Below, one piece after another: positions 1 to 52,961 of a DNA stretch of 52,961 bases. Source of the stretch: Bacteroidota bacterium (GTDB taxonomy: Bacteria > Bacteroidota > Bacteroidia > Bacteroidales > FEN-979); contig VGGL01000007.1 in assembly GCA_016868575.1 (NCBI GenBank), forward strand, positions 1 through 52,961, given 5' to 3'. Below the pieces are notes generated by a model, which saw only the letters and a list, made by a program, of their open reading frames with translations, did not search any database and was not told where the DNA came from. Numbering within the stretch: the stretch's first letter is position 1; each line of letters begins with the position of its first letter. The translations under genes were made by a program, and so were the position numbers.

Positions 1-118
1 CTACGTACTCTGTCTTTAAATACTCTTGGCCTTTCAAACCAAAAGCATGGTATAGTAAGCTTTGCAATGTCATGAGTACAAATATCTATACTTTTTTTCA
101 CAGGTACGCATTATTACG

Positions 119-472
119 ATGAACCAAACAGAAATCATCAATTCCACCGGTTCAAGTCTCTCAGCGGAATATTTCCTGGGAAACTTTATCGTTCGTGATG
201 AAAAAGGGACGGAGATCTTTCAAACCCGGGAAAAGGCTGTTGCGGAGTTTCTCCTGATCTTGTCCAGACCCGGTATTTTTCAGTTGCGTATTCCTGTCGA
301 TAAAGATGTTATTATCAATATTTTGGATAGCTATCGAAGCTATTTGCAAACATTGAGAGAACAATTACTCCTCAATGCAAATCAAAAAACGCATAGCTAT
401 TCAGAGGCAGAAAGGTTGGCAAAGGAAGTTATGGAAGACTATGGCTTTATAGATATTGTCCTAAACGGATAA
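119..472 (+). CDS. hypothetical protein (117 aa)
   Basis: I do not recognise this protein. The frame is open from position 62, but the first 19 codons are compositionally odd. The ATG at 119 gives a soluble 117-residue protein starting MNQTEIINSTG, so I prefer that start. There is no signal peptide or membrane segment. The C-terminal third is helical and charged, with a SEAERLAKEVMEDYG stretch, and could be a small regulatory or antitoxin-like protein, but nothing supports a specific function. It converges on korB, with a heptad-repeat array between the two stop codons. The start of its transcript is not visible: the only TA...TTTG candidate upstream has the wrong internal spacing. Confidence 0.55.
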   Translation: MNQTEIINSTGSSLSAEYFLGNFIVRDEKGTEIFQTREKAVAEFLLILSRPGIFQLRIPVDKDVIINILDSYRSYLQTLREQLLLNANQKTHSYSEAERLAKEVMEDYGFIDIVLNG

Positions 473-574
473 GTCATCAATAGCTGCACATTAAATCTTT
501 CTTTGAGCGGGCGAGGCAAATCGCTGAAACATCATGTAAAGATAGAAATGAAAGCGGCAGAAGAAAAAGGATAA

Positions 575-672
575 ATCTAAAATCCAAAATCTAAAAGCTA
601 AAATCTAAAGTGCAAAGTGCAAGGTGTAAAGTGCAAATTATTACACTTTGCACTTTACCTTTTGCACTTATT
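575..672. repeat. heptad-phased intergenic array with inverted right half
   Basis: From 575 the sequence reads in consecutive 7-bp words: ATCTAAA, ATCCAAA, ATCTAAA, AGCTAAA, ATCTAAA, then GTGCAAA, GTGCAAG, GTGTAAA, GTGCAAA. After a TTATTAC junction come the complementary words ACTTTGC, ACTTTAC and CTTTTGC. The second half can therefore fold back on the GTGCAAA words as a hairpin. The array fills the gap between two convergent genes and runs into the korB stop codon, so it may also act as a terminator. Confidence 0.8.
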
Positions 673-1717
673 TTATCTCCCACGTATCGCCTTCGTTCAG
701 CAAGTCATCCATGCATTTGATCTTGGAAGATGCCTTGGCATGTTTGATCTGTTCTTCAACCAGGTCGTCGTAGGTTGGGAAGATCGCCGAGCGGATCACC
801 CCGAAGACCATGGGGAAATGAGGCGGAGCCAGCTTTGCCAGCATGAGGTGGATTCCCGGATCGGGATTGTATTTGTCGTGCACAAGGATGTCGCTTTCGG
901 TGATACCACCTTTACCAAGCTCAACAACTTCCAATTGCGTCCCATTAATACGGAGGCCTTTCTTTTTATCCTTGCCGAACAGCATGGGTTCGCCATTATG
1001 CACAACCAGCATGTTCTCCTCCCGGTGCTCTTTGCTGATAATATCGAAATGGACTTTGTCGGCAAAGATGATGCAGTTTTGCAGTATCTCCATGACCGAA
1101 GTACCATCATGTTTGGCAGCTTCGAACATAGCTTCCGTCATCAGGTTGATGTCGTTATCCGGTACACGGGCATAGAAGGTACCTTGTGCGCCCATGACCA
1201 GTTCCCCAACATTAAAGGGATGCTCGATGGTTCCTTGCGGGGATGTTTTGGTCACCTTACCCATCGGTGTGGTTGGTGAATATTGGCCTTTGGTCAGGCC
1301 ATAAATCTGGTTGTTGAACAGGATGATGTTCACATCGACGTTACGGCGGATGATATGGATGAAATGGTTTCCTCCGATAGCCAGGGAATCTCCGTCACCG
1401 GTGGCGATCCAGACGCTGAGCCGCGGATTGGCCACCTTGACGCCGGTGCCGATGCCGGCTGCTCTGCCATGGATGCCATGGATACCGTAGGTGTTCACAT
1501 AATACGGGAAGCGTGAGGAGCACCCGATCCCGGAGACCAGGCAGAAGTTCTCCTTGCGGTAGCCGATCTTCGGAAAAACCCTTTCCAGGGCACTCAGGAT
1601 AGCATGAGCGCCACAGCCGGGGCACCATTTGACCATCTGGTCGCTTTCAAAATCAGCTTTTGATAATTGAACGGTAGATCGTTCAACAGTAGGATTGATT
1701 ATTTCGTTGGGTTCCAT
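668..1717 (-). CDS. korB: 2-oxoacid:ferredoxin oxidoreductase, beta subunit (KorB type)
   Basis: This is the thiamine-pyrophosphate subunit of a 2-oxoacid:ferredoxin oxidoreductase, most likely the 2-oxoglutarate enzyme, which makes acyl-CoA, CO2 and reduced ferredoxin in the cytoplasm. The sequence shows the N-terminal WCPGCG motif (residues 31-36) and the TPP/Mg motif from GDGDSL (107-112) to NN (135-136). The frame opens further upstream only with a TTG. The ATG at 1717 has an AGGAG seven bases upstream (1725-1729) and lies one base past the korA stop, so it is the better start and implies translational coupling to korA. At 349 residues the length is normal. Substrate preference (2-oxoglutarate versus another oxoacid) is inferred from the KorAB architecture only. 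Confidence 0.9.
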   Translation of the reverse strand: MEPNEIINPTVERSTVQLSKADFESDQMVKWCPGCGAHAILSALERVFPKIGYRKENFCLVSGIGCSSRFPYYVNTYGIHGIHGRAAGIGTGVKVANPRLSVWIATGDGDSLAIGGNHFIHIIRRNVDVNIILFNNQIYGLTKGQYSPTTPMGKVTKTSPQGTIEHPFNVGELVMGAQGTFYARVPDNDINLMTEAMFEAAKHDGTSVMEILQNCIIFADKVHFDIISKEHREENMLVVHNGEPMLFGKDKKKGLRINGTQLEVVELGKGGITESDILVHDKYNPDPGIHLMLAKLAPPHFPMVFGVIRSAIFPTYDDLVEEQIKHAKASSKIKCMDDLLNEGDTWEIK

Positions 1718-1718
1718 A

Positions 1719-3569
1719 TTATTTCTCCTCAAGCATTTGGTTGAACTTTTCGGTTAACTCCTGGATCGTGAAGGGCAAGGCCTGCACCTTGTTGATCTGG
1801 TAGAAATTCGGTAGGGGGAATTTCATCCGGAGGTAGTTGACAAACTGTCCGCTGTTGAGCTCACACACCAGGATCTTTTTGAAGTTTTTCAGGATTTTGC
1901 CCGTATTCTTCGGCAGCGGCATGATGTAGTTAAAGTGGGCATGGCTCACGCTTTTTCCTTCGGCCTGAACTTTTTGTACAGCCTGGTGGACACTACCGTA
2001 GGTTCCACCCCAGCTCACGACCAGCAGATCGCCTTTGGCAGGGCCGTCGAGCGTTTGTTCCGGGATAAAATCGGCCACTTTTTCAACTTTGGCGGCACGG
2101 AGGTCAACCATCACTTGGTGGTTCATCGGATCAGTGGTAACGACTCCTGTGATATTTTCTTTTTCCAAGCCGCCAATTCTGTGACGCAATCCTTCGGTAC
2201 CAGGGATGGCCCATTTTCTGACCAGCGTTTCCGGATCGCGTTTGTAGGGTTTGAAATCCGGTTCGTTGGCTTTCGCAATAGGAGGCTTAATGGCAGGCAG
2301 TTCCGACATCTTCGGTATCCTGAATAAGGCGGAACCAAATCCCAGGGCGCCATCTGTGAGGAGGATGCATGGAGTCATGTGTTCCATCGAAAGCTTGGCG
2401 GCCTCGAAAGCGTAATAGAAACAGTTGTCGGGCGTGGAAGCTGCGATCACGATAACCGGACACTCGCCATTTCGGCCGAAGAGTGCCTGGTAAAGGTCTG
2501 ATTGTTCTGATTTGGTAGGTAACCCCGTTGAAGGGCCACCACGTTGGACATTCACGATGATGAGCGGCAATTCGGTGATTACCGCCAGCCCGATGGCTTC
2601 GCTTTTCAGTGATAATCCAGGGCCGGAGGTGGTGGTACAAGCCATCGAACCGGTGTAGCTTGCGCCAATGGCGGAGCAGATGCCTGCAATTTCATCTTCT
2701 GCCTGGAAAACTCTGGCGCCGAGCGATTTGTGCAGAGACAATTCCATCAATATTTCGGTTGCCGGCGTGATGGGATAGGAACCAAGGAATAATGGCCTTC
2801 CCGATTTTTCAGCAGCAGCCAGCAATCCCCAGGCTGTAGCCACGTTGCCGGTGATATTGCGGTAGCGGCCTTTTTTCATTTTGGCCGGGCCGACATGGAT
2901 CACCGATTCGAGCGCCTCAATGGTATCAGCGTAGTTATATCCCGATTGCAACACAACTTTGTTGATGTCAGCAAGCCGGGGATTTTTCTTGAACTTAGTC
3001 TCAAAATAATGAAAAGCCTGTTTCAGGTCACGGTCGAAGATGAAATAGAGCATGCCCAGTGCGAACATGTTTTTGCTTCGCTCCGCAGTCTTGGTATCCA
3101 CTCCCATATCTTTGAGGCTTTCCTTGGTCAGGGTAGTGATCTTGGCCTTGAGCAGGAGATAGCTTTCCAGGCTGTTGTCTGTCAGCGGATTATCCTTGTA
3201 GCCGGCTTTTTCTATTGATTTTTCATCAAATGCATCGGCATCAACAAGGATGGTAGCGCCTTTCTTTACCCATTTGAGGTTTGCTTTCAGGGATGCCGGG
3301 TTCATGGCCACAAGCACATCCACCTGGTCGCCGATGGTATGGATTTTTTCTTTCCCTACATGAACCTGAAATCCGGAGACGCCGGCGATGGTATTCTGGG
3401 GTGCGCGGATCTCCGCCGGAAAGTCGGGGAAAGTAGCCAGGTCGTTGCCGGCAATGGCTGCGCTGTCGGAGAAGATGCTGCCGGTGAGCTGCATCCCGTC
3501 GCCGGAATCACCCACGAACTTCACCACAACTTCTTCTCTTTCAATGATGTTTTTCTTCTTTTGGGTCAT
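1719..3569 (-). CDS. korA: 2-oxoacid:ferredoxin oxidoreductase, fused gamma/alpha subunit (KorA type)
   Basis: This is the partner of korB. Residues about 10-190 are the gamma (CoA-related) domain, with GDSGDGMQLTG at 20-30. The alpha domain follows from about residue 245, with the GSYPITPATEI signature near 262 and the C-terminal transketolase-like domain. This gamma-alpha fusion with a separate beta subunit is the usual KorA arrangement. No [4Fe-4S] delta domain is fused, so electrons probably pass to a free ferredoxin, for which the divergent 55-residue ferredoxin gene is the obvious candidate. A TACCTTTG -7 element at 3592-3599 lies just upstream. korA and korB form a two-gene operon. Confidence 0.9.
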   Translation of the reverse strand: MTQKKKNIIEREEVVVKFVGDSGDGMQLTGSIFSDSAAIAGNDLATFPDFPAEIRAPQNTIAGVSGFQVHVGKEKIHTIGDQVDVLVAMNPASLKANLKWVKKGATILVDADAFDEKSIEKAGYKDNPLTDNSLESYLLLKAKITTLTKESLKDMGVDTKTAERSKNMFALGMLYFIFDRDLKQAFHYFETKFKKNPRLADINKVVLQSGYNYADTIEALESVIHVGPAKMKKGRYRNITGNVATAWGLLAAAEKSGRPLFLGSYPITPATEILMELSLHKSLGARVFQAEDEIAGICSAIGASYTGSMACTTTSGPGLSLKSEAIGLAVITELPLIIVNVQRGGPSTGLPTKSEQSDLYQALFGRNGECPVIVIAASTPDNCFYYAFEAAKLSMEHMTPCILLTDGALGFGSALFRIPKMSELPAIKPPIAKANEPDFKPYKRDPETLVRKWAIPGTEGLRHRIGGLEKENITGVVTTDPMNHQVMVDLRAAKVEKVADFIPEQTLDGPAKGDLLVVSWGGTYGSVHQAVQKVQAEGKSVSHAHFNYIMPLPKNTGKILKNFKKILVCELNSGQFVNYLRMKFPLPNFYQINKVQALPFTIQELTEKFNQMLEEK

Positions 3570-3591
3570 GATAACTTGAGGTTTAGCCGTG

Positions 3592-3599
3592 CAAAGGTA
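3592..3599 (-). promoter_or_regulatory. -7 element of korA promoter
   Basis: The minus strand reads TACCTTTG, matching the Bacteroidota -7 consensus TAnnTTTG, 23 bases before the korA ATG. It is the left half of a divergent promoter pair with the ferredoxin promoter. Confidence 0.6.
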
Positions 3600-3626
3600 T
3601 TTTTTTTCGCTGAAATTGAATTTTTA

Positions 3627-3634
3627 TATCTTTG
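3627..3634 (+). promoter_or_regulatory. -7 element of ferredoxin promoter
   Basis: TATCTTTG matches TAnnTTTG and lies 26 bases before the ferredoxin ATG. It places transcription start downstream of the alternative ATG at 3589, which rules that longer start out. Confidence 0.65.
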
Positions 3635-3660
3635 CACCGAAATCAATATTCTTAATAACC

Positions 3661-3828
3661 ATGGCTTATATAATTAACGAAGACTGTACTGCTTGCGGAA
3701 CCTGTATCGATGAGTGCCCGGTTGAGGCCATTGCTGAAGGTGACATTTACGTAATTGACCCTGCTGTCTGCACCGACTGCGGCGCATGCGCAGATGTTTG
3801 CCCGGTTGAGGCGATCCATCCCGCATAA
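3661..3828 (+). CDS. 2[4Fe-4S] ferredoxin (55 aa)
   Basis: This is a small clostridial-type ferredoxin, a soluble low-potential electron carrier. Two CxxCxxCxxxCP motifs are visible: Cys9/12/15/19 and Cys37/40/43/47, each followed by Pro, for two [4Fe-4S] clusters. The ATG at 3661 (MAYIINEDC) gives the canonical 55-residue length; the longer in-frame start begins upstream of the promoter. It is transcribed divergently from korA and is the likely acceptor of KorAB electrons, though that pairing is inferred from position. A strong hairpin terminator follows. Confidence 0.95.
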   Translation: MAYIINEDCTACGTCIDECPVEAIAEGDIYVIDPAVCTDCGACADVCPVEAIHPA

Positions 3829-3850
3829 GGATCATCTTTATGAAACAAGA

Positions 3851-3877
3851 AAAAAGCGGCTCAAAAGGCCGCTTTTT
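3851..3877. terminator. bidirectional intrinsic terminator
   Basis: A perfect 10-bp stem (AAAAAGCGGC paired with GCCGCTTTTT) closes a 7-base loop. T-runs on both strands suit it to terminate both the ferredoxin gene and the convergent lpxH gene. Its last base overlaps the lpxH stop codon. Confidence 0.85.
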
Positions 3878-4647
3878 CATTTCTCCATCCATCTGATCAT
3901 ATCCAGCTTTTCCCCATCAAACACCGCATACGTAAAGTTCGTCAGCCAGTCGCCGAGGTTGATGTAGCGGCAGGTGTCGGTGAGCTTTACATCGATGGGC
4001 AGGTGCCAGTGGCCATAGATGAAGTAGTCGATCTGCTCTCCATCGGCCAGGATGTTGCGGGAATGGATGGCCAGCGGAGCGTTCTCGGAGTTGTTAGCCG
4101 TGAGCCGTTTCAACTCTTCCTCTTTCTTAGTCAGGTTGAGATATCGACTTTGCCCGCTCCAGAAGTTGGCAATGCGGATGGCCAGGTCGGGATGGATCCA
4201 GCTGAAGAGCCATTGCAGGATCCTGTTCTGGAAGACCTTTTTGATGAATTTATACCCCTTGTCACCTGGTCCCAAGCCGTCGCCGTGGGCAATGTAGAAG
4301 CGTTTACCCGGTAAATCCAGGATTTCCGGGTCGCGGTGCATGATGAGACCAAGCTCCTTCTCGAGGTAATCGAAGGCCCACATATCATGGTTGCCGCGGA
4401 AGAGATGAACCGGGATCCCTGCATCGGTGATCTCAGCCAGCTTCCCGAAAAGCCGAACATAACCCTTGGGAACAACTGTCCGGTACTCGAACCAGAAATC
4501 GAAGACGTCACCCATCAGGTAAATAGCCTGGGCGTCCTTGCGGACCTCTTCCAGCCAGGCAACGATCTTCTTCTCCCGCTCCAGGCTTTGTGGATGATCA
4601 GGTATGCCTAGGTGAAAGTCGGATGCAAAGTAGATCTTGTTGGCCAT
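3877..4647 (-). CDS. lpxH: UDP-2,3-diacylglucosamine diphosphatase (LpxH-type)
   Basis: This calcineurin-like metallophosphoesterase is assigned to lipid A biosynthesis: hydrolysis of UDP-2,3-diacylglucosamine to lipid X at the inner face of the membrane. The di-metal motifs appear in order: DFHLG (10-14), GDVFDFW (46-52), RGNHD (84-88), AHGDG near 120 and GHWH near 216. About 256 residues fits the Bacteroidota LpxH group. Two adjacent ATGs exist (4650 and 4647); MANKIYF is taken. A TATCTTTG -7 element lies at 4679-4686. Other metallophosphoesterases share the fold, so substrate assignment rests on the FDFW and length pattern. Confidence 0.8.
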   Translation of the reverse strand: MANKIYFASDFHLGIPDHPQSLEREKKIVAWLEEVRKDAQAIYLMGDVFDFWFEYRTVVPKGYVRLFGKLAEITDAGIPVHLFRGNHDMWAFDYLEKELGLIMHRDPEILDLPGKRFYIAHGDGLGPGDKGYKFIKKVFQNRILQWLFSWIHPDLAIRIANFWSGQSRYLNLTKKEEELKRLTANNSENAPLAIHSRNILADGEQIDYFIYGHWHLPIDVKLTDTCRYINLGDWLTNFTYAVFDGEKLDMIRWMEK

Positions 4648-4678
4648 CATGGAGGGCTATCAGGGGTTGTTTTGAGAG

Positions 4679-4686
4679 CAAAGATA
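4679..4686 (-). promoter_or_regulatory. -7 element of lpxH promoter
   Basis: The minus strand reads TATCTTTG (TAnnTTTG), about 30 bases before the lpxH start. Confidence 0.55.
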
Positions 4687-4828
4687 AAGTAATCTCAGGA
4701 AAGTGGTATTGAAATATTATCTGGAACGCAGATGGAACAGATTTTCACGGGTGGGAATCAACGATATGTATATTCTCATCTGATGGGATGTAGCACCTTC
4801 CCGGAAAGGCCTATTTCAGTGCCTTTGA

Positions 4829-5557
4829 TTATGCTTTAATAACGACCATGTCGTCAGAAATGGTCTCTTTTCCAAGGAAGCACATCAGCAGCCGGGCAAC
4901 GGTGAGGACATCCTTCTGGCAATAGGTGACAATCCTTGGCAGGTCGTGGTCTTCCCAGTACACTTTCCACACATCGGCGCCGCCGATATCGTCTTTGGGG
5001 GATGGAAGATCAAAGGCCGCGGCCAGGAGGTCAAGGGAAGTGTAGTTCTTGAAATCGCCGAATTTCCACATCTCCATCGTATCCAGATGCTGGATTTCCC
5101 ATTTTTTCTTTCCGGACAGGTCAAGAATTCTGGGAATTCGCAAACGGTTGATGAGCATCCGGCGTGTCAGGTAAGGGAAGTCAAACTCTTTGCCATTGTG
5201 GGCACACAGCAGGTGCTCATCATGGTTGAAGGATCGTTCCAATAAAGCCCTGAAGTCATCCAGCAATTTCCGTTCATCATCCCCAAAGAAAGATTTGATG
5301 CGAAACTCGGAACCCCTTATGTACCCTGCCGAGATACAGATGACCTTACCAAATTCGGCATAGATCCCCGCTCTTGGAAAAAGATCTTCCGGAGACTTGG
5401 CCTCATTTCCGGCAAAACGGTCTTGTTTGTTCAGGTTTTCAGCCTTGAGGTCCCAATGTTTTCTGAATCTTTCAGGGAGGTCGGCGTACTTGCTGACCAT
5501 GGGGACGGTTTCGATATCCAGAAAGAGGATGTCGGAGGATTTCAGTGATTCTAACAT
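4829..5557 (-). CDS. 3'-5' exonuclease, PolB-exonuclease-like (RNase H fold)
   Basis: This is a predicted DnaQ/RNase H-fold exonuclease related to the proofreading domain of family B polymerases, without any polymerase domain. Three acidic motifs fit DEDDy: LDIETVP near residue 15 (D, E), AHNGKEFDFPYL near 120 (D) and the C-terminal YCQKDVLTVARLL (Y and D). It is 242 residues and cytosolic. Proteins of this kind are widespread and poorly studied in Bacteroidota; a role in DNA or RNA end trimming is inferred. It is monocistronic, and the upstream region is a degenerate intergenic repeat rather than a clear promoter. Confidence 0.75.
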   Translation of the reverse strand: MLESLKSSDILFLDIETVPMVSKYADLPERFRKHWDLKAENLNKQDRFAGNEAKSPEDLFPRAGIYAEFGKVICISAGYIRGSEFRIKSFFGDDERKLLDDFRALLERSFNHDEHLLCAHNGKEFDFPYLTRRMLINRLRIPRILDLSGKKKWEIQHLDTMEMWKFGDFKNYTSLDLLAAAFDLPSPKDDIGGADVWKVYWEDHDLPRIVTYCQKDVLTVARLLMCFLGKETISDDMVVIKA

Positions 5558-5569
5558 GGTTGTAATTTA

Positions 5570-5610
5570 TTTACCACAGAGATCTCAGAGAAGGCGCGGA
5601 GGTCGCAGAG
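5570..5610. repeat. left inverted repeat of GxxExxY cassette 1
   Basis: This begins TTTACCACAGAG and matches the reverse complement of 6095-6134 (TTAACCACAGAG...) at roughly three quarters of positions by eye. The outer 12 bases match at 11 positions and the inner part is more degenerate. Confidence 0.6.
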
Positions 5611-5652
5611 CATGAACTTCAGTACTTCCATCTAATCTGTTGTGGTTTTCAT

Positions 5653-6030
5653 TTAATATCCATTTATGACCCTTTTAATTCCATTCTTTAACAGAGAAAC
5701 ATTAAAATTAATCAATAATCCAAGATGGTATTTGCCCAATTTCAGATATGTCAGTATCTGGGCCAGATGCACATCATTGATTGATTCAACGCTTTTTATT
5801 TCAACAACAACTTTTCTTTCAACCAGTAGATCCAGTCTATATCCACATTCAAGATGTATGCCCTCAAAAATCAAAGGCATTGGCTTTTCTTTTTCAACAA
5901 ATAGTCCAACCTGTTTTAGCATATAGAAGATACTTTCTTTATATGCACTCTCAAGAAGTCCTGGACCAAGCGCTTTATGAACCTCAATAGCCTGCCCAAT
6001 AACCAATCCCGCGATCTGATTCTCATACAT
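5653..6030 (-). CDS. GxxExxY protein (PDDEXK_3-like), copy 1
   Basis: This 125-residue member of the GxxExxY family shows GLLESAY near residue 24 (the name-giving motif) and a PD-(D/E)xK nuclease-like core, RLDLLV...VVVEIKS (D, then E-x-K). The family is common in environmental Bacteroidota and related phyla, and its function is unknown. A second, diverged copy lies 0.7 kb away on the same strand. Both copies sit between imperfect inverted repeats, suggesting they move or are maintained as small cassettes. No promoter motif is evident. Confidence 0.85.
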   Translation of the reverse strand: MYENQIAGLVIGQAIEVHKALGPGLLESAYKESIFYMLKQVGLFVEKEKPMPLIFEGIHLECGYRLDLLVERKVVVEIKSVESINDVHLAQILTYLKLGKYHLGLLINFNVSLLKNGIKRVINGY

Positions 6031-6094
6031 ACTTTCCAGAATTAATAAAACATGACTGACAACAAGAATTTCCCTTAGTCAAAGTAACTCCCCT

Positions 6095-6134
6095 TCCGTG
6101 AACTCCGTGCATCCTTAGTGAACTCTGTGGTTAA
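6095..6134. repeat. right inverted repeat of GxxExxY cassette 1
   Basis: This ends in AACTCTGTGGTTAA, the complement of the left copy at 5570. The same CTnTGTGGT ending recurs at 7187-7197 and 51061-51072. Confidence 0.6.
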
Positions 6135-6151
6135 GTGACTGAACATGACTT

Positions 6152-6670
6152 CTATTCATAAGAGGTAGTTGTACCATCTCCCTGATCTCTTCTCCTCTCA
6201 GGAGAAGGGGAGTGAGGGGTTGAACTCATATGCAGTATCTTCCCGGCAACAAGTCTGTCAACCGGAAAGGTAAATTCTTCCTTATCCAGAATTGAAAGAG
6301 CTACCCATCGAAAGGTCTGTGCGCCGTCGATATATTCAAAATCAAATCTCTTTTCTGTAACTCTAATAACTACCTCTTTATCAACCGGTTCAACAAGGTA
6401 GTAGATGCTGATGAGTTGCCGGTTGGAGGGAAGAAGCTCGGTGGGCTGAAAGAATTCCGTTGTATAGAAATGGACCGGCTCCTTGATTTCCATGTTCAGC
6501 TCTTCCCGGAATTCTCTCCGGAGACAATCCACCGGGCCTTCGCCAAATTGTAGCCCGCCGCCTGGGAATTTGGTCATCGGTATACCTAACCGGAATTCAT
6601 CGGTAACGAGGATCTTCCCATCTTTAATCAATAGCCCGTAAATTCTAATATTGAAGCTCTTGTCTTTCAT
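6152..6670 (-). CDS. NUDIX hydrolase
   Basis: This is a cytosolic NUDIX-fold pyrophosphatase acting on a nucleoside-diphosphate-linked substrate that cannot be specified. The Nudix box is clear: Gly38, Glu44, then REFREELN at 52-59, with Asn where Gly is usual. The catalytic domain ends near residue 145. The last 25 or so residues (rich in Ser, Pro, Arg and Asp) are encoded by a palindromic intergenic repeat at 6189-6207 and its flanks. The native C-terminus has therefore probably been replaced by repeat insertion, or the true end was nearby. The gene lies between the two GxxExxY cassettes on the same strand. Confidence 0.8.
   Translation of the reverse strand: MKDKSFNIRIYGLLIKDGKILVTDEFRLGIPMTKFPGGGLQFGEGPVDCLRREFREELNMEIKEPVHFYTTEFFQPTELLPSNRQLISIYYLVEPVDKEVVIRVTEKRFDFEYIDGAQTFRWVALSILDKEEFTFPVDRLVAGKILHMSSTPHSPSPERRRDQGDGTTTSYE
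6189..6207. repeat. GC-rich palindromic repeat, copy A
   Basis: CTTCTCCT and AGGAGAAG form an 8-bp stem around a 3-base loop, followed by GGGAGTGAGGGG. It has the same plan as 33858-33896 and lies inside the 3' end of the NUDIX reading frame. Confidence 0.7.
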
Positions 6671-6715
6671 ATTCTTTCTGGATTTTGCAGCCTACTTTGA
6701 TCTCCAACCTTGCTA

Positions 6716-6745
6716 ATTCACCACAATAGGCACATAGGACACATT
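6716..6745. repeat. left inverted repeat of GxxExxY cassette 2
   Basis: This 30-bp element (starting ATTCACCACAATAGG) is the reverse complement of 7171-7200 at 27 of 30 positions. Its inner end overlaps the stop codon of the GxxExxY gene. Confidence 0.85.
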
Positions 6746-7160
6746 AGTACCCTTTTGGTAACTGTGAAAACAAGTCTGTAACCATAGTTTTTTGCCCTTC
6801 TTTAAAGATGTTTGTACAATTGAAGTTAATTAGAATTCCTTTGGGTTTTCTAAGGAGCCGCAGATAAGTAAGAAGCTGAGCCTCATGAATCGGCAATATT
6901 TGATCAACTGCCTTTAATTCAACAATGATCTTATCATCAACCATTAAGTCGTACCTTAATTCACAATCCAAGTATAAACCTTTAAAATACAATGGAACTT
7001 TCTGTTGATTTGATACCTTCATTCCTTGAATTCTCAATAGATGAATTAAACACTTTTCATATACACTTTCAAGAAGCCCAGGACCAATGTCTTTATGAAC
7101 CTCAATGGCAGCCACTATCACGGTATAGGTTAGAGAATTCAGATATTTTTGTGTTAACAT
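6744..7160 (-). CDS. GxxExxY protein (PDDEXK_3-like), copy 2
   Basis: This 138-residue protein is a paralogue of the gene at 5653-6030. It has GLLESVY near residue 28 and a nuclease-like RYDLMV...IIVELKA core (D, then E-x-K). The two copies are clearly diverged in sequence, so this is not a recent tandem duplication. The gene sits almost exactly between 30-bp inverted repeats at 6716-6745 and 7171-7200, leaving only about 10 bp between its start and the right repeat. Function is unknown; a nuclease-like or nucleic-acid-binding role is only an inference from the fold. Confidence 0.85.
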   Translation of the reverse strand: MLTQKYLNSLTYTVIVAAIEVHKDIGPGLLESVYEKCLIHLLRIQGMKVSNQQKVPLYFKGLYLDCELRYDLMVDDKIIVELKAVDQILPIHEAQLLTYLRLLRKPKGILINFNCTNIFKEGQKTMVTDLFSQLPKGY

Positions 7161-7170
7161 GTATTTTCCT

Positions 7171-7200
7171 ATTGTGACCTATGTGTCTATTGTGGTGAAT
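7171..7200. repeat. right inverted repeat of GxxExxY cassette 2
   Basis: This 30-bp element ends TCTATTGTGGTGAAT and is complementary to 6716-6745 with three mismatches. Confidence 0.85.
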
Positions 7201-7211
7201 AAGAAAAATGA

Positions 7212-7895
7212 TCAATACCTAATTTTTGCTGCACGCAGTATGTGTCTCTTTCCGGCGGGTCCTTTAAGTCGGGTGACGGTAAAGCCTGCTTCCCGCAAGG
7301 CTTGTTTGACAGATCCTTTCGATGAATAGGTAGTCAGTACACCCCCCGGATGCAGGGCATGAAAGAACTTTGCAAAGACCATTTCACTCCAGAGTTCGGG
7401 CTGCGTATCCGGAGAAAACGCATCGTGGAAGATCACATCAACACTTTCATCATCGAAACTTATCTCTTCCAGCCCGATTGGCCATTTCAGGAAATCGAAA
7501 TGCTCTGAAACTGAATTTCTTGTACTCCAGTCACACCGATGAAGTTGCAGAAAAACCTCAGAAGCCCGCTCCCAATTGATAATCTTGGAATAGTTGAGTT
7601 GTTGATAAACTTCAACAGGAACCGGATGAGGTTCGACTGTCAGATACCTTATCCGGAGGCCATATTCTTCCGCAAACCGGCAGGCCAACAGCGCATTGAG
7701 CCCCGTACCAAAACCTGTTTCAAAGACCACGATGTTGGTTTTACCCATATTCCTTGAATACTCCAGCCCTGCATGAATGAACACGTGCATCGATTCCTGA
7801 ATGGCTCCATTGATCGAATGATAATGTTCCTGAAACCTTTCTGAAAAGAGGGTATGCGATCCATCGGCGCTTATTTCCAAATTCAGCCCCATCAT
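7212..7895 (-). CDS. mnmD: tRNA (mnm5s2U34) methyltransferase, MnmD-like
   Basis: This is an SAM-dependent methyltransferase matching the methylating half of MnmC, here standing alone without the FAD oxidoreductase domain. It would carry out the last methylation of the mnm5s2U wobble base of tRNA. Visible motifs are the SAM loop FETGFGTGLN (58-67), the EPHP turn after beta-2 (89-92), and HDAFSPDTQPELW (157-169), characteristic of the MnmC family. Length is 227 residues. The E1 gene upstream ends 42 bp before this start. The gap contains a 32-bp motif shared with the lanC upstream region. Two adjacent ATGs (7895, 7892) are possible. Confidence 0.85.
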   Translation of the reverse strand: MMGLNLEISADGSHTLFSERFQEHYHSINGAIQESMHVFIHAGLEYSRNMGKTNIVVFETGFGTGLNALLACRFAEEYGLRIRYLTVEPHPVPVEVYQQLNYSKIINWERASEVFLQLHRCDWSTRNSVSEHFDFLKWPIGLEEISFDDESVDVIFHDAFSPDTQPELWSEMVFAKFFHALHPGGVLTTYSSKGSVKQALREAGFTVTRLKGPAGKRHILRAAKIRY

Positions 7896-7899
7896 TCTC

Positions 7900-7931
7900 T
7901 TAATCGGAAAAAAGGCAAAAGGTCATCTGTT
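7900..7931 (-). promoter_or_regulatory. 32-bp conserved element upstream of mnmD
   Basis: Read on the minus strand it starts AACAGATGACCTTTT and ends GATTAA. It matches 22262-22293, in front of lanC, at 29 of 32 positions in the same orientation. It ends four bases before the mnmD ATG and begins shortly after the E1 stop. Function is unknown; it could be a promoter, a leader RNA element or a short dispersed repeat. Confidence 0.6.
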
Positions 7932-7937
7932 AGATCC

Positions 7938-10358
7938 CTAAAAAAGGAAAAGTTTTGGATATTTTCCTGGGTTGACTTCATGCATGATGTTGTAAACTGC
8001 ATCAAAAACATCCTCCGCATTGGGATTGGAGAAATAATCCCCGTCGGTGCTATAGGCTGCCCGGTGCTCCCGGGCTGTAAGGGTAAGGGGTTCGGCATCC
8101 AGGTATTGAAAACCTTTCTGTTCTTCCAGCACTTTCTCCATCATGTATGCAGTTGCTCCGCCAGGCACATCTTCATCAAAGAACAGGATTTTGTTTGTTT
8201 TCTTGAGTGATTGCAGGATAACCTGATCCAGGTCGAATGGCAGGAGTGATTGCACATCTATCAGTTCGGCGCTGATGCTGTATTCCCGGAGCTGCAGGAT
8301 GGCATCCTGGGCAATCCTCACGCAGGAGCCATAGGTGACAACTGTTATATCGTTCCCCTCCGCAAGAATTTCAGCCTTTCCGACAGGAATGCGGTACTCT
8401 CCCAGGTTGGCCGGCATTCTTTCGCGTAACCTGTACGCGTTTAATGGTTCGATGATAAGGGCCGGCTCATCGGACGCCAGCATGGTGTTATAGAATCCTG
8501 CCGCCTGGGTCATGTTCCTGGGAACCAATACATGCACGCCCCGGATGGAGTTGATGATCATGCTCAGCGGGGATCCTGAGTGCCAGATCCCTTCCAGCCG
8601 GTGGCCCCGGGTTGTAATGATCAGCGGCGCCTTCTGTCCTCCCTTGGTGCGGTATTGAAGGGTTGCCAGGTCATCACTCAAAACCTGCAGTCCATAGAGG
8701 AGATAATCAAAATACTGGATCTCCGCAATGGGTCGTAGTCCGCGCATGGCAAGCCCAAGCCCCTGCCCCAGGATGGTCGCTTCCCTGATACCGGTATCTG
8801 AAATCCTGAGTAAGCCATATTTCTCCTGTAATCCTTCCATGGTCTGGTTGACGCCGCCAATTTTTCCGACATCCTCTCCAAAGGCCATCAACAAGGGTTC
8901 CCTGGCAAACAGCTTGTCGAAGTTTTCCCGGATGATCTCCCGGCCCGGAACCATGGGGGAATCATCTCCATATGCCGGCGCAACAGGCATCACATCAAAT
9001 ACTTTCTGGGTGGATTGACTGTACAGATGGGAACTGTAACGGTCTTTGCCTTCTGCAGTCTCCTGTTCCAGCCAGTTGGTTACATTGATCTTCAGGGAAT
9101 TGGCCGGATTGCTGCAGGAATTACAAATCAACCGCAATATTTTCCTTGCAGAACTGATGATGTCCTTCCGCACCGGTTCGGCCACCCTGGCAAGGTCTTG
9201 TTTAATCGCATCGATCTTCTTTGTTTTCGCGCAATTACAAGTGGTGATGTCGACCATCTGGAGGAATTCATCCCGCTTTTTCAACATGGGTTGTATGTAG
9301 TGATCCCAGGCATTTTTCCGGGCTTCCTTCACCCGGTTGATGGCCTCCTGTTCAATCAGGTCAAGCTGATCAGCATCAGCAATTTTCTCGGCCAGGATCC
9401 ATTCCCTCATCCTGGCGATCCCGTCATATTCCTTTTCCCACTGCAGCCGCTCCGGCGACTTATACCGCTCATGCGATCCTGATGTGGAGTGCCCCTGGGG
9501 TTGGGTACACTCGGTCACATGAAAGATCACGGGGATGTGTTTCTTCCGGCACTCCTCAATCCCTTCCCGGTACATTTCACAAAGGCCCAGATAGTTCCAG
9601 GCTTTCTCTCTATAAATCAGGAAGCCTGGCTTTTCCGGTGTTCTTTCAAAGCCCTTTAATAGCTCCGAGATACTCCCTTTGGTCGTTTGGTATTCGATGG
9701 GAACCGAAATTCCCCAACCGTCATCCCAGATCGAAATTGCCAAAGGAACTTGCAGCACGCCGGCAGCGTTGAGGGACTCGAAAAAGATTCCTTCGGAAGT
9801 ACTGGCATCTCCGATGGTTCCGAAGGCGACCTCATTCCCGTTTGAGGAGAACTTTTGATATGCTTGCAGTGTCGGATTTTGTCTGAACATTTTTGAAGCC
9901 AGCGCCAGCCCCAGCAACCGGGGCATCTGTCCGGCTGTTGGGGAAATGTCGGCGGAAGAGTTCTTTTGGCGGGTCAGATCTCTCCATTCGCCCTGGTCAT
10001 CCAGGCTGCGCGTTGCAAAATGGTTGTTCATCATCCTTCCGCCCTGGCCGGGGTTGATAGTGAGGTCGGTATCGCCGTATAGCTGGGAAAAGAATTCTTC
10101 AAGTGTTAACATTCCAGAAGCGAGCATAAATGTCTGGTCACGATAGTATCCCGATCGCCAGTCGCCATCCCTGAAGACCTTGGCCATGGCCAGTTGCGGG
10201 ATCTCTTTGCCATCGCCAAAGATGCCGAACTTCGCCTTTCCGGTCAGAACCTCTTTGCGCCCCATCAGACTGGCTTGCCGGCTTTCACAGGCAAGACGGT
10301 AATCATGGAGGATCTCTTCGGGAGAATATGTTGGTTTTGAGGTTGTTTTTCGAGCCAT
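7938..10358 (-). CDS. 2-oxoacid (branched-chain type) dehydrogenase E1, fused alpha/beta
   Basis: This is the thiamine-pyrophosphate E1 component of a 2-oxoacid dehydrogenase complex, with both halves on one 806-residue chain. The N-terminal alpha-like half (about 1-370) shows RDQTF and the TPP motif with GDASTSEG near 180. The C-terminal beta-like half (about 455-806) shows MAFGEDVGKIGG and the GIREATILGQGLGLAM stretch. It decarboxylates branched-chain or related oxoacids and acylates the E2 lipoyl domain. No E2 or E3 gene is present in this window. A linker of about 80 residues between the halves includes several cysteines (CNC, ICNSC). The gene is read from a divergent promoter region shared with the giant secreted protein. 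Confidence 0.85.
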   Translation of the reverse strand: MARKTTSKPTYSPEEILHDYRLACESRQASLMGRKEVLTGKAKFGIFGDGKEIPQLAMAKVFRDGDWRSGYYRDQTFMLASGMLTLEEFFSQLYGDTDLTINPGQGGRMMNNHFATRSLDDQGEWRDLTRQKNSSADISPTAGQMPRLLGLALASKMFRQNPTLQAYQKFSSNGNEVAFGTIGDASTSEGIFFESLNAAGVLQVPLAISIWDDGWGISVPIEYQTTKGSISELLKGFERTPEKPGFLIYREKAWNYLGLCEMYREGIEECRKKHIPVIFHVTECTQPQGHSTSGSHERYKSPERLQWEKEYDGIARMREWILAEKIADADQLDLIEQEAINRVKEARKNAWDHYIQPMLKKRDEFLQMVDITTCNCAKTKKIDAIKQDLARVAEPVRKDIISSARKILRLICNSCSNPANSLKINVTNWLEQETAEGKDRYSSHLYSQSTQKVFDVMPVAPAYGDDSPMVPGREIIRENFDKLFAREPLLMAFGEDVGKIGGVNQTMEGLQEKYGLLRISDTGIREATILGQGLGLAMRGLRPIAEIQYFDYLLYGLQVLSDDLATLQYRTKGGQKAPLIITTRGHRLEGIWHSGSPLSMIINSIRGVHVLVPRNMTQAAGFYNTMLASDEPALIIEPLNAYRLRERMPANLGEYRIPVGKAEILAEGNDITVVTYGSCVRIAQDAILQLREYSISAELIDVQSLLPFDLDQVILQSLKKTNKILFFDEDVPGGATAYMMEKVLEEQKGFQYLDAEPLTLTAREHRAAYSTDGDYFSNPNAEDVFDAVYNIMHEVNPGKYPKLFLF

Positions 10359-10380
10359 CTATTGATTTTTTGTATCCCCT

Positions 10381-10388
10381 CAAAAGTA
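10381..10388 (-). promoter_or_regulatory. -7 element of E1 promoter
   Basis: The minus strand reads TACTTTTG, 23 bases before the E1 ATG. Confidence 0.55.
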
Positions 10389-10408
10389 ATAATTCTGTCT
10401 GTTTTATT

Positions 10409-10416
10409 TACTTTTG
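10409..10416 (+). promoter_or_regulatory. -7 element of the secreted PKD protein promoter
   Basis: The plus strand reads TACTTTTG, identical to the divergent element at 10381-10388, 51 bases before the start at 10468. Confidence 0.55.
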
Positions 10417-10467
10417 CACATGCCATATTATTGATCCTCCTTTAGACAAACCAATATACAACAAATC

Positions 10468-13400
10468 ATGAAAAAACTAGTCTTTCTGGTCTGCGGGCTG
10501 GTGATGGCCTGTAATTCCTTTTCACAAGAAACATCTCTTTCACCAACCCGGGTTGTAACGGCAACCTACTTTGATGTTACGCCTCCACTGATCAATATGC
10601 CCATGGTGCAGATCCCGGATGATGGGACGGTGAAGGAGCGAGAAGTTCCCAATAAAATTCGAATGAGGGAATTCAAGCAGCTACAAAGCAACGGGATGCC
10701 GTTAGCCCAGGATCCTGTGTTACAAACAGATAATACATCTTATTCCCCTCCTGTCCCGGCAGCGCCTATTCAGAATTTTGAAGGGATCAATAATACCTAC
10801 GGAGTATATCCTCCCGATACGCAGGGAGATGTTGGACCTAATCATTACATGCAGATGGTAAACCTGGGTTTTGCCATTTGGAACAAGACAGGAACGCTTC
10901 TATACGGTCCGGCAAATTCAAGCACGATCTGGCAGGGTATTCCTTCTCCATGGAATGGAACCAACAACGGAGATCCCATCGTATTGTATGATCAGGCAGC
11001 AGACCGGTGGCTTGCAACACAGTTTTCTCTGCCAAACACAACGCAGTATGCCATGTTACTGGCTGTTTCCCAGACAAATGATCCAACAGGTTCCTGGTAC
11101 AGGTGGGTATTTGAATTTGGAAATAAGATGCCTGATTATCCCAAATTCGGTATATGGCCGGATGGATATTATCTGGCAGTAAATCAGTTCATCAGTGGAT
11201 CTTCATGGGGTGGAGTTGGAGCTTGCGCTTTTGAAAGGGATCAAATGATCCTTGGTAATTCAGGAGCCAGGATGGTGTATTTTAATTTAGGCGCCAGTGC
11301 GGATCCGGGAAGCATGCTTCCATCTGACTGGGATGGCGCTACTGCTCCCATAGCCGGCGAACCTAATTATTTTGTTTATTTCAATGACTGGAGCTCACCT
11401 TCTGCAGACTATTTAAAAATATGGCAATTCCATGTTGATTGGACAAACACGGCCAATTCAACCTTTTCAGAAGCTTACAGTTTAACCACAGCATCCTTTG
11501 ATTCAGATGTTTGTACCAGTGGGAATTGTTGCGATCAGCCAGGGACGACCGTCAAGCTTGAAACCCTCTCCGACCGGCTGATGTACCGGTTGCAATACAG
11601 GAACTTTGGCACCCACCGTTCGATGGTGACTAATCATACCGTTGATGCCAATGGTTCTGGTCTTGCCGGGATCCGCTGGTATGAGCTTCGGAATAGTGGC
11701 CTTGGATGGTCTATCCATCAGCAGAGCACGTATGCTCCCGACGCCAACCATCGTTGGATGGGCAGTATTGCCATGAATGCAAATGGCAACATGGCGCTGG
11801 GTTATTCGGTCTCAAATGCTTCAAGTATTTATCCCACCATCCGGTATACGGGACGGCTGAGTGGTGATCCGCTTGGTATGATGACCTTTGCTGAAGAGAC
11901 GATCATCAACGGCAGTGGTTCGCAAACCGGATCATCTGCCCGCTGGGGAGATTACTCCATGATGTCAGTTGATCCGACAGATGATGCTACATTCTGGTTT
12001 ACTACAGAGTACATCCAAACAACCGGCGCTACGACATGGAGAACACGCATCGCTTCTTTCCAGTTCGGTCCTGTTGCACCTGTTGCCGGATTCACTGTCA
12101 GTACCATAACACCCTGCATTGGTAAACCTGCCAATTTCACTGACCAGTCAACCGGTTCGCCGACATCATGGCAATGGTCTTTCAACCCAAATACCATTAC
12201 ATACATTGATGGAACCAGCGCTACTTCTCAAAATCCACACGTCCAATTCAATGCCTTTGGAAACTATACCGTATCATTGACCGCTACGAATGCTATTGGA
12301 AGTGACGTAGAAACAAAAACCAATTTCATCTCGGTAAATGCCGCTAATCCTGACTTTTCAGCAAGTCTAACAACAGTCGTAATAAATAATTCGACCATCT
12401 TTACAGATGCCACAACCTGTGGAGGAACAAGCTGGTCGTGGAATTTCGGTACCGGTGCCACACCGGCTACAGCCAGTACCATTGGACCCCATACTGTTTC
12501 ATACTCAACAACAGGACTGAAAACCGTCTCATTGACTGTAAATGGCAGTTATACAAAGACAAAAACAGATTACATCAACGTTATTCCTCCCGAGTTCAAC
12601 ATGAGTAATTCTACGATCACAACCTGCACAGGGAATTTCTATGATCCAGGTGGTTCCACAGGACAATACTCCAATAACCAGGATTTCACCATGGTTTTCA
12701 ATCCGGATCCTGGCAATAAACTTAAGTTTGTTTTTAACTCCTTCAATCTTGAATACCAATCATCCTGCAGTTATGACTACCTGAAAATCTATAACGGGCA
12801 AAACGTTTCAGCCCCTCTTATTGGTACTTATTGCGGGACTACATCACCAGGAACAATCACTGCTGATAATGCCACGGGATCCCTCACCTTTGTCTTCCAC
12901 AGTGATTATTCTGTCATAGCCAGCGGCTGGTCAGCAGCCATCTCCTGTATTTCAACCATTCCGATTGTTGCAGATTTTGTGGCCGATAACGTATCTCCAG
13001 AAGTCAATTCAGCAGTCACCTTCACAGATCTTAGCACGGGCGGTCCAACCACCTGGAACTGGTCTTTCAATCCTACCTCTGTCTCATATACCGGTGGCAC
13101 AACAAGTGCTTCTCAGAATCCTCAAGTCCTGTTTACTTCAAATGGCCCATATTCCGTATCATTACTGGCAAGCAACAGCTTCTGGAACGACACGGAAACG
13201 AAAACCAATTACATTCATGCCGGTACTCCGGGATTATGGACCGGCGTCACTTCTACGGTCTGGAATACAGCTTCCAATTGGCATAATTATCTTGTTCCAT
13301 CATCATCAAATCCGATCACCATCCCCACCTCTGCTCCCAACTTTCCTATTACCAGCGGTGATATGACCATCGGCACCACACATCAGAATTTCACACTCAG

Positions 13401-14313
13401 CGGTAATGCGGTCCTCACTGTGAACGGAGACCTGGCGATCAACCCAGGTTACAATCTGACAGCAACAGGAAATGGCCTTGTCCGCGTTTCCGGGAATTGG
13501 ACCAACTACGGCTTATTCAACCCGGGAACCAGTACAGTTGAGTTTTTCACAACCACCCCTGCCCGGCTGGTTGGTGGAATTAATCCTGCTACCTATATCC
13601 AGAATCTCAACAGAAGTACATTTACAAAGGGTATGACAGCCCTGTCAGGTGCCACGACAGGACCTACGGGAGATAATGGCTCAGCCACCGTGAATATTGG
13701 ATTCAACTTCAATTTTATGGGCACCCAATACACACAGGTATTGATCAATACCAATGGCTGGATCGCTTTCAATATCAACCCTCCCACCTATCCTCAAAAC
13801 AATCCATATCTTTTTACAGCCGACCTTCCCAATGCCACACTAGCACCCTGGTGGGATAATCTGATAGATGATGCCACCAGTATTGTTTCATACAAGACCG
13901 AAGGTTCAGCGCCAGACCGTGTCTTTACAACCGAATGGTACCGGGTATTGACCTATAATTCAGGCTCCACATCAAGAATCAGTTTCCAGGTCAAATTGTT
14001 TGAGACCACGAATGTCATTGAATACCACTATGGAAATCTGGAAAACGCAACCCATAGCAGTTCTGAAAGCGCTTCCATTGGAATTGAAGATCTTACCGGG
14101 GGAGCCAATCATTTTATTGATGCAACGACTGGTTCATTCACTACCGGCATTAGCAACCTGGTGAGTACTACCCAATGGCCAACTATTAATTTCAGGTTTA
14201 CGCCACCCGACATTCAGGAAACCTTCTATCACCTGAATATCAAAAAAGGGTTGGGGAATTTTACTATTGAAAGAGACATTAAGGCTATTGGGAATATCCA
14301 GGTTGGAGACTGA
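10468..14313 (+). CDS. large secreted multidomain protein (propeller-like N-domain, PKD, CUB)
   Basis: This 1281-residue exported protein has a signal peptide at 1-20 (ending NSFSQ). Residues about 90-530 form a beta-rich domain with GDVGPNHYMQ and DPIVLYDQAADRWL, shared with the genes at 30142 and 32040. Then come PKD repeats (about 531-705), a CUB-like domain (about 709-829, with paired cysteines and YDYLKIYNG), a third PKD (831-916), a WTG..STVWNTASNW beta-repeat segment (922-1031) and a C-terminal beta domain (1045-1250). No type IX sorting domain is recognisable. The frame ends abruptly at IGNIQVGD, inside what looks like a further beta repeat, just before a heptad array, so the C-terminus may be truncated. 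Ligand and activity are unknown; a surface adhesin or binding role is inferred. Confidence 0.85.
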   Translation: MKKLVFLVCGLVMACNSFSQETSLSPTRVVTATYFDVTPPLINMPMVQIPDDGTVKEREVPNKIRMREFKQLQSNGMPLAQDPVLQTDNTSYSPPVPAAPIQNFEGINNTYGVYPPDTQGDVGPNHYMQMVNLGFAIWNKTGTLLYGPANSSTIWQGIPSPWNGTNNGDPIVLYDQAADRWLATQFSLPNTTQYAMLLAVSQTNDPTGSWYRWVFEFGNKMPDYPKFGIWPDGYYLAVNQFISGSSWGGVGACAFERDQMILGNSGARMVYFNLGASADPGSMLPSDWDGATAPIAGEPNYFVYFNDWSSPSADYLKIWQFHVDWTNTANSTFSEAYSLTTASFDSDVCTSGNCCDQPGTTVKLETLSDRLMYRLQYRNFGTHRSMVTNHTVDANGSGLAGIRWYELRNSGLGWSIHQQSTYAPDANHRWMGSIAMNANGNMALGYSVSNASSIYPTIRYTGRLSGDPLGMMTFAEETIINGSGSQTGSSARWGDYSMMSVDPTDDATFWFTTEYIQTTGATTWRTRIASFQFGPVAPVAGFTVSTITPCIGKPANFTDQSTGSPTSWQWSFNPNTITYIDGTSATSQNPHVQFNAFGNYTVSLTATNAIGSDVETKTNFISVNAANPDFSASLTTVVINNSTIFTDATTCGGTSWSWNFGTGATPATASTIGPHTVSYSTTGLKTVSLTVNGSYTKTKTDYINVIPPEFNMSNSTITTCTGNFYDPGGSTGQYSNNQDFTMVFNPDPGNKLKFVFNSFNLEYQSSCSYDYLKIYNGQNVSAPLIGTYCGTTSPGTITADNATGSLTFVFHSDYSVIASGWSAAISCISTIPIVADFVADNVSPEVNSAVTFTDLSTGGPTTWNWSFNPTSVSYTGGTTSASQNPQVLFTSNGPYSVSLLASNSFWNDTETKTNYIHAGTPGLWTGVTSTVWNTASNWHNYLVPSSSNPITIPTSAPNFPITSGDMTIGTTHQNFTLSGNAVLTVNGDLAINPGYNLTATGNGLVRVSGNWTNYGLFNPGTSTVEFFTTTPARLVGGINPATYIQNLNRSTFTKGMTALSGATTGPTGDNGSATVNIGFNFNFMGTQYTQVLINTNGWIAFNINPPTYPQNNPYLFTADLPNATLAPWWDNLIDDATSIVSYKTEGSAPDRVFTTEWYRVLTYNSGSTSRISFQVKLFETTNVIEYHYGNLENATHSSSESASIGIEDLTGGANHFIDATTGSFTTGISNLVSTTQWPTINFRFTPPDIQETFYHLNIKKGLGNFTIERDIKAIGNIQVGD

Positions 14314-14321
14314 TCAGGAAA

Positions 14322-14405
14322 CAATTATCAATTAGCAGTTATCAATTATCAGTTATCAGGAATCTGCAAACAGTGAGCGGTGAGTGGTGAGTGGTGAGTG
14401 ATTAA
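14322..14405. repeat. heptad-phased intergenic array
   Basis: Consecutive 7-bp words read CAATTAT, CAATTAG, CAGTTAT, CAATTAT, CAGTTAT, then (same phase) CAGGAAT, CTGCAAA, CAGTGAG, CGGTGAG, TGGTGAG, TGGTGAG. The array lies between the stops of two convergent genes. Confidence 0.8.
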
Positions 14406-14407
14406 TT

Positions 14408-14761
14408 TTAGAGTTCCCTGGAAGGATCCCAGAAGTGTTTTTCGAAGTTAACGATCTTATCGTCAATGACTTGTATTCCTTCGTTTGCTAAGAGTTCGCG
14501 CATGACGTCGGGGCCGCCAAAGTGGCGCTTCCCGGTGAGGGCACCATTGCGGTTTACAACCCTGTGAGCCGGAATGCTTTGCAACGCGTGATGCGAAGCG
14601 TTCATCGCCCAGCCGACCATCCGCGCAGATCCTTTGGTTCCCAGATATTCCGCAATAGCACCGTAGGAAGTTACCCGTCCGGGAGGGATCTGAACCACGA
14701 CCTGGTAGACCTTTTCGAAAAAGGAGATATCGCCGGTATGATCAATGTCCTTCATCCCCAT
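14408..14761 (-). CDS. alkyltransferase-like protein (MGMT fold, no active Cys)
   Basis: This 117-residue protein has the DNA-binding domain of O6-alkylguanine-DNA alkyltransferase: VTSYGAIAEYLG helix-turn-helix region (30-41), RMVGWAMNA (47-55) and LTGKRHFGG. The active-site PCHRV is PAHRV (64-68), with Ala65 replacing the acceptor cysteine. This defines the ATL family, which binds alkylated guanine and hands it to nucleotide excision repair instead of reversing the damage. Its start overlaps the end of the HlyD gene by 20 bp, so it is probably translated as the last gene of the lan operon. Whether this link is functional or accidental is unclear. Confidence 0.9.
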   Translation of the reverse strand: MGMKDIDHTGDISFFEKVYQVVVQIPPGRVTSYGAIAEYLGTKGSARMVGWAMNASHHALQSIPAHRVVNRNGALTGKRHFGGPDVMRELLANEGIQVIDDKIVNFEKHFWDPSREL

Positions 14762-16040
14762 CTTTCAAATGCCGGTGTAAAAATAATCTTATTGGCTGAA
14801 TGATCACTTCGGCCAGGGTTTGGTCATGGGTGATGATCTCAGCGGTCCCCTTCATTTCCGGTCTGGCAGGTAATTGATATCCATAACTGGTCTTCAGCCC
14901 GTCAGGAAGCGACAATCCAGCCAGGTAATGATCACCTGCCGGAACGAGGGACACATATTCCACTTTACCGGTCAGATATCCATAATCCCGGGCAGGGAAG
15001 TCATCGATCAGGATCCTGGCCCGTTGTCCTTGTTTTACCTTTCCGGATCCATACAAGGGGATCATTCCTCGGGCAATGAGTTGATCCTTCTTCCCCGGCG
15101 TGACAGTAAATATCTGCTCTCCCTGTGTGATCCGGCCTCCCTGGGGAGAGAAAGAGGTGCGGGAAAGGACCCCTTCGACCGGAGAGATCAGAACATACCT
15201 CTCCCGCCAGGTGCGAATCGCCGAGCACAGACTACGGTAATTCCCAACCAGTTTCCCCATTACACTGGTGTTTTCCTCTGAGATCACCGACTGTTCCCGG
15301 AGTATCATGCCATTAATCTCCTCCAGCCGCATCCCTGCGTCCTGGTAATCGGCACGGGCTTCCTCCAGTTTCAGCGACATTTTAACCTGCTCACTACGCC
15401 GCTTTTCCAGCTCTGATTCAGAAATGACTCCGCTGTCATGGAGTCCGGCATACCTTTCATATTCCTTTTTTGCCAGGGAGAGATCCTGCTCCATCAATGA
15501 AAGGCCGGAAGCTGCTGTTCGCTGATAGGTCATCAGGTTTTCCCGTTGTCTTGAAAGATGACCCATCACCCGTTTGTTCTTGTCAAGCGACGCGGAAAGG
15601 AGATAATCTTCAACCGCCTGGATAAAGTCAGAATACGGTTGCTGTACCTCCCCCAAACCATGGAAAACTGATGACCGGAAAGCATCGACATCAGCCGTTT
15701 GAATATTGGTTGGGGCTAAGGTATGCGCCAGGAGAAATGAATCGAGCTTACACACCTGGTTGAAGTCCGCAGGGTTTTCAATAAAGGCGATGATTTCACC
15801 TTTTGAGACCTGCCGTTCCTCCTCCCCGTAGATAAAACGGATCCTTCCGGTGGCCATCGTGTGAATGCCAACTGGCGGATCGGTAGATGTTATCGTCACC
15901 TGGCACCGGATTGTGCACGGATACCTGATCAGAAACCCGGAGGCGACGGTCAGAGCCAGAAATCCCATGACGACCAGAATCCCGGTGCGGGTGATCCATC
16001 CGGGCGGTTTTCCGATGAAATCATTAACTGGAATGTTCAT
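14742..16040 (-). CDS. HlyD-family membrane fusion protein of peptide exporter
   Basis: This is a periplasmic adaptor that would join the C39 ABC exporter to an outer-membrane channel. It has one N-terminal membrane helix (about 19-41), a short lipoyl-like half (GIHTMATGRIRFIYGEEERQ), a long alpha-helical hairpin with coiled-coil character (about 145-255) and a C-terminal beta domain (ISPVEGVLSRTSF, then QRARILIDDFPARDYG). Length of 432 residues is typical. The start is 8 bp after the exporter stop. No TolC-like gene lies nearby, so a shared outer-membrane channel is assumed. Confidence 0.85.
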   Translation of the reverse strand: MNIPVNDFIGKPPGWITRTGILVVMGFLALTVASGFLIRYPCTIRCQVTITSTDPPVGIHTMATGRIRFIYGEEERQVSKGEIIAFIENPADFNQVCKLDSFLLAHTLAPTNIQTADVDAFRSSVFHGLGEVQQPYSDFIQAVEDYLLSASLDKNKRVMGHLSRQRENLMTYQRTAASGLSLMEQDLSLAKKEYERYAGLHDSGVISESELEKRRSEQVKMSLKLEEARADYQDAGMRLEEINGMILREQSVISEENTSVMGKLVGNYRSLCSAIRTWRERYVLISPVEGVLSRTSFSPQGGRITQGEQIFTVTPGKKDQLIARGMIPLYGSGKVKQGQRARILIDDFPARDYGYLTGKVEYVSLVPAGDHYLAGLSLPDGLKTSYGYQLPARPEMKGTAEIITHDQTLAEVIIQPIRLFLHRHLKDGDEGH

Positions 16041-16048
16041 GTTGCAAG

Positions 16049-18268
16049 TTATTGTTGTTCCATAAATATCTGTTCTTTCACCAGGTGATAATAAAGTCCT
16101 TTTGAATCCAACAGTTCATGATGATTACCTGATTCTACAAGGCGCCCCTGATCAAGGACGATGATCTTACCGGCACGGATAACGGTGCTGAGCCGGTGGG
16201 CTGCAATGATAACCGTTTGCTTACTTTGTGCATTCACGATGCTTTCCATGATAATCCGTTCATTTTTTGTGTCCAGCGCATTGGTTGGCTCATCCAGAAA
16301 GAGGTACTGAGGCTTCTTATATAGCGCCCTGGCAATTAGCATTCGTTGCCGTTGTCCGGCACTGAGCGAGTGTCCGTTCACTCCCACCGGGGTCATGTCG
16401 GCCAGGGGAAGACGATCCACCACCTCCCTGAACGAAACCAGCCGGAGTACTTCGTCAAACCAGGCCTCGTCGTAGTATTCCTGCATGATGATATTCTCCC
16501 GGATGGTGTCGGCAAACAGGTACCCATCCTGCATCACAACACCGCATTGAGCCCGCCAGTGATCCAGGTCCATCTGGTTGAGAGGGGTCTTCCCGATCCG
16601 GATATTTCCATCGCCAGGCCTATAAAGTCCCAGCATCATGCGCAGCAAGGTGGTTTTTCCGCTTCCACTCTTACCTACGATGGCTAAGGTTTGATTTGGT
16701 GGTATCTCAAGGTTGATGCCCTTCAAAACAAAGTCATACGATGATGTTGGATATGAAAAACTGAGATTCTCCAGGCAGATTGGATGTTCTCCATCAACTT
16801 TAACGCTCCCCTCCTGCTGATCAGATTCTGTCTTCACATCCTGCATCTCTTTCATCCGGGTCCAGCTCAGCCTGGCGTCCTGCATCACCTGAAGGAATAC
16901 AGCCATCTGCTCAACCGGACTGTTGATCATGCCGAGGATGAAGGTGATGGCCAGCATCATTCCAAGTGTGATCTCCCCCTGGATGACCGCCATGGCCGCA
17001 AAAAAGATCACGGTAAGGTTTTTCACCTGGCTGATCAACACACTTCCCGATTGCTGATACTGCGCATTGACAAGGATTTGGATATTGTTCCTGAATATTC
17101 GGGCCTGCAGACTGGTCCATTTTCTGAATATTCCGGATTCCGATTGATTGAGCTTGATCTCGCCAACCCCATCGACGATCTGGATCAGTTGATCCTGATG
17201 GGCAGATAACAGGCCGAAACGTTGCCGGTCCAGCACCCGCCGCTTTTTCATGAACAGCACCATCCAGCCCAGTTGCAGGAGGGTAGCTGAAAAAAAGACC
17301 AGGAAAATCAGCGGACTGTAGAATAAAAGCACCAATCCAAGGATGAGGATGCTAAGCAAGCCGAACACAAAGCTGATCATGTAGTTCGTGATGAAATCTT
17401 CGATCCGCTTATGGTCACCAATGCGCTGAAGGATATCTCCACTCAGATGCCTTTCAAAGAAGGCGATGGGCATCCGGATCAACCGGAGCAGAAAATCCGA
17501 GAGGATGGACACATTGATCCGGGCGCTCAGGTAGAGCAGCATCCAGTTTCTCAGGTATTCAATAGCAACCTGGCTGACGACCAGGAGTATCTGCGCTAAC
17601 AGGATCATCAGGATGAAGCTGGTTTCCTGGTATTCGATCCCGAAATCCACAATGCTCTGTGTCAAAAGCGGGAAAGTCAACTGCAGAATGCTGCCCAGGA
17701 GAAGGGCGAAAATGATCCGGAACCAGTATTTTCGATATGGTAGAAAGTAAGTTGAAATCTTCCGGGGGTCATGGTCGATCTTTTTTCCATGAAGATTAGC
17801 GCTATTCATCGTGCCACCATCCAGTATGAGTGCAATGCCCTTCCCGCCGGTTCCCTCTTCCGGAAAAGAGACCCAGTGGCTCAGGAACTCATTGCGGGAA
17901 AGGTGTTGGATCCCGTTTTCAGGGTCCACAATCTGAAGCAGCTTTTTATCCGGTTGTTGAAGACTTCTCAGCGCGTGTTTTTGAGCGGTTGAAAAAACCA
18001 CGAAGTGGTTCTTGTTCCAGTGCAGTATACAAGGCCCATTCAATGAGATCAATTCTTCCAAAGAGAGGATCATGCCGGTGGCTATAAAGCCAAATTTCCC
18101 GGCCGATTCACGCATAGATTGCAACGAAACCCCTTGCCGGGAAATGTTTATCGCCTCCTGGATTTCAGCCATCGAAACAGCATGTCCATGATAGTTCATA
18201 ACCATCTTCAGGCAAGCCGCGCCGCAATCATTGGCATCAAATTGCGGTTGAAACTGGATTTTTTTCAT
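16049..18268 (-). CDS. lanT: peptidase-containing ABC exporter (C39, bacteriocin type)
   Basis: This is a bifunctional exporter that removes a double-glycine-type leader and pumps the mature peptide across the inner membrane. The N-terminal C39 peptidase has Cys15 (NDCGAACL), His88 (NKNHFVVF) and Asp115 (IVDPENG). The six-helix membrane domain covers about 160-440. The nucleotide-binding domain has GKSGSGKTTLL, LSAGQRQRM and YLFLDEPTNALD. All catalytic residues are present. An upstream in-frame ATG at 18298 exists, but C39 domains usually begin a few residues before the Cys block, so 18268 (MKKIQF) is chosen. Even so, the gene overlaps the 3' end of the LanB C-part by 32 bp, a sign of translational coupling. 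Confidence 0.92.
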   Translation of the reverse strand: MKKIQFQPQFDANDCGAACLKMVMNYHGHAVSMAEIQEAINISRQGVSLQSMRESAGKFGFIATGMILSLEELISLNGPCILHWNKNHFVVFSTAQKHALRSLQQPDKKLLQIVDPENGIQHLSRNEFLSHWVSFPEEGTGGKGIALILDGGTMNSANLHGKKIDHDPRKISTYFLPYRKYWFRIIFALLLGSILQLTFPLLTQSIVDFGIEYQETSFILMILLAQILLVVSQVAIEYLRNWMLLYLSARINVSILSDFLLRLIRMPIAFFERHLSGDILQRIGDHKRIEDFITNYMISFVFGLLSILILGLVLLFYSPLIFLVFFSATLLQLGWMVLFMKKRRVLDRQRFGLLSAHQDQLIQIVDGVGEIKLNQSESGIFRKWTSLQARIFRNNIQILVNAQYQQSGSVLISQVKNLTVIFFAAMAVIQGEITLGMMLAITFILGMINSPVEQMAVFLQVMQDARLSWTRMKEMQDVKTESDQQEGSVKVDGEHPICLENLSFSYPTSSYDFVLKGINLEIPPNQTLAIVGKSGSGKTTLLRMMLGLYRPGDGNIRIGKTPLNQMDLDHWRAQCGVVMQDGYLFADTIRENIIMQEYYDEAWFDEVLRLVSFREVVDRLPLADMTPVGVNGHSLSAGQRQRMLIARALYKKPQYLFLDEPTNALDTKNERIIMESIVNAQSKQTVIIAAHRLSTVIRAGKIIVLDQGRLVESGNHHELLDSKGLYYHLVKEQIFMEQQ

Positions 18269-19127
18269 GCTGAGGGGTATTTGATTGATGATGAGCATTG
18301 GCTGAACGATAATACCTGAAAAGCAACTCCATGGCCATCCATTCCAGCAGGCGCTGATGATCGGGGAATAGCCGGTTGAAACGAAGATGAAAAATCCGGA
18401 TCAAGACTTCTTGCTGATCCTTGTACCAGCCCCTGCAAGCCCGAATATTTCTGATTTCATTCGCCATATCGTGGTTTCTGCCGGTCAATGACAGTCCTGG
18501 GTTATATGGACCTGCCCCGGATAAAACCAAATCCATGTTATTCCTGATCTCACGGAATTTTTTGTCAAGACTAACTTTCTTTTGCTGATCGTGGTTGAAT
18601 TCTCTCCGGTACCGCTCCGAAACTTCCCGGTAATAATCAACCCTGTCGCAATGCAAATGAAAAAACAGGCCCACCAGCTCATCGACCAGGGCAAGTGAAA
18701 TAAGCCAACGGGACTCCAAATCTCGGGACAAATCTGATGTGAGCGCTTCAAGTACGCTTTCGCTGTCAATATGGAATAGCCTCTCAAACAGGTGAAGATG
18801 AACCTTTCCGTACATTCGATGTTCCGGGCGATAGGTTAATACATCCATTTTCCAAATCCTGTGGTCAATCAGTAAAAGGTTGGCTGTGGACTGTATCCTG
18901 GCCAGGACCAGCGCTGGATTAACACCAGCTGTCACATTCAGCCTTATCCTCAGATGAGGTTCCGGATCCCGGTAACGGATGAAAAACCACTGGCGCAGCC
19001 ATCCTTCACCAAGCATCGATGCGATTTCAGGGTAACACATCTCCACGAGCCATCTTTCTAAAGTTTTACAACCTCCGTAAACCTTGAAATAAACCCAGTT
19101 GCGATGATATGGAATAGCTGATTTCAT
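18237..19127 (-). CDS. lanB: lantibiotic dehydratase C-terminal (glutamate elimination) domain protein, split LanB
   Basis: This is the free-standing elimination domain of a class I lanthipeptide dehydratase, the SpaB C-terminal or thiopeptide-type family. It would remove glutamate from glutamylated Ser/Thr to give dehydroalanine or dehydrobutyrine. Recognisable elements are the N-terminal WVYFKVYGG, the FFIRYRDPEPHLRIRL strand pair (48-63) and TYRPEHRMYGK, where most homologues have an RYGG-type ending. Near the C-terminus is FHLRFNRLF. The start overlaps the lanB N-part stop by 4 bp (ATGA). In full-length LanB the two domains are fused; separate genes are typical of Bacteroidota systems such as the pinensin cluster, as I recall it. 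Confidence 0.85.
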   Translation of the reverse strand: MKSAIPYHRNWVYFKVYGGCKTLERWLVEMCYPEIASMLGEGWLRQWFFIRYRDPEPHLRIRLNVTAGVNPALVLARIQSTANLLLIDHRIWKMDVLTYRPEHRMYGKVHLHLFERLFHIDSESVLEALTSDLSRDLESRWLISLALVDELVGLFFHLHCDRVDYYREVSERYRREFNHDQQKKVSLDKKFREIRNNMDLVLSGAGPYNPGLSLTGRNHDMANEIRNIRACRGWYKDQQEVLIRIFHLRFNRLFPDHQRLLEWMAMELLFRYYRSANAHHQSNTPQHEKNPVSTAI

Positions 19128-21088
19128 CTTTTTACAAAGGAAATGATGATCTGATTTGCATAGCCATTCTGTCCATCGGTGACCTGCTGTGGTTCGCGGC
19201 AGAGAAGCGATTCATGGACTGTGACTTCATCCTTGTCAGAAATTTCTGCAGCCAGGATTTTTCGACAAGCTGCATTTTTAAGGTTCAACAGCAGTTCCTG
19301 GTCGCCAAACTGGTAAACAACCTGATCAGGCAGGTCATGCCGAAACAACCATTGTTTGACTTGCCATGGATTGCCACTTTTTCCAAGGATTTGCTTTAGG
19401 TTCGTCAATTTCTCCCCCTGAAAAATCCAGGTGGCAGGCAACAGGATGACCTTGCCGAGACTGATCCTCGGGATCATCTCTAATCGCTGAAAAATGAGCT
19501 GTTCCGGCAATCCAAACCAGGCATCGAAATCCTGAAACTGCAAATCCCCTAAAAAGCGAAACAGTGGCAGCGGATGAAGAAGATAGTTGTAGGCAGATGT
19601 AAACCGTGGGATAACACCTTTTCCCGTTTTTTTAGAAAAAAGTTTCAGCCTGCCTTTCTCCTCTGATAAATAAAGATCATACGCAGGAATGATGTGTTTC
19701 CCATCCGCTCTATATGGCCGTGTCAGATGGATCTCGTGATCCCTTAACGATACTGGCGGGAGAAGCTGATCAATCCCTTCAAAAAGGGGAGGGATCACCT
19801 CAGCTACGATCGCATCAGGACAGGACTGTTTCTCGCGTGAAACGATCTGCCGGATCATTTGGTCAACCTCTTGATCCGTGCCGGAAAACCGGGAATAGAG
19901 GTTTGCGGCTGATGATCCGCCAAAAGGATGCAGACGGATGTGATCACCGGTAAGCTCGATGACTACTGAAAATGTCGGGGGAAGTTTCCCCGCATGAAAG
20001 CTGTTGTCAATACAATAATCATCTGAAAGGGCAACCTGCCTAGAACCCTTTCGGATGGCCTTTCCAATTTCCCTGACGAGTTTTTCAAGATGGTCAGGAA
20101 CAGTTACAGGCTCTGGTTTCCCTAGATTATATCCAGGATGAAAGATCTCTTTGGGGATTAGGTTCTCTAGAAATGCCGGTTCCGGGCCATAGGAAATTCC
20201 TGCTTCCGGGTCAACAGCAGTCAGCAGTGGAACCGGACCTTTCCCATACCTGGCGCAGAATCTCTTGCTGAATTGTTTCAGCCGCATCCCGGGTTGATTC
20301 TCTGCAAAGCCCGAAAGGAAGGTAATGGCACGAGTTAGATCCTGCAAGATGGAATGATCAAGGGTACACGCTGACATTTCCCGTAACATCGAAGGAATGT
20401 GATTTCCGGTATGGTTGTCACTCCTCCCTTCAAAAAGAATCTGATGATCCACCAGTGATTGAAGAAACTGCTCCTTCTCTTTGGCACATAACGCAAATGG
20501 CGTCAATGATCTCTTCAATGTTCCCATGGTTTTTCGATGTGCCGGCATATCAACAATCGCATCGATGGCTTCATTCCGACAAACCTCACTCACCTGGAAA
20601 GCACCATGATGGCCATCCTGCTCATAGTAGCGGTAGCAATCAGCGTATCTTTCCACCGATCCATTCAGGTAAAAACAGCGACTTCCCGATTTCAACTGCG
20701 AGGGCACTGCGGGCACTTTCATTGTTCTGCCTTTTCCCAGGATGATCGAGGTATTATCAAAAATCCTCCCGGTGCTGATCCCTGCAAACATCCCGAAAGG
20801 GGTACACCGGGTCGACATCCTGATCAGGTATTTCTGAAAGGTTAGAAGGATCTTGCTCAATTCTTTTTCCTGGTAAGCACTCCGGTTTTCAAGAAAGCGC
20901 CTGATTTCCAAAGCAAAAGAAGGTGTTGCCAGGCTGATGGGTTCCAGGATGATTGGATCATTTAACAGGGATAGAAGATCTTTCCGGTCAATTTCTTCTT
21001 TTCCAAATAGTTTGTTGAAAGTTGAAATGGATAGCAATGGGGTCCGAAGGATAAATGAAGAGAGATAGGTATATGGCAAATTCTTCAT
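19124..21088 (-). CDS. lanB: lantibiotic dehydratase N-terminal (glutamylation) domain protein, split LanB
   Basis: This is the tRNA-Glu-dependent glutamylation half of a class I lanthipeptide dehydratase. It would activate Ser/Thr of a precursor peptide by transferring glutamate from glutamyl-tRNA. The diagnostic RCTPFGMFAG motif lies near residue 96, with the preceding YLIRMSTR helix. Length is 654 residues and it stops before the elimination domain, which is the next gene. It starts 6 bp after the lanC stop. Overall similarity to characterised LanB proteins cannot be judged here, but motif, length and neighbours agree. Precursor specificity is unknown. Confidence 0.88.
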   Translation of the reverse strand: MKNLPYTYLSSFILRTPLLSISTFNKLFGKEEIDRKDLLSLLNDPIILEPISLATPSFALEIRRFLENRSAYQEKELSKILLTFQKYLIRMSTRCTPFGMFAGISTGRIFDNTSIILGKGRTMKVPAVPSQLKSGSRCFYLNGSVERYADCYRYYEQDGHHGAFQVSEVCRNEAIDAIVDMPAHRKTMGTLKRSLTPFALCAKEKEQFLQSLVDHQILFEGRSDNHTGNHIPSMLREMSACTLDHSILQDLTRAITFLSGFAENQPGMRLKQFSKRFCARYGKGPVPLLTAVDPEAGISYGPEPAFLENLIPKEIFHPGYNLGKPEPVTVPDHLEKLVREIGKAIRKGSRQVALSDDYCIDNSFHAGKLPPTFSVVIELTGDHIRLHPFGGSSAANLYSRFSGTDQEVDQMIRQIVSREKQSCPDAIVAEVIPPLFEGIDQLLPPVSLRDHEIHLTRPYRADGKHIIPAYDLYLSEEKGRLKLFSKKTGKGVIPRFTSAYNYLLHPLPLFRFLGDLQFQDFDAWFGLPEQLIFQRLEMIPRISLGKVILLPATWIFQGEKLTNLKQILGKSGNPWQVKQWLFRHDLPDQVVYQFGDQELLLNLKNAACRKILAAEISDKDEVTVHESLLCREPQQVTDGQNGYANQIIISFVKR

Positions 21089-21094
21089 GCCTTA

Positions 21095-22234
21095 TCAGCT
21101 TAAAAAGAAACACTCGTCCCAATCAGGAATGACAGGGCCGGTAGCCGCAAGCAAAGTCAGCCCTATCCCTGCTTTTCCTTCCAGCAGGGAAAGATCTTTC
21201 GTTTGTTTGAGCATCTCAAGTGATTGTTGTATCCAGAATAAACAGGCCTTCTGGAGTTCGGGGTTTCCTGTTTCCTGATACCCTTTCAGGAAGAGATATG
21301 CAACGCCCATGCGGCCATGACAGAATCCTGTCGCTGAAATTCCCGTTTCTTCAGGTGTTCTTCTTTGGGCTGCATGAAGAAATATCCGGATAGCATGATC
21401 TCTCCAGGTCCGGTCATTCAGGACAAACGACGCCCACAGGAATGCATGGGCAATGCCCAGGTCTCCATAACACCATGCCAGACGGCTGGGTAAATCCCTG
21501 TGTTCCTGATCCAGCCGGCCGGGGAATAATGACGGTTTCTCCGATTTGAACTCAAAATGGAGGATTTTTCTTGCCAACAGGGCTATCAGCCGGGATGTTT
21601 CTTGCTTCAGTAGATGCAAACCGGCAATTTTGCAAAGAAAAAGAAGGTTCCCCGTTAGTCCATGAGCCAGACTCAGATCTTCAACCTGACCGGCAGCTGA
21701 TGAAATCTTGTTTTCAATAACAGGAAAGACATGATCTTTCAGCAATATTTCTGTTTCGGCAACGATCTGGGATCTACCATTCTTCCTTTCCCTGCAGAGG
21801 ACACTCCAGAAAAACCCGAAGGCTCCATGAAGCAAATCAACATTTCCAGCTTGGAGATATTCTTTTCCTTGTTCAAGAAGTGCCTGTTCATAATAGGAGA
21901 TATCCTCATCTCTGATAGAACATACCCCATACTTCTCACACTTCCTTATCAGCCAGAGGATGCCGCCGAGCCCGTTGGCAAAAGACCACCCGACATCACC
22001 ATCATTGACCCGGTTGGTGATGAACTCAAGCTTCTGTTTAATCACCGGCAACAAGGCATCATCATGCACGGAAAGGTAAAGGCAGAGGAGGTACAGGACA
22101 CTGCCGGCTTCACCACTGTATAAACCGGGTTGTTCCGACAATGTACCGCTCGTCAGGTCTTGTTCGACCTTCCGGACTACCTCCCCCACCAAACCAACCA
22201 AAACCTCATCATGGATGATGTTTGGTGCTGTCAT
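21095..22234 (-). CDS. lanC: lanthionine synthetase C-like cyclase (LanC)
   Basis: This zinc enzyme would add cysteine thiols to dehydroamino acids and so close lanthionine rings. The three zinc ligands are visible: Cys255 in WCYGDLG and Cys305-His306 in GFCHGRMG. A catalytic-type His191 lies in LAHGLTG. Repeated G-x-x-G helical hairpins (LYSGEAGSVLYLL, NGLGGILWL, LHGAFGFFW, LEGKAGIGLTLL) give the alpha-toroid. Length is 379 residues. It is the first gene of the lan operon; the 32-bp element at 22262-22293 lies just upstream and no TAnnTTTG box is evident, so transcription may start there or continue from merR. Confidence 0.92.
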   Translation of the reverse strand: MTAPNIIHDEVLVGLVGEVVRKVEQDLTSGTLSEQPGLYSGEAGSVLYLLCLYLSVHDDALLPVIKQKLEFITNRVNDGDVGWSFANGLGGILWLIRKCEKYGVCSIRDEDISYYEQALLEQGKEYLQAGNVDLLHGAFGFFWSVLCRERKNGRSQIVAETEILLKDHVFPVIENKISSAAGQVEDLSLAHGLTGNLLFLCKIAGLHLLKQETSRLIALLARKILHFEFKSEKPSLFPGRLDQEHRDLPSRLAWCYGDLGIAHAFLWASFVLNDRTWRDHAIRIFLHAAQRRTPEETGISATGFCHGRMGVAYLFLKGYQETGNPELQKACLFWIQQSLEMLKQTKDLSLLEGKAGIGLTLLAATGPVIPDWDECFFLS

Positions 22235-22261
22235 GAGAACACTCAGATTAACCTATATGGT

Positions 22262-22293
22262 TTAATCCGAAAAAACGAAAAAGGTCATCTGTT
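22262..22293 (-). promoter_or_regulatory. 32-bp conserved element upstream of lanC
   Basis: This matches the element at 7900-7931 at 29 of 32 positions in the same orientation. It lies between the merR stop (16 bp away) and the lanC ATG (27 bp away). On the minus strand it begins AACAGATGACCTTTTTCG and ends GATTAA. Confidence 0.6.
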
Positions 22294-22308
22294 TTTTTGA
22301 AAAAAATT

Positions 22309-22644
22309 TTACAAACCGTCTTTAAGGTCTGTCAGAAATGTGCGGATCTTGTTTAAAGACTGGATGATCTCACTCGTATCGGCTGTTTCATGCTTGTTGA
22401 TCCTGAGTTTTTCTTTGGCACCCTGGATCGTAAAGCCACGCTCTTTTACAAGGTTATAGATGATTTGTAAATGTCGGATATCGTCCTGCGTATATAACCG
22501 GTTTCCCTTCTTGTTCTTGACCGGCTTGATCACATCAAATTGCTTTTCCCAATACCGGAGCAGCGACTGGTTTACGTTGAACATCCGGGCAACCTCACCG
22601 ATCGAATAATACACACGCCCCAACTGGTTGATGTTTTCATCCAT
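22309..22644 (-). CDS. MerR-family transcriptional regulator
   Basis: This 111-residue protein has an N-terminal winged helix-turn-helix typical of MerR (YSIGEVARMFNVNQSLLRYW at about 13-32, then NRLYTQDDIRHL) and a short C-terminal helix (about 85-110), but no cysteine-rich or ligand-binding domain. It follows the M23 peptidase gene by 12 bp and precedes lanC. This regulator/peptidase/alaS neighbourhood is common in Bacteroidota, so control of the lan operon by it should not be assumed. Confidence 0.88.
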   Translation of the reverse strand: MDENINQLGRVYYSIGEVARMFNVNQSLLRYWEKQFDVIKPVKNKKGNRLYTQDDIRHLQIIYNLVKERGFTIQGAKEKLRINKHETADTSEIIQSLNKIRTFLTDLKDGL

Positions 22645-22656
22645 CAGGAAAAAGGA

Positions 22657-23628
22657 TTAATCCATGGTTTGTGAAGGTCTTGCTGAAAGCTCGAGCATCT
22701 GTTCAAATTCTCCCGGAGTCAGATCGTTGAAGAAGAAATAGATTGGATTGACCGCGACACCGTTTTTCAGCACTTCATAGTGCAGGTGGGGGGCCGTTGA
22801 CTTGCCGGTGTTGCCCACTGTGGCTATCACCGCTCCCCGTTTCACTTTTTGACCCACTCTGACTTTGAACTTCGACAAGTGAGCATATACGGTGCGGTAG
22901 GAGAATCCGTGGTCAATCACGATTTCATTGCCATATCCTCCGGATGAGCGGGAGGCCTTGATCACAACACCATCTCCGGTAGCAAAGATCTTTGTTCCGG
23001 TTGGAGCTGAAAAATCGATCCCGGTATGGAATTTCCGGATCTTATAGAAAGGATCCGTCCGGTATCCGAAATATGATCCGATACGCCTCATATCTGTGAT
23101 CTTCACCGGCTGAATGGCCGGGATGGAGGCCAGCATTTGCTCTTTGCTCCTGACCATTCTGAAGACGTCATCAAAAGATTTTGATTGCACATATAACCGG
23201 CTGGCAATGTTGTCGAGCTTCTTACTGGTTACGATGACGAGTTCGGAGTTATCATACCCTTCCAGCCGGGTATACTTGTTCACCCCGCCATAAGCTCCTT
23301 CCCTTGCAGCGTTAGGTATCGGCTCCGACTCAAATATAATCCGGTAAATATTATCATCCCGTTCTTCCATATCTTCGAGTACCTTCGAAAATTGTTCAAT
23401 CCGGTCATTCATGATCTTATACTGCAGTTGGTATTGATCAATCTCACGCTGCAACATTTTCTCTTTTGGGGACTCGAAAAAGTTAAAAGCAATAATCAGG
23501 ATTACGGTTGAAAAGACCAGGCTTGTCGAAAAGGCGCCAAGGAATCTCAGCAAACGTGTTTTCAACGTTGTCTGAACCTTGTCAAACGTCAGGGAATGTT
23601 TGTTGAATTTGTATTTGACCTTGGTCAT
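22657..23628 (-). CDS. M23-family (LytM-type) metallopeptidase, membrane-anchored
   Basis: This is a cell-wall peptidase or LytM-type factor facing the periplasm. One N-terminal membrane helix (about 27-50) is followed by a coiled-coil-like stretch (about 55-90), a linker, and an M23 domain with HTGIDFSAPTG near 202, the YAHLS motif, and HLHYEV near 280. These carry the zinc ligands H...D and HxH, all intact. Length is 323 residues. Its own TAACTTTG promoter element lies at 23676-23683, back to back with that of alaS. Confidence 0.9.
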   Translation of the reverse strand: MTKVKYKFNKHSLTFDKVQTTLKTRLLRFLGAFSTSLVFSTVILIIAFNFFESPKEKMLQREIDQYQLQYKIMNDRIEQFSKVLEDMEERDDNIYRIIFESEPIPNAAREGAYGGVNKYTRLEGYDNSELVIVTSKKLDNIASRLYVQSKSFDDVFRMVRSKEQMLASIPAIQPVKITDMRRIGSYFGYRTDPFYKIRKFHTGIDFSAPTGTKIFATGDGVVIKASRSSGGYGNEIVIDHGFSYRTVYAHLSKFKVRVGQKVKRGAVIATVGNTGKSTAPHLHYEVLKNGVAVNPIYFFFNDLTPGEFEQMLELSARPSQTMD

Positions 23629-23675
23629 TGCTGATCAGGTTCCGGTATGCGTTTGATGTAACCAATTGGGCGCTG

Positions 23676-23683
23676 CAAAGTTA
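23676..23683 (-). promoter_or_regulatory. -7 element of the M23 peptidase/merR promoter
   Basis: The minus strand reads TAACTTTG, 48 bases before the peptidase start; it is paired divergently with 23696-23703. Confidence 0.55.
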
Positions 23684-23695
23684 GGTAAATAAAAG

Positions 23696-23703
23696 TATCT
23701 TTG
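23696..23703 (+). promoter_or_regulatory. -7 element of alaS promoter
   Basis: TATCTTTG overlaps the first codon of the longest possible alaS frame (23701), so the transcript must begin downstream of that ATG. This fixes the start at 23755. Confidence 0.65.
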
Positions 23704-23754
23704 CAACCCGCTTTTGTGTCATCTTTGTTAATATTTGTTAACAATCAATTGTTT

Positions 23755-26370
<2,616 letters not shown>

Positions 26371-26380
26371 CCTGAATCTT

Positions 26381-27190
26381 TTACGGCATTAACGCCATCA
26401 CAAAGTTGCTGCCATTGTTGTCGGCAAGCCCCATGTCGTTGGTATCAACAACACCATCTCCATTTGCATCTGTTGACACATAGCCCATGACGAAGTTACC
26501 CGAGTCGTTGTCAATATCTCCAAGGTCATTTGTATCTACCACATCATCCTGGTTGACATCGCCGCCAAAGATGGCATAAACACCCGGTTCCATCAATTGC
26601 ATGTTGGAGCCATATGCTTTTGCGGCATCATTGGAAAAATCATAATCCACGCTACCAGAGGCAAAAGAGATCGGGGCAGCGCTCCAGGTCTCAATGCTGT
26701 TCCGGTGTTCCATTACAACATAGTAGTTGCCGCTGTAGGAATTAGGTAGCGATACATTGATGTTCCCCGCGGTGGTCAGATCGACATTGGACAATGAATA
26801 GATTTTTGTGTACGGGGATGAGGGCAGTGCGATGGATGTTGTAACCTTGTCGGCTACAACCCCTGGCCAGTGATCCCCAAATTCATCCTGTGCCTTGTTC
26901 ATGGCTCCTCCACCTGCATACAATCCTTCAAGGAAGACCTTCAGGTGCATCACAATGGAGGTAGGACCACCCAGGATAAAAATAAATCCAATGTCAGTTT
27001 CAACGGTTCCACCGGTCACATCAGGATGGACAAATGGTTCTCCAATGACCGAAAAGTTTTCATAGATCCCGCCTGTGGTGATACCGCCTCCCTGGGAGAT
27101 CACGTAGGCTTCGTGGCTGTACTGTGCCTGTGCCATGCCACAAATCATTATGGCAGCGGCAAGAATGAATAAACGTTGCATGGTTTTCAT
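26381..27190 (-). CDS. secreted protein with C-terminal dockerin-like Ca-binding repeats
   Basis: The chosen start (ATG 27190) gives a signal peptide (MKTMQRLFILAAAIMICG..AQAQ). The longer frame would overlap the preceding gene. The middle part is a beta-rich domain of unknown function. The C-terminal 60 residues carry two calcium-loop motifs, DVNQDDVVDTNDLGDI and DANGDGVVDTNDMGLA, spaced like a type I dockerin pair, with the intervening NSGNFVMGYVSTD-type text repeated (SNFVMALMP at the end). Such tails are frequent in secreted Bacteroidota proteins, and no cohesin was seen here. It is last in a row of five secreted-protein genes. Confidence 0.75.
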   Translation of the reverse strand: MKTMQRLFILAAAIMICGMAQAQYSHEAYVISQGGGITTGGIYENFSVIGEPFVHPDVTGGTVETDIGFIFILGGPTSIVMHLKVFLEGLYAGGGAMNKAQDEFGDHWPGVVADKVTTSIALPSSPYTKIYSLSNVDLTTAGNINVSLPNSYSGNYYVVMEHRNSIETWSAAPISFASGSVDYDFSNDAAKAYGSNMQLMEPGVYAIFGGDVNQDDVVDTNDLGDIDNDSGNFVMGYVSTDANGDGVVDTNDMGLADNNGSNFVMALMP

Positions 27191-27209
27191 AATAGCCTGT
27201 ATTTGTTGA

Positions 27210-30104
27210 TTATTTAATAATTGAAGATCCATTCGTTGTGATGATCATTCCCCGTTTGTTAAACATGAGGTATGGTTCATCGTAAGTATTTGATTTGATG
27301 GAAATCGTGGTTCCGGGACCCATGGCGTTCAAAGCATCTTCCACATTGTTGTACGGCGCCGCCGCAGAGCCATTTCCACCGGCTGCAGCATTCAGATCGA
27401 CATAGATCACGACCATCGGATGAGCCCGGTACATACCGCGGCCAAAAGTAGCGGCGATCAGAAAATAATCTCCCTGCCAGCATAATTCATGGATTTCCAC
27501 ATTGGATGGAAATTCATGGCCTTCGGTTGGGTATCTTGGGTCGACACTCCAGTTTTGGCCTTTATCCTCGCTGGCAAAAAGACCCATATCGGTTCCAATA
27601 TAAATCCAATTGCTATTTAACGGATGCACGCGAACCGTATTGACCTGCAATGCAGGCAGGTCATTGGGAGCAGTTCCGGAACGATTCGTCCAGCCGGTTC
27701 CCGAGTTGGATGTGTACCAAACGTTATTATTTTGATATTCTCCAAAGGTCACATATACTTCATCATGGTTGTTCGGATTAATGGCAATATCTGTAACATA
27801 CCGGTTGGGAAGAGCCGTTGCGTTGTTATCCACCCTTGTCCAGGTAGGCGGAGAGGCCGTTCCATTGGTTGTGAAGGCTACATGGCCATCCTCATAACCA
27901 ACCCAGATAATACTGGAATTTCCATCAGCGATGTCAATGGCGCTGCACTTAGGGGTTCCCGTTTGCGTACCCCGGATTGAACTCCACGCCCCGGCACTAT
28001 TCGTTGTTCTCCAAATCGTAGCGCCTCCTGCGATCAATCGTGCAGGATCGTTCGGGTCCATACTGAAAGGTGAAATGAACAGGGCATTGTCGGTACCCGC
28101 GTCAGTGATGCCGGAATAGGCATCAAACCAACTATTGCCTGAATTTGTGCTTTTCTGTATTACCAGGTTAGTATATTCAGAATACTGGATGGTTGTGTTA
28201 TTGTAATTGATTGCTGCGGCTCCGCCATCACCGGTTTCAGCCTGATACCAGTTATTGGCTCCGCTCCAGGTACCGGATGATTTATACCGCAAGTGATCAT
28301 TATCCTGAGTTCCACCACAGATATAGCTTCCGTCAGGTGCAGCGCTCACGCCAAAAAACTGGGTTATTCCAAGAGAGGTACCGGCCAGGTTCACCCACCC
28401 TGAATTTTGGGCGGTGGTCAATATGTCCGTTGCTTTCTGAATTCCACCATCATTTCCGAAAAATACGACCTTATTGGTTGAACCATCATAACTTGGGTGA
28501 TTGATGATAATATGATTATCTGCATGTGCTGAATTGGCAGAGCCATTGTTGTGGTAATCATGCCAGTCACTGATTTGGGTCCAAGTCGATCCACCATCGG
28601 TGCTTCTCCAGTTGTCAATTCCTCCGACAACCAGTTTAAGGCTGTTTGTCGGATCTACCCAGATACAGTTGTTGTACCACTGCTGTCCGCCAAGATGTCC
28701 CAATACATCCATCTGAGTCCAGGTGGCTCCGCTATCATCAGATCTCCATATTTCACCTGAATTCCTTCCAATAACAACATAAATTCTGGATGAATTGCTA
28801 GGGCAGAACGTTACTTCACAACGCATCGGCCAAACAGGAAGTTTATTTACAGCGCCGGTGGTTTGTTCTGTCCACGTTTGACCCCAGTTACTTGAAAGAT
28901 AGACATCGCCTGAATTTGCCCATCCGGCAGTGTGATAACCCCAGCATCCGGCAATGACCATGTTATGTGTACCATGAGTGCTGACTCGAACATCGGTAAC
29001 AGCATGTGAGGCATTCAGTATCGAATTCCAGGTCGCACCTCCATCTCTGGTTTTCCAGACTCTGTTGGGATCTCTGGTTGCTGCATACAAAACACCGGTA
29101 CTGTCAGGATGATGTGCAAGTCGGTTAACAAGGGTAAAATTCGCATTGTTTGTACTTGATAATTGTGTCCAGCTCGTTCCACCATTTGTGCTTTTAAAAA
29201 TTCCTGCTCCCGGGAGGGCATCGTGGTTGTAAAATCCCTCACCGGTTGCAGCGTACATGATGGTGGGATTGGCCGGATCATAGACAATAGAAGTGATAGC
29301 AAGACTCGGGAGGAAATCATCGATCACACTCCATGAACTTCCGCCATTTGTGCTCTTCCATATCCCCCCTGAAACCCCTCCAATAAACATGGTATTTGTC
29401 GAAGTTGGATGGATCGCAATTGCCCTTATCCTCCCCCCAATATTGCTAGGTCCCAGCCATTCCCAGTTCCACAATCCGGCATCTTTGGGTTGAGGCATTC
29501 CTTCAATGTGCTTTTTGGCATTGAGCAATGCATCCATGGGGATTGCTCCGGATGAACCGGCTCTTTGCTTGAAACGCTCCATCATGATCCCTTCCGGATT
29601 CATGGCCTCTTTTTGCTTTTCTTTGTTTTTATCCTTTTTCAAGGTGGAAGCGTAGATAATGGGTGCCGGTTCGCTTTTTACCTTTGGTGGCTCCATGTCA
29701 ACAATTGATGCATAAAGAGAAGGATCAATGTTTCGTTCTTTTTGTAAAACAAAACCATCCCCTGTATTTACCCATGTTAGTAACTGAGCGTTGGGATAAA
29801 CTTTCAATATCTCATAATAAAACGGTTTCATTGTTTCATTACCCAGTTCAACTGAGAAAATGCCACCAGTAACTTTCAATATGATATCGCCGGCTGGTTC
29901 TGCGCCATGAAAGCTACTTCCATCATGTGACCAGAGCGTTGAAGACCCGCTGACGACGGCAAATTTGAAACTGGCTTCGCCCGTAAAGGGCTTTCCATCC
30001 TTCAGGACAAGCTCCTGCAACTCGATCCTGTTCCCCTGCCCCATCAACAATATTGGAAACAGATTCATCAGCATCAACCACCGTAATATCTTTGCCCATC
30101 TCAT
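27210..30104 (-). CDS. secreted Asp-box (sialidase/sortilin-like) beta-propeller protein
   Basis: This 964-residue exported protein has a signal peptide of about 22 residues. Residues 25-100 form a small N-terminal domain (LQELVLKDGKPFTGEASFKF...GGIFSVELG) like those of the genes at 33898 and 52264. The body (about 210-880) contains at least nine Asp-box turns such as STNGGSSW, STNGGTSW, TRDGGATW, SDDSGATW, STDGGSTW and SEDKGQNW, giving one or two propellers. Sialidase catalytic residues are not obvious, so an enzymatic role is not claimed. The last 65 residues begin IYVDLNAAAGGNG and form the C-terminal module shared with the next two upstream genes. Confidence 0.8.
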   Translation of the reverse strand: MRWAKILRWLMLMNLFPILLMGQGNRIELQELVLKDGKPFTGEASFKFAVVSGSSTLWSHDGSSFHGAEPAGDIILKVTGGIFSVELGNETMKPFYYEILKVYPNAQLLTWVNTGDGFVLQKERNIDPSLYASIVDMEPPKVKSEPAPIIYASTLKKDKNKEKQKEAMNPEGIMMERFKQRAGSSGAIPMDALLNAKKHIEGMPQPKDAGLWNWEWLGPSNIGGRIRAIAIHPTSTNTMFIGGVSGGIWKSTNGGSSWSVIDDFLPSLAITSIVYDPANPTIMYAATGEGFYNHDALPGAGIFKSTNGGTSWTQLSSTNNANFTLVNRLAHHPDSTGVLYAATRDPNRVWKTRDGGATWNSILNASHAVTDVRVSTHGTHNMVIAGCWGYHTAGWANSGDVYLSSNWGQTWTEQTTGAVNKLPVWPMRCEVTFCPSNSSRIYVVIGRNSGEIWRSDDSGATWTQMDVLGHLGGQQWYNNCIWVDPTNSLKLVVGGIDNWRSTDGGSTWTQISDWHDYHNNGSANSAHADNHIIINHPSYDGSTNKVVFFGNDGGIQKATDILTTAQNSGWVNLAGTSLGITQFFGVSAAPDGSYICGGTQDNDHLRYKSSGTWSGANNWYQAETGDGGAAAINYNNTTIQYSEYTNLVIQKSTNSGNSWFDAYSGITDAGTDNALFISPFSMDPNDPARLIAGGATIWRTTNSAGAWSSIRGTQTGTPKCSAIDIADGNSSIIWVGYEDGHVAFTTNGTASPPTWTRVDNNATALPNRYVTDIAINPNNHDEVYVTFGEYQNNNVWYTSNSGTGWTNRSGTAPNDLPALQVNTVRVHPLNSNWIYIGTDMGLFASEDKGQNWSVDPRYPTEGHEFPSNVEIHELCWQGDYFLIAATFGRGMYRAHPMVVIYVDLNAAAGGNGSAAAPYNNVEDALNAMGPGTTISIKSNTYDEPYLMFNKRGMIITTNGSSIIK

Positions 30105-30111
30105 AATTTTA

Positions 30112-30146
30112 AATTATTAATTATTAATTATTAATTATTAATTACT
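30112..30146. repeat. AATTATT heptad array
   Basis: Four perfect AATTATT units plus AATTACT occupy the 37-bp gap between two secreted-protein genes and overlap the stop codon of the upstream one. Confidence 0.85.
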
Positions 30147-32013
30147 TAATAATGGCATTGCCGTCATAATTTCGCCACATTCCATCCTCATGGATGAGGA
30201 TTGGATTGGATTCATCGTAAGTGCCTACCCTAACATATACGTTGGTATTTGGTCCCGCAGCCTGATTGGCAAGGGTAACCGTTTTGATTGGTGAACCGAT
30301 GGTACCATTACCTCCTGCGGCTGCGTTGAGATCAACATAAATGCTTGCGGGGAAGACGGAAAATGATGCAATGACTGTTTGTTTTGTTGCATTGTTGCTA
30401 AGCACATGCATGTTGGTATACCAGAATGTCCGGTCATCTGTTGGATCGACATTCAGGGATGTATAATCACCCCATCTCTCTGATCCTGTTTGAGAATAAG
30501 AACCCGTAGAGATGGTAGTCTCTGAAATGTTCATCAACCCAGATGCCTTGCTGTTTTCAATCACATCCTGTCCGGTATATCTGATTCCCGGATAAACTGT
30601 TCCACTGGAGACAGAGTAACCAAGTCCGATCTCACCATGACCATTCATGCGAACGCTCCCCATCCACCGGTCGGTGGCGTTGGGAGAATAGGTTCCCTGT
30701 TGCCGGATAGTCCAGTTACCGCTTGTTCTTCTGAGTTCGTACCACCGGATACCAGCACGGTCGGTATTATCCACATCAACGGTATGGCAGCAGACCAGCG
30801 TTTGATAAGTCCCGAAATTGCGGTATTGCGGGGCATTCATGATAATAATGGGAATGCCATCAAGTTCCTGGGTTGTGCCGGGTTGTTCGATATTATCCCA
30901 TCCCGTGCCGAAATTGCTGTCAAAAGCTGCTACATTGATCTGTTGTGTCCTATTAAAAGTAGAACTACCCGGCGTAGTCCAATTGACGCTGAGTTGGTAT
31001 ATCCAAAGCTGGTCGCTTCCACCACCAACGGCATCATCGTTAAACGCGATAAAAAGCCCAGGATATCCGGCAGGGGCAAAAGTGCCGTCGTTATCAACGG
31101 GAGGAACACACATGAACGAACTGCTTGATTGACTGGAAGCCGGTCGATTAGGGTTATTAAATCCGATTAACTGCGGGCTGGCGCCACCGGCCAGCATGAC
31201 GTCTCGTTCCATAACATAGATGTCGTCTGTCGTTCCGGATAGACCTCCTGTATTGGTACCCATATAATATCCATCTCTCCAGACAGCGACTTTTTCGTAA
31301 TCCGGTTTGTCGTCTGTATCAAAGGAATATCCGTAATAAGAACCTGTAGGGTCAGCTGTCTGGGAGACTGCGACAAGAACATAATCATTGGCTCCACATA
31401 GCGAGAACTCAATGATAAGCCACCGGTCAGCCTGTTCATCGTATAGGATAATCGGATCACCATCGTTGCATCCTGATCCCGGGACACCGCCAAAAACCAG
31501 ATTCAGGTTGGTTGGGCCTGCCAGGATAGTACCGGTTTTGTTATAAACCACATACCGGCTATTATAAGCCTGGATATAATGATTTGGCCCAACATCACCG
31601 CAAGGATCCGGCGGATTGCTTCCACTCTGGGAGCCATTCCAGTTTTCAATGGTTGTTTTTGCTCCCTCCGTAATGCCCATCTTATCCTGCCAAACTGGGT
31701 CGGGGCCAGTTGGCTGAGCGGTAGCGGCAAAAGGAAAAGATCTGTACTGCAATCCAGGGTTACGTGGGGGTTTTTCCAGATCAAGCCGATCGAGTTCATC
31801 CATCTGTTGTTGTGAGAGCGGAGGAATATCCCTCAAGGGCTGTGAAACGCCCAGAAAGATACCTGTTTTATAATAAGTTGGTGTAACTGGTACTTCCTGT
31901 CCATAAGATGATCCAAGAAATAGCACAAGAAGGAAAACCAGCCCCCATTTCTCACCTGGTTTAGGCAGGACAGAAATACTTGATCGATTATTTTGTTGTG
32001 TGTCTTGCTTCAT
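30142..32013 (-). CDS. secreted propeller-like protein with shared C-terminal module (paralogue B)
   Basis: This 623-residue protein has an unusually long N-terminus: about 24 hydrophilic residues before a hydrophobic signal segment ending SSYGQ. The main domain (about 120-550) carries CGDVGPNHYIQ, DPIILYDEQADRWL, AVSQTADPTGSYYGY and AGIRWYELRR, and is paralogous to 32040-33830 and to the N-terminal third of the 10468 protein. The C-terminal 65 residues (from IYVDLNAAAGGNG to GNAIIK) are nearly identical to those of 32040-33830 and recognisably the same as in 27210-30104. Function is unknown; cell-surface or extracellular location is inferred from the signal peptide. Confidence 0.8.
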   Translation of the reverse strand: MKQDTQQNNRSSISVLPKPGEKWGLVFLLVLFLGSSYGQEVPVTPTYYKTGIFLGVSQPLRDIPPLSQQQMDELDRLDLEKPPRNPGLQYRSFPFAATAQPTGPDPVWQDKMGITEGAKTTIENWNGSQSGSNPPDPCGDVGPNHYIQAYNSRYVVYNKTGTILAGPTNLNLVFGGVPGSGCNDGDPIILYDEQADRWLIIEFSLCGANDYVLVAVSQTADPTGSYYGYSFDTDDKPDYEKVAVWRDGYYMGTNTGGLSGTTDDIYVMERDVMLAGGASPQLIGFNNPNRPASSQSSSSFMCVPPVDNDGTFAPAGYPGLFIAFNDDAVGGGSDQLWIYQLSVNWTTPGSSTFNRTQQINVAAFDSNFGTGWDNIEQPGTTQELDGIPIIIMNAPQYRNFGTYQTLVCCHTVDVDNTDRAGIRWYELRRTSGNWTIRQQGTYSPNATDRWMGSVRMNGHGEIGLGYSVSSGTVYPGIRYTGQDVIENSKASGLMNISETTISTGSYSQTGSERWGDYTSLNVDPTDDRTFWYTNMHVLSNNATKQTVIASFSVFPASIYVDLNAAAGGNGTIGSPIKTVTLANQAAGPNTNVYVRVGTYDESNPILIHEDGMWRNYDGNAIIK

Positions 32014-32039
32014 CTCTTATATATATCTTTACATTATTT

Positions 32040-33830
32040 CTATTTAATGATTGCGTTGCCATCATAATTGCGCCACATCCCATCCTCATGTAACAGGATC
32101 GGGTTGGATTCATCGTATGTTCCAACCCTGACATACACACTGGTGCCAGGCCCTGCTGCCTGATTGGCCAGGGTAACCGTTTTAATCGGTGATCCGATGG
32201 TGCCGTTACCTCCTGCTGCTGCATTCAGATCAACGTAGATAGACGTAGGAAACACATTAAAGGCAGCTATTCGCGATTGGTGCGTGCCGCTTCCAATATA
32301 CATCTGGGTGTACCAAAATGTCCTGTTATCCACCGGATCGACAAAGATGCTTGAGTAATCCCCCCAACGGTTACCCCAGGTTTTCGACTGGGCACCGGTT
32401 TGAATGGTCATCTCTGCCACATTCATGACTCCGGCAGCTTTGGCATATTCAATGGCATCCTGGCCTGTACAGCGGATACCCGGGTACATGGTGCTGCTGG
32501 AAATAGAGTATCCCATGGCGATTTCCTGATGCATGTTCATATGGATGCTCCCCATCCAACGGGAGTGGGCATCGGGAGCATAGGTTCCACTTTGTCGGAT
32601 TGACCAGTTTCCGGTCGTTCGCCGAAGTTCGTACCAGCGAATTCCCGCATGATCAGTATTATCAACATCTACAGTATGACAGAGCACAATGGTCTCATAC
32701 GTTCCCCAGTTCATGTATTGCGGAATGTTCATGATCAGGTCGGAGATAGAGCAAAGTTCCTGTGCAGTGCCTTGTTGTTTGATATTATCCCAGTTCGCAC
32801 CAAAATTAGCGTCAAAGGCAGGAACATTCAGTTGCTGTACCCGGTTGAACGTGGAGGATCCGGGCGTGGTCCAGTTTACGGCCAGTTCAAAAATCCAGAT
32901 TTGATCTGATCCCCCCGAAACTGCATCATTATTAAGGATCATGAAGATTCCAGGTTCTCCGGCAGCAGCAAATGTTCCGTCATTATCAGCAGGTAAAGCA
33001 CATTGAACGCCCTGGAGTGTTCCTGGTCGCCAGGGGTTATCAAACATGACCATATCGGCAGATCCGCCAATAAGCATTTGGGATCGTTCAAAGGCATAGA
33101 TATCACAACTGTCGGCGTTATGGGTGTTGGTCCCCATGTAATAGGCATCCCGCCAGACACCGAACTTCATATAATCAGGTGTGTCATGCACATCAAATGA
33201 ATACTTGTGCCAGCTTCCTGTTGGATCGTTTGTTTGGGAAACCGCAATAAGCATATATTGATTTGCATTACAGAGCGAAAACTCAGCCACCAGCCATCGT
33301 TGAGCCTGTTCATCATAAAGAATAATTGGATCCCCGCTGTTGCAATTACTACCCGGTACACCGCTGAATAACTGATTTAATGCTGTTGGACCAGCAACCA
33401 GGGTACCTGTCCGGTCATAGATTGCATAAACAAAATTGATCGTCTGCATGTAATGATCGGGACCAATACATCCATTTGGATCGATCGGGTTAACTCCGGA
33501 AGCCTGACCTGCAAAATTGATCTCAAGGCCTTTGCCTCCGTCCATTTCACCCATTTTCGATTGCCAAACCGGATCCGGTCCATTGGGTAGTGCCGTTTCC
33601 TGGAAAGGATACGATGGATCGGGCCATTTGTTGAAGGGTTTAACTTTGTTCAATTCTTCATATTCCTTCAACTCAGCGGCTGTCACAACCGGTAACTCTC
33701 TGAGTGGTGGAGAAAGCCCCAGGTAGGTTCCGGAAGCGACTTTTTTCGGATAAACCGGTTGATCCTGAGGATAGAGATCAATCCATAAAACCACCAGAAA
33801 GGCGGATAATATTAAACTGATTGTTTTCAT
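32040..33830 (-). CDS. secreted propeller-like protein with shared C-terminal module (paralogue A)
   Basis: This 596-residue protein has a standard signal peptide (MKTISLILSAFLVVLW...). It shares the whole architecture of its downstream neighbour: IGPDHYMQTINF, DPIILYDEQAQRWLVAEFS, AVSQTNDPTGSWHKY, AGIRWYELRRTTGNWSIRQ, then the IYVDLNAAAGGNG...IIK module. The pair is a tandem duplication. The 3' ends are markedly similar at DNA level (about four fifths identical by eye over the last 100 bp), which could reflect conversion. No enzymatic motif is recognised. It is separated from the next gene upstream by a GC-rich palindrome. Confidence 0.8.
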   Translation of the reverse strand: MKTISLILSAFLVVLWIDLYPQDQPVYPKKVASGTYLGLSPPLRELPVVTAAELKEYEELNKVKPFNKWPDPSYPFQETALPNGPDPVWQSKMGEMDGGKGLEINFAGQASGVNPIDPNGCIGPDHYMQTINFVYAIYDRTGTLVAGPTALNQLFSGVPGSNCNSGDPIILYDEQAQRWLVAEFSLCNANQYMLIAVSQTNDPTGSWHKYSFDVHDTPDYMKFGVWRDAYYMGTNTHNADSCDIYAFERSQMLIGGSADMVMFDNPWRPGTLQGVQCALPADNDGTFAAAGEPGIFMILNNDAVSGGSDQIWIFELAVNWTTPGSSTFNRVQQLNVPAFDANFGANWDNIKQQGTAQELCSISDLIMNIPQYMNWGTYETIVLCHTVDVDNTDHAGIRWYELRRTTGNWSIRQSGTYAPDAHSRWMGSIHMNMHQEIAMGYSISSSTMYPGIRCTGQDAIEYAKAAGVMNVAEMTIQTGAQSKTWGNRWGDYSSIFVDPVDNRTFWYTQMYIGSGTHQSRIAAFNVFPTSIYVDLNAAAGGNGTIGSPIKTVTLANQAAGPGTSVYVRVGTYDESNPILLHEDGMWRNYDGNAIIK

Positions 33831-33857
33831 ACTATCTTTATATGACCTCTCCCCTCA

Positions 33858-33896
33858 CCCCCTCTCCTGTGAGGAGAGGGGGCTGGGGGGTGAGGT
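33858..33896. repeat. GC-rich palindromic repeat, copy B
   Basis: CCCCCTCTCCT and AGGAGAGGGGG form a perfect 11-bp stem with a GTG loop, followed by CTGGGGGGTGAGG. It has the same design as 6189-6207. It lies immediately downstream of the 33898-37098 gene and may serve as its terminator. Confidence 0.75.
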
Positions 33897-33897
33897 T

Positions 33898-36800
33898 TTA
33901 CTGCAGAGAAACCAGCACCAGCACCAATCCTTTTCCAGATTCCAGCGCTGTCATGGCTTTGCCGATGATGGCGCCCTGGGCTTTTTGATGGTCGGTAACC
34001 TTCATAGCGTAACCAGGGGTATCTGAAGTTGTTAACAGATCTCCTGGCTTAACCGGACCTTGGGTGGCATCAACCTGGCAAAATACGCGCCCGGTGAGGG
34101 CAACCAGGTGTTTCCCGTCGGCCTGGGTTCCCTTATGGCTCAGGATGATGCCGGGATCGACATCACTGCCACCGCTGACAATACCTGCCACGCAGTGATC
34201 ATATGCCTTGTCACAAACCTTCAGTTTTCCAGGGTTCTCCGGATCAATTGACAAGACGATGCCCGGTTCAATATGCTGATCATCCATCACATCAAAGAAC
34301 TCCGCAAGGTCAGAACCACCGGTAATCTCGAGTTCTGAAACCGTTGCACGGCCCTTTCCTGTTCCGCCATAATCGCCATCCAATTCAATGACTGCCGTTC
34401 CAGATCCGTTGTACATGGTTATTTGTCCGGCATCTGTTGAACCTCCCGTTTCACTGGGATCCAGTTCAATGGTCATAGTATAAGAACTGTTATAAAATCT
34501 CATGTTTCCATCATTCAAAATCCGGATTTCTTCATTTCCACCATTTTGCCCAAACATTTTGAGCATCGGGCCGGATGCTCCGGAGGCTTGTTCGACGGTC
34601 ATGGTTGCATCAGTGCCTGCCGATTTGATGGATAGCGCAATCCCGGAACTCGTGCTGGTATTCTCAGCATATAAGGTAGAGTAAGAGATCCCTGTGCCTG
34701 TCCCCAAAAAATATCCCGAATGGGTGCTTCCGGTTGATTCAACATGCAGTTTATGAGTCGGAAGAGATTCTCCAATCCCGACATTACCGCTAAAATAGTT
34801 CTTTCCTCCCGAGAAATATCCGGCATAGCCATTGCTGCTGCTGCATATACCCTGTATGGCATAATTGACTCCGGATGCGTGCAGGGCAACACCGCGGACA
34901 GCCCTTCCGGTTGAACCATATGCTTCACCCCAGACGCCAACACTATTGCCGGTAGTATTGGAAGCTTGGCCAAGCACTCCGATTGAAGGGTTATCAGAGG
35001 AACTGCTGTTAACCCTTCCATGAACCCCGTATAACCAGGGGCTGGCAGAGGTAGCTGAGTTATTGCCATAAATAACAGCACTTGTGCTTCCGGTCTGGGC
35101 ACTGGTCACATAGAGTGGGTATGGTGGATTTGTTATGCCAATACCAACATTGCCTTCAAAGTAGTTATTACCGCCTATGAAATATCCGGCAAAACCATCA
35201 CTACTATTGGTTCCGGCAACGATGCCATAGTTTACACCGGTGGAAGAATTGGCCACTGCCTTTACGCCTGTGCCCGTGGTTCCGTTTGATTGGCCAAAAA
35301 CACCGACGCCGCCACCTGTTGAAGCCCCTGACATCCCCAGGACACCAATGCCCGGGGAACCACTTGCGGAGGTACTGTTAACCTTGCCATGGATGCCATA
35401 TATCCAACCGTTTGTTCCTGTATAGGTGTTTTCTGCATAGGCTGCTGCTGATTGTGAGGTTGCGGTTGAAGATAGCGCATACATCCCATATTCGCGGTAT
35501 GAGGCATCCTGAAATCCCAACGATCCCCATGTTTCAGGCGGATCGGATGTTGATGAGGCGCCAAATACGCCCCCACTGTTGCCATAACCGTCATCAAAAC
35601 GATATCCGGCAACGCCAAAGTGATAGGGCATCCCCCAATAGGCATATCCAACAATAGCATTGATGGAGTTTGCATATCCAAAGCCGGTTCCTTTATTGGC
35701 ATTCGAATAATTCCAAACAAAAAGTCCATGTTTTCCTTTTACATTCGTTCCGGAATAAATAAAAGCGGCTTGCGTTGTATCCTCAACATGTAATTTATAA
35801 ACCGGAGCTGATGTGCCCAATCCAAAAAGACCTGTTCCAACCAGCCCATAAATGTTTCCACCGCTACGGATTCTCAATCTTTCCGTGGCGCTTGACTTGA
35901 AGACCAGGTCCTGAACATCAGAAGTTCCGATATAATTGGTCGATGGATTAGTTCCGGCATTGCCTGTCAGTAGCCAATCTAACCCCGTTTTCTGTATTTC
36001 ATTCCATTGGGCGCCGGCATAGTACCAGGGTGTATTGGTGGTGTTATCAAAAACCTGTAATCCCAGGGCCGGAGAGGCGATAGCGGTTCGTTGAGCTGAT
36101 GTCATCCTTGGGATTAAAAAACCTTTCGTGTTGGATGCAATATCAACCTTTGCCGAAGTATTGGGAGTACCGGTTCCAAGTCCAAGCACCTTATTTGTAT
36201 TATCCCAGAACATTTCTGCATCACTGGATAGTGTGTTTGTCCCACTCCAGAAAGTAACCCTCCCAGTGACTCCTGAACCTCCGTTTGGCGTTGCCCATGA
36301 AGGAGCCGAAGTTGCACCGGTGGATTGAAGTACCTGTCCGGAAGTACCTAAACCTAATTCTGTAACATACCCGGAAGCATTGGAATAGAACATCCTCCAT
36401 CCGGTAGCTGAATGGTCAATGTTGGAGGTCATGGTATGTAACCTTGGATGGTCTGTTGTGTGGGAATGGTCACTGCGGGCAACAGTATTTGCGCCACCGC
36501 TTCCGGCAAACTCGACACCCAGTGTGTATGGACTCCCACCCGTACCTGCGCCCACGCGGATCAAACCACCGCTGGGTGTGGCATTGGTAACTTCATTTCC
36601 AATGACACCATCGGCCTCAACCAAAGCTGCCGGCGCCCATTGTGTACCGTTCCACTTGAGGTAGTAATTAACTGTCGGCGCCAGGGTGCTGACCGCATAA
36701 CCTCCAATTTTATCGGCATCTGCTGATTTTTCTGCGCGATATGAATACCCGGATGACAATACCTGAACATCCGGAGTAAGAACCGTTCCATTTACAGTGA

Positions 36801-37098
36801 TCCGCAAATTCACGGTTGGACCAGCAGTGAAAACAGTTATGGGAATGAGCGTTGTTTCACCCAGTGTAACAGTATACACACCATTATTTACCGAAACATT
36901 GTTATGGGGTTCACTCCATCCCGTTCCAACAAATTCGAAAATAAAATTTCTCAGACCTGTAACAGGCGAGCCGCTCTCAAGCAACTTACCCTGGAACGTC
37001 ATCTTTTGAGGAATGCTCTGTCCATTCGAAACAGACAGCATCAGTACAAAGGATACCAGCAGGCATCCTACAACTTTCAGAAAGGAAAAACTTTTCAT
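33898..37098 (-). CDS. secreted tail-fibre-like repetitive protein
   Basis: This 1066-residue exported protein has a signal peptide (MKSFSFLKVVGCLLVSFVLM..). The N-terminal domain (about 28-110; MTFQGKLLESGSPVTG) resembles those of 27210 and 52264. The central region has two imperfect blocks of about 125 residues containing GVHGRVNS or GIHGKVNS, VGVFGQS or VGVWGEA, GYFSGGKNYFSGNVGIG and VNYGIV. These resemble phage tail-fibre and trimeric adhesin repeats. The C-terminal 150 residues (from GGSDLAEFFDV) contain VALTGRVFCQVDA, PGDLLTTSDTPGYAMKV and a GKGLVLVLVSLQ end, a conserved domain I have seen ending similar bacterial proteins but cannot name. A host-surface or fibre role is inferred. Confidence 0.75.
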   Translation of the reverse strand: MKSFSFLKVVGCLLVSFVLMLSVSNGQSIPQKMTFQGKLLESGSPVTGLRNFIFEFVGTGWSEPHNNVSVNNGVYTVTLGETTLIPITVFTAGPTVNLRITVNGTVLTPDVQVLSSGYSYRAEKSADADKIGGYAVSTLAPTVNYYLKWNGTQWAPAALVEADGVIGNEVTNATPSGGLIRVGAGTGGSPYTLGVEFAGSGGANTVARSDHSHTTDHPRLHTMTSNIDHSATGWRMFYSNASGYVTELGLGTSGQVLQSTGATSAPSWATPNGGSGVTGRVTFWSGTNTLSSDAEMFWDNTNKVLGLGTGTPNTSAKVDIASNTKGFLIPRMTSAQRTAIASPALGLQVFDNTTNTPWYYAGAQWNEIQKTGLDWLLTGNAGTNPSTNYIGTSDVQDLVFKSSATERLRIRSGGNIYGLVGTGLFGLGTSAPVYKLHVEDTTQAAFIYSGTNVKGKHGLFVWNYSNANKGTGFGYANSINAIVGYAYWGMPYHFGVAGYRFDDGYGNSGGVFGASSTSDPPETWGSLGFQDASYREYGMYALSSTATSQSAAAYAENTYTGTNGWIYGIHGKVNSTSASGSPGIGVLGMSGASTGGGVGVFGQSNGTTGTGVKAVANSSTGVNYGIVAGTNSSDGFAGYFIGGNNYFEGNVGIGITNPPYPLYVTSAQTGSTSAVIYGNNSATSASPWLYGVHGRVNSSSSDNPSIGVLGQASNTTGNSVGVWGEAYGSTGRAVRGVALHASGVNYAIQGICSSSNGYAGYFSGGKNYFSGNVGIGESLPTHKLHVESTGSTHSGYFLGTGTGISYSTLYAENTSTSSGIALSIKSAGTDATMTVEQASGASGPMLKMFGQNGGNEEIRILNDGNMRFYNSSYTMTIELDPSETGGSTDAGQITMYNGSGTAVIELDGDYGGTGKGRATVSELEITGGSDLAEFFDVMDDQHIEPGIVLSIDPENPGKLKVCDKAYDHCVAGIVSGGSDVDPGIILSHKGTQADGKHLVALTGRVFCQVDATQGPVKPGDLLTTSDTPGYAMKVTDHQKAQGAIIGKAMTALESGKGLVLVLVSLQ

Positions 37099-37271
37099 GA
37101 TTAGGGGTTTTGGTTATTACTGAAGGATTTGTGTTTTCTTAGAGAAATTTCGTTATATTATTGAAAAACAAAACTTTACTAAACATCTATTGGTATTTAC
37201 CTATATCATTTGTAAAAGTAGTATAAAAATGTTAAAGACAAGTCGGGATATCCATTTTTGAAAAATATTTT
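37099..37271. other. AT-rich gap upstream of the tail-fibre-like gene
   Basis: No gene and no TAnnTTTG match is visible on the minus strand. A perfect 16-bp AT palindrome (TGAAAAATATTTTTCA) at 37259-37274 ends in the stop codon of the following gene and could help terminate it. Confidence 0.4.
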
Positions 37272-37793
37272 TCAGAATGACTTTTGAAATTCTTCCTTCA
37301 AGGTAGTCAGAGAATTTGATACCATATTGATATTCTCCTGGTTTATTTTTGTCAGTATTCTGATTGCCAGCTCGGTAGCCGGGTCACCCGGAGATAGCTC
37401 AGATGCGCTGGTATTGATCAGGGTGATCAGGAAATCCCTCGATTTTATGAGCCCCTCCCAGGCCAAAGCAGAAACATACAATTGTTGCGACATGTTGTAC
37501 TCATACTCTTCCCGGATCGCCTTGATCATGGATGATTGGAGTGACAAAACCGTGTCGCCTGGTTGCGAAACCCTTAAGATCAGGTTTTCCGGCATGATCC
37601 TTTCAAGCAACAGCACCAGCCGTTCGTAGGCCTGCATTTTCACAGGACTCAGTTGCTTGTCCTGCTCAGCCCGGATGTTCAGTGCCATCTTCTTGTGTTC
37701 GTGGTCTAAAAAGGCTCGGAGCATCAGATAGATCATGATGAACAGCACGATGACAGGGATTGTCATTTGTAAAATTGGTACCAGGGTTTGCAT
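37272..37793 (-). CDS. conserved Bacteroidota membrane-anchored protein
   Basis: This 173-residue protein has an N-terminal membrane helix (about 8-28, IPVIVLFIMIYLML), a charged linker and a helical cytoplasmic domain containing QAYERLVLLLERI, IREEYEYNMSQQLYVSALAW and INTSASELSPGD. I recall this as a conserved Bacteroidota family (possibly DUF7935) of unknown function, but am not certain of the name. It is transcribed divergently from the aminotransferase gene; the -7 element TATCTTTG is at 37827-37834. Confidence 0.75.
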   Translation of the reverse strand: MQTLVPILQMTIPVIVLFIMIYLMLRAFLDHEHKKMALNIRAEQDKQLSPVKMQAYERLVLLLERIMPENLILRVSQPGDTVLSLQSSMIKAIREEYEYNMSQQLYVSALAWEGLIKSRDFLITLINTSASELSPGDPATELAIRILTKINQENINMVSNSLTTLKEEFQKSF

Positions 37794-37826
37794 GGTGGTT
37801 GGCTTTTTCTGTTATTGTACATCATG

Positions 37827-37834
37827 CAAAGATA
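37827..37834 (-). promoter_or_regulatory. -7 element of the 37272-37793 gene
   Basis: The minus strand reads TATCTTTG, 34 bases before the ATG. Confidence 0.55.
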
Positions 37835-37872
37835 TTCAAATGATCTTGCCGGCAGAAGAAGGAAAAAATATG

Positions 37873-37880
37873 TACGTTTG
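37873..37880 (+). promoter_or_regulatory. -7 element of aminotransferase promoter
   Basis: TACGTTTG fits TAnnTTTG, 45 bases before the ATG at 37925. Confidence 0.5.
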
Positions 37881-37924
37881 CAAAAAATTTCAAGAATCAT
37901 CCTAACGATCTAATTTTAACCACT

Positions 37925-39118
37925 ATGCTCTCCGACAGGATCAACAAAATCTCGGAATCCGAAACCCTGGCTATGGCGCAAAAATGCAGGGAATTACAGG
38001 CTGAAGGCCACGATGTGATCAACCTGAGTTTGGGGGAACCCGATTTTTTCACCCCTTTCTACATCAAAGATGCTGCTAAAGAAGGGATTGACAAGAATTT
38101 CACGTTCTATTCGCCGGTCGCAGGATACCTTGATTTGCGGAAGGCTATTTGCGATAAGTTCCTCAGAGACAACAACCTGGCATTCAAGCCTGACCAGATT
38201 GTGGTCTCAAACGGGGCTAAACAGTCCATCGCCAATGTAGTCCTCTGCCTGCTGAACCCGGGTGATGAAGTGATCATCCCCTCCCCCTACTGGGTAACCT
38301 ACAAGGAGGTGATCAAGCTGGCAGAAGCCAAGCCGGTTTATATCCACGCAACCATTGAGAATGAATTCAAGATCGGTCCGGAACAACTGAAACAAGCCAT
38401 CACGCCCAAATCGAAACTCTTTATCTTCAGTTCGCCTTGTAATCCCACCGGAACCGTTTATTCCAAAGATGAACTCCGGGAACTGGCTGAGGTTTTCGCC
38501 GGGTATCCACAGGTTTACATCCTTTCAGATGAGATTTACGAGCACATCAACTTTGTCGGGAAACATGAAACCATCGCCCAGTTTGAAGCCATCCGCGACC
38601 GGGTGATCATCGCCAATGGCGTGTCGAAAGGATATGCCATGACCGGCTGGCGGATCGGATATATCGGAGCCAACCGAACCATCGCCCATGCCTGCGAAAA
38701 ACTCCAGAGCCAATTCACTTCAGGCCCCTCCGGTATCTCACAAAGAGCTGCCCTGAAAGCCATCGCTGAAGGCGGCCAACATGAAGAGATGAGATCGATG
38801 CTTGCTGCATTCCGCGAACGGAGAGACCTGCTTATCGACATGCTTCAAAAAGTTCCGGGTATCAAGGTGAACCACCCCGAAGGCGCTTTCTACCTGTTCA
38901 CCAACATCACCTATTATTTTGGTAAAACCGATGGGAACATCACCATCAATACCTGCGACGACCTGGCCATGTACCTGTTGAACAAGGCCTTCGTCGCCCT
39001 CATCCCGGGATCGGCCTTTGGAAACCCAAATTGCATCCGGTTCTCTTATGCCACATCCAAAGAAAACCTGACCGAAGCAGTGAAAAGAATTGAAAAAGCC
39101 CTGGGAAAACTTAAGTAA
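37925..39118 (+). CDS. class I/II aminotransferase, aspartate aminotransferase type
   Basis: This PLP-dependent enzyme most likely transfers the amino group of aspartate to 2-oxoglutarate. Seen features are LSLGEPDFFTP near the N-terminus (substrate loop), SNGAKQSIANV (PLP phosphate region), SPCNPTG, LSDEIYEHI with the PLP-pyridine Asp, and the Schiff-base lysine in VSKGYAMTGWRIGYIG (Lys near 235). Length of 397 residues is normal for the Ib subgroup. It is followed 40 bp later by pckA, possibly as an operon, which would link aspartate and oxaloacetate metabolism. Confidence 0.88.
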   Translation: MLSDRINKISESETLAMAQKCRELQAEGHDVINLSLGEPDFFTPFYIKDAAKEGIDKNFTFYSPVAGYLDLRKAICDKFLRDNNLAFKPDQIVVSNGAKQSIANVVLCLLNPGDEVIIPSPYWVTYKEVIKLAEAKPVYIHATIENEFKIGPEQLKQAITPKSKLFIFSSPCNPTGTVYSKDELRELAEVFAGYPQVYILSDEIYEHINFVGKHETIAQFEAIRDRVIIANGVSKGYAMTGWRIGYIGANRTIAHACEKLQSQFTSGPSGISQRAALKAIAEGGQHEEMRSMLAAFRERRDLLIDMLQKVPGIKVNHPEGAFYLFTNITYYFGKTDGNITINTCDDLAMYLLNKAFVALIPGSAFGNPNCIRFSYATSKENLTEAVKRIEKALGKLK

Positions 39119-39158
39119 AATTTGACCCTCGCAAAAACAAATTATACCCTTACTACCC

Positions 39159-40778
39159 ATGAAAACCATCGACCTCAGTAAATATGGTATCCGGAATACC
39201 GGAAAAGTGTACCACAATTTATCCTATGATGAATTCTATGCCCATGAAACAAATCCAGCCCTTACCGGGTTTGAAAGGTGTTTCGTGACCAATACCGGGG
39301 CAATTAATGTTGATACCGGGATTTTTACCGGACGGTCGCCCAAAGATAAATATGTTGTTGATGAGGATTTTTCAAGGGACAATATCTGGTGGAAAAATCC
39401 GACACGGAAAAGTTCCGACAACAAGCCCATTTCAGAAGCTTTATGGAGGGAATTACTAAATCTCTCAGCCGAACAGTTATCCGAAAAAGATCTATACATT
39501 TTGGATGGCTATGCCGGAACCAATATAGATACCCGTCTCCGCATCAGGCTCGTGACCGAAGTCGCCTGGCAGGCGCATTTTCTGAAAAACATGCTCATCC
39601 GCCCCACCGAAGAGGAAATGGAAGTCTTTGAACCTGATTTTGTAATGCTGAACGCCTGCAAAGTCACTTTCCCCAAGTGGAAAGAAAACAACCTGAACAG
39701 CGAGGTCTTTATCGCTTTCAACCTGAAGGAACAGATGGCCTGTATCGGTGGAAGCTGGTACGGCGGAGAAATGAAGAAAGGGGTCTTCTCGATCATGAAT
39801 TATTTTCTCCCTTTGAAGGGTGTGGCCTCCATGCATTGCTCCGCCAACATGAGCAAAGAAGGGGAGACAGCGATATTTTTTGGATTGTCCGGAACCGGCA
39901 AGACCACCCTCTCGGCTGATCCCAAACGGCTGCTCATCGGTGATGATGAACACGGATGGGATGAAGAAGGGGTGTTCAACATTGAAGGGGGATGCTATGC
40001 CAAGATGATCAACCTGAGCAGGGAAAAAGAACCCGATATCTACAACGCCATCCGGCGGGATACCATCCTGGAAAACATAGGCTATGATCCTAAAACAGGC
40101 GAGATTGACTATAATGATGGTTCAAAAACAGAAAATACACGTGCATCTTACCCGATCTGTCACATCCAAAATATAGTGAAACCGGTCTCAAAGGGTGGTC
40201 ATCCGAAGAAAGTCATATTTTTAACTGCCGACGCGTTTGGCATCCTCCCCCCCGTTGCCAGGCTTACCCGGGAACAGACCATGTACCAGTTCCTGAGCGG
40301 TTATACCGCCAAACTGGCCGGTACCGAGCGTGGGATCATTGAGCCCTCCCCTACCTTTTCTTCCTGCTTCGGCGCTGCATTCTTGCTCCTCCATCCCACG
40401 GTTTACGCCAATCAGCTCATCAAGAAGATGGAGCAGCACGGATCGGTCGCTTACCTGGTCAACACCGGCTGGATTGGTGGCCCTTACGGCGTTGGCAAAC
40501 GGATCGATATTCCCGTAACCCGCCGCATCATCGATGCCATTCTTGACGGCTCACTTGATCACGTTGAATACGAACAAACACCTGTTTTCAACCTGTCGAT
40601 TCCGAAGCACATCCCTGGAATCGAAGATCGCATGCTGAACCAGCGCAATATTTGGCCCGACACCAACGAATATGATAAAGCCGCCAAAGCCCTGGCACAG
40701 AAGTTTATCGATAATTTTGTCAGCTTTACAGATAATGAAGAAGGGAAAAAGCTGGTGAAAGCAGGGCCAGTGATATGA
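39159..40778 (+). CDS. pckA: phosphoenolpyruvate carboxykinase (ATP)
   Basis: This enzyme interconverts oxaloacetate plus ATP and phosphoenolpyruvate, CO2 and ADP. In anaerobic Bacteroidota it often runs in the carboxylating direction. Motifs are [12 protein letters not shown] (oxaloacetate-binding Arg), MHCSANMS, the P-loop [13 protein letters not shown] near 243-255, and [15 protein letters not shown] with the metal-binding Asp residues. Length of 539 residues is the usual size. The stop is followed directly by an octamer repeat array, with no intervening terminator. Confidence 0.96.
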
Positions 40779-40842
40779 CGATGTAGCGATGTAACGATGT
40801 AGCGATGTAACGATGTAGCGATGTAACGATGTAACGAAGTAG
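40779..40842. repeat. octamer array CGATGTAR
   Basis: Eight consecutive 8-bp units alternate CGATGTAG and CGATGTAA (the last is CGAAGTAG), starting at the base after the pckA stop codon. Confidence 0.9.
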
Positions 40843-40850
40843 CGAAATTT

Positions 40851-40925
40851 TCTGACAACTGACTCTGACTCTGACAACTGACTCTGACTCTGACAACTGA
40901 CTCTGACTCTGACAACTGACTCTGA
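40851..40925. repeat. 19-bp tandem array
   Basis: Three exact copies of the 19-mer TCTGACAACTGACTCTGAC and a fourth copy of 18 bp end three bases before the pduO ATG. There are no spacers between units, so this is not a CRISPR array. Confidence 0.92.
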
Positions 40926-40928
40926 TTA

Positions 40929-41489
40929 ATGAACAAGAAATTCAAAATATACACCAAGACCGGCGACAAGGGAGAGACTTCCCTGATTGGTGGAGCACGT
41001 GTGCCTAAAGATCATGTGCAGGTGGAAGCGTATGGGTCAGTGGATGAATTGAATTCCTTTCTGGGATTGCTGCGGGATGAGGTGAAAGACGATCATCTCA
41101 AAGACATGTTGCTGGAGATTCAGCGATGCTTGTTCGTCCTTGAAGCCGCCCTTGCCACACCGCCGGAAGGAGTTAGCCGGAGAATGCCGGAACTGACAGA
41201 AGAACAGGTGAGGCATCTCGAAACCGAGATCGACCGGATGGAAGCCGGGCTTCCCGAATTGACTTCCTTTATCCTCCCGGGCGGACACCCGCAGGTATCG
41301 CTCTGTCATGTTGCCCGTACCGTCTGCCGCAGGGCAGAACGCCGAACCCTCACCCTGGCCAGGGAATCAAAGGTTGATGATATCCATCTTCGCTACCTCA
41401 ACAGGTTGGCCGATTATCTTTTCGTACTTGCCAGGAAGCTGGGAAAAGATAACCAGGCCGGAGAAGTCATCTGGAAAGAAACACACTAA
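40929..41489 (+). CDS. pduO: cob(I)alamin adenosyltransferase, PduO type
   Basis: This enzyme makes adenosylcobalamin from cob(I)alamin and ATP, for example for methylmalonyl-CoA mutase in propionate formation. The N-terminal ATP motif TKTGDKGETSLIGG (9-22) and the C-terminal RTVCRRAERRT helix (about 128-138) are intact; 186 residues is normal. The ATG lies three bases after a 19-bp tandem array, so the 5' leader and ribosome-binding region are built of repeat DNA and no Shine-Dalgarno sequence is visible. Copy-number changes in the array would alter the leader length but not the reading frame. Confidence 0.93.
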   Translation: MNKKFKIYTKTGDKGETSLIGGARVPKDHVQVEAYGSVDELNSFLGLLRDEVKDDHLKDMLLEIQRCLFVLEAALATPPEGVSRRMPELTEEQVRHLETEIDRMEAGLPELTSFILPGGHPQVSLCHVARTVCRRAERRTLTLARESKVDDIHLRYLNRLADYLFVLARKLGKDNQAGEVIWKETH

Positions 41490-41542
41490 AATTTTTCCAT
41501 TTTCAAGTTTTTTCAGGGACTTGACTTTTTTGTAAAAAAATA

Positions 41543-41550
41543 TACTTTTG
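41543..41550 (+). promoter_or_regulatory. promoter of the DUF2795 gene
   Basis: TACTTTTG at the -7 position has a TTG at 41521-41523, 19 bp upstream, at the -33 position: the best two-part Bacteroidota promoter in the window. Confidence 0.7.
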
Positions 41551-41576
41551 CAAAAAATTACAACGAGGCAACACCT

Positions 41577-41798
41577 ATGTACTGGACGCTGGAACTTGCA
41601 TCAAAATTGGAAGACGCTCCCTGGCCTGCTACCAAGGAGGAGCTGATCGATTATGCGATCCGAACAGGCTTGCCCCAGGAAGTCATTGAAAACCTGCGGG
41701 AGATTGAAGATGAAGGCGATGTATATGAACGCATCGAAGACATCTGGCCCGACTATCCTACCAAAGAGGACTTCTTTTTCCACGAAGACGAGTATTGA
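41577..41798 (+). CDS. DUF2795-family small acidic protein
   Basis: This 73-residue, strongly acidic protein starts MYWTLELASKLEDAPWPATK and ends with a FFFHEDEY tail. I recognise it as the DUF2795 family, highly conserved in Bacteroidota and of unknown function. The N-terminal half resembles a small helical domain (ELIDYAIRTGLPQEVIENL) and the C-terminal part is an Asp/Glu-rich segment. It has its own strong promoter and is followed by a hairpin-forming heptad array. Confidence 0.85.
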   Translation: MYWTLELASKLEDAPWPATKEELIDYAIRTGLPQEVIENLREIEDEGDVYERIEDIWPDYPTKEDFFFHEDEY

Positions 41799-41800
41799 TC

Positions 41801-41870
41801 AATTAACAATTAACAGTTATCAATGAACAACGATCAGTATTGTTCATTGTTAATTGTTCATTGTTCATTG
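41801..41870. repeat. heptad-phased array with hairpin
   Basis: Ten consecutive 7-bp words read AATTAAC, AATTAAC, AGTTATC, AATGAAC, AACGATC, AGTATTG, TTCATTG, TTAATTG, TTCATTG, TTCATTG. CAATGAACAA (41821-41830) pairs perfectly with TTGTTCATTG (41840-41849) across a 9-base loop, a plausible terminator between two convergent genes. Confidence 0.85.
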
Positions 41871-41895
41871 TTTGTGGTCTGTGGAAGGTAACGCC

Positions 41896-43059
41896 TTATT
41901 GAACTTTCATATGTCTCTTTCGGTATGCCCACCAGCCGATGAGGGTGTAGAGAACCGTTAGCATGCACAGGCAAAGAAGCTCAGGCCAGATATCCCCGAT
42001 CCCCATGTCCATGATCAGTATCTTATTCAGTGCGCTAACAGAATGGGTTGCTGACATGATGCCGTTGATCCCGATCCCGTAGCCTGCCATGGAAAACAGG
42101 GGACTGATCTGCAGGGGAAACATCGATCCGGTGAAGAACATGAACAAAAACAACGGGAAATTCCCGATGATGAGTATTTCTGCCACCGATTTGCAGATGG
42201 CGGCCAGGATCAGGCTGAATGAGATGATGGAAATGCTTGTCAGCACAGCCACAAGAAACACCGCCCCCCATGCCCCCTGGGTGTGAAATCCCAATGCCAT
42301 TGCCACCCCCAGGGTCATTGCAACCGAGATAATACCTACCATCACCTGAACCATACTGATCCCACCAAGAAATTCACCCGTGGTGAGTTTCGAGAGCTTC
42401 AGCCTCAAGATGGTCTTTTTCTCCACCTCGTTCACCATGGCGATGGAAGCCGGAAACATAAGCATCACAATCGAGAAGATCATCAGCCCGGGAACTGCAA
42501 TGTCAAAATCTGATCTCTGCCCGGAAGAACCAATGGGTATTTCCCGAAACTCAAACGGAGGCTCCTGTCCAATGGCTGGATAAAGATATTGTTTCATTAG
42601 CTCATCTGTCCATATGGCGGACAATAGATACCTGAAATCGGTCAGATCACCGGAAAATCCATACCGGATCTTTCCCGGCATTCCTCTGGCAAGGGAGTCG
42701 ACACCCGCCGAGAAATGATCCGGCAGAAATACCACCAGGTTGACTTTCCGTTCCCGAAGCCATTGCGTGGCCTGCGCCCTGTCACCGGAAAAAGAAAAGA
42801 CGAAGTTGATTTGCTGCAGGGTATCTTTCATGGAGATTATCTCCTTGGTCAGTAACTCACCGTAATTGATGGTTTTCCCGCTATCGGTGATGCTTTGATC
42901 TTCATTTACGATCACGATTTTATAGGAAGGGGTATATCCCTGGGTGATCAATTGGTAGATAAGCACGAAGAAAGGCGCTGAGACCAGCGTCAATAAAAGG
43001 ATCCAGAAACTTCGATACTGTTCCCTCAGGCTTTTTTGTACAATTCCTTTTATCCTCAT
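41896..43059 (-). CDS. ABC-2 type transporter permease
   Basis: This is the membrane subunit of an ABC exporter. It has one N-terminal helix (about 19-38), a large extracytoplasmic domain (about 45-190), then five hydrophobic segments in the C-terminal half (about 205-385). This is the layout of the ABC-2 family, of the DrrB or antibiotic/Na+ efflux kind. The ATPase gene lies 29 bp upstream on the same strand. The substrate is unknown. The adjacent ABC ATPase and rsmD genes suggest one transcription unit from DUF3822 onwards. Confidence 0.85.
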   Translation of the reverse strand: MRIKGIVQKSLREQYRSFWILLLTLVSAPFFVLIYQLITQGYTPSYKIVIVNEDQSITDSGKTINYGELLTKEIISMKDTLQQINFVFSFSGDRAQATQWLRERKVNLVVFLPDHFSAGVDSLARGMPGKIRYGFSGDLTDFRYLLSAIWTDELMKQYLYPAIGQEPPFEFREIPIGSSGQRSDFDIAVPGLMIFSIVMLMFPASIAMVNEVEKKTILRLKLSKLTTGEFLGGISMVQVMVGIISVAMTLGVAMALGFHTQGAWGAVFLVAVLTSISIISFSLILAAICKSVAEILIIGNFPLFLFMFFTGSMFPLQISPLFSMAGYGIGINGIMSATHSVSALNKILIMDMGIGDIWPELLCLCMLTVLYTLIGWWAYRKRHMKVQ

Positions 43060-43088
43060 ACCTGGAATTATGGATTATTAAATAGATC

Positions 43089-44036
43089 TCATTGACGCAG
43101 GGTTCTTCCGGTTAGGTGAATGAACACATCCTCCAGGGTATTTTCCCTCAGCTGCATACCGGTGATCTCGGCACCTGACTCGCTGATGATCCCAGATATT
43201 TCCGGGATCCTCCGGATGATGTCCAGGGCTTTCAGGTTGAGCGTTTCTTCTTCTATCCTGATGGAGATTCCCAGATTACCGACTTGTTGCAGGATGCCTT
43301 CCTGGTTGTAATGTTCCCTTTTTCTGATGCCGATTTCCAGCACGTCGCCGCTGCCGATGGAGTTCTTCAATCCTTGGGGTGTTCCGTTGCGTAACGCTTT
43401 TCCCCGGTCGATGATCACCACCTTGTCGGATACCCGGTCAGCCTCATCCATATTATGGGTAGTAAAGATGATGGTCTTTTTGCTGCTGATGTTTTTGATA
43501 AAATCGCGCACCATCACCCGGCTTTGGGGATCAAGACCCGCTTCAGGCTCATCCAGCACAATGATTTCAGGGTCATGTACCAGTGCCAGGGCAATGTTCA
43601 ATCTCCGTTGCATCCCCCCGGATAATGTGGATGCACGTTTGTTTCTTTTCTGCCGGAGATCCAGGTCGGAAAGCAGTTGTTCGGCACTCTTCCTTGCTTC
43701 CCGGGATTTCATGTTGTACATCTCCCCGGAAAAAACCAGCTGTTCGAAGCAGGTGAGTTTCGGCCAGATGACTATTTCCTGCGGACACAGACCCAGCCTG
43801 TCCTTCAGGCTTTTTTCACGGCTTCCATTGAAGAGCACTTCTCCCCTGTCGGGTTTCAGCAACCCGCACAGCATGTTGATGGTTGTGCTTTTCCCCGCAC
43901 CATTCGGGCCCAGGAACCCAAGCACTTTACCCTTCTCAACAGTAAATGAAAGGTCATCGACGGCAGTTATTTCACCAAAACGTTTCATGAGATTCCTCAC
44001 CTCCACCACCGCTCCCTCCTTGCTTTTACCCGTCAT
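43089..44036 (-). CDS. ABC transporter ATP-binding protein
   Basis: This is the nucleotide-binding subunit for the ABC-2 permease downstream. Motifs are the P-loop GPNGAGKSTT, the Q-loop LCPQEIVIW, the signature LSGGMQRRLNIALAL, the Walker B VLDEPEAGLDP and the switch His in FTTHNMDEADRV. The C-terminal 90 residues form the extension common in DrrA-like ATPases. An in-frame GTG at 44084 would add 16 residues. The ATG at 44036 (MTGKSKEG) places the core motif at the usual distance from the start, so it is preferred. Substrate is unknown. Confidence 0.9.
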   Translation of the reverse strand: MTGKSKEGAVVEVRNLMKRFGEITAVDDLSFTVEKGKVLGFLGPNGAGKSTTINMLCGLLKPDRGEVLFNGSREKSLKDRLGLCPQEIVIWPKLTCFEQLVFSGEMYNMKSREARKSAEQLLSDLDLRQKRNKRASTLSGGMQRRLNIALALVHDPEIIVLDEPEAGLDPQSRVMVRDFIKNISSKKTIIFTTHNMDEADRVSDKVVIIDRGKALRNGTPQGLKNSIGSGDVLEIGIRKREHYNQEGILQQVGNLGISIRIEEETLNLKALDIIRRIPEISGIISESGAEITGMQLRENTLEDVFIHLTGRTLRQ

Positions 44037-44087
44037 TTTCTGATATATTGATTTATTGATTTGTTTGGATAGCTCGCTTGTCACATG

Positions 44088-44624
44088 TCACGCGTTACGG
44101 AAAAAGCTAAAGTGCACATTCCCGTATTTTCTAGTCTCGAGGAACCTCGCATGTTCTGAAAAATCGATCGTGCCGGGATGCTCAATAATCAGCCATCCGT
44201 CAGGGTTTATCAACTGTCGACGGAAAACAAGCACAGGTATCTTTTCAATTTCAGGAAGATCATACGGCGGATCGGCAAAGATCAGGTCGGTTTTCACTGC
44301 TTGGCGTTCCAGGAAACGGAAAACATCTGCCCGAACGGGTTGGATGCACTGAAAGCCTAACTCCAGCGCCATTTTCATCAGATAACGAATACACCCGTTG
44401 TGGATGTCAACAGCGATGACAGAACCGGCGCCGCGACTGGCAAACTCCAGGGTTATATTTCCCGTGCCGGAGAACAGGTCGATGACCTGTAACCCTTCAA
44501 AATCAATGCGGTTATTGAGAATGTTGAACAGGCTCTCCTTGGCCAGATCGGTGGTTGGCCTCACCGGCAGGTTCTTGGGTGGCCGCAGCACTTTACCTCG
44601 GTATTTTCCAGCGATTATCCGCAC
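44088..44624 (-). CDS. rsmD: 16S rRNA (guanine966-N2)-methyltransferase
   Basis: This enzyme methylates G966 of 16S rRNA during 30S assembly. Motifs are the N-terminal MRIIAGKYRGKVL, the PTTDLAKESLFNIL helix, the SAM loop DLFSGTGNITLEFASRG (49-65) and the catalytic DPPY (118-121). Length of 178 residues is typical. The start codon is GTG, overlapping the end of the DUF3822 gene by 10 bp, so it is probably translationally coupled. The rsmD-DUF3822 pairing is familiar in Bacteroidota. Confidence 0.92.
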   Translation of the reverse strand: MRIIAGKYRGKVLRPPKNLPVRPTTDLAKESLFNILNNRIDFEGLQVIDLFSGTGNITLEFASRGAGSVIAVDIHNGCIRYLMKMALELGFQCIQPVRADVFRFLERQAVKTDLIFADPPYDLPEIEKIPVLVFRRQLINPDGWLIIEHPGTIDFSEHARFLETRKYGNVHFSFFRNA

Positions 44625-45517
44625 AGTGGTAAGTTGAACAAGGTAAAAAACCGATGTGGTTGGATCTCATCCAGTGCATGACTATATTGGAATAACCCGC
44701 TTCTTTCGAGGTAGGTCACCTTAAACACATAACGGGAGATCAAATCCTGGATATCGTTGTGATCACCAATCTCCCCGCATAGCACCGGTACCGTCTCACC
44801 CGGCGACAAACCCAATTGTTCGATCACAAACATCACATAATAGACCACATCTTCCCTGGCACGGAAAGGAAAAGCATTACCGAACATAAGCTTCCCTCCG
44901 TTGATGGAAAGGAGATCAAAAGCGCCCCGACGGAAATTCAGATACAGTTGATTGGGTTGCGTCCGGCTTTTGCAATTTAGCATGATCCCTTGAATCCAGG
45001 CGGTTGTTGAATGAAAAACCGCGGCAGATGGAAAGTTTACCAGAATCCAGTCTTGTAACTCCGGCGAAATCGCGTAGATGTTGTATGCTGCTGCATTCCT
45101 GAGTTTATCTGTCAAAACCACCTCTTTTTTTCCAAGGTGCTGGGTAAAATGAAGGTACTGCTCTTTTTCTTCCGGAATAAACAATCCTTCCGGCATCAGT
45201 GTTTGCTTTGGCGTTTCAACTAGGATCCTGACCTGGTGAAAGGGATTTCTCAGCATCGGATAGATCTCCAATACTTTATTCAGGAGTTCCGGTTGAATGG
45301 TTGCGCCAAAATACGGTGACAGGTTGGTCAGTTCCTGCACGTTTTTACCGGTAAATTCAATGCTACAGCAGGACAGGAAGGCATTCTTTTCCACATCCAG
45401 GTAAGTGAAAGTCACGCCGGCCGGAGATATCAGCAAGCCCAGGTCATACTGGTCTCCGCCGGATTTCTCTGCCAGCGGATCCCAACATTCGAAAAGGGTA
45501 TGGAGCTTTGGATTCAC
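44615..45517 (-). CDS. DUF3822 family protein
   Basis: This 300-residue cytosolic protein is recognised as DUF3822, a Bacteroidota family found next to rsmD. It has an actin/ASKHA-like flavour (YDLGLLISPAGVTFTYLD near the N-terminus; NQLYLNFRRGAFDLLSINGGKL in the middle), but no function is established. The reading frame opens with a GTG at 45517, and a TAAATTTG -7 element lies 17 bases further upstream. It is the first gene of the unit that includes rsmD and perhaps the ABC genes. Confidence 0.8.
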   Translation of the reverse strand: MNPKLHTLFECWDPLAEKSGGDQYDLGLLISPAGVTFTYLDVEKNAFLSCCSIEFTGKNVQELTNLSPYFGATIQPELLNKVLEIYPMLRNPFHQVRILVETPKQTLMPEGLFIPEEKEQYLHFTQHLGKKEVVLTDKLRNAAAYNIYAISPELQDWILVNFPSAAVFHSTTAWIQGIMLNCKSRTQPNQLYLNFRRGAFDLLSINGGKLMFGNAFPFRAREDVVYYVMFVIEQLGLSPGETVPVLCGEIGDHNDIQDLISRYVFKVTYLERSGLFQYSHALDEIQPHRFFTLFNLPLCG

Positions 45518-45534
45518 GATGATTTATTATGGGA

Positions 45535-45542
45535 CAAATTTA
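45535..45542 (-). promoter_or_regulatory. -7 element of DUF3822/rsmD promoter
   Basis: The minus strand reads TAAATTTG (TAnnTTTG), very close to the GTG start, implying a short leader. Confidence 0.45.
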
Positions 45543-45569
45543 GTGGAAATCGCTTGATCAAACGCTGTG

Positions 45570-46046
45570 TCATTCATTTTGCGATTGAATCATCTCTTCA
45601 TACGATGGAACGGCATCCAAGAAACGGAAAGCCCTGGCCGCATGATCCATCCGGCAGCAATGGTGCGTCAATCCATTGCTTACAAGCAGGAAAGAAGCGC
45701 CCAGCTGCATGTTGTAAACGGCTATCTGGTCGAAAACGTTCTGTGTGATCTCCACCTCTGGCGCCTTGCACTCTACGACCAGCAAGGGTGATCCATTGTT
45801 CCGGAATACGGCCATATCATACCGTTTGGGCTGACCATTCACCACGATCTGCCCTTCAATGCTCATCAACGTAAGCGGACATCCCCGGTCACGGTTCAAG
45901 TACATCAGAACATGCTGACGAACCCATTCTTCCGGGGTTAGGGAGACGAACTTCTTACGTGCCGGATCAAAAACATCAAACGCTTCACCTTGTCTTTGAA
46001 TCCGCAACGGATATGCCGGGAGGTTGAGATCAGGAAACATCTTCAT
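45570..46046 (-). CDS. HsdR N-terminal-like (PD-(D/E)xK) protein
   Basis: This 158-residue stand-alone protein resembles the nuclease-like N-terminal domain of type I restriction R subunits. The core is KRYDMAVFRNNGSPLLVVECKAP (Asp, then E-x-K) followed by a QIAVYNMQLGASFLLVSNG strand-helix. No helicase, methylase or specificity gene is near, so a restriction function is not implied. In Bacteroidota this gene commonly sits beside housekeeping genes as here. A repair or nucleic-acid-processing role is only a guess. Confidence 0.8.
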   Translation of the reverse strand: MKMFPDLNLPAYPLRIQRQGEAFDVFDPARKKFVSLTPEEWVRQHVLMYLNRDRGCPLTLMSIEGQIVVNGQPKRYDMAVFRNNGSPLLVVECKAPEVEITQNVFDQIAVYNMQLGASFLLVSNGLTHHCCRMDHAARAFRFLDAVPSYEEMIQSQNE

Positions 46047-46068
46047 CGAAAGAATCGCTAAAAATAGC

Positions 46069-46076
46069 TAATTTTG
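46069..46076 (+). promoter_or_regulatory. -7 element of amn/holA promoter
   Basis: TAATTTTG fits TAnnTTTG and lies 26 bases before the amn ATG. Confidence 0.5.
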
Positions 46077-46101
46077 TCATCTTGTTAATGCAATTCGCAT
46101 C

Positions 46102-46878
46102 ATGGAAAAACATGAGATCGTCAAAGACTGGCTTCCGCGATATACCGGAACGGAGATCAAGGACTTCGGGCAATATATTCTGCTGACCAACTTCGGTAAA
46201 TACCTGGAGTTGTTCTGCGCACAATTCCAGGTACCCATCATGGGGGCCGACCGGGCAATGCCGAGTGCGACCGCCGAAAACATCACCCTGATCAACTTTG
46301 GAATGGGAAGCGCCAATGCGGCCACAATCATGGATCTCCTCTCGGCCATCCGGCCCAAAGCCTGCCTTTTTCTTGGCAAATGCGGTGGACTGAAGAAGAA
46401 GAACCAGTTGGGGCACCTGATCCTGCCTATCGCCGCCATCCGGGGAGAAGGAACATCCAATGACTATTTCCCCAAAGAGGTTCCGGCGCTGCCGGCATTC
46501 AGCCTGCAAAAGGCCATATCAACAACCATTCGAGATCATCACATGGACTACTGGACAGGTACGGTCTTCACCACCAACCGAAGGGTTTGGGAACATGATG
46601 AGAAATTCAAGGAACACCTCCGGACAACCCGCGCCATGGCCATCGACCTGGAAACAGCTACCCTTTTTATTGTCGGATTCCACAACGAAATACCCACCGG
46701 CGCCCTCCTCCTCGTCTCCGATCAACCCATGATATCCGAAGGAATTAAAACAGCACGGATGGATAAGATCGTGACTGAAAAATTTGTCGAAAACCACCTC
46801 CAGATCGGTATCGACTCCCTAAAACAATTGATCAATAACGGCCTGACCGTTAAACACCTCAGATTCGACGAATCCTGA
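46102..46878 (+). CDS. amn: AMP nucleosidase
   Basis: This enzyme hydrolyses AMP to adenine and ribose 5-phosphate. It is the short (258-residue) form built on the nucleoside phosphorylase fold, without the extra N-terminal domain of the enterobacterial protein. Visible are the INFGMGSANAATIMDLL segment, FLGKCGG (phosphate/ribose site), AMAIDLETATLF (the conserved base/ribose-binding Glu region) and LVSDQPM with the catalytic Asp. It is 13 bp upstream of holA, so the two are probably co-transcribed. Confidence 0.88.
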   Translation: MEKHEIVKDWLPRYTGTEIKDFGQYILLTNFGKYLELFCAQFQVPIMGADRAMPSATAENITLINFGMGSANAATIMDLLSAIRPKACLFLGKCGGLKKKNQLGHLILPIAAIRGEGTSNDYFPKEVPALPAFSLQKAISTTIRDHHMDYWTGTVFTTNRRVWEHDEKFKEHLRTTRAMAIDLETATLFIVGFHNEIPTGALLLVSDQPMISEGIKTARMDKIVTEKFVENHLQIGIDSLKQLINNGLTVKHLRFDES

Positions 46879-46891
46879 TAGCTCCCCTCCT

Positions 46892-47905
46892 GTGCCCGAG
46901 ATCAAACAAATCACCCAGATCATCTCCGATCTGAATAAAAAGATATACCACCCGGTTTATTTCTTCCAGGGAGAAGAACCATTTTATATCGATTATCTTT
47001 CTGATTTCATGGAGGAGAACATCCTCACGGAAACGGAAAAAGAATTCAATCATTTGGTGGTGTACGGTAAAGACACCACTGCTGTGAACCTGATCAACCT
47101 GGCCAGGCAGTATCCGATGATGTCGAACTTCAAAGTCATCATCGTCAAGGAAGCCCAGCAACTGGATAAGATCGATGCGCTTCAGCCATACATTGAGAAA
47201 CCGCTTACAACGACCATTCTCGTCCTCTGCTATAAATACAAGAAGATCGACAAACGGACCGGCTTTTTCAAATCACTTCAAAAAAACTCGGTGTTCTATG
47301 AATCGTCCAGAATCAGGGATGAAGATGTTCCCGGATGGATCAACCAGTACCTTCGGGAAAGAGGCTATACCATCACGCCGAAAGCATCGCAACTATTGTT
47401 TGAATACCTGGGTAACGAACTTGCCAAGATCGTCAATGAGATCGGCAAGATGATCATCAACATCCCGGCGCCGGCGGAGATCAACGAAAACGATATCGAG
47501 ACCTACATCGGCATCAGCAAAGATTTCAACATCTTTGAGTTGCAAAAAGCCATTGGCAGGAAAGACATCTACAAAGCCAACCAGATCATCAACTACTTTG
47601 CTGATAATCCAAAAAACAACCCGTTAATCAAAACAATCGCTATTCTCTACGCTTATTTTTGCAAGATTCTGATATTCCATCAGCTTGCCGATAAGAACAA
47701 CACCCGGGAAGTGGCGGCAGCGTTATCTGTGAATCCCTATTTTCTGAATGACTATAAAATGGCGGCAAGGAATTACTCATCCGCCAAGCTGGTTCAGATC
47801 ATCTCATTGCTCCGGAAATACGACGGAAAGATCAAGGGGATTGATGCCGGATCAGCTAGTGAAGGGGATCTTTCCCGGGAATTGCTTTTCCATATCTTGC
47901 ATTGA
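46892..47905 (+). CDS. holA: DNA polymerase III subunit delta
   Basis: This is the clamp-loader subunit that opens the beta clamp. The N-terminal part is typical: YHPVYFFQGEEPFYIDYLSD, and the second domain (LSNELAK-like YLGNELAKIVNEIGKM) and third domain (FNIFELQKAIGRKD) follow. It is 337 residues. No ATG fits the N-terminus; the start is a GTG at 46892, reading PEIKQITQII after the initiator. The gene converges with a decayed SDR gene whose remnants run into its 3' end. Confidence 0.9.
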   Translation: MPEIKQITQIISDLNKKIYHPVYFFQGEEPFYIDYLSDFMEENILTETEKEFNHLVVYGKDTTAVNLINLARQYPMMSNFKVIIVKEAQQLDKIDALQPYIEKPLTTTILVLCYKYKKIDKRTGFFKSLQKNSVFYESSRIRDEDVPGWINQYLRERGYTITPKASQLLFEYLGNELAKIVNEIGKMIINIPAPAEINENDIETYIGISKDFNIFELQKAIGRKDIYKANQIINYFADNPKNNPLIKTIAILYAYFCKILIFHQLADKNNTREVAAALSVNPYFLNDYKMAARNYSSAKLVQIISLLRKYDGKIKGIDAGSASEGDLSRELLFHILH

Positions 47906-47941
47906 TCATTCTATCAAAGCTTTTCCTGCCTACCCAACCCA

Positions 47942-48400
47942 TCAGAGAGGGAAACAGCCGGTCAGCAATCCAAAGATGCCCGCTTTGCTTATCGTGTATG
48001 GGATCGCCCCGAGCAGGTTGGTGCGTATAACCGTTTCCCAAACATCGGAAGGATAGGCAGCAGCCGTGCCGCTAACAGCGATTCCGGCCATGTTGAAAAG
48101 ATAATCAATACCGCCATTTTCAGTAGCGAAATGATGTATTACCTGCTCAAAGGCTTCAGGATCGGCGATATCCAGATGATATGTCTGTACCCTCGCACCC
48201 TGTGAATGGATCTTTGCTGCAGTAGCTTCGAGGTTTTCTCGGTGGATGTCGGCCAAAGCAACAGTTGCCTCCTGCCGGCAGAGTATTTCACCGAGCGCAG
48301 CACCTATTCCGGATGCACCGCCTATGATCAGAACCCGTTTTCCACGAAAATGACTATGCGAGATCGAAGAGTTTGTCAATGATTCCCTTGTATTTCTCAC
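47942..48400 (-). pseudogene. decayed short-chain dehydrogenase/reductase (SDR)
   Basis: The N-terminal Rossmann half is intact: VLIIGGASGIGAALGE (cofactor loop), ALADIHRENLE and YLFNMAGIAVSG. After WETVIRTNLLG the frame jumps directly to AIPYTISKAGIFGLL, which contains the catalytic YxxxK. About 30-40 residues normally separating these parts, including the catalytic Ser, are missing. The frame ends ten residues later. A plausible SDR C-terminal piece (MGWVGRKSFDRMINARYGKA) continues in another frame down to about 47880, inside the holA end. At least two deletions are therefore implied. The frame opens with a GTG inside the acyl-CoA ligase gene. Length is about half of a functional SDR. Confidence 0.75.
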
Positions 48401-50123
48401 AGATGAAGTTGCGCTTTAGCTTGAGGGTCGGGGTCAACTCGCCGGTTTCAACGCCCCATTCGGCGGACATGAGCTCAAAGCGCTTGATCTTTTCTGTTTC
48501 ACCAAAAAACGCATTGTATGAATCCACCTCTTTTTGGTAGACTTTTCGAATCCGCTTATCCTGGATCACCTCCACCGGCGATTTGAATTCGATCCCTTTT
48601 TCCTCGCAATGGGCTTTGAGCATGACAAAGTCAGGTACAATGAGGGCGGCAGCGAATTTTTGGTTCTCGCCAACGACGATGATATTCTCGATATATGAAG
48701 ATTCTTTGAATTTATTTTCGATGAGTTGAGGGCTGATGTATTTCCCGAAAGAAGTTTTAAAGATCTCTTTCTTTCGCCCGGTGATACGCAACTGGCCTTC
48801 CGGTTCAATCACCCCAATGTCACCGGTATGGCACCAGCCTTCCGCATCGATGACTTCCCGGGTCATTTCCTCATCTTTATAATAGCCAATCATGGTGTTT
48901 GGGCCACGGGATAAGATCTCTCCATCTTCCGCGATCTTCACTTCAACCCCACGAAGCGGAGGGCCCACGGTACCGAACTTGATCCCGTTTTTCTTGAAGT
49001 TGCTCACAGCGATCACCGGGGAAGTCTCCGTCAAACCGTACCCTTCCATCACCTGGATGCCGGCAGCCCAGAAAATGGTCGACAACCTTGGCTGCAAGGC
49101 TGCACCACCTGAGACGATAAGCCTCAACCGTCCACCCAGGGCTTCCCGCCATTTGCTGAAGACCAACTTATCTGCAAGCTTCAGTCTCAGCAAGTACCAC
49201 CAGCTATTATCATTGAATTTATACTTCAGACCAAGGTTGACGGCCCAGAAAAAGATAAATCGCTTGATCCCATTCAGCTTCAATCCTTTGGAGATGATCT
49301 TGTCGTAGATCTTTTCCAGCAGCCGGGGGACAGTTGTGAGCATATCGGCACTCGTCTCCTTGATATTCTCTGCAATGGTGCCAAGGTTCTCCGCATAATA
49401 TACAGATATGCCTAGATACTGGTACATGTAGTTGAGCATCCGCTCATACACATGACACAGGGGGAGGTAACTGATGGCACGTCCCTCCTCGCCGATCGGC
49501 ACAATATCTGAGGAGGCGATGAAGTTGCTCACCAGGTTGTGGTGCGACAACATGACTCCTTTGGGTTGTCCGGTAGTTCCGGAAGTATAGATGATCGTGG
49601 CTATGGTATCAGGAGTGATGGTGTTTTTGATGACTTCCAGTTTCTCCGCCTGTGGGTTCCTTTTTCCCAACTCAATGAGCTCACTCAGGTGCTTTTTTCC
49701 TTCGGTATCAGAATATGTGTAAACGTCTTTGAGGCTGGGCACTTCCGGTAGAATGTGGTCGATTTTGCGGAGCAGGTCCCAGCCGGAAACAAAGACATAT
49801 TTCACCCCTGCATGATTCAGGATATACTTGTAATCCGACTCACTGATGGTCGGATAGATCGGTACATGAATGGCGCCGATCTGCAGGATGGCCATGTCGA
49901 TGAAGTTCCATTCGGCGCGGTTGGCGCTGATCTGCGCGATCCGGTCACCAGGCTCTACCCCCAGCGAGAGGAACCCGTAACTGATCTCATCAACGATGCG
50001 GATATAATCTTTGATGCTGTATTTCTTCCACTTCCCCACTTCCTTCGAGGCAATAACGTCGTCCTTGGGTTTGAATTTCTCGGCGTAATGGGGAAGAAGG
50101 TCAAAAATCCTCGTAACTTCCAT
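48354..50123 (-). CDS. long-chain fatty acid--CoA ligase (AMP-binding)
   Basis: This 589-residue adenylate-forming enzyme activates fatty acids to acyl-CoA at the membrane. Motifs are IIYTSGTTGQPKGVMLSHHN (about 178-197), YLPLCHVYERML, the VMEGYGLTETSP loop, GWCHTGDIGVIE and RKKEIFKTSFGKYISPQ. The GYGLTE and long-chain-type linker support long- rather than short-chain substrate. The stop overlaps the 5' part of the SDR pseudogene. Its TACCTTTG -7 element is at 50156-50163. Confidence 0.92.
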   Translation of the reverse strand: MEVTRIFDLLPHYAEKFKPKDDVIASKEVGKWKKYSIKDYIRIVDEISYGFLSLGVEPGDRIAQISANRAEWNFIDMAILQIGAIHVPIYPTISESDYKYILNHAGVKYVFVSGWDLLRKIDHILPEVPSLKDVYTYSDTEGKKHLSELIELGKRNPQAEKLEVIKNTITPDTIATIIYTSGTTGQPKGVMLSHHNLVSNFIASSDIVPIGEEGRAISYLPLCHVYERMLNYMYQYLGISVYYAENLGTIAENIKETSADMLTTVPRLLEKIYDKIISKGLKLNGIKRFIFFWAVNLGLKYKFNDNSWWYLLRLKLADKLVFSKWREALGGRLRLIVSGGAALQPRLSTIFWAAGIQVMEGYGLTETSPVIAVSNFKKNGIKFGTVGPPLRGVEVKIAEDGEILSRGPNTMIGYYKDEEMTREVIDAEGWCHTGDIGVIEPEGQLRITGRKKEIFKTSFGKYISPQLIENKFKESSYIENIIVVGENQKFAAALIVPDFVMLKAHCEEKGIEFKSPVEVIQDKRIRKVYQKEVDSYNAFFGETEKIKRFELMSAEWGVETGELTPTLKLKRNFICEKYKGIIDKLFDLA

Positions 50124-50155
50124 GCAGTTTTTTCTTTTCTTTTTCGTATAACGAA

Positions 50156-50163
50156 CAAAGGTA
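50156..50163 (-). promoter_or_regulatory. -7 element of acyl-CoA ligase promoter
   Basis: The minus strand reads TACCTTTG, 33 bases before the ATG. Confidence 0.55.
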
Positions 50164-50209
50164 ATACATTTTTCAAAAGAATGTTCCCTGCGCCTCCGCG
50201 TGTCCGCGG

Positions 50210-50968
50210 TTATTTCCGATGAATCACCGTTGCGCTGGCCTGAGCCGTTGGCATCAGCACCAGGTCATTGATATTCACATGACCAGGCAGGGAAGCAGCA
50301 AAATACACAACCTCCGCCACATCTTCCGCCCGGAGCGGCGCAAAACCCGTATAGACCTTTTCCGCCCGCTCCCGATCCCCCTTGAACCGCACCAGAGAAA
50401 ACTCGGTAACCGCTGCCCCCGGACAGACCTGCGTCACCTTGATCCCATGCGCAACCAGATCAATCCGCATCCCCTTTGAGATGGCATCCACCGCGAACTT
50501 TGAACCACAATAAACCGCTCCATTCGGGTAGGCCTCCTTCCCCGCTACCGATCCGATATTGATCACATGCCCCTTTTTCCGTGTTACCATCAACGGAACA
50601 ATATTCCTGGAAACATATAACAAACCCTTAACATTGGTATCGATCATCCGTTCCCAGTCATCCACCACCCCTTCATGGATCGGATTCAACCCCACTGCCA
50701 GTCCGGCGTTATTGACCAGCACGTCGATCTTCCTCCACTTCCCCTTCAATTCGCTTACCGCTTTTTCAACCTCATTCAGTCTTCTGACATCATACCCCTG
50801 CACCAATACCTCTGTTTTGCTTCTCTTCCGAAGCTTTTCCGCCAGCTTTTCCAGCAGATCCTTTCGTCTACCGGTGATGATGATATCAAATCCTTCCGCA
50901 GCGAACTTTTCGGCAATGGCCTTCCCAAAGCCACTGCTGGCGCCGGTGATGTAAACGAGCTTCTTCAT
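50210..50968 (-). CDS. SDR-family NAD(P)-dependent oxidoreductase (YdfG-like)
   Basis: This 252-residue cytosolic oxidoreductase starts MKKLVYITGASSGFGKAIAE (cofactor loop at about 8-14). It has TGRRKDLLEKL (Arg pair suggesting NADP), VNNAGLAVG, INIGSVAGKEAYPNG with the catalytic Ser, and YCGSKFAVDAI with the catalytic Tyr and Lys. This pattern fits the 3-hydroxy acid / L-allo-threonine dehydrogenase group, but substrate is inferred. It is complete, unlike the SDR remnant 2 kb away, and they are not close copies. Confidence 0.9.
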   Translation of the reverse strand: MKKLVYITGASSGFGKAIAEKFAAEGFDIIITGRRKDLLEKLAEKLRKRSKTEVLVQGYDVRRLNEVEKAVSELKGKWRKIDVLVNNAGLAVGLNPIHEGVVDDWERMIDTNVKGLLYVSRNIVPLMVTRKKGHVINIGSVAGKEAYPNGAVYCGSKFAVDAISKGMRIDLVAHGIKVTQVCPGAAVTEFSLVRFKGDRERAEKVYTGFAPLRAEDVAEVVYFAASLPGHVNINDLVLMPTAQASATVIHRK

Positions 50969-50993
50969 GATGTTTTAATTATCATTATGCTTC

Positions 50994-51001
50994 CAAAGGT
51001 A
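50994..51001 (-). promoter_or_regulatory. -7 element of SDR promoter
   Basis: The minus strand reads TACCTTTG, 26 bases before the ATG. Confidence 0.55.
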
Positions 51002-51030
51002 TCAAACTTGAGGATATCATCAGCTCCCCC

Positions 51031-51160
51031 TTTAGCGCCCTTTGCGCAGGACTTGGAGAACTTTGTGGTTAAAGAAACCGACTTAATTGCCACTAAGTCA
51101 CCAATACACAAAATTTCACAAACAATTTGGTGATTTTTCGTGTTTCCGTGCTTTGGTGGC
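51031..51160. repeat. degenerate TTTGTGGT-type intergenic repeats, no gene inside
   Basis: The first part (51031-51075) includes AACTTTGTGGTTAAAG, like the GxxExxY cassette ends. The second part is an imperfect inverted pair ending in CTTTGGTGGC, with only about 10 bp between the arms. Confidence 0.6.
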
Positions 51161-51285
51161 AAAAAAAAGTGCCCGAAGAACCTTTTCCCGCAGTTTTTCA
51201 AAATCTCTTGATTTTTATTTGGCAACCAGTCTGTTTTCATAAATACTTTACTTTCAGTAAAATAATAAAACAGGAATCAGGAAAC

Positions 51286-51321
51286 ATTCCGGAAATCCGG
51301 AATAAAAAAAACGGAAATCCG
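51286..51321. promoter_or_regulatory. candidate operator: two CGGAAATCCG palindromes
   Basis: ATTCCGGA-AA-TCCGGAAT (51286-51303) is a perfect 8-bp inverted repeat. The shorter CGGA-AA-TCCG core recurs at 51312-51321. Centres are 22 bp apart (about two helical turns), and the second site touches the -33 TTG of the downstream promoter. This is typical placement for a dimeric regulator, possibly the LuxR-type protein encoded next. Confidence 0.6.
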
Positions 51322-51347
51322 CAATTGACAAGTTGCTATTTCTTATG

Positions 51348-51355
51348 TATCTTTG
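51348..51355 (+). promoter_or_regulatory. promoter of the LuxR-type regulator
   Basis: The -7 element TATCTTTG has a TTG at 51325-51327, 20 bp upstream. Confidence 0.65.
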
Positions 51356-51416
51356 GGGGCATATTTAATAAATCACCCTGACAATTCTCTAATAACAGAA
51401 ACGAAAACCCGCCTAC

Positions 51417-52088
51417 ATGGTAAGCCAAGATAAGAATTACCAGATTATGATCCTGGAGGAATCCGATTGTTTCTATCAGGGGATCAAAGCCTGGCTCAGC
51501 AATTATCCTGAGATTACCATGTATCCGGAGATCCTGGGCTGGGACTCCCTGCAGCGCGAAGCACCAAAACTTGATGGCACGATCGTGATCACCTTGATGC
51601 ACTGGATCCATTTCCATCCCGGGTTTAAGGAGTTCGGTTCATTTCTTGAAAAGCATGGGCACAGCAAAGTACTTTGTTTTGTCATACCCTGTCCGCAGTT
51701 TGTGATCGAGCAATTCATCGCCACCGGGATACGCGGATTTATTGACTGGTCGGCAAAAGCAGATGATTTTGTCGCTGCTGTAAAAGATGTTGCTGCCGGC
51801 AGGCTCTATGTCTCCGCCAGGCTGCCGGATCAGAAGCTAAAAACTGAAAATCATAACCATGCCATCCATCCCCCAGCCGGTCTCGGCCTGACAAAAAGGG
51901 AGATGGAGGTGCTGTGCCTGATCTGCCAGGGACACTCCAGCAAAGAGATCGGTGAGCAGCTCTCCATCAGAAAACGAACTGTTGACGGCTACCGGGCAAA
52001 CCACCTTAGCAAGTTCGGCACCCATAACAGTGCGGGGATGGTCAGGATGGTGATGGATAATCATTTCATCCCTGGCAATCCGAAGTAA
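51417..52088 (+). CDS. LuxR-type regulator with degenerate receiver domain
   Basis: This 223-residue DNA-binding regulator has a C-terminal LuxR/NarL helix-turn-helix (about 158-218: LTKREMEVLCLICQGHSSKEIGEQ, quoted here in outline, then RTVDGYRANHLSKFG). The N-terminal 130 residues align with a receiver domain, but its chemistry is missing. The acidic pair is Glu-Glu (MILEESD), the strand that should end in the phosphorylated Asp reads GTIVITLMHW, and the conserved Lys after GIRGFID is absent. It should therefore act without canonical phosphorylation. No kinase is adjacent. Its promoter carries two operator-like palindromes. Confidence 0.8.
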   Translation: MVSQDKNYQIMILEESDCFYQGIKAWLSNYPEITMYPEILGWDSLQREAPKLDGTIVITLMHWIHFHPGFKEFGSFLEKHGHSKVLCFVIPCPQFVIEQFIATGIRGFIDWSAKADDFVAAVKDVAAGRLYVSARLPDQKLKTENHNHAIHPPAGLGLTKREMEVLCLICQGHSSKEIGEQLSIRKRTVDGYRANHLSKFGTHNSAGMVRMVMDNHFIPGNPK

Positions 52089-52263
52089 TTCTTGCAACAG
52101 AAATTGTAATTATGCCTTCATCTGGGTATTTTTATTAAGGCACAAACACATGATTTTTTAGGCATAAATACTCTGAGCGAAATAGAGTTTTCAATATATT
52201 TTTAAGGCTTGAAATTGTATATCCGTCTCCTGAAAATTCAAGATCACTTTAAAAATAAATAGT
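52089..52263. other. leader region with two alternative stems
   Basis: TTATGCCT (52110-52117) can pair with AGGCATAA (52160-52167). The overlapping TGCCTT (52113-52118) can pair with AAGGCA (52137-52142). The two pairings exclude each other. There is no TAnnTTTG box and no gene. Confidence 0.3.
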
Positions 52264-52961
52264 ATGAAAAAGGTTATTTTTCTTTTAGTAGGTGTTTTGT
52301 TGGCCATTTTTACTATTGCACAGGGGCCACAGGCTTTCAAATACCAATCCCTTGTAAGGGATAATGCTGGTAACTTACTGACAAGCCAGAATGTCTCATT
52401 CCGGATGTCAATTATTCGTGGACCAATACCTGGTCTCGTAGTTTATACCGAAATACATGTTGTTTTAGCCAATGCTTTTGGATTAGCAAATCTTGAGATA
52501 GGAAGGGGAACACCTGCAATTGGGAGTTTCGCTATGATTGATTGGTCTGCATCACCATTTTATTTAAAAACAGAGGTTGACATAATGGGTGGTTCTTCGT
52601 TTGTTGATATGGGTACATCCGAATTATTAAGTGTTCCTTATGCATTCTATACTGATGCTGCAATTTCATCATTTGAATTGAAAGATTCTGATGGTGATAC
52701 GAAAGTTCAGGTTGAAAAAAACCCTGATGAAGACATCATCAGGTTTGATATGAATGGACAGGAATACTGGTAGATGAACAGGGAAAAACTTGAATCGACC
52801 GGCGAGGGGCGAACCGTTTTAATTGGTAAAGGGGCTGGCGAGAAAATTTCTGTACCACAAAGCAAGGGTATGAAGCCCTTTACGAAAATATTTTCAGGAT
52901 CGAGAAATACTGCCATAGGAACAATGGCTTTGGGGTTGTAATCGGTAATTACAAATGCAAG
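52264..52961 (+). pseudogene. broken secreted tail-fibre-like protein gene, cut by window end
   Basis: The intact 5' part encodes 169 residues: a signal peptide (MKKVIFLLVGVLLAIF..AQ) and an N-terminal domain (FKYQSLVRDNAGNLLTSQNVSF, ending SVPYAFYTDAA) of the kind that starts tail-fibre-like secreted proteins, also seen at 33898 and 27210. A TAG at 52771 interrupts it. In the same frame the family text resumes at once (MNREKLESTGEGRTVLIGKGAGE), then shifts: GYEALYEN is in a second frame and SRNTAIGTMAL back in the first. A nonsense codon plus frame changes indicate decay. The 3' end is beyond the window, so some changes could be assembly errors at a contig edge. Confidence 0.65.

Follow-up and report, generated by a model that had tools for sequence, protein, structure and literature searches.

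The window, a stretch of 52,961 nucleotides from a Bacteroidota genome (contig VGGL01000007.1), harbors a cassette of approximately 500 bp in which a single gene is held between two inverted arms. The cassette is located between two protein genes, an ORF at 6152-6670 that we take to be NUDIX-like and another at 7212-7895 that presumably encodes a methyltransferase-like protein, and not inside rRNA, where an rRNA intervening sequence would lie. The arms had already been noted in a preliminary description of this DNA, and the complementarity that it reported between 6716-6745 and 7171-7200, at 27 of 30 positions, was reproduced here; when extended, the arms reach 38 nt and are 87% complementary (Table 1). 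Their inverted-repeat score is 28, whereas base-shuffled flanks reached at most 17, with a 99th percentile of 14.5. The only ORF between them is an intact GxxExxY gene whose stop codon is overlapped by one arm, and the unit contains no transposase, the nuclease gene being the sole gene present, all of which agrees with what had been described. No Rfam match was detected between positions 5400 and 7400.

Table 1. Positions, in the window, of the two GxxExxY elements and of the insertion region.
Feature	Position	Strand	Basis
GxxExxY gene, PD-(D/E)XK nuclease (predicted), 138 aa	6744..7160	-	PF13366, TIGR04256; AlphaFold2 model; conserved core residues
Arm 5' of gene, minus-strand reading CACCACAATAG-ACACATAG-GTCACAATAG	7169..7206	-	Inverted repeat with 6710-6747; type common to six other genomes, same protein clade
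Arm 3' of gene, plus-strand reading CACCACAATAG-GCACATAG-GACACATTAG	6710..6747	+	Inverted repeat; overlaps stop codon
Insertion region between two host genes, 541 bp here	6671..7211	.	Eight relatives have 11-184 bp
Second GxxExxY gene, 125 aa, other clade	5653..6030	-	PF13366 E=3.4e-38; separate position on protein tree
5' arm of second element, CACAGAG type	6095..6134	-	Inverted repeat, score 18 vs shuffle 99.5% limit of 15.5
3' arm of second element, CACAGAG type	5570..5609	+	Inverted repeat

GxxExxY genes are annotated without a function. The 138-residue product matches both PF13366 (E=1.6e-37; 128.9 bits, cut-off 22) and TIGR04256 (E=1.3e-39; 135.1 bits, cut-off 35). Residues E31, D71, E81, and K83 show no variation among 35 diverse relatives, upholding the PD-(D/E)xK-like core that had been proposed for it, and Q95 and Y99 are kept in at least 90% of them. 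A sequence search of the PDB returned no match, and a Foldseek search with the AlphaFold2 model (pLDDT 95.8) identified SSO0001 (4ic1) and lambda exonuclease as the nearest structures, both resemblances being weak (E 0.009-0.04, query TM-score 0.42-0.50). The protein is predicted to be a Cas4/lambda-exonuclease-like PD-(D/E)XK nuclease. It shares the motif order E, D, ExK, QxxxY, and possibly the predicted fold, with Cas4, lambda exonuclease, and RecB-type enzymes, but differs from these in being a stand-alone protein of approximately 125-140 residues, encoded within its own repeat-bounded cassette.

A second GxxExxY gene, which the preliminary description had overlooked, lies 0.7 kb from the cassette and is flanked by its own inverted arms, whose sequence is unlike that of the cassette arms, while a third is found on another contig. 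Arms of the cassette's own type, CACAATAG, are also present on contig C28 of genome G000 (locus L014), upstream of an hsdS-like gene (800-860) and, in outward orientation, within the central linker of the same gene (1500-1580).

Eight relatives (G001, G025, G028, G031, G032, G033, G039, and G041) keep the two flanking genes adjacent, with 11-184 bp between the aligned ends as compared with 541 bp in the window; a GxxExxY gene is absent from this locus in all eight, and the cassette is therefore an insertion. In G028 a lone CACAATAG-type arm occupies the cassette spot. The occupants of another orthologous site in the window's family vary among relatives and include CACGAAG elements, CACAATAG elements, lone scars, and gene-less palindromes belonging to two other types; in some relatives the site is empty. 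In another genus, an intergenic site that is empty (approximately 44 bp) in several species holds GxxExxY genes in four others, enclosed by at least two distinctly different kinds of arms (CGCAAAG/CGCTAAG and CACAGAT); in each case the element starts at the upstream gene's stop codon. A Sphingomonas copy separates fabD from fabG by 464 bp, versus approximately 32 bp in S. paeninsulae, and leaves the order of the fab operon intact. Elements of the same clade are found at unrelated sites, although some intergenic sites recur, and appear to do so more often than copy number suggests in a sample that took occupied sites as its starting point. The cassette is thus an inserted unit that occurs in multiple copies, undergoes decay, and may be found at an orthologous site in one genome and be missing from it in another, and it is very probably a mobile cassette with matched ends. 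A comparison of loci for empty sites and target-site duplications had been proposed as a check; the former were found in the eight relatives and at other orthologous sites, while no duplication was detected, edge direct repeats scoring 3.26 versus 3.21 for permuted pairs (n=70) when the first unit is taken as the element edge. Two further observations concern individual sites: palindromes resembling CCCTGTCAGGGTTT...CCCTGACAGG are found in congeners (L277, L278, L279, L282, L283, L289, L294, and L299) at an intergenic site where other species have GxxExxY elements, and at L128 (G013, contig C86) an intact GxxExxY gene is accompanied in tandem by a second copy that has decayed and that shares its CACGAAG arms.

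The association of arms with GxxExxY genes is a general one. Among 43 genomes of the window's family, 26 contain between 1 and 13 GxxExxY matches, many of them decayed fragments, and 57 of the 71 loci analyzed have inverted arms no more than 200 bp from the ends of the gene, versus 2 of 51 neighboring ORFs (p=4e-14). With a stricter threshold, applied to a set spanning Bacteroidota to Chloroflexota, Planctomycetota, Acidobacteriota, and Proteobacteria, the counts are 46/85 and 2/226; the former is an undercount, since the Sphingomonas copy scored negative and yet visibly has TTCACGCGAAGGCGCGAGGACGCGAAG arms. GxxExxY genes are present in 250 of the 396 genomes surveyed in the window's class. 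Plasmid copies were found in eight records, all under 60% identity, and a phage or viral origin was rejected, as no GxxExxY match was found in phages or in viral contigs. A chance repeat was likewise rejected on the shuffled flanks and the neighboring-ORF controls. One could still envisage ordinary intergenic repeats that accumulate by chance beside a vertically inherited gene, and the same repeats do occur elsewhere in the genome without the gene; nevertheless, such arms are almost never seen at neighboring ORFs, and empty sites and multicopy insertions indicate that gene and arms move together, which makes this explanation highly improbable.

The arms themselves are short arrays of 7-8-nt units, spaced 8-12 bp from start to start with a mode of 10, preceded by a T-rich (A/C)ACC lead-in, and they often abut the start and stop codons of the GxxExxY genes. 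Gene-less copies include single arms, mixed arrays, and dispersed, tight inward palindromes of the same arms, of approximately 60-130 bp. The repeats are present in 20 of 26 genomes with GxxExxY genes versus 3 of 17 without (p=0.0002, a value that ignores kinship; p=0.002 within one genus), although repeat type and cognate GxxExxY clade are only modestly linked at the level of whole genomes (p=0.03), and two genomes, G022 and G024, have solo repeats and no GxxExxY gene.

Alternatively, the arms could function at the RNA level, pairing in the transcript so that a long stem forms around the gene and serves in protection, processing, or termination of the RNA, or allows self-regulation by the protein, with dispersal of the DNA as a by-product. 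The predicted RNA fold does have the arms paired at its base (z=-2.49), the elements often closely follow a stop codon, with 19 of 50 gene 3' ends lying within 15 bp, and the order of the fab operon survives insertion. However, the z-score is moderate, the region gave no Rfam match, and such a role would leave unexplained the insertion at new sites, the dispersed gene-less palindromes, and the 10-bp spacing of the units; it is consequently regarded as improbable.

PF05635 genes, which encode the four-helix-bundle proteins of 23S rRNA intervening sequences and are also small and multicopy, were employed as a control. In genomes of the same family, 27 of 30 PF05635 loci (L303-L332) have inverted tandem arms, composed of units of 7-8 nt with a period of 7-8 and of sequences other than those of the GxxExxY units, and these arms likewise vary in step with protein clade (Mantel r=0.35, 0/2000). 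The two systems are alike in that a small single gene is enclosed by inverted arms made of short tandem units that follow the clade, and they differ in period, in unit sequence, and in an unrelated protein family. Since PF05635 genes occupy analogous arms, a nuclease is not required for this architecture, and the parallel suggests that both families belong to a wider class, that of genes held between iterated inverted arms. These observations also bear on the two outcomes that had been named at the outset as counting against the proposal, namely GxxExxY genes devoid of repeats, or repeats equally frequent around unrelated genes: most GxxExxY genes do have arms and neighboring genes do not, but repeats are also found alone, and the PF05635 family is found in analogous arms of other units, so that the architecture is not exclusive to the GxxExxY nuclease.

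A further explanation is that the arms are the ends of a non-autonomous element of the MITE type, moved by another host enzyme, and that the nuclease gene is cargo that is useful to the host or to the element, for example in defense. The absence of a transposase from the unit, the analogous arms at PF05635 genes, the existence of gene-less copies, and the persistence of solo repeats in G022 and G024 all speak in its favor. MITEs and insertion sequences also resemble the GxxExxY unit in their short inverted ends, in presence or absence at orthologous sites, and in internally deleted derivatives, but differ from it in that the unit has neither transposase nor detectable target-site duplication and contains a conserved nuclease gene; in addition, an autonomous relative was not encountered, as related copies also carry GxxExxY genes. 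Y1 transposases, one candidate for the mobilizing enzyme, are missing from four GxxExxY genomes, lie elsewhere where they occur, and carry different repeats, leaving the action of a Y1/HUH enzyme in trans unsupported. Moreover, free exchange of cargo would break both the clade-matched arm type and the conservation of arms beyond neutral sites, described below. Passage of the gene as cargo is thus considered unlikely, though it is a more serious contender than a purely transcript-level role.

On the protein tree, arm type requires 16 changes, versus 36.9 with shuffled labels (0/200). The CACAATAG type, that of the cassette, corresponds to a single clade, made up of seven proteins from as many genomes (support 99/99), and CACTAAG to another (100/99); the remaining types are less tidy, CACAGAT not being clustered. 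In a motif-free test, the 5' arm of one element was compared with the 3' arm of another; their similarity climbs from 8.6 to 21.7 with increasing protein identity, whereas sequence 300 bp outside the elements stays flat at 7.7-8.8 over the same range; the corresponding Mantel test of arms versus protein yields r=0.61 (0/2000). Such co-variation could by itself reflect joint inheritance of arms and gene, and it is only the excess of arm conservation, not co-variation, that argues for function. Within the cassette's clade, protein identity (77%) is far above identity at four-fold sites (36%, saturated), indicating purifying selection on the protein, and the arms are 78% identical, a value conditioned in part on the units used for arm finding, although conditioning alone is estimated to yield approximately 50%. 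In the looser CGCTAAG group, arms are 45% identical, which is not above that estimate. As judged by sequence comparison, the arms follow the clade of the protein and have been conserved to a greater degree than neutral sites. Together with the empty sites, the multicopy insertions, and the gene-less derivatives, these features lend good support to the original suggestion of a gene with its cognate ends in a self-contained element.

The co-variation of arms and protein and the intact nuclease core suggest that the nuclease probably binds or recognizes its arms. The arm units, which lie approximately one DNA helical turn apart, would be suited to side-by-side binding of several copies of the protein, and recognition would involve the arms either as duplex or as a folded single-stranded hairpin. 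The nuclease could then cut or trim at the arms, and host repair or replication would move the element, gene-less palindromic derivatives being moved in trans; that cutting by the nuclease drives movement is plausible, although we place it slightly below an even chance. Products of excision or of cleavage were not observed. For the cassette as a whole, the reading as a compact, self-contained mobile element whose nuclease recognizes its own arms stands, in our estimation, evenly balanced.

In its behavior, the GxxExxY element resembles the REP/RAYT systems, or REPtrons, in which REP/REPIN repeats are associated with RAYT (TnpA-REP) HUH nucleases (PMC3116915, PMC8266576). Both have a gene between matched inverted repeats, dispersed gene-less palindromic doublets (which were found here as inverted doublets), and repeats that have co-evolved with the enzyme. 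Unlike in REPtrons, however, the gene between the repeats belongs to PF13366 and its product is of the PD-(D/E)XK and not the HUH/Y1 type, the arms are arrays of units 8-12 bp apart rather than REP stem-loops, and the gene, too, occurs in multiple copies and turns up at new sites. Homing endonuclease elements also have a small nuclease gene as the sole gene of a mobile unit, but the GxxExxY element has no single conserved target sequence and possesses its own inverted arms at both ends.

The element is rated as new because the unit holds no known class of mobile-element enzyme. It is plausible, and is put forward here tentatively, that GxxExxY cassettes represent a new class of autonomous mobile elements, in which one small PD-(D/E)XK nuclease would recognize, at either end, arrays that are specific to its clade and have their units 8-12 bp apart, and would move itself, as well as gene-less palindromes, without a known transposase or recombinase. 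The open-access literature searched contained no description of repeat-bounded GxxExxY elements, which is weak evidence given that most subscription papers and preprints lay outside it; searches with the repeat letters returned only unrelated text, GxxExxY is mentioned in two papers, with a passage in one of them concerning reverse transcriptases, and PF13366 is mentioned in one. If GxxExxY genes are indeed mobile elements bounded by matched repeats, this would explain together a large uncharacterized family of proteins and the many repeats dispersed between genes, and movement of DNA by a nuclease in place of a transposase would constitute a new principle of transposition, in a testable unit of approximately 500 bp.

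Two other repeats were observed in the course of this analysis. Several CGCAGAG-type elements have outer repeats of GGCTAAATCTTATTTTGATGTGCTGG type around them, beyond their arms (flanks of L054, L063, L065, and L059). In the window, a motif of 28-40 bp at 7895-7934 has copies that are approximately 92-94% identical at several other spots of the same genome, and is possibly a dispersed regulatory element.

Follow-up and report, generated by a model that had tools for sequence, protein, structure and literature searches.

A split-LanB class I lanthipeptide operon in a Bacteroidales draft genome with a likely precursor on another contig and a putative promoter element shared with natural-transformation genes

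Class I lanthipeptide systems of the Bacteroidetes are described with LanC, a split LanB, a C39 protease and precursors whose leader follows the LxLxKx5L-GG type (PMC7268733; NF038153). The pinensin cluster also has a split LanB. Precursors encoded away from their synthetase are known from the prochlorosins, which are class II lanthipeptides made by ProcM. A tie between a bacteriocin and transformation genes, formed by the alternative sigma factor SigX and a promoter box, is described for Streptococcus mutans (PMC4497675). Natural transformation of Riemerella anatipestifer requires comEC, dprA, comF, recA, and a helix-hairpin-helix protein, and is strongly impaired in YifB/ComM mutants (PMC8459023).

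The locus analyzed here lies on a contig of 52,961 nucleotides (VGGL01000007.1, C7), referred to as the window, from a draft genome of the Bacteroidales family FEN-979 (GCA_016868575.1; 2.84 Mb, 224 contigs, 94% complete, 4% contaminated). It shares LanC, split LanB, C39 protease, and leader type with the Bacteroidetes class I systems, but the likely precursor lies on another contig. Prochlorosin precursors can likewise be unlinked, yet they belong to class II systems in which many precursors are served by one tolerant enzyme, whereas one precursor was found for the class I enzymes here. As in S. mutans, an alternative sigma factor and a promoter box appear to connect the peptide with transformation genes; however, the phylum and the sigma protein are different, and SigX works via the regulator ComE, while lanC and lanA are here directly preceded by the box. 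The regulon described below has comEC, dprA, comF, a helix-hairpin-helix protein, and YifB/ComM in common with R. anatipestifer; the main text of that study contains neither “sigma” nor “promoter”, so that regulation could not be compared. Lanthipeptides encoded close to competence genes are the subject of a study from 2025, which covers class II systems and whose main text contains no word starting with “bacteroid” (PMC12715929); the text of a 2025 review of natural transformation lacks such words as well (PMC12236230). The open-access literature searched, with partial coverage, described no competence sigma factor in Bacteroidota and no lanthipeptide under the control of one. The enzymes are thus of a known kind, and the combination of a trans-encoded precursor with a competence-type regulon was not met in that literature. 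The reading considered likely, with a probability of roughly 0.7 and inferred from sequence alone, is that a competence sigma factor transcribes natural-transformation genes together with those of a class I lanthipeptide whose precursor is encoded in trans.

The lan genes form a same-strand run from 14408 to 22234 with the following features:

21095..22234, minus strand: lanC, lanthionine cyclase (PF05147 LANC_like, 7.4e-37; matches to 8byk and to NisC, 2g02)
19124..21088, minus strand: N-terminal (glutamylation) subunit of the split LanB (PF04738 Lant_dehydr_N, 1.4e-71; matches to 9g04, 5ehk, and NisB)
18237..19127, minus strand: C-terminal (elimination) subunit of LanB (PF14028 Lant_dehydr_C, 4.8e-45; TIGR03891, 3.8e-43; match to NisB)
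16049..18298, probable start at 18268, minus strand: C39 peptidase-ABC exporter (PF03412 Peptidase_C39, 1.8e-27; PF00664 ABC_membrane; PF00005 ABC_tran)
14742..16040, minus strand: HlyD-type adaptor (PF13437 HlyD_3, 2.2e-8; TIGR01843, 3.1e-25, under its cut-off)
14408..14761, minus strand: alkyltransferase-like gene with an MGMT DNA-binding domain (PF01035, 5.8e-26), the last gene of the run

Pfam matches of all five lan operon proteins exceeded the Pfam cut-offs, and the exporter matched the bacteriocin transporter 4ry2 over residues 12-742 (E 2.3e-81). The match 5ehk is a lantibiotic dehydratase. NCBIfam was less telling: TIGR03891 was above its cut-off for the C-terminal LanB subunit, the N-terminal subunit had no match, and only matches below the cut-offs were obtained for LanC (LanM, LanL, and LanKC models), the exporter, and HlyD. 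LanC and the N-terminal LanB gene are separated by 6 bp, the two LanB genes overlap by 4 bp, the exporter overlaps the C-terminal LanB gene by 32 bp if read from 18268, and 8 bp lie between exporter and HlyD genes. The zinc ligands C255, C305, and H306 of LanC are present, as are the catalytic residues C15, H88, and D115 of the C39 domain (numbered from the ATG at 18268). The N-terminal LanB subunit carries RTPL (R15) and TRCTPFG, and the C-terminal subunit carries RYRDPEPHLRIR. The LanB dehydratase and stand-alone LanC expected of a class I system are both present, with LanB split into two genes. One LanC-like protein and one N-terminal LanB protein were found in the whole genome. No receptor or two-component gene was detected with Pfam in the same-strand run, and no immunity gene was identified for the system. 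An earlier note, made without database searches, had listed the same five lan genes on the minus strand, with a 4-bp overlap of the LanB genes, other gaps of at most 8 bp or overlaps, and intact catalytic residues; all of this was confirmed. Genes and residues are thus seen directly, and the enzymology is inferred from protein families.

The alkyltransferase-like gene was missing from that earlier list. It is of DNA repair type, overlaps the HlyD gene by 20 bp, and encodes PAHRVV at the position where active alkyltransferases have PCHRVV. Co-transcription with the lan genes is possible, and no place in the lanthipeptide system is assigned to it.

No precursor gene was found clustered with lanB and lanC, an arrangement that is usual and not strictly defining. 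The window holds 615 open reading frames (ORFs) of 25-130 aa, none of which matches either of two class I GG-leader patterns, and the gaps flanking the operon measure 74 and 94 bp. A precursor within or beside the operon was therefore rejected, as the earlier note had claimed. The profile search of the whole genome with NF038153 (lant_leader_L1a) gave a single match over the cut-off, at 14824-14916 on the minus strand of contig C45 (E 8.7e-7). The corresponding ORF at C45:14749-14916, the candidate lanA, encodes 55 aa and reached 1.3e-7 and 31.6 bits against NF038153 in hmmscan (cut-off 22). Its protein starts with MKTKKRPIRLELKKEAIVRLTTEQMSKVYGG, followed by GEGGNQTRGVISIEACHQFKTIKC. The leader is of the LxLxKx5L type ending in GG, a type known for many Bacteroidetes class I precursors and often accompanied by a C39 protease in the cluster (PMC7268733). 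Its residues L20, M25, V28, G30, and G31 place L, M, and V at -12, -7, and -4 relative to Gly31, which is the usual C39 spacing. The core holds SxxxC and TxxC, with T38, S43, T52, C47, and C55. With a class I leader and a Ser/Thr/Cys core, the ORF meets the description of a class I precursor, and it is the likely substrate of the lan operon, as inferred from sequence alone; the leader itself is observed, and modification, export, and antimicrobial action of the peptide are inferred.

Contig C45 resembles the window in composition, with a tetranucleotide correlation of 0.88 and a GC content of 0.482 compared to 0.475. Pieces of 9-12 kb from five other contigs of the same genome reached only 0.63-0.72, and pieces of other genomes 0.36-0.66. 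The expectations of a GG-type leader and of a remote precursor were thus borne out, the substrate role remaining an inference. That several dispersed precursors might be served was so far not supported: there was one NF038153 match over the cut-off, and no second copy of the 55-aa protein was found in the genome, other leader families lying outside the genome-wide search. A match to NF038153 on C112 below the threshold (13.2 bits, E 0.46) was rejected as a 55-aa frame overlapping an ORF of 344 aa.

The gene downstream of lanA matches endonuclease/exonuclease/phosphatase and secretion-tail families, in each case under the Pfam cut-off, and has possible starts at a TTG 20 nt and an ATG 83 nt past the lanA stop. 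Two distinct, probably secreted genes of the endonuclease/exonuclease/phosphatase type occur in or beside the regulon described below (L053:13391-14728 on C45 and L056:3333-4409 on C138), and both are candidates for extracellular DNA processing.

A search for short ORFs behind the element near 22262 had been proposed in the earlier note, and the candidate lanA on C45 carries the core of this element exactly. Upstream of both lanC and lanA stands TTTTTCGGATTAAAC, preceded by an ACCTTTT half, which gives the common element ACCTTTT-N9-CGGATTAA. Two copies occur in the window:

22260..22292, minus strand: putative promoter element for a sigma factor at the lan operon (core of 24 bases at 22262-22285), ending 25 bp before the lanC ATG
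7898..7930, minus strand: second copy, before an mnmD-like gene at 7212-7895 (named by eye)

The mnmD-like gene has ATG codons just 2 and 5 nt past its element, suggesting a leaderless transcript. The core is identical at lanC and lanA; the lanA start lies 79 nt past it, farther than at most sites, and the lanA site has 3 mismatches to the extended 30-base form. As a 15-mer, the element occurred 5 times exactly and 7 times with at most one mismatch in the genome, compared to one site with at most one mismatch for the reversed control. Its 33-base form with up to 3 mismatches had 11 sites and its 30-base form 19, with no control site in either case. The extended 32-base form was nearly private, with 12 sites in this genome and one across 42 other genomes of the family. 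The general motif ACYTTTTN9CSGATTAA occurred at 21 sites in this genome (G000), including lanC and lanA, with none for the reversed pattern; six genomes of six genera in the family held 80 sites and one reversed control site. When 79 distinct sites of these 80 were taken for a spacing test, 43 lay at most 40 nt before an ATG ORF of at least 60 aa, compared to 4 when the direction was mirrored and to 14.8% for positions chosen at random. For 14 of the 79, no ATG ORF of 60 aa was present within 150 nt.

A one-mismatch site on C29 was rejected, having neither the upstream half nor a close downstream ORF. ORFs of 69 aa (C47) and 147 aa (C9) downstream of the element were rejected as precursors as no class I GG leader was recognized by eye.

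The element also belongs to the regulon of a sigma factor and natural-transformation genes, which the earlier note had missed. One target is a sigma-factor gene on C38 with Sigma70 region 2 (PF04542, 9.4e-10), the only Sigma70 region matched in Pfam at a threshold of 0.01; region 4 had no match at that threshold, and the C-terminal half of the protein is conserved among 16 homologues. Homologues occurred in 42 of 43 family genomes, this one included. The motif was found upstream of 28 of the 30 best-scoring homologues, exactly in 19 and in a relaxed form in 9, with no hit for the reversed control pattern; the 30 loci were drawn from the 42 genomes and all scored by pattern, among them three that had yielded no ORF, the relaxed form was defined after the sequences had been viewed, and two loci were scored only by a scan of the whole locus. 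Because the motif precedes so many of its homologues, the gene is inferred to be autoregulated, without binding data. A wider search, in which 60 of 80 loci were examined, showed one exact and 7 relaxed motifs, all in the closest relatives, and variants were present in close relatives from named Bacteroidales records, which include a Lentimicrobium MAG. That the sigma factor reads the element remains an inference.

By eye, GTTATTAACA or GTTATCAACA was found directly before the motif in 17 of 26 readable upstream regions of sigma homologues (L103-L128), the site of this genome lacking it. This sequence resembles a DnaA box, and it is possible that it serves as an input triggering the regulon.

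Genes downstream of the motif were collected from six family genomes, part of them identified with Pfam and the others by eye (without a Pfam scan: L131, L133, L134, L144, L147, L151, L163, L186, L189, prs, and mnmD). comEC followed the motif in three of the six (G021, G028, and G033) and comM in four (G000, G007, G033, and G036), and the GTG start of dprA in G000 lies 12 nt past it. radC occurred behind the motif in four genomes, ssb and topA in three each, a recJ-like gene in two, and YraN and a ComF-like gene (L192; 26.2 bits, Pfam cut-off 26.3) in one each. A helix-hairpin-helix protein gene follows an outer-membrane-type gene behind the motif in G000, a similar outer-membrane-type gene was seen by eye in three other genomes, and a second helix-hairpin-helix gene follows the motif in G000. 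None of the genes seen behind the 21 exact sites of G000 was comEC, which was not itself searched for in that genome. DNA-uptake and processing genes thus share one promoter element across the six genomes, although not each gene in each genome; its occurrence upstream of transformation genes in the family is observed, and that the regulon represents competence is inferred. Further targets (lamin-tail, ORF6N, GIY-YIG, 23S-IVP, transposase-like, prs, and mnmD) are not explained by the competence reading.

Genes of the ORF6N, GIY-YIG, and 23S-IVP/four-helix-bundle types recur behind the motif in several genomes (L092, L097, L100, L157, L165, L179, L194, and L196, most by eye), as if small mobile genes exploited the promoter.

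Among 392 other genomes searched in the order, 27 had a match to the N-terminal LanB domain. Three of these (G101, G215, and G253) were left out due to short, weak matches, and NF038153 matched in 13 of the remaining 24, in 12 of them over the cut-off. In eight genomes (G122, G131, G132, G135, G170, G208, G256, and, below the cut-off, G174) LanB and the match share a contig, and in five (G350, G282, G094, G076, and G227) the match was confined to another contig, some of these contigs being very short. A leader pattern revealed two more genomes with a local precursor, G124 and G227. Of the 14 genomes in which a precursor was detected, 10 thus had it locally, and 10 genomes yielded none. Unlinked precursors may therefore exist elsewhere too, with G350 as the best candidate. 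Near one LanB in each of G124 and G227, arrays of 6 and 10 short ORFs (L212 and L215) had near-identical class I leaders and diverse cores. The N-terminal LanB protein studied here had no counterpart in the 42 other family genomes and no close relative in a wider set of genome contigs. The motif was absent from all 24 lan loci of other families, and a looser pattern from 322 kb of such loci, partly overlapping the 24. The lan link consequently rests on one genome.

In the proposed mechanism, the C38 sigma factor of competent cells would transcribe its own gene, the DNA-uptake genes, the lan operon, and lanA, the last two being united by a common promoter in place of linkage. That the peptide would be made in competent cells follows from the element at the lan operon and lanA, as the predicted targets of the sigma factor include natural-transformation genes. 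The 55-aa precursor would be dehydrated by the split LanB and cyclized by LanC, with S43-C47 and T52-C55 as the likely rings, these thioether bridges being inferred. The C39 domain would cut after Gly31, and the ABC/HlyD pair would export a product of 24 residues. The peptide would then most likely act on neighbours, most simply by lysing them, and the released DNA would be taken up. The nuclease-like gene after lanA fits such a role in DNA release. This purpose is assigned by analogy with S. mutans (PMC4497675).

Three other readings were weighed. The element may be recognized by a sigma factor for general DNA metabolism or stress instead of marking a competence state, the lan genes being merely some of many targets and the peptide untied to DNA uptake. 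This remains possible, as prs, mnmD, 23S-IVP, ORF6N, GIY-YIG, and transposase-like targets (several by eye) would suit it, ssb, radC, topA, and recJ serve general repair as well, and comEC of G000 was not seen with the motif. Against it, the motif stands at comEC in three and at comM in four of six genomes, and at dprA, ComF-like, and helix-hairpin-helix genes; transformation of R. anatipestifer requires comEC, dprA, comF, and a helix-hairpin-helix protein and is strongly impaired by the loss of YifB/ComM (PMC8459023). A signalling role is also conceivable, in which a lanthipeptide pheromone rather than a toxin would announce the competent state to neighbours. This would agree with the placing of one short, probably two-ringed peptide under a regulatory sigma factor, and lanthipeptides can have signalling activity (PMC12715929); however, the same-strand run lacks a receptor or two-component gene, and the nuclease-like gene after lanA suits DNA release better.

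It is less probable, and in our view unlikely, that the C45 ORF is a relic and the operon serves a precursor from a different leader family that escaped detection, being lost to assembly gaps or encoded elsewhere. The draft is 94% complete, the genome-wide leader search covered NF038153 only, and in the other genomes of the order that have LanB, such precursors as were detected were more often local. Yet the genome has one LanC-like protein, one N-terminal LanB protein, and one leader match over the cut-off, the exact core element is common to lanC and lanA, and the leader and ring-forming residues of the C45 ORF are intact. Against the main reading, competence-linked production of a trans-encoded lanthipeptide, stands that the lan link comes from a single draft of 224 contigs and that no transcription, peptide, or transformation data exist.

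The regulation of natural transformation in Bacteroidota is largely undescribed, as far as the literature searched shows, and with a named sigma gene, a promoter core, and a target list, the main reading is directly testable. A common promoter also offers a route to unlinked RiPP precursors missed by cluster-based mining. A bolder reading, towards which we lean only slightly, is that the family-conserved sigma factor is a master regulator of natural transformation, and that it recruited a trans-encoded class I lanthipeptide and a secreted nuclease in this lineage, as a Gram-negative Bacteroidota counterpart of streptococcal competence-coupled killing. If true, attack on neighbours would be linked to DNA uptake in these bacteria, and the idea of killing combined with DNA uptake would be extended to another phylum.
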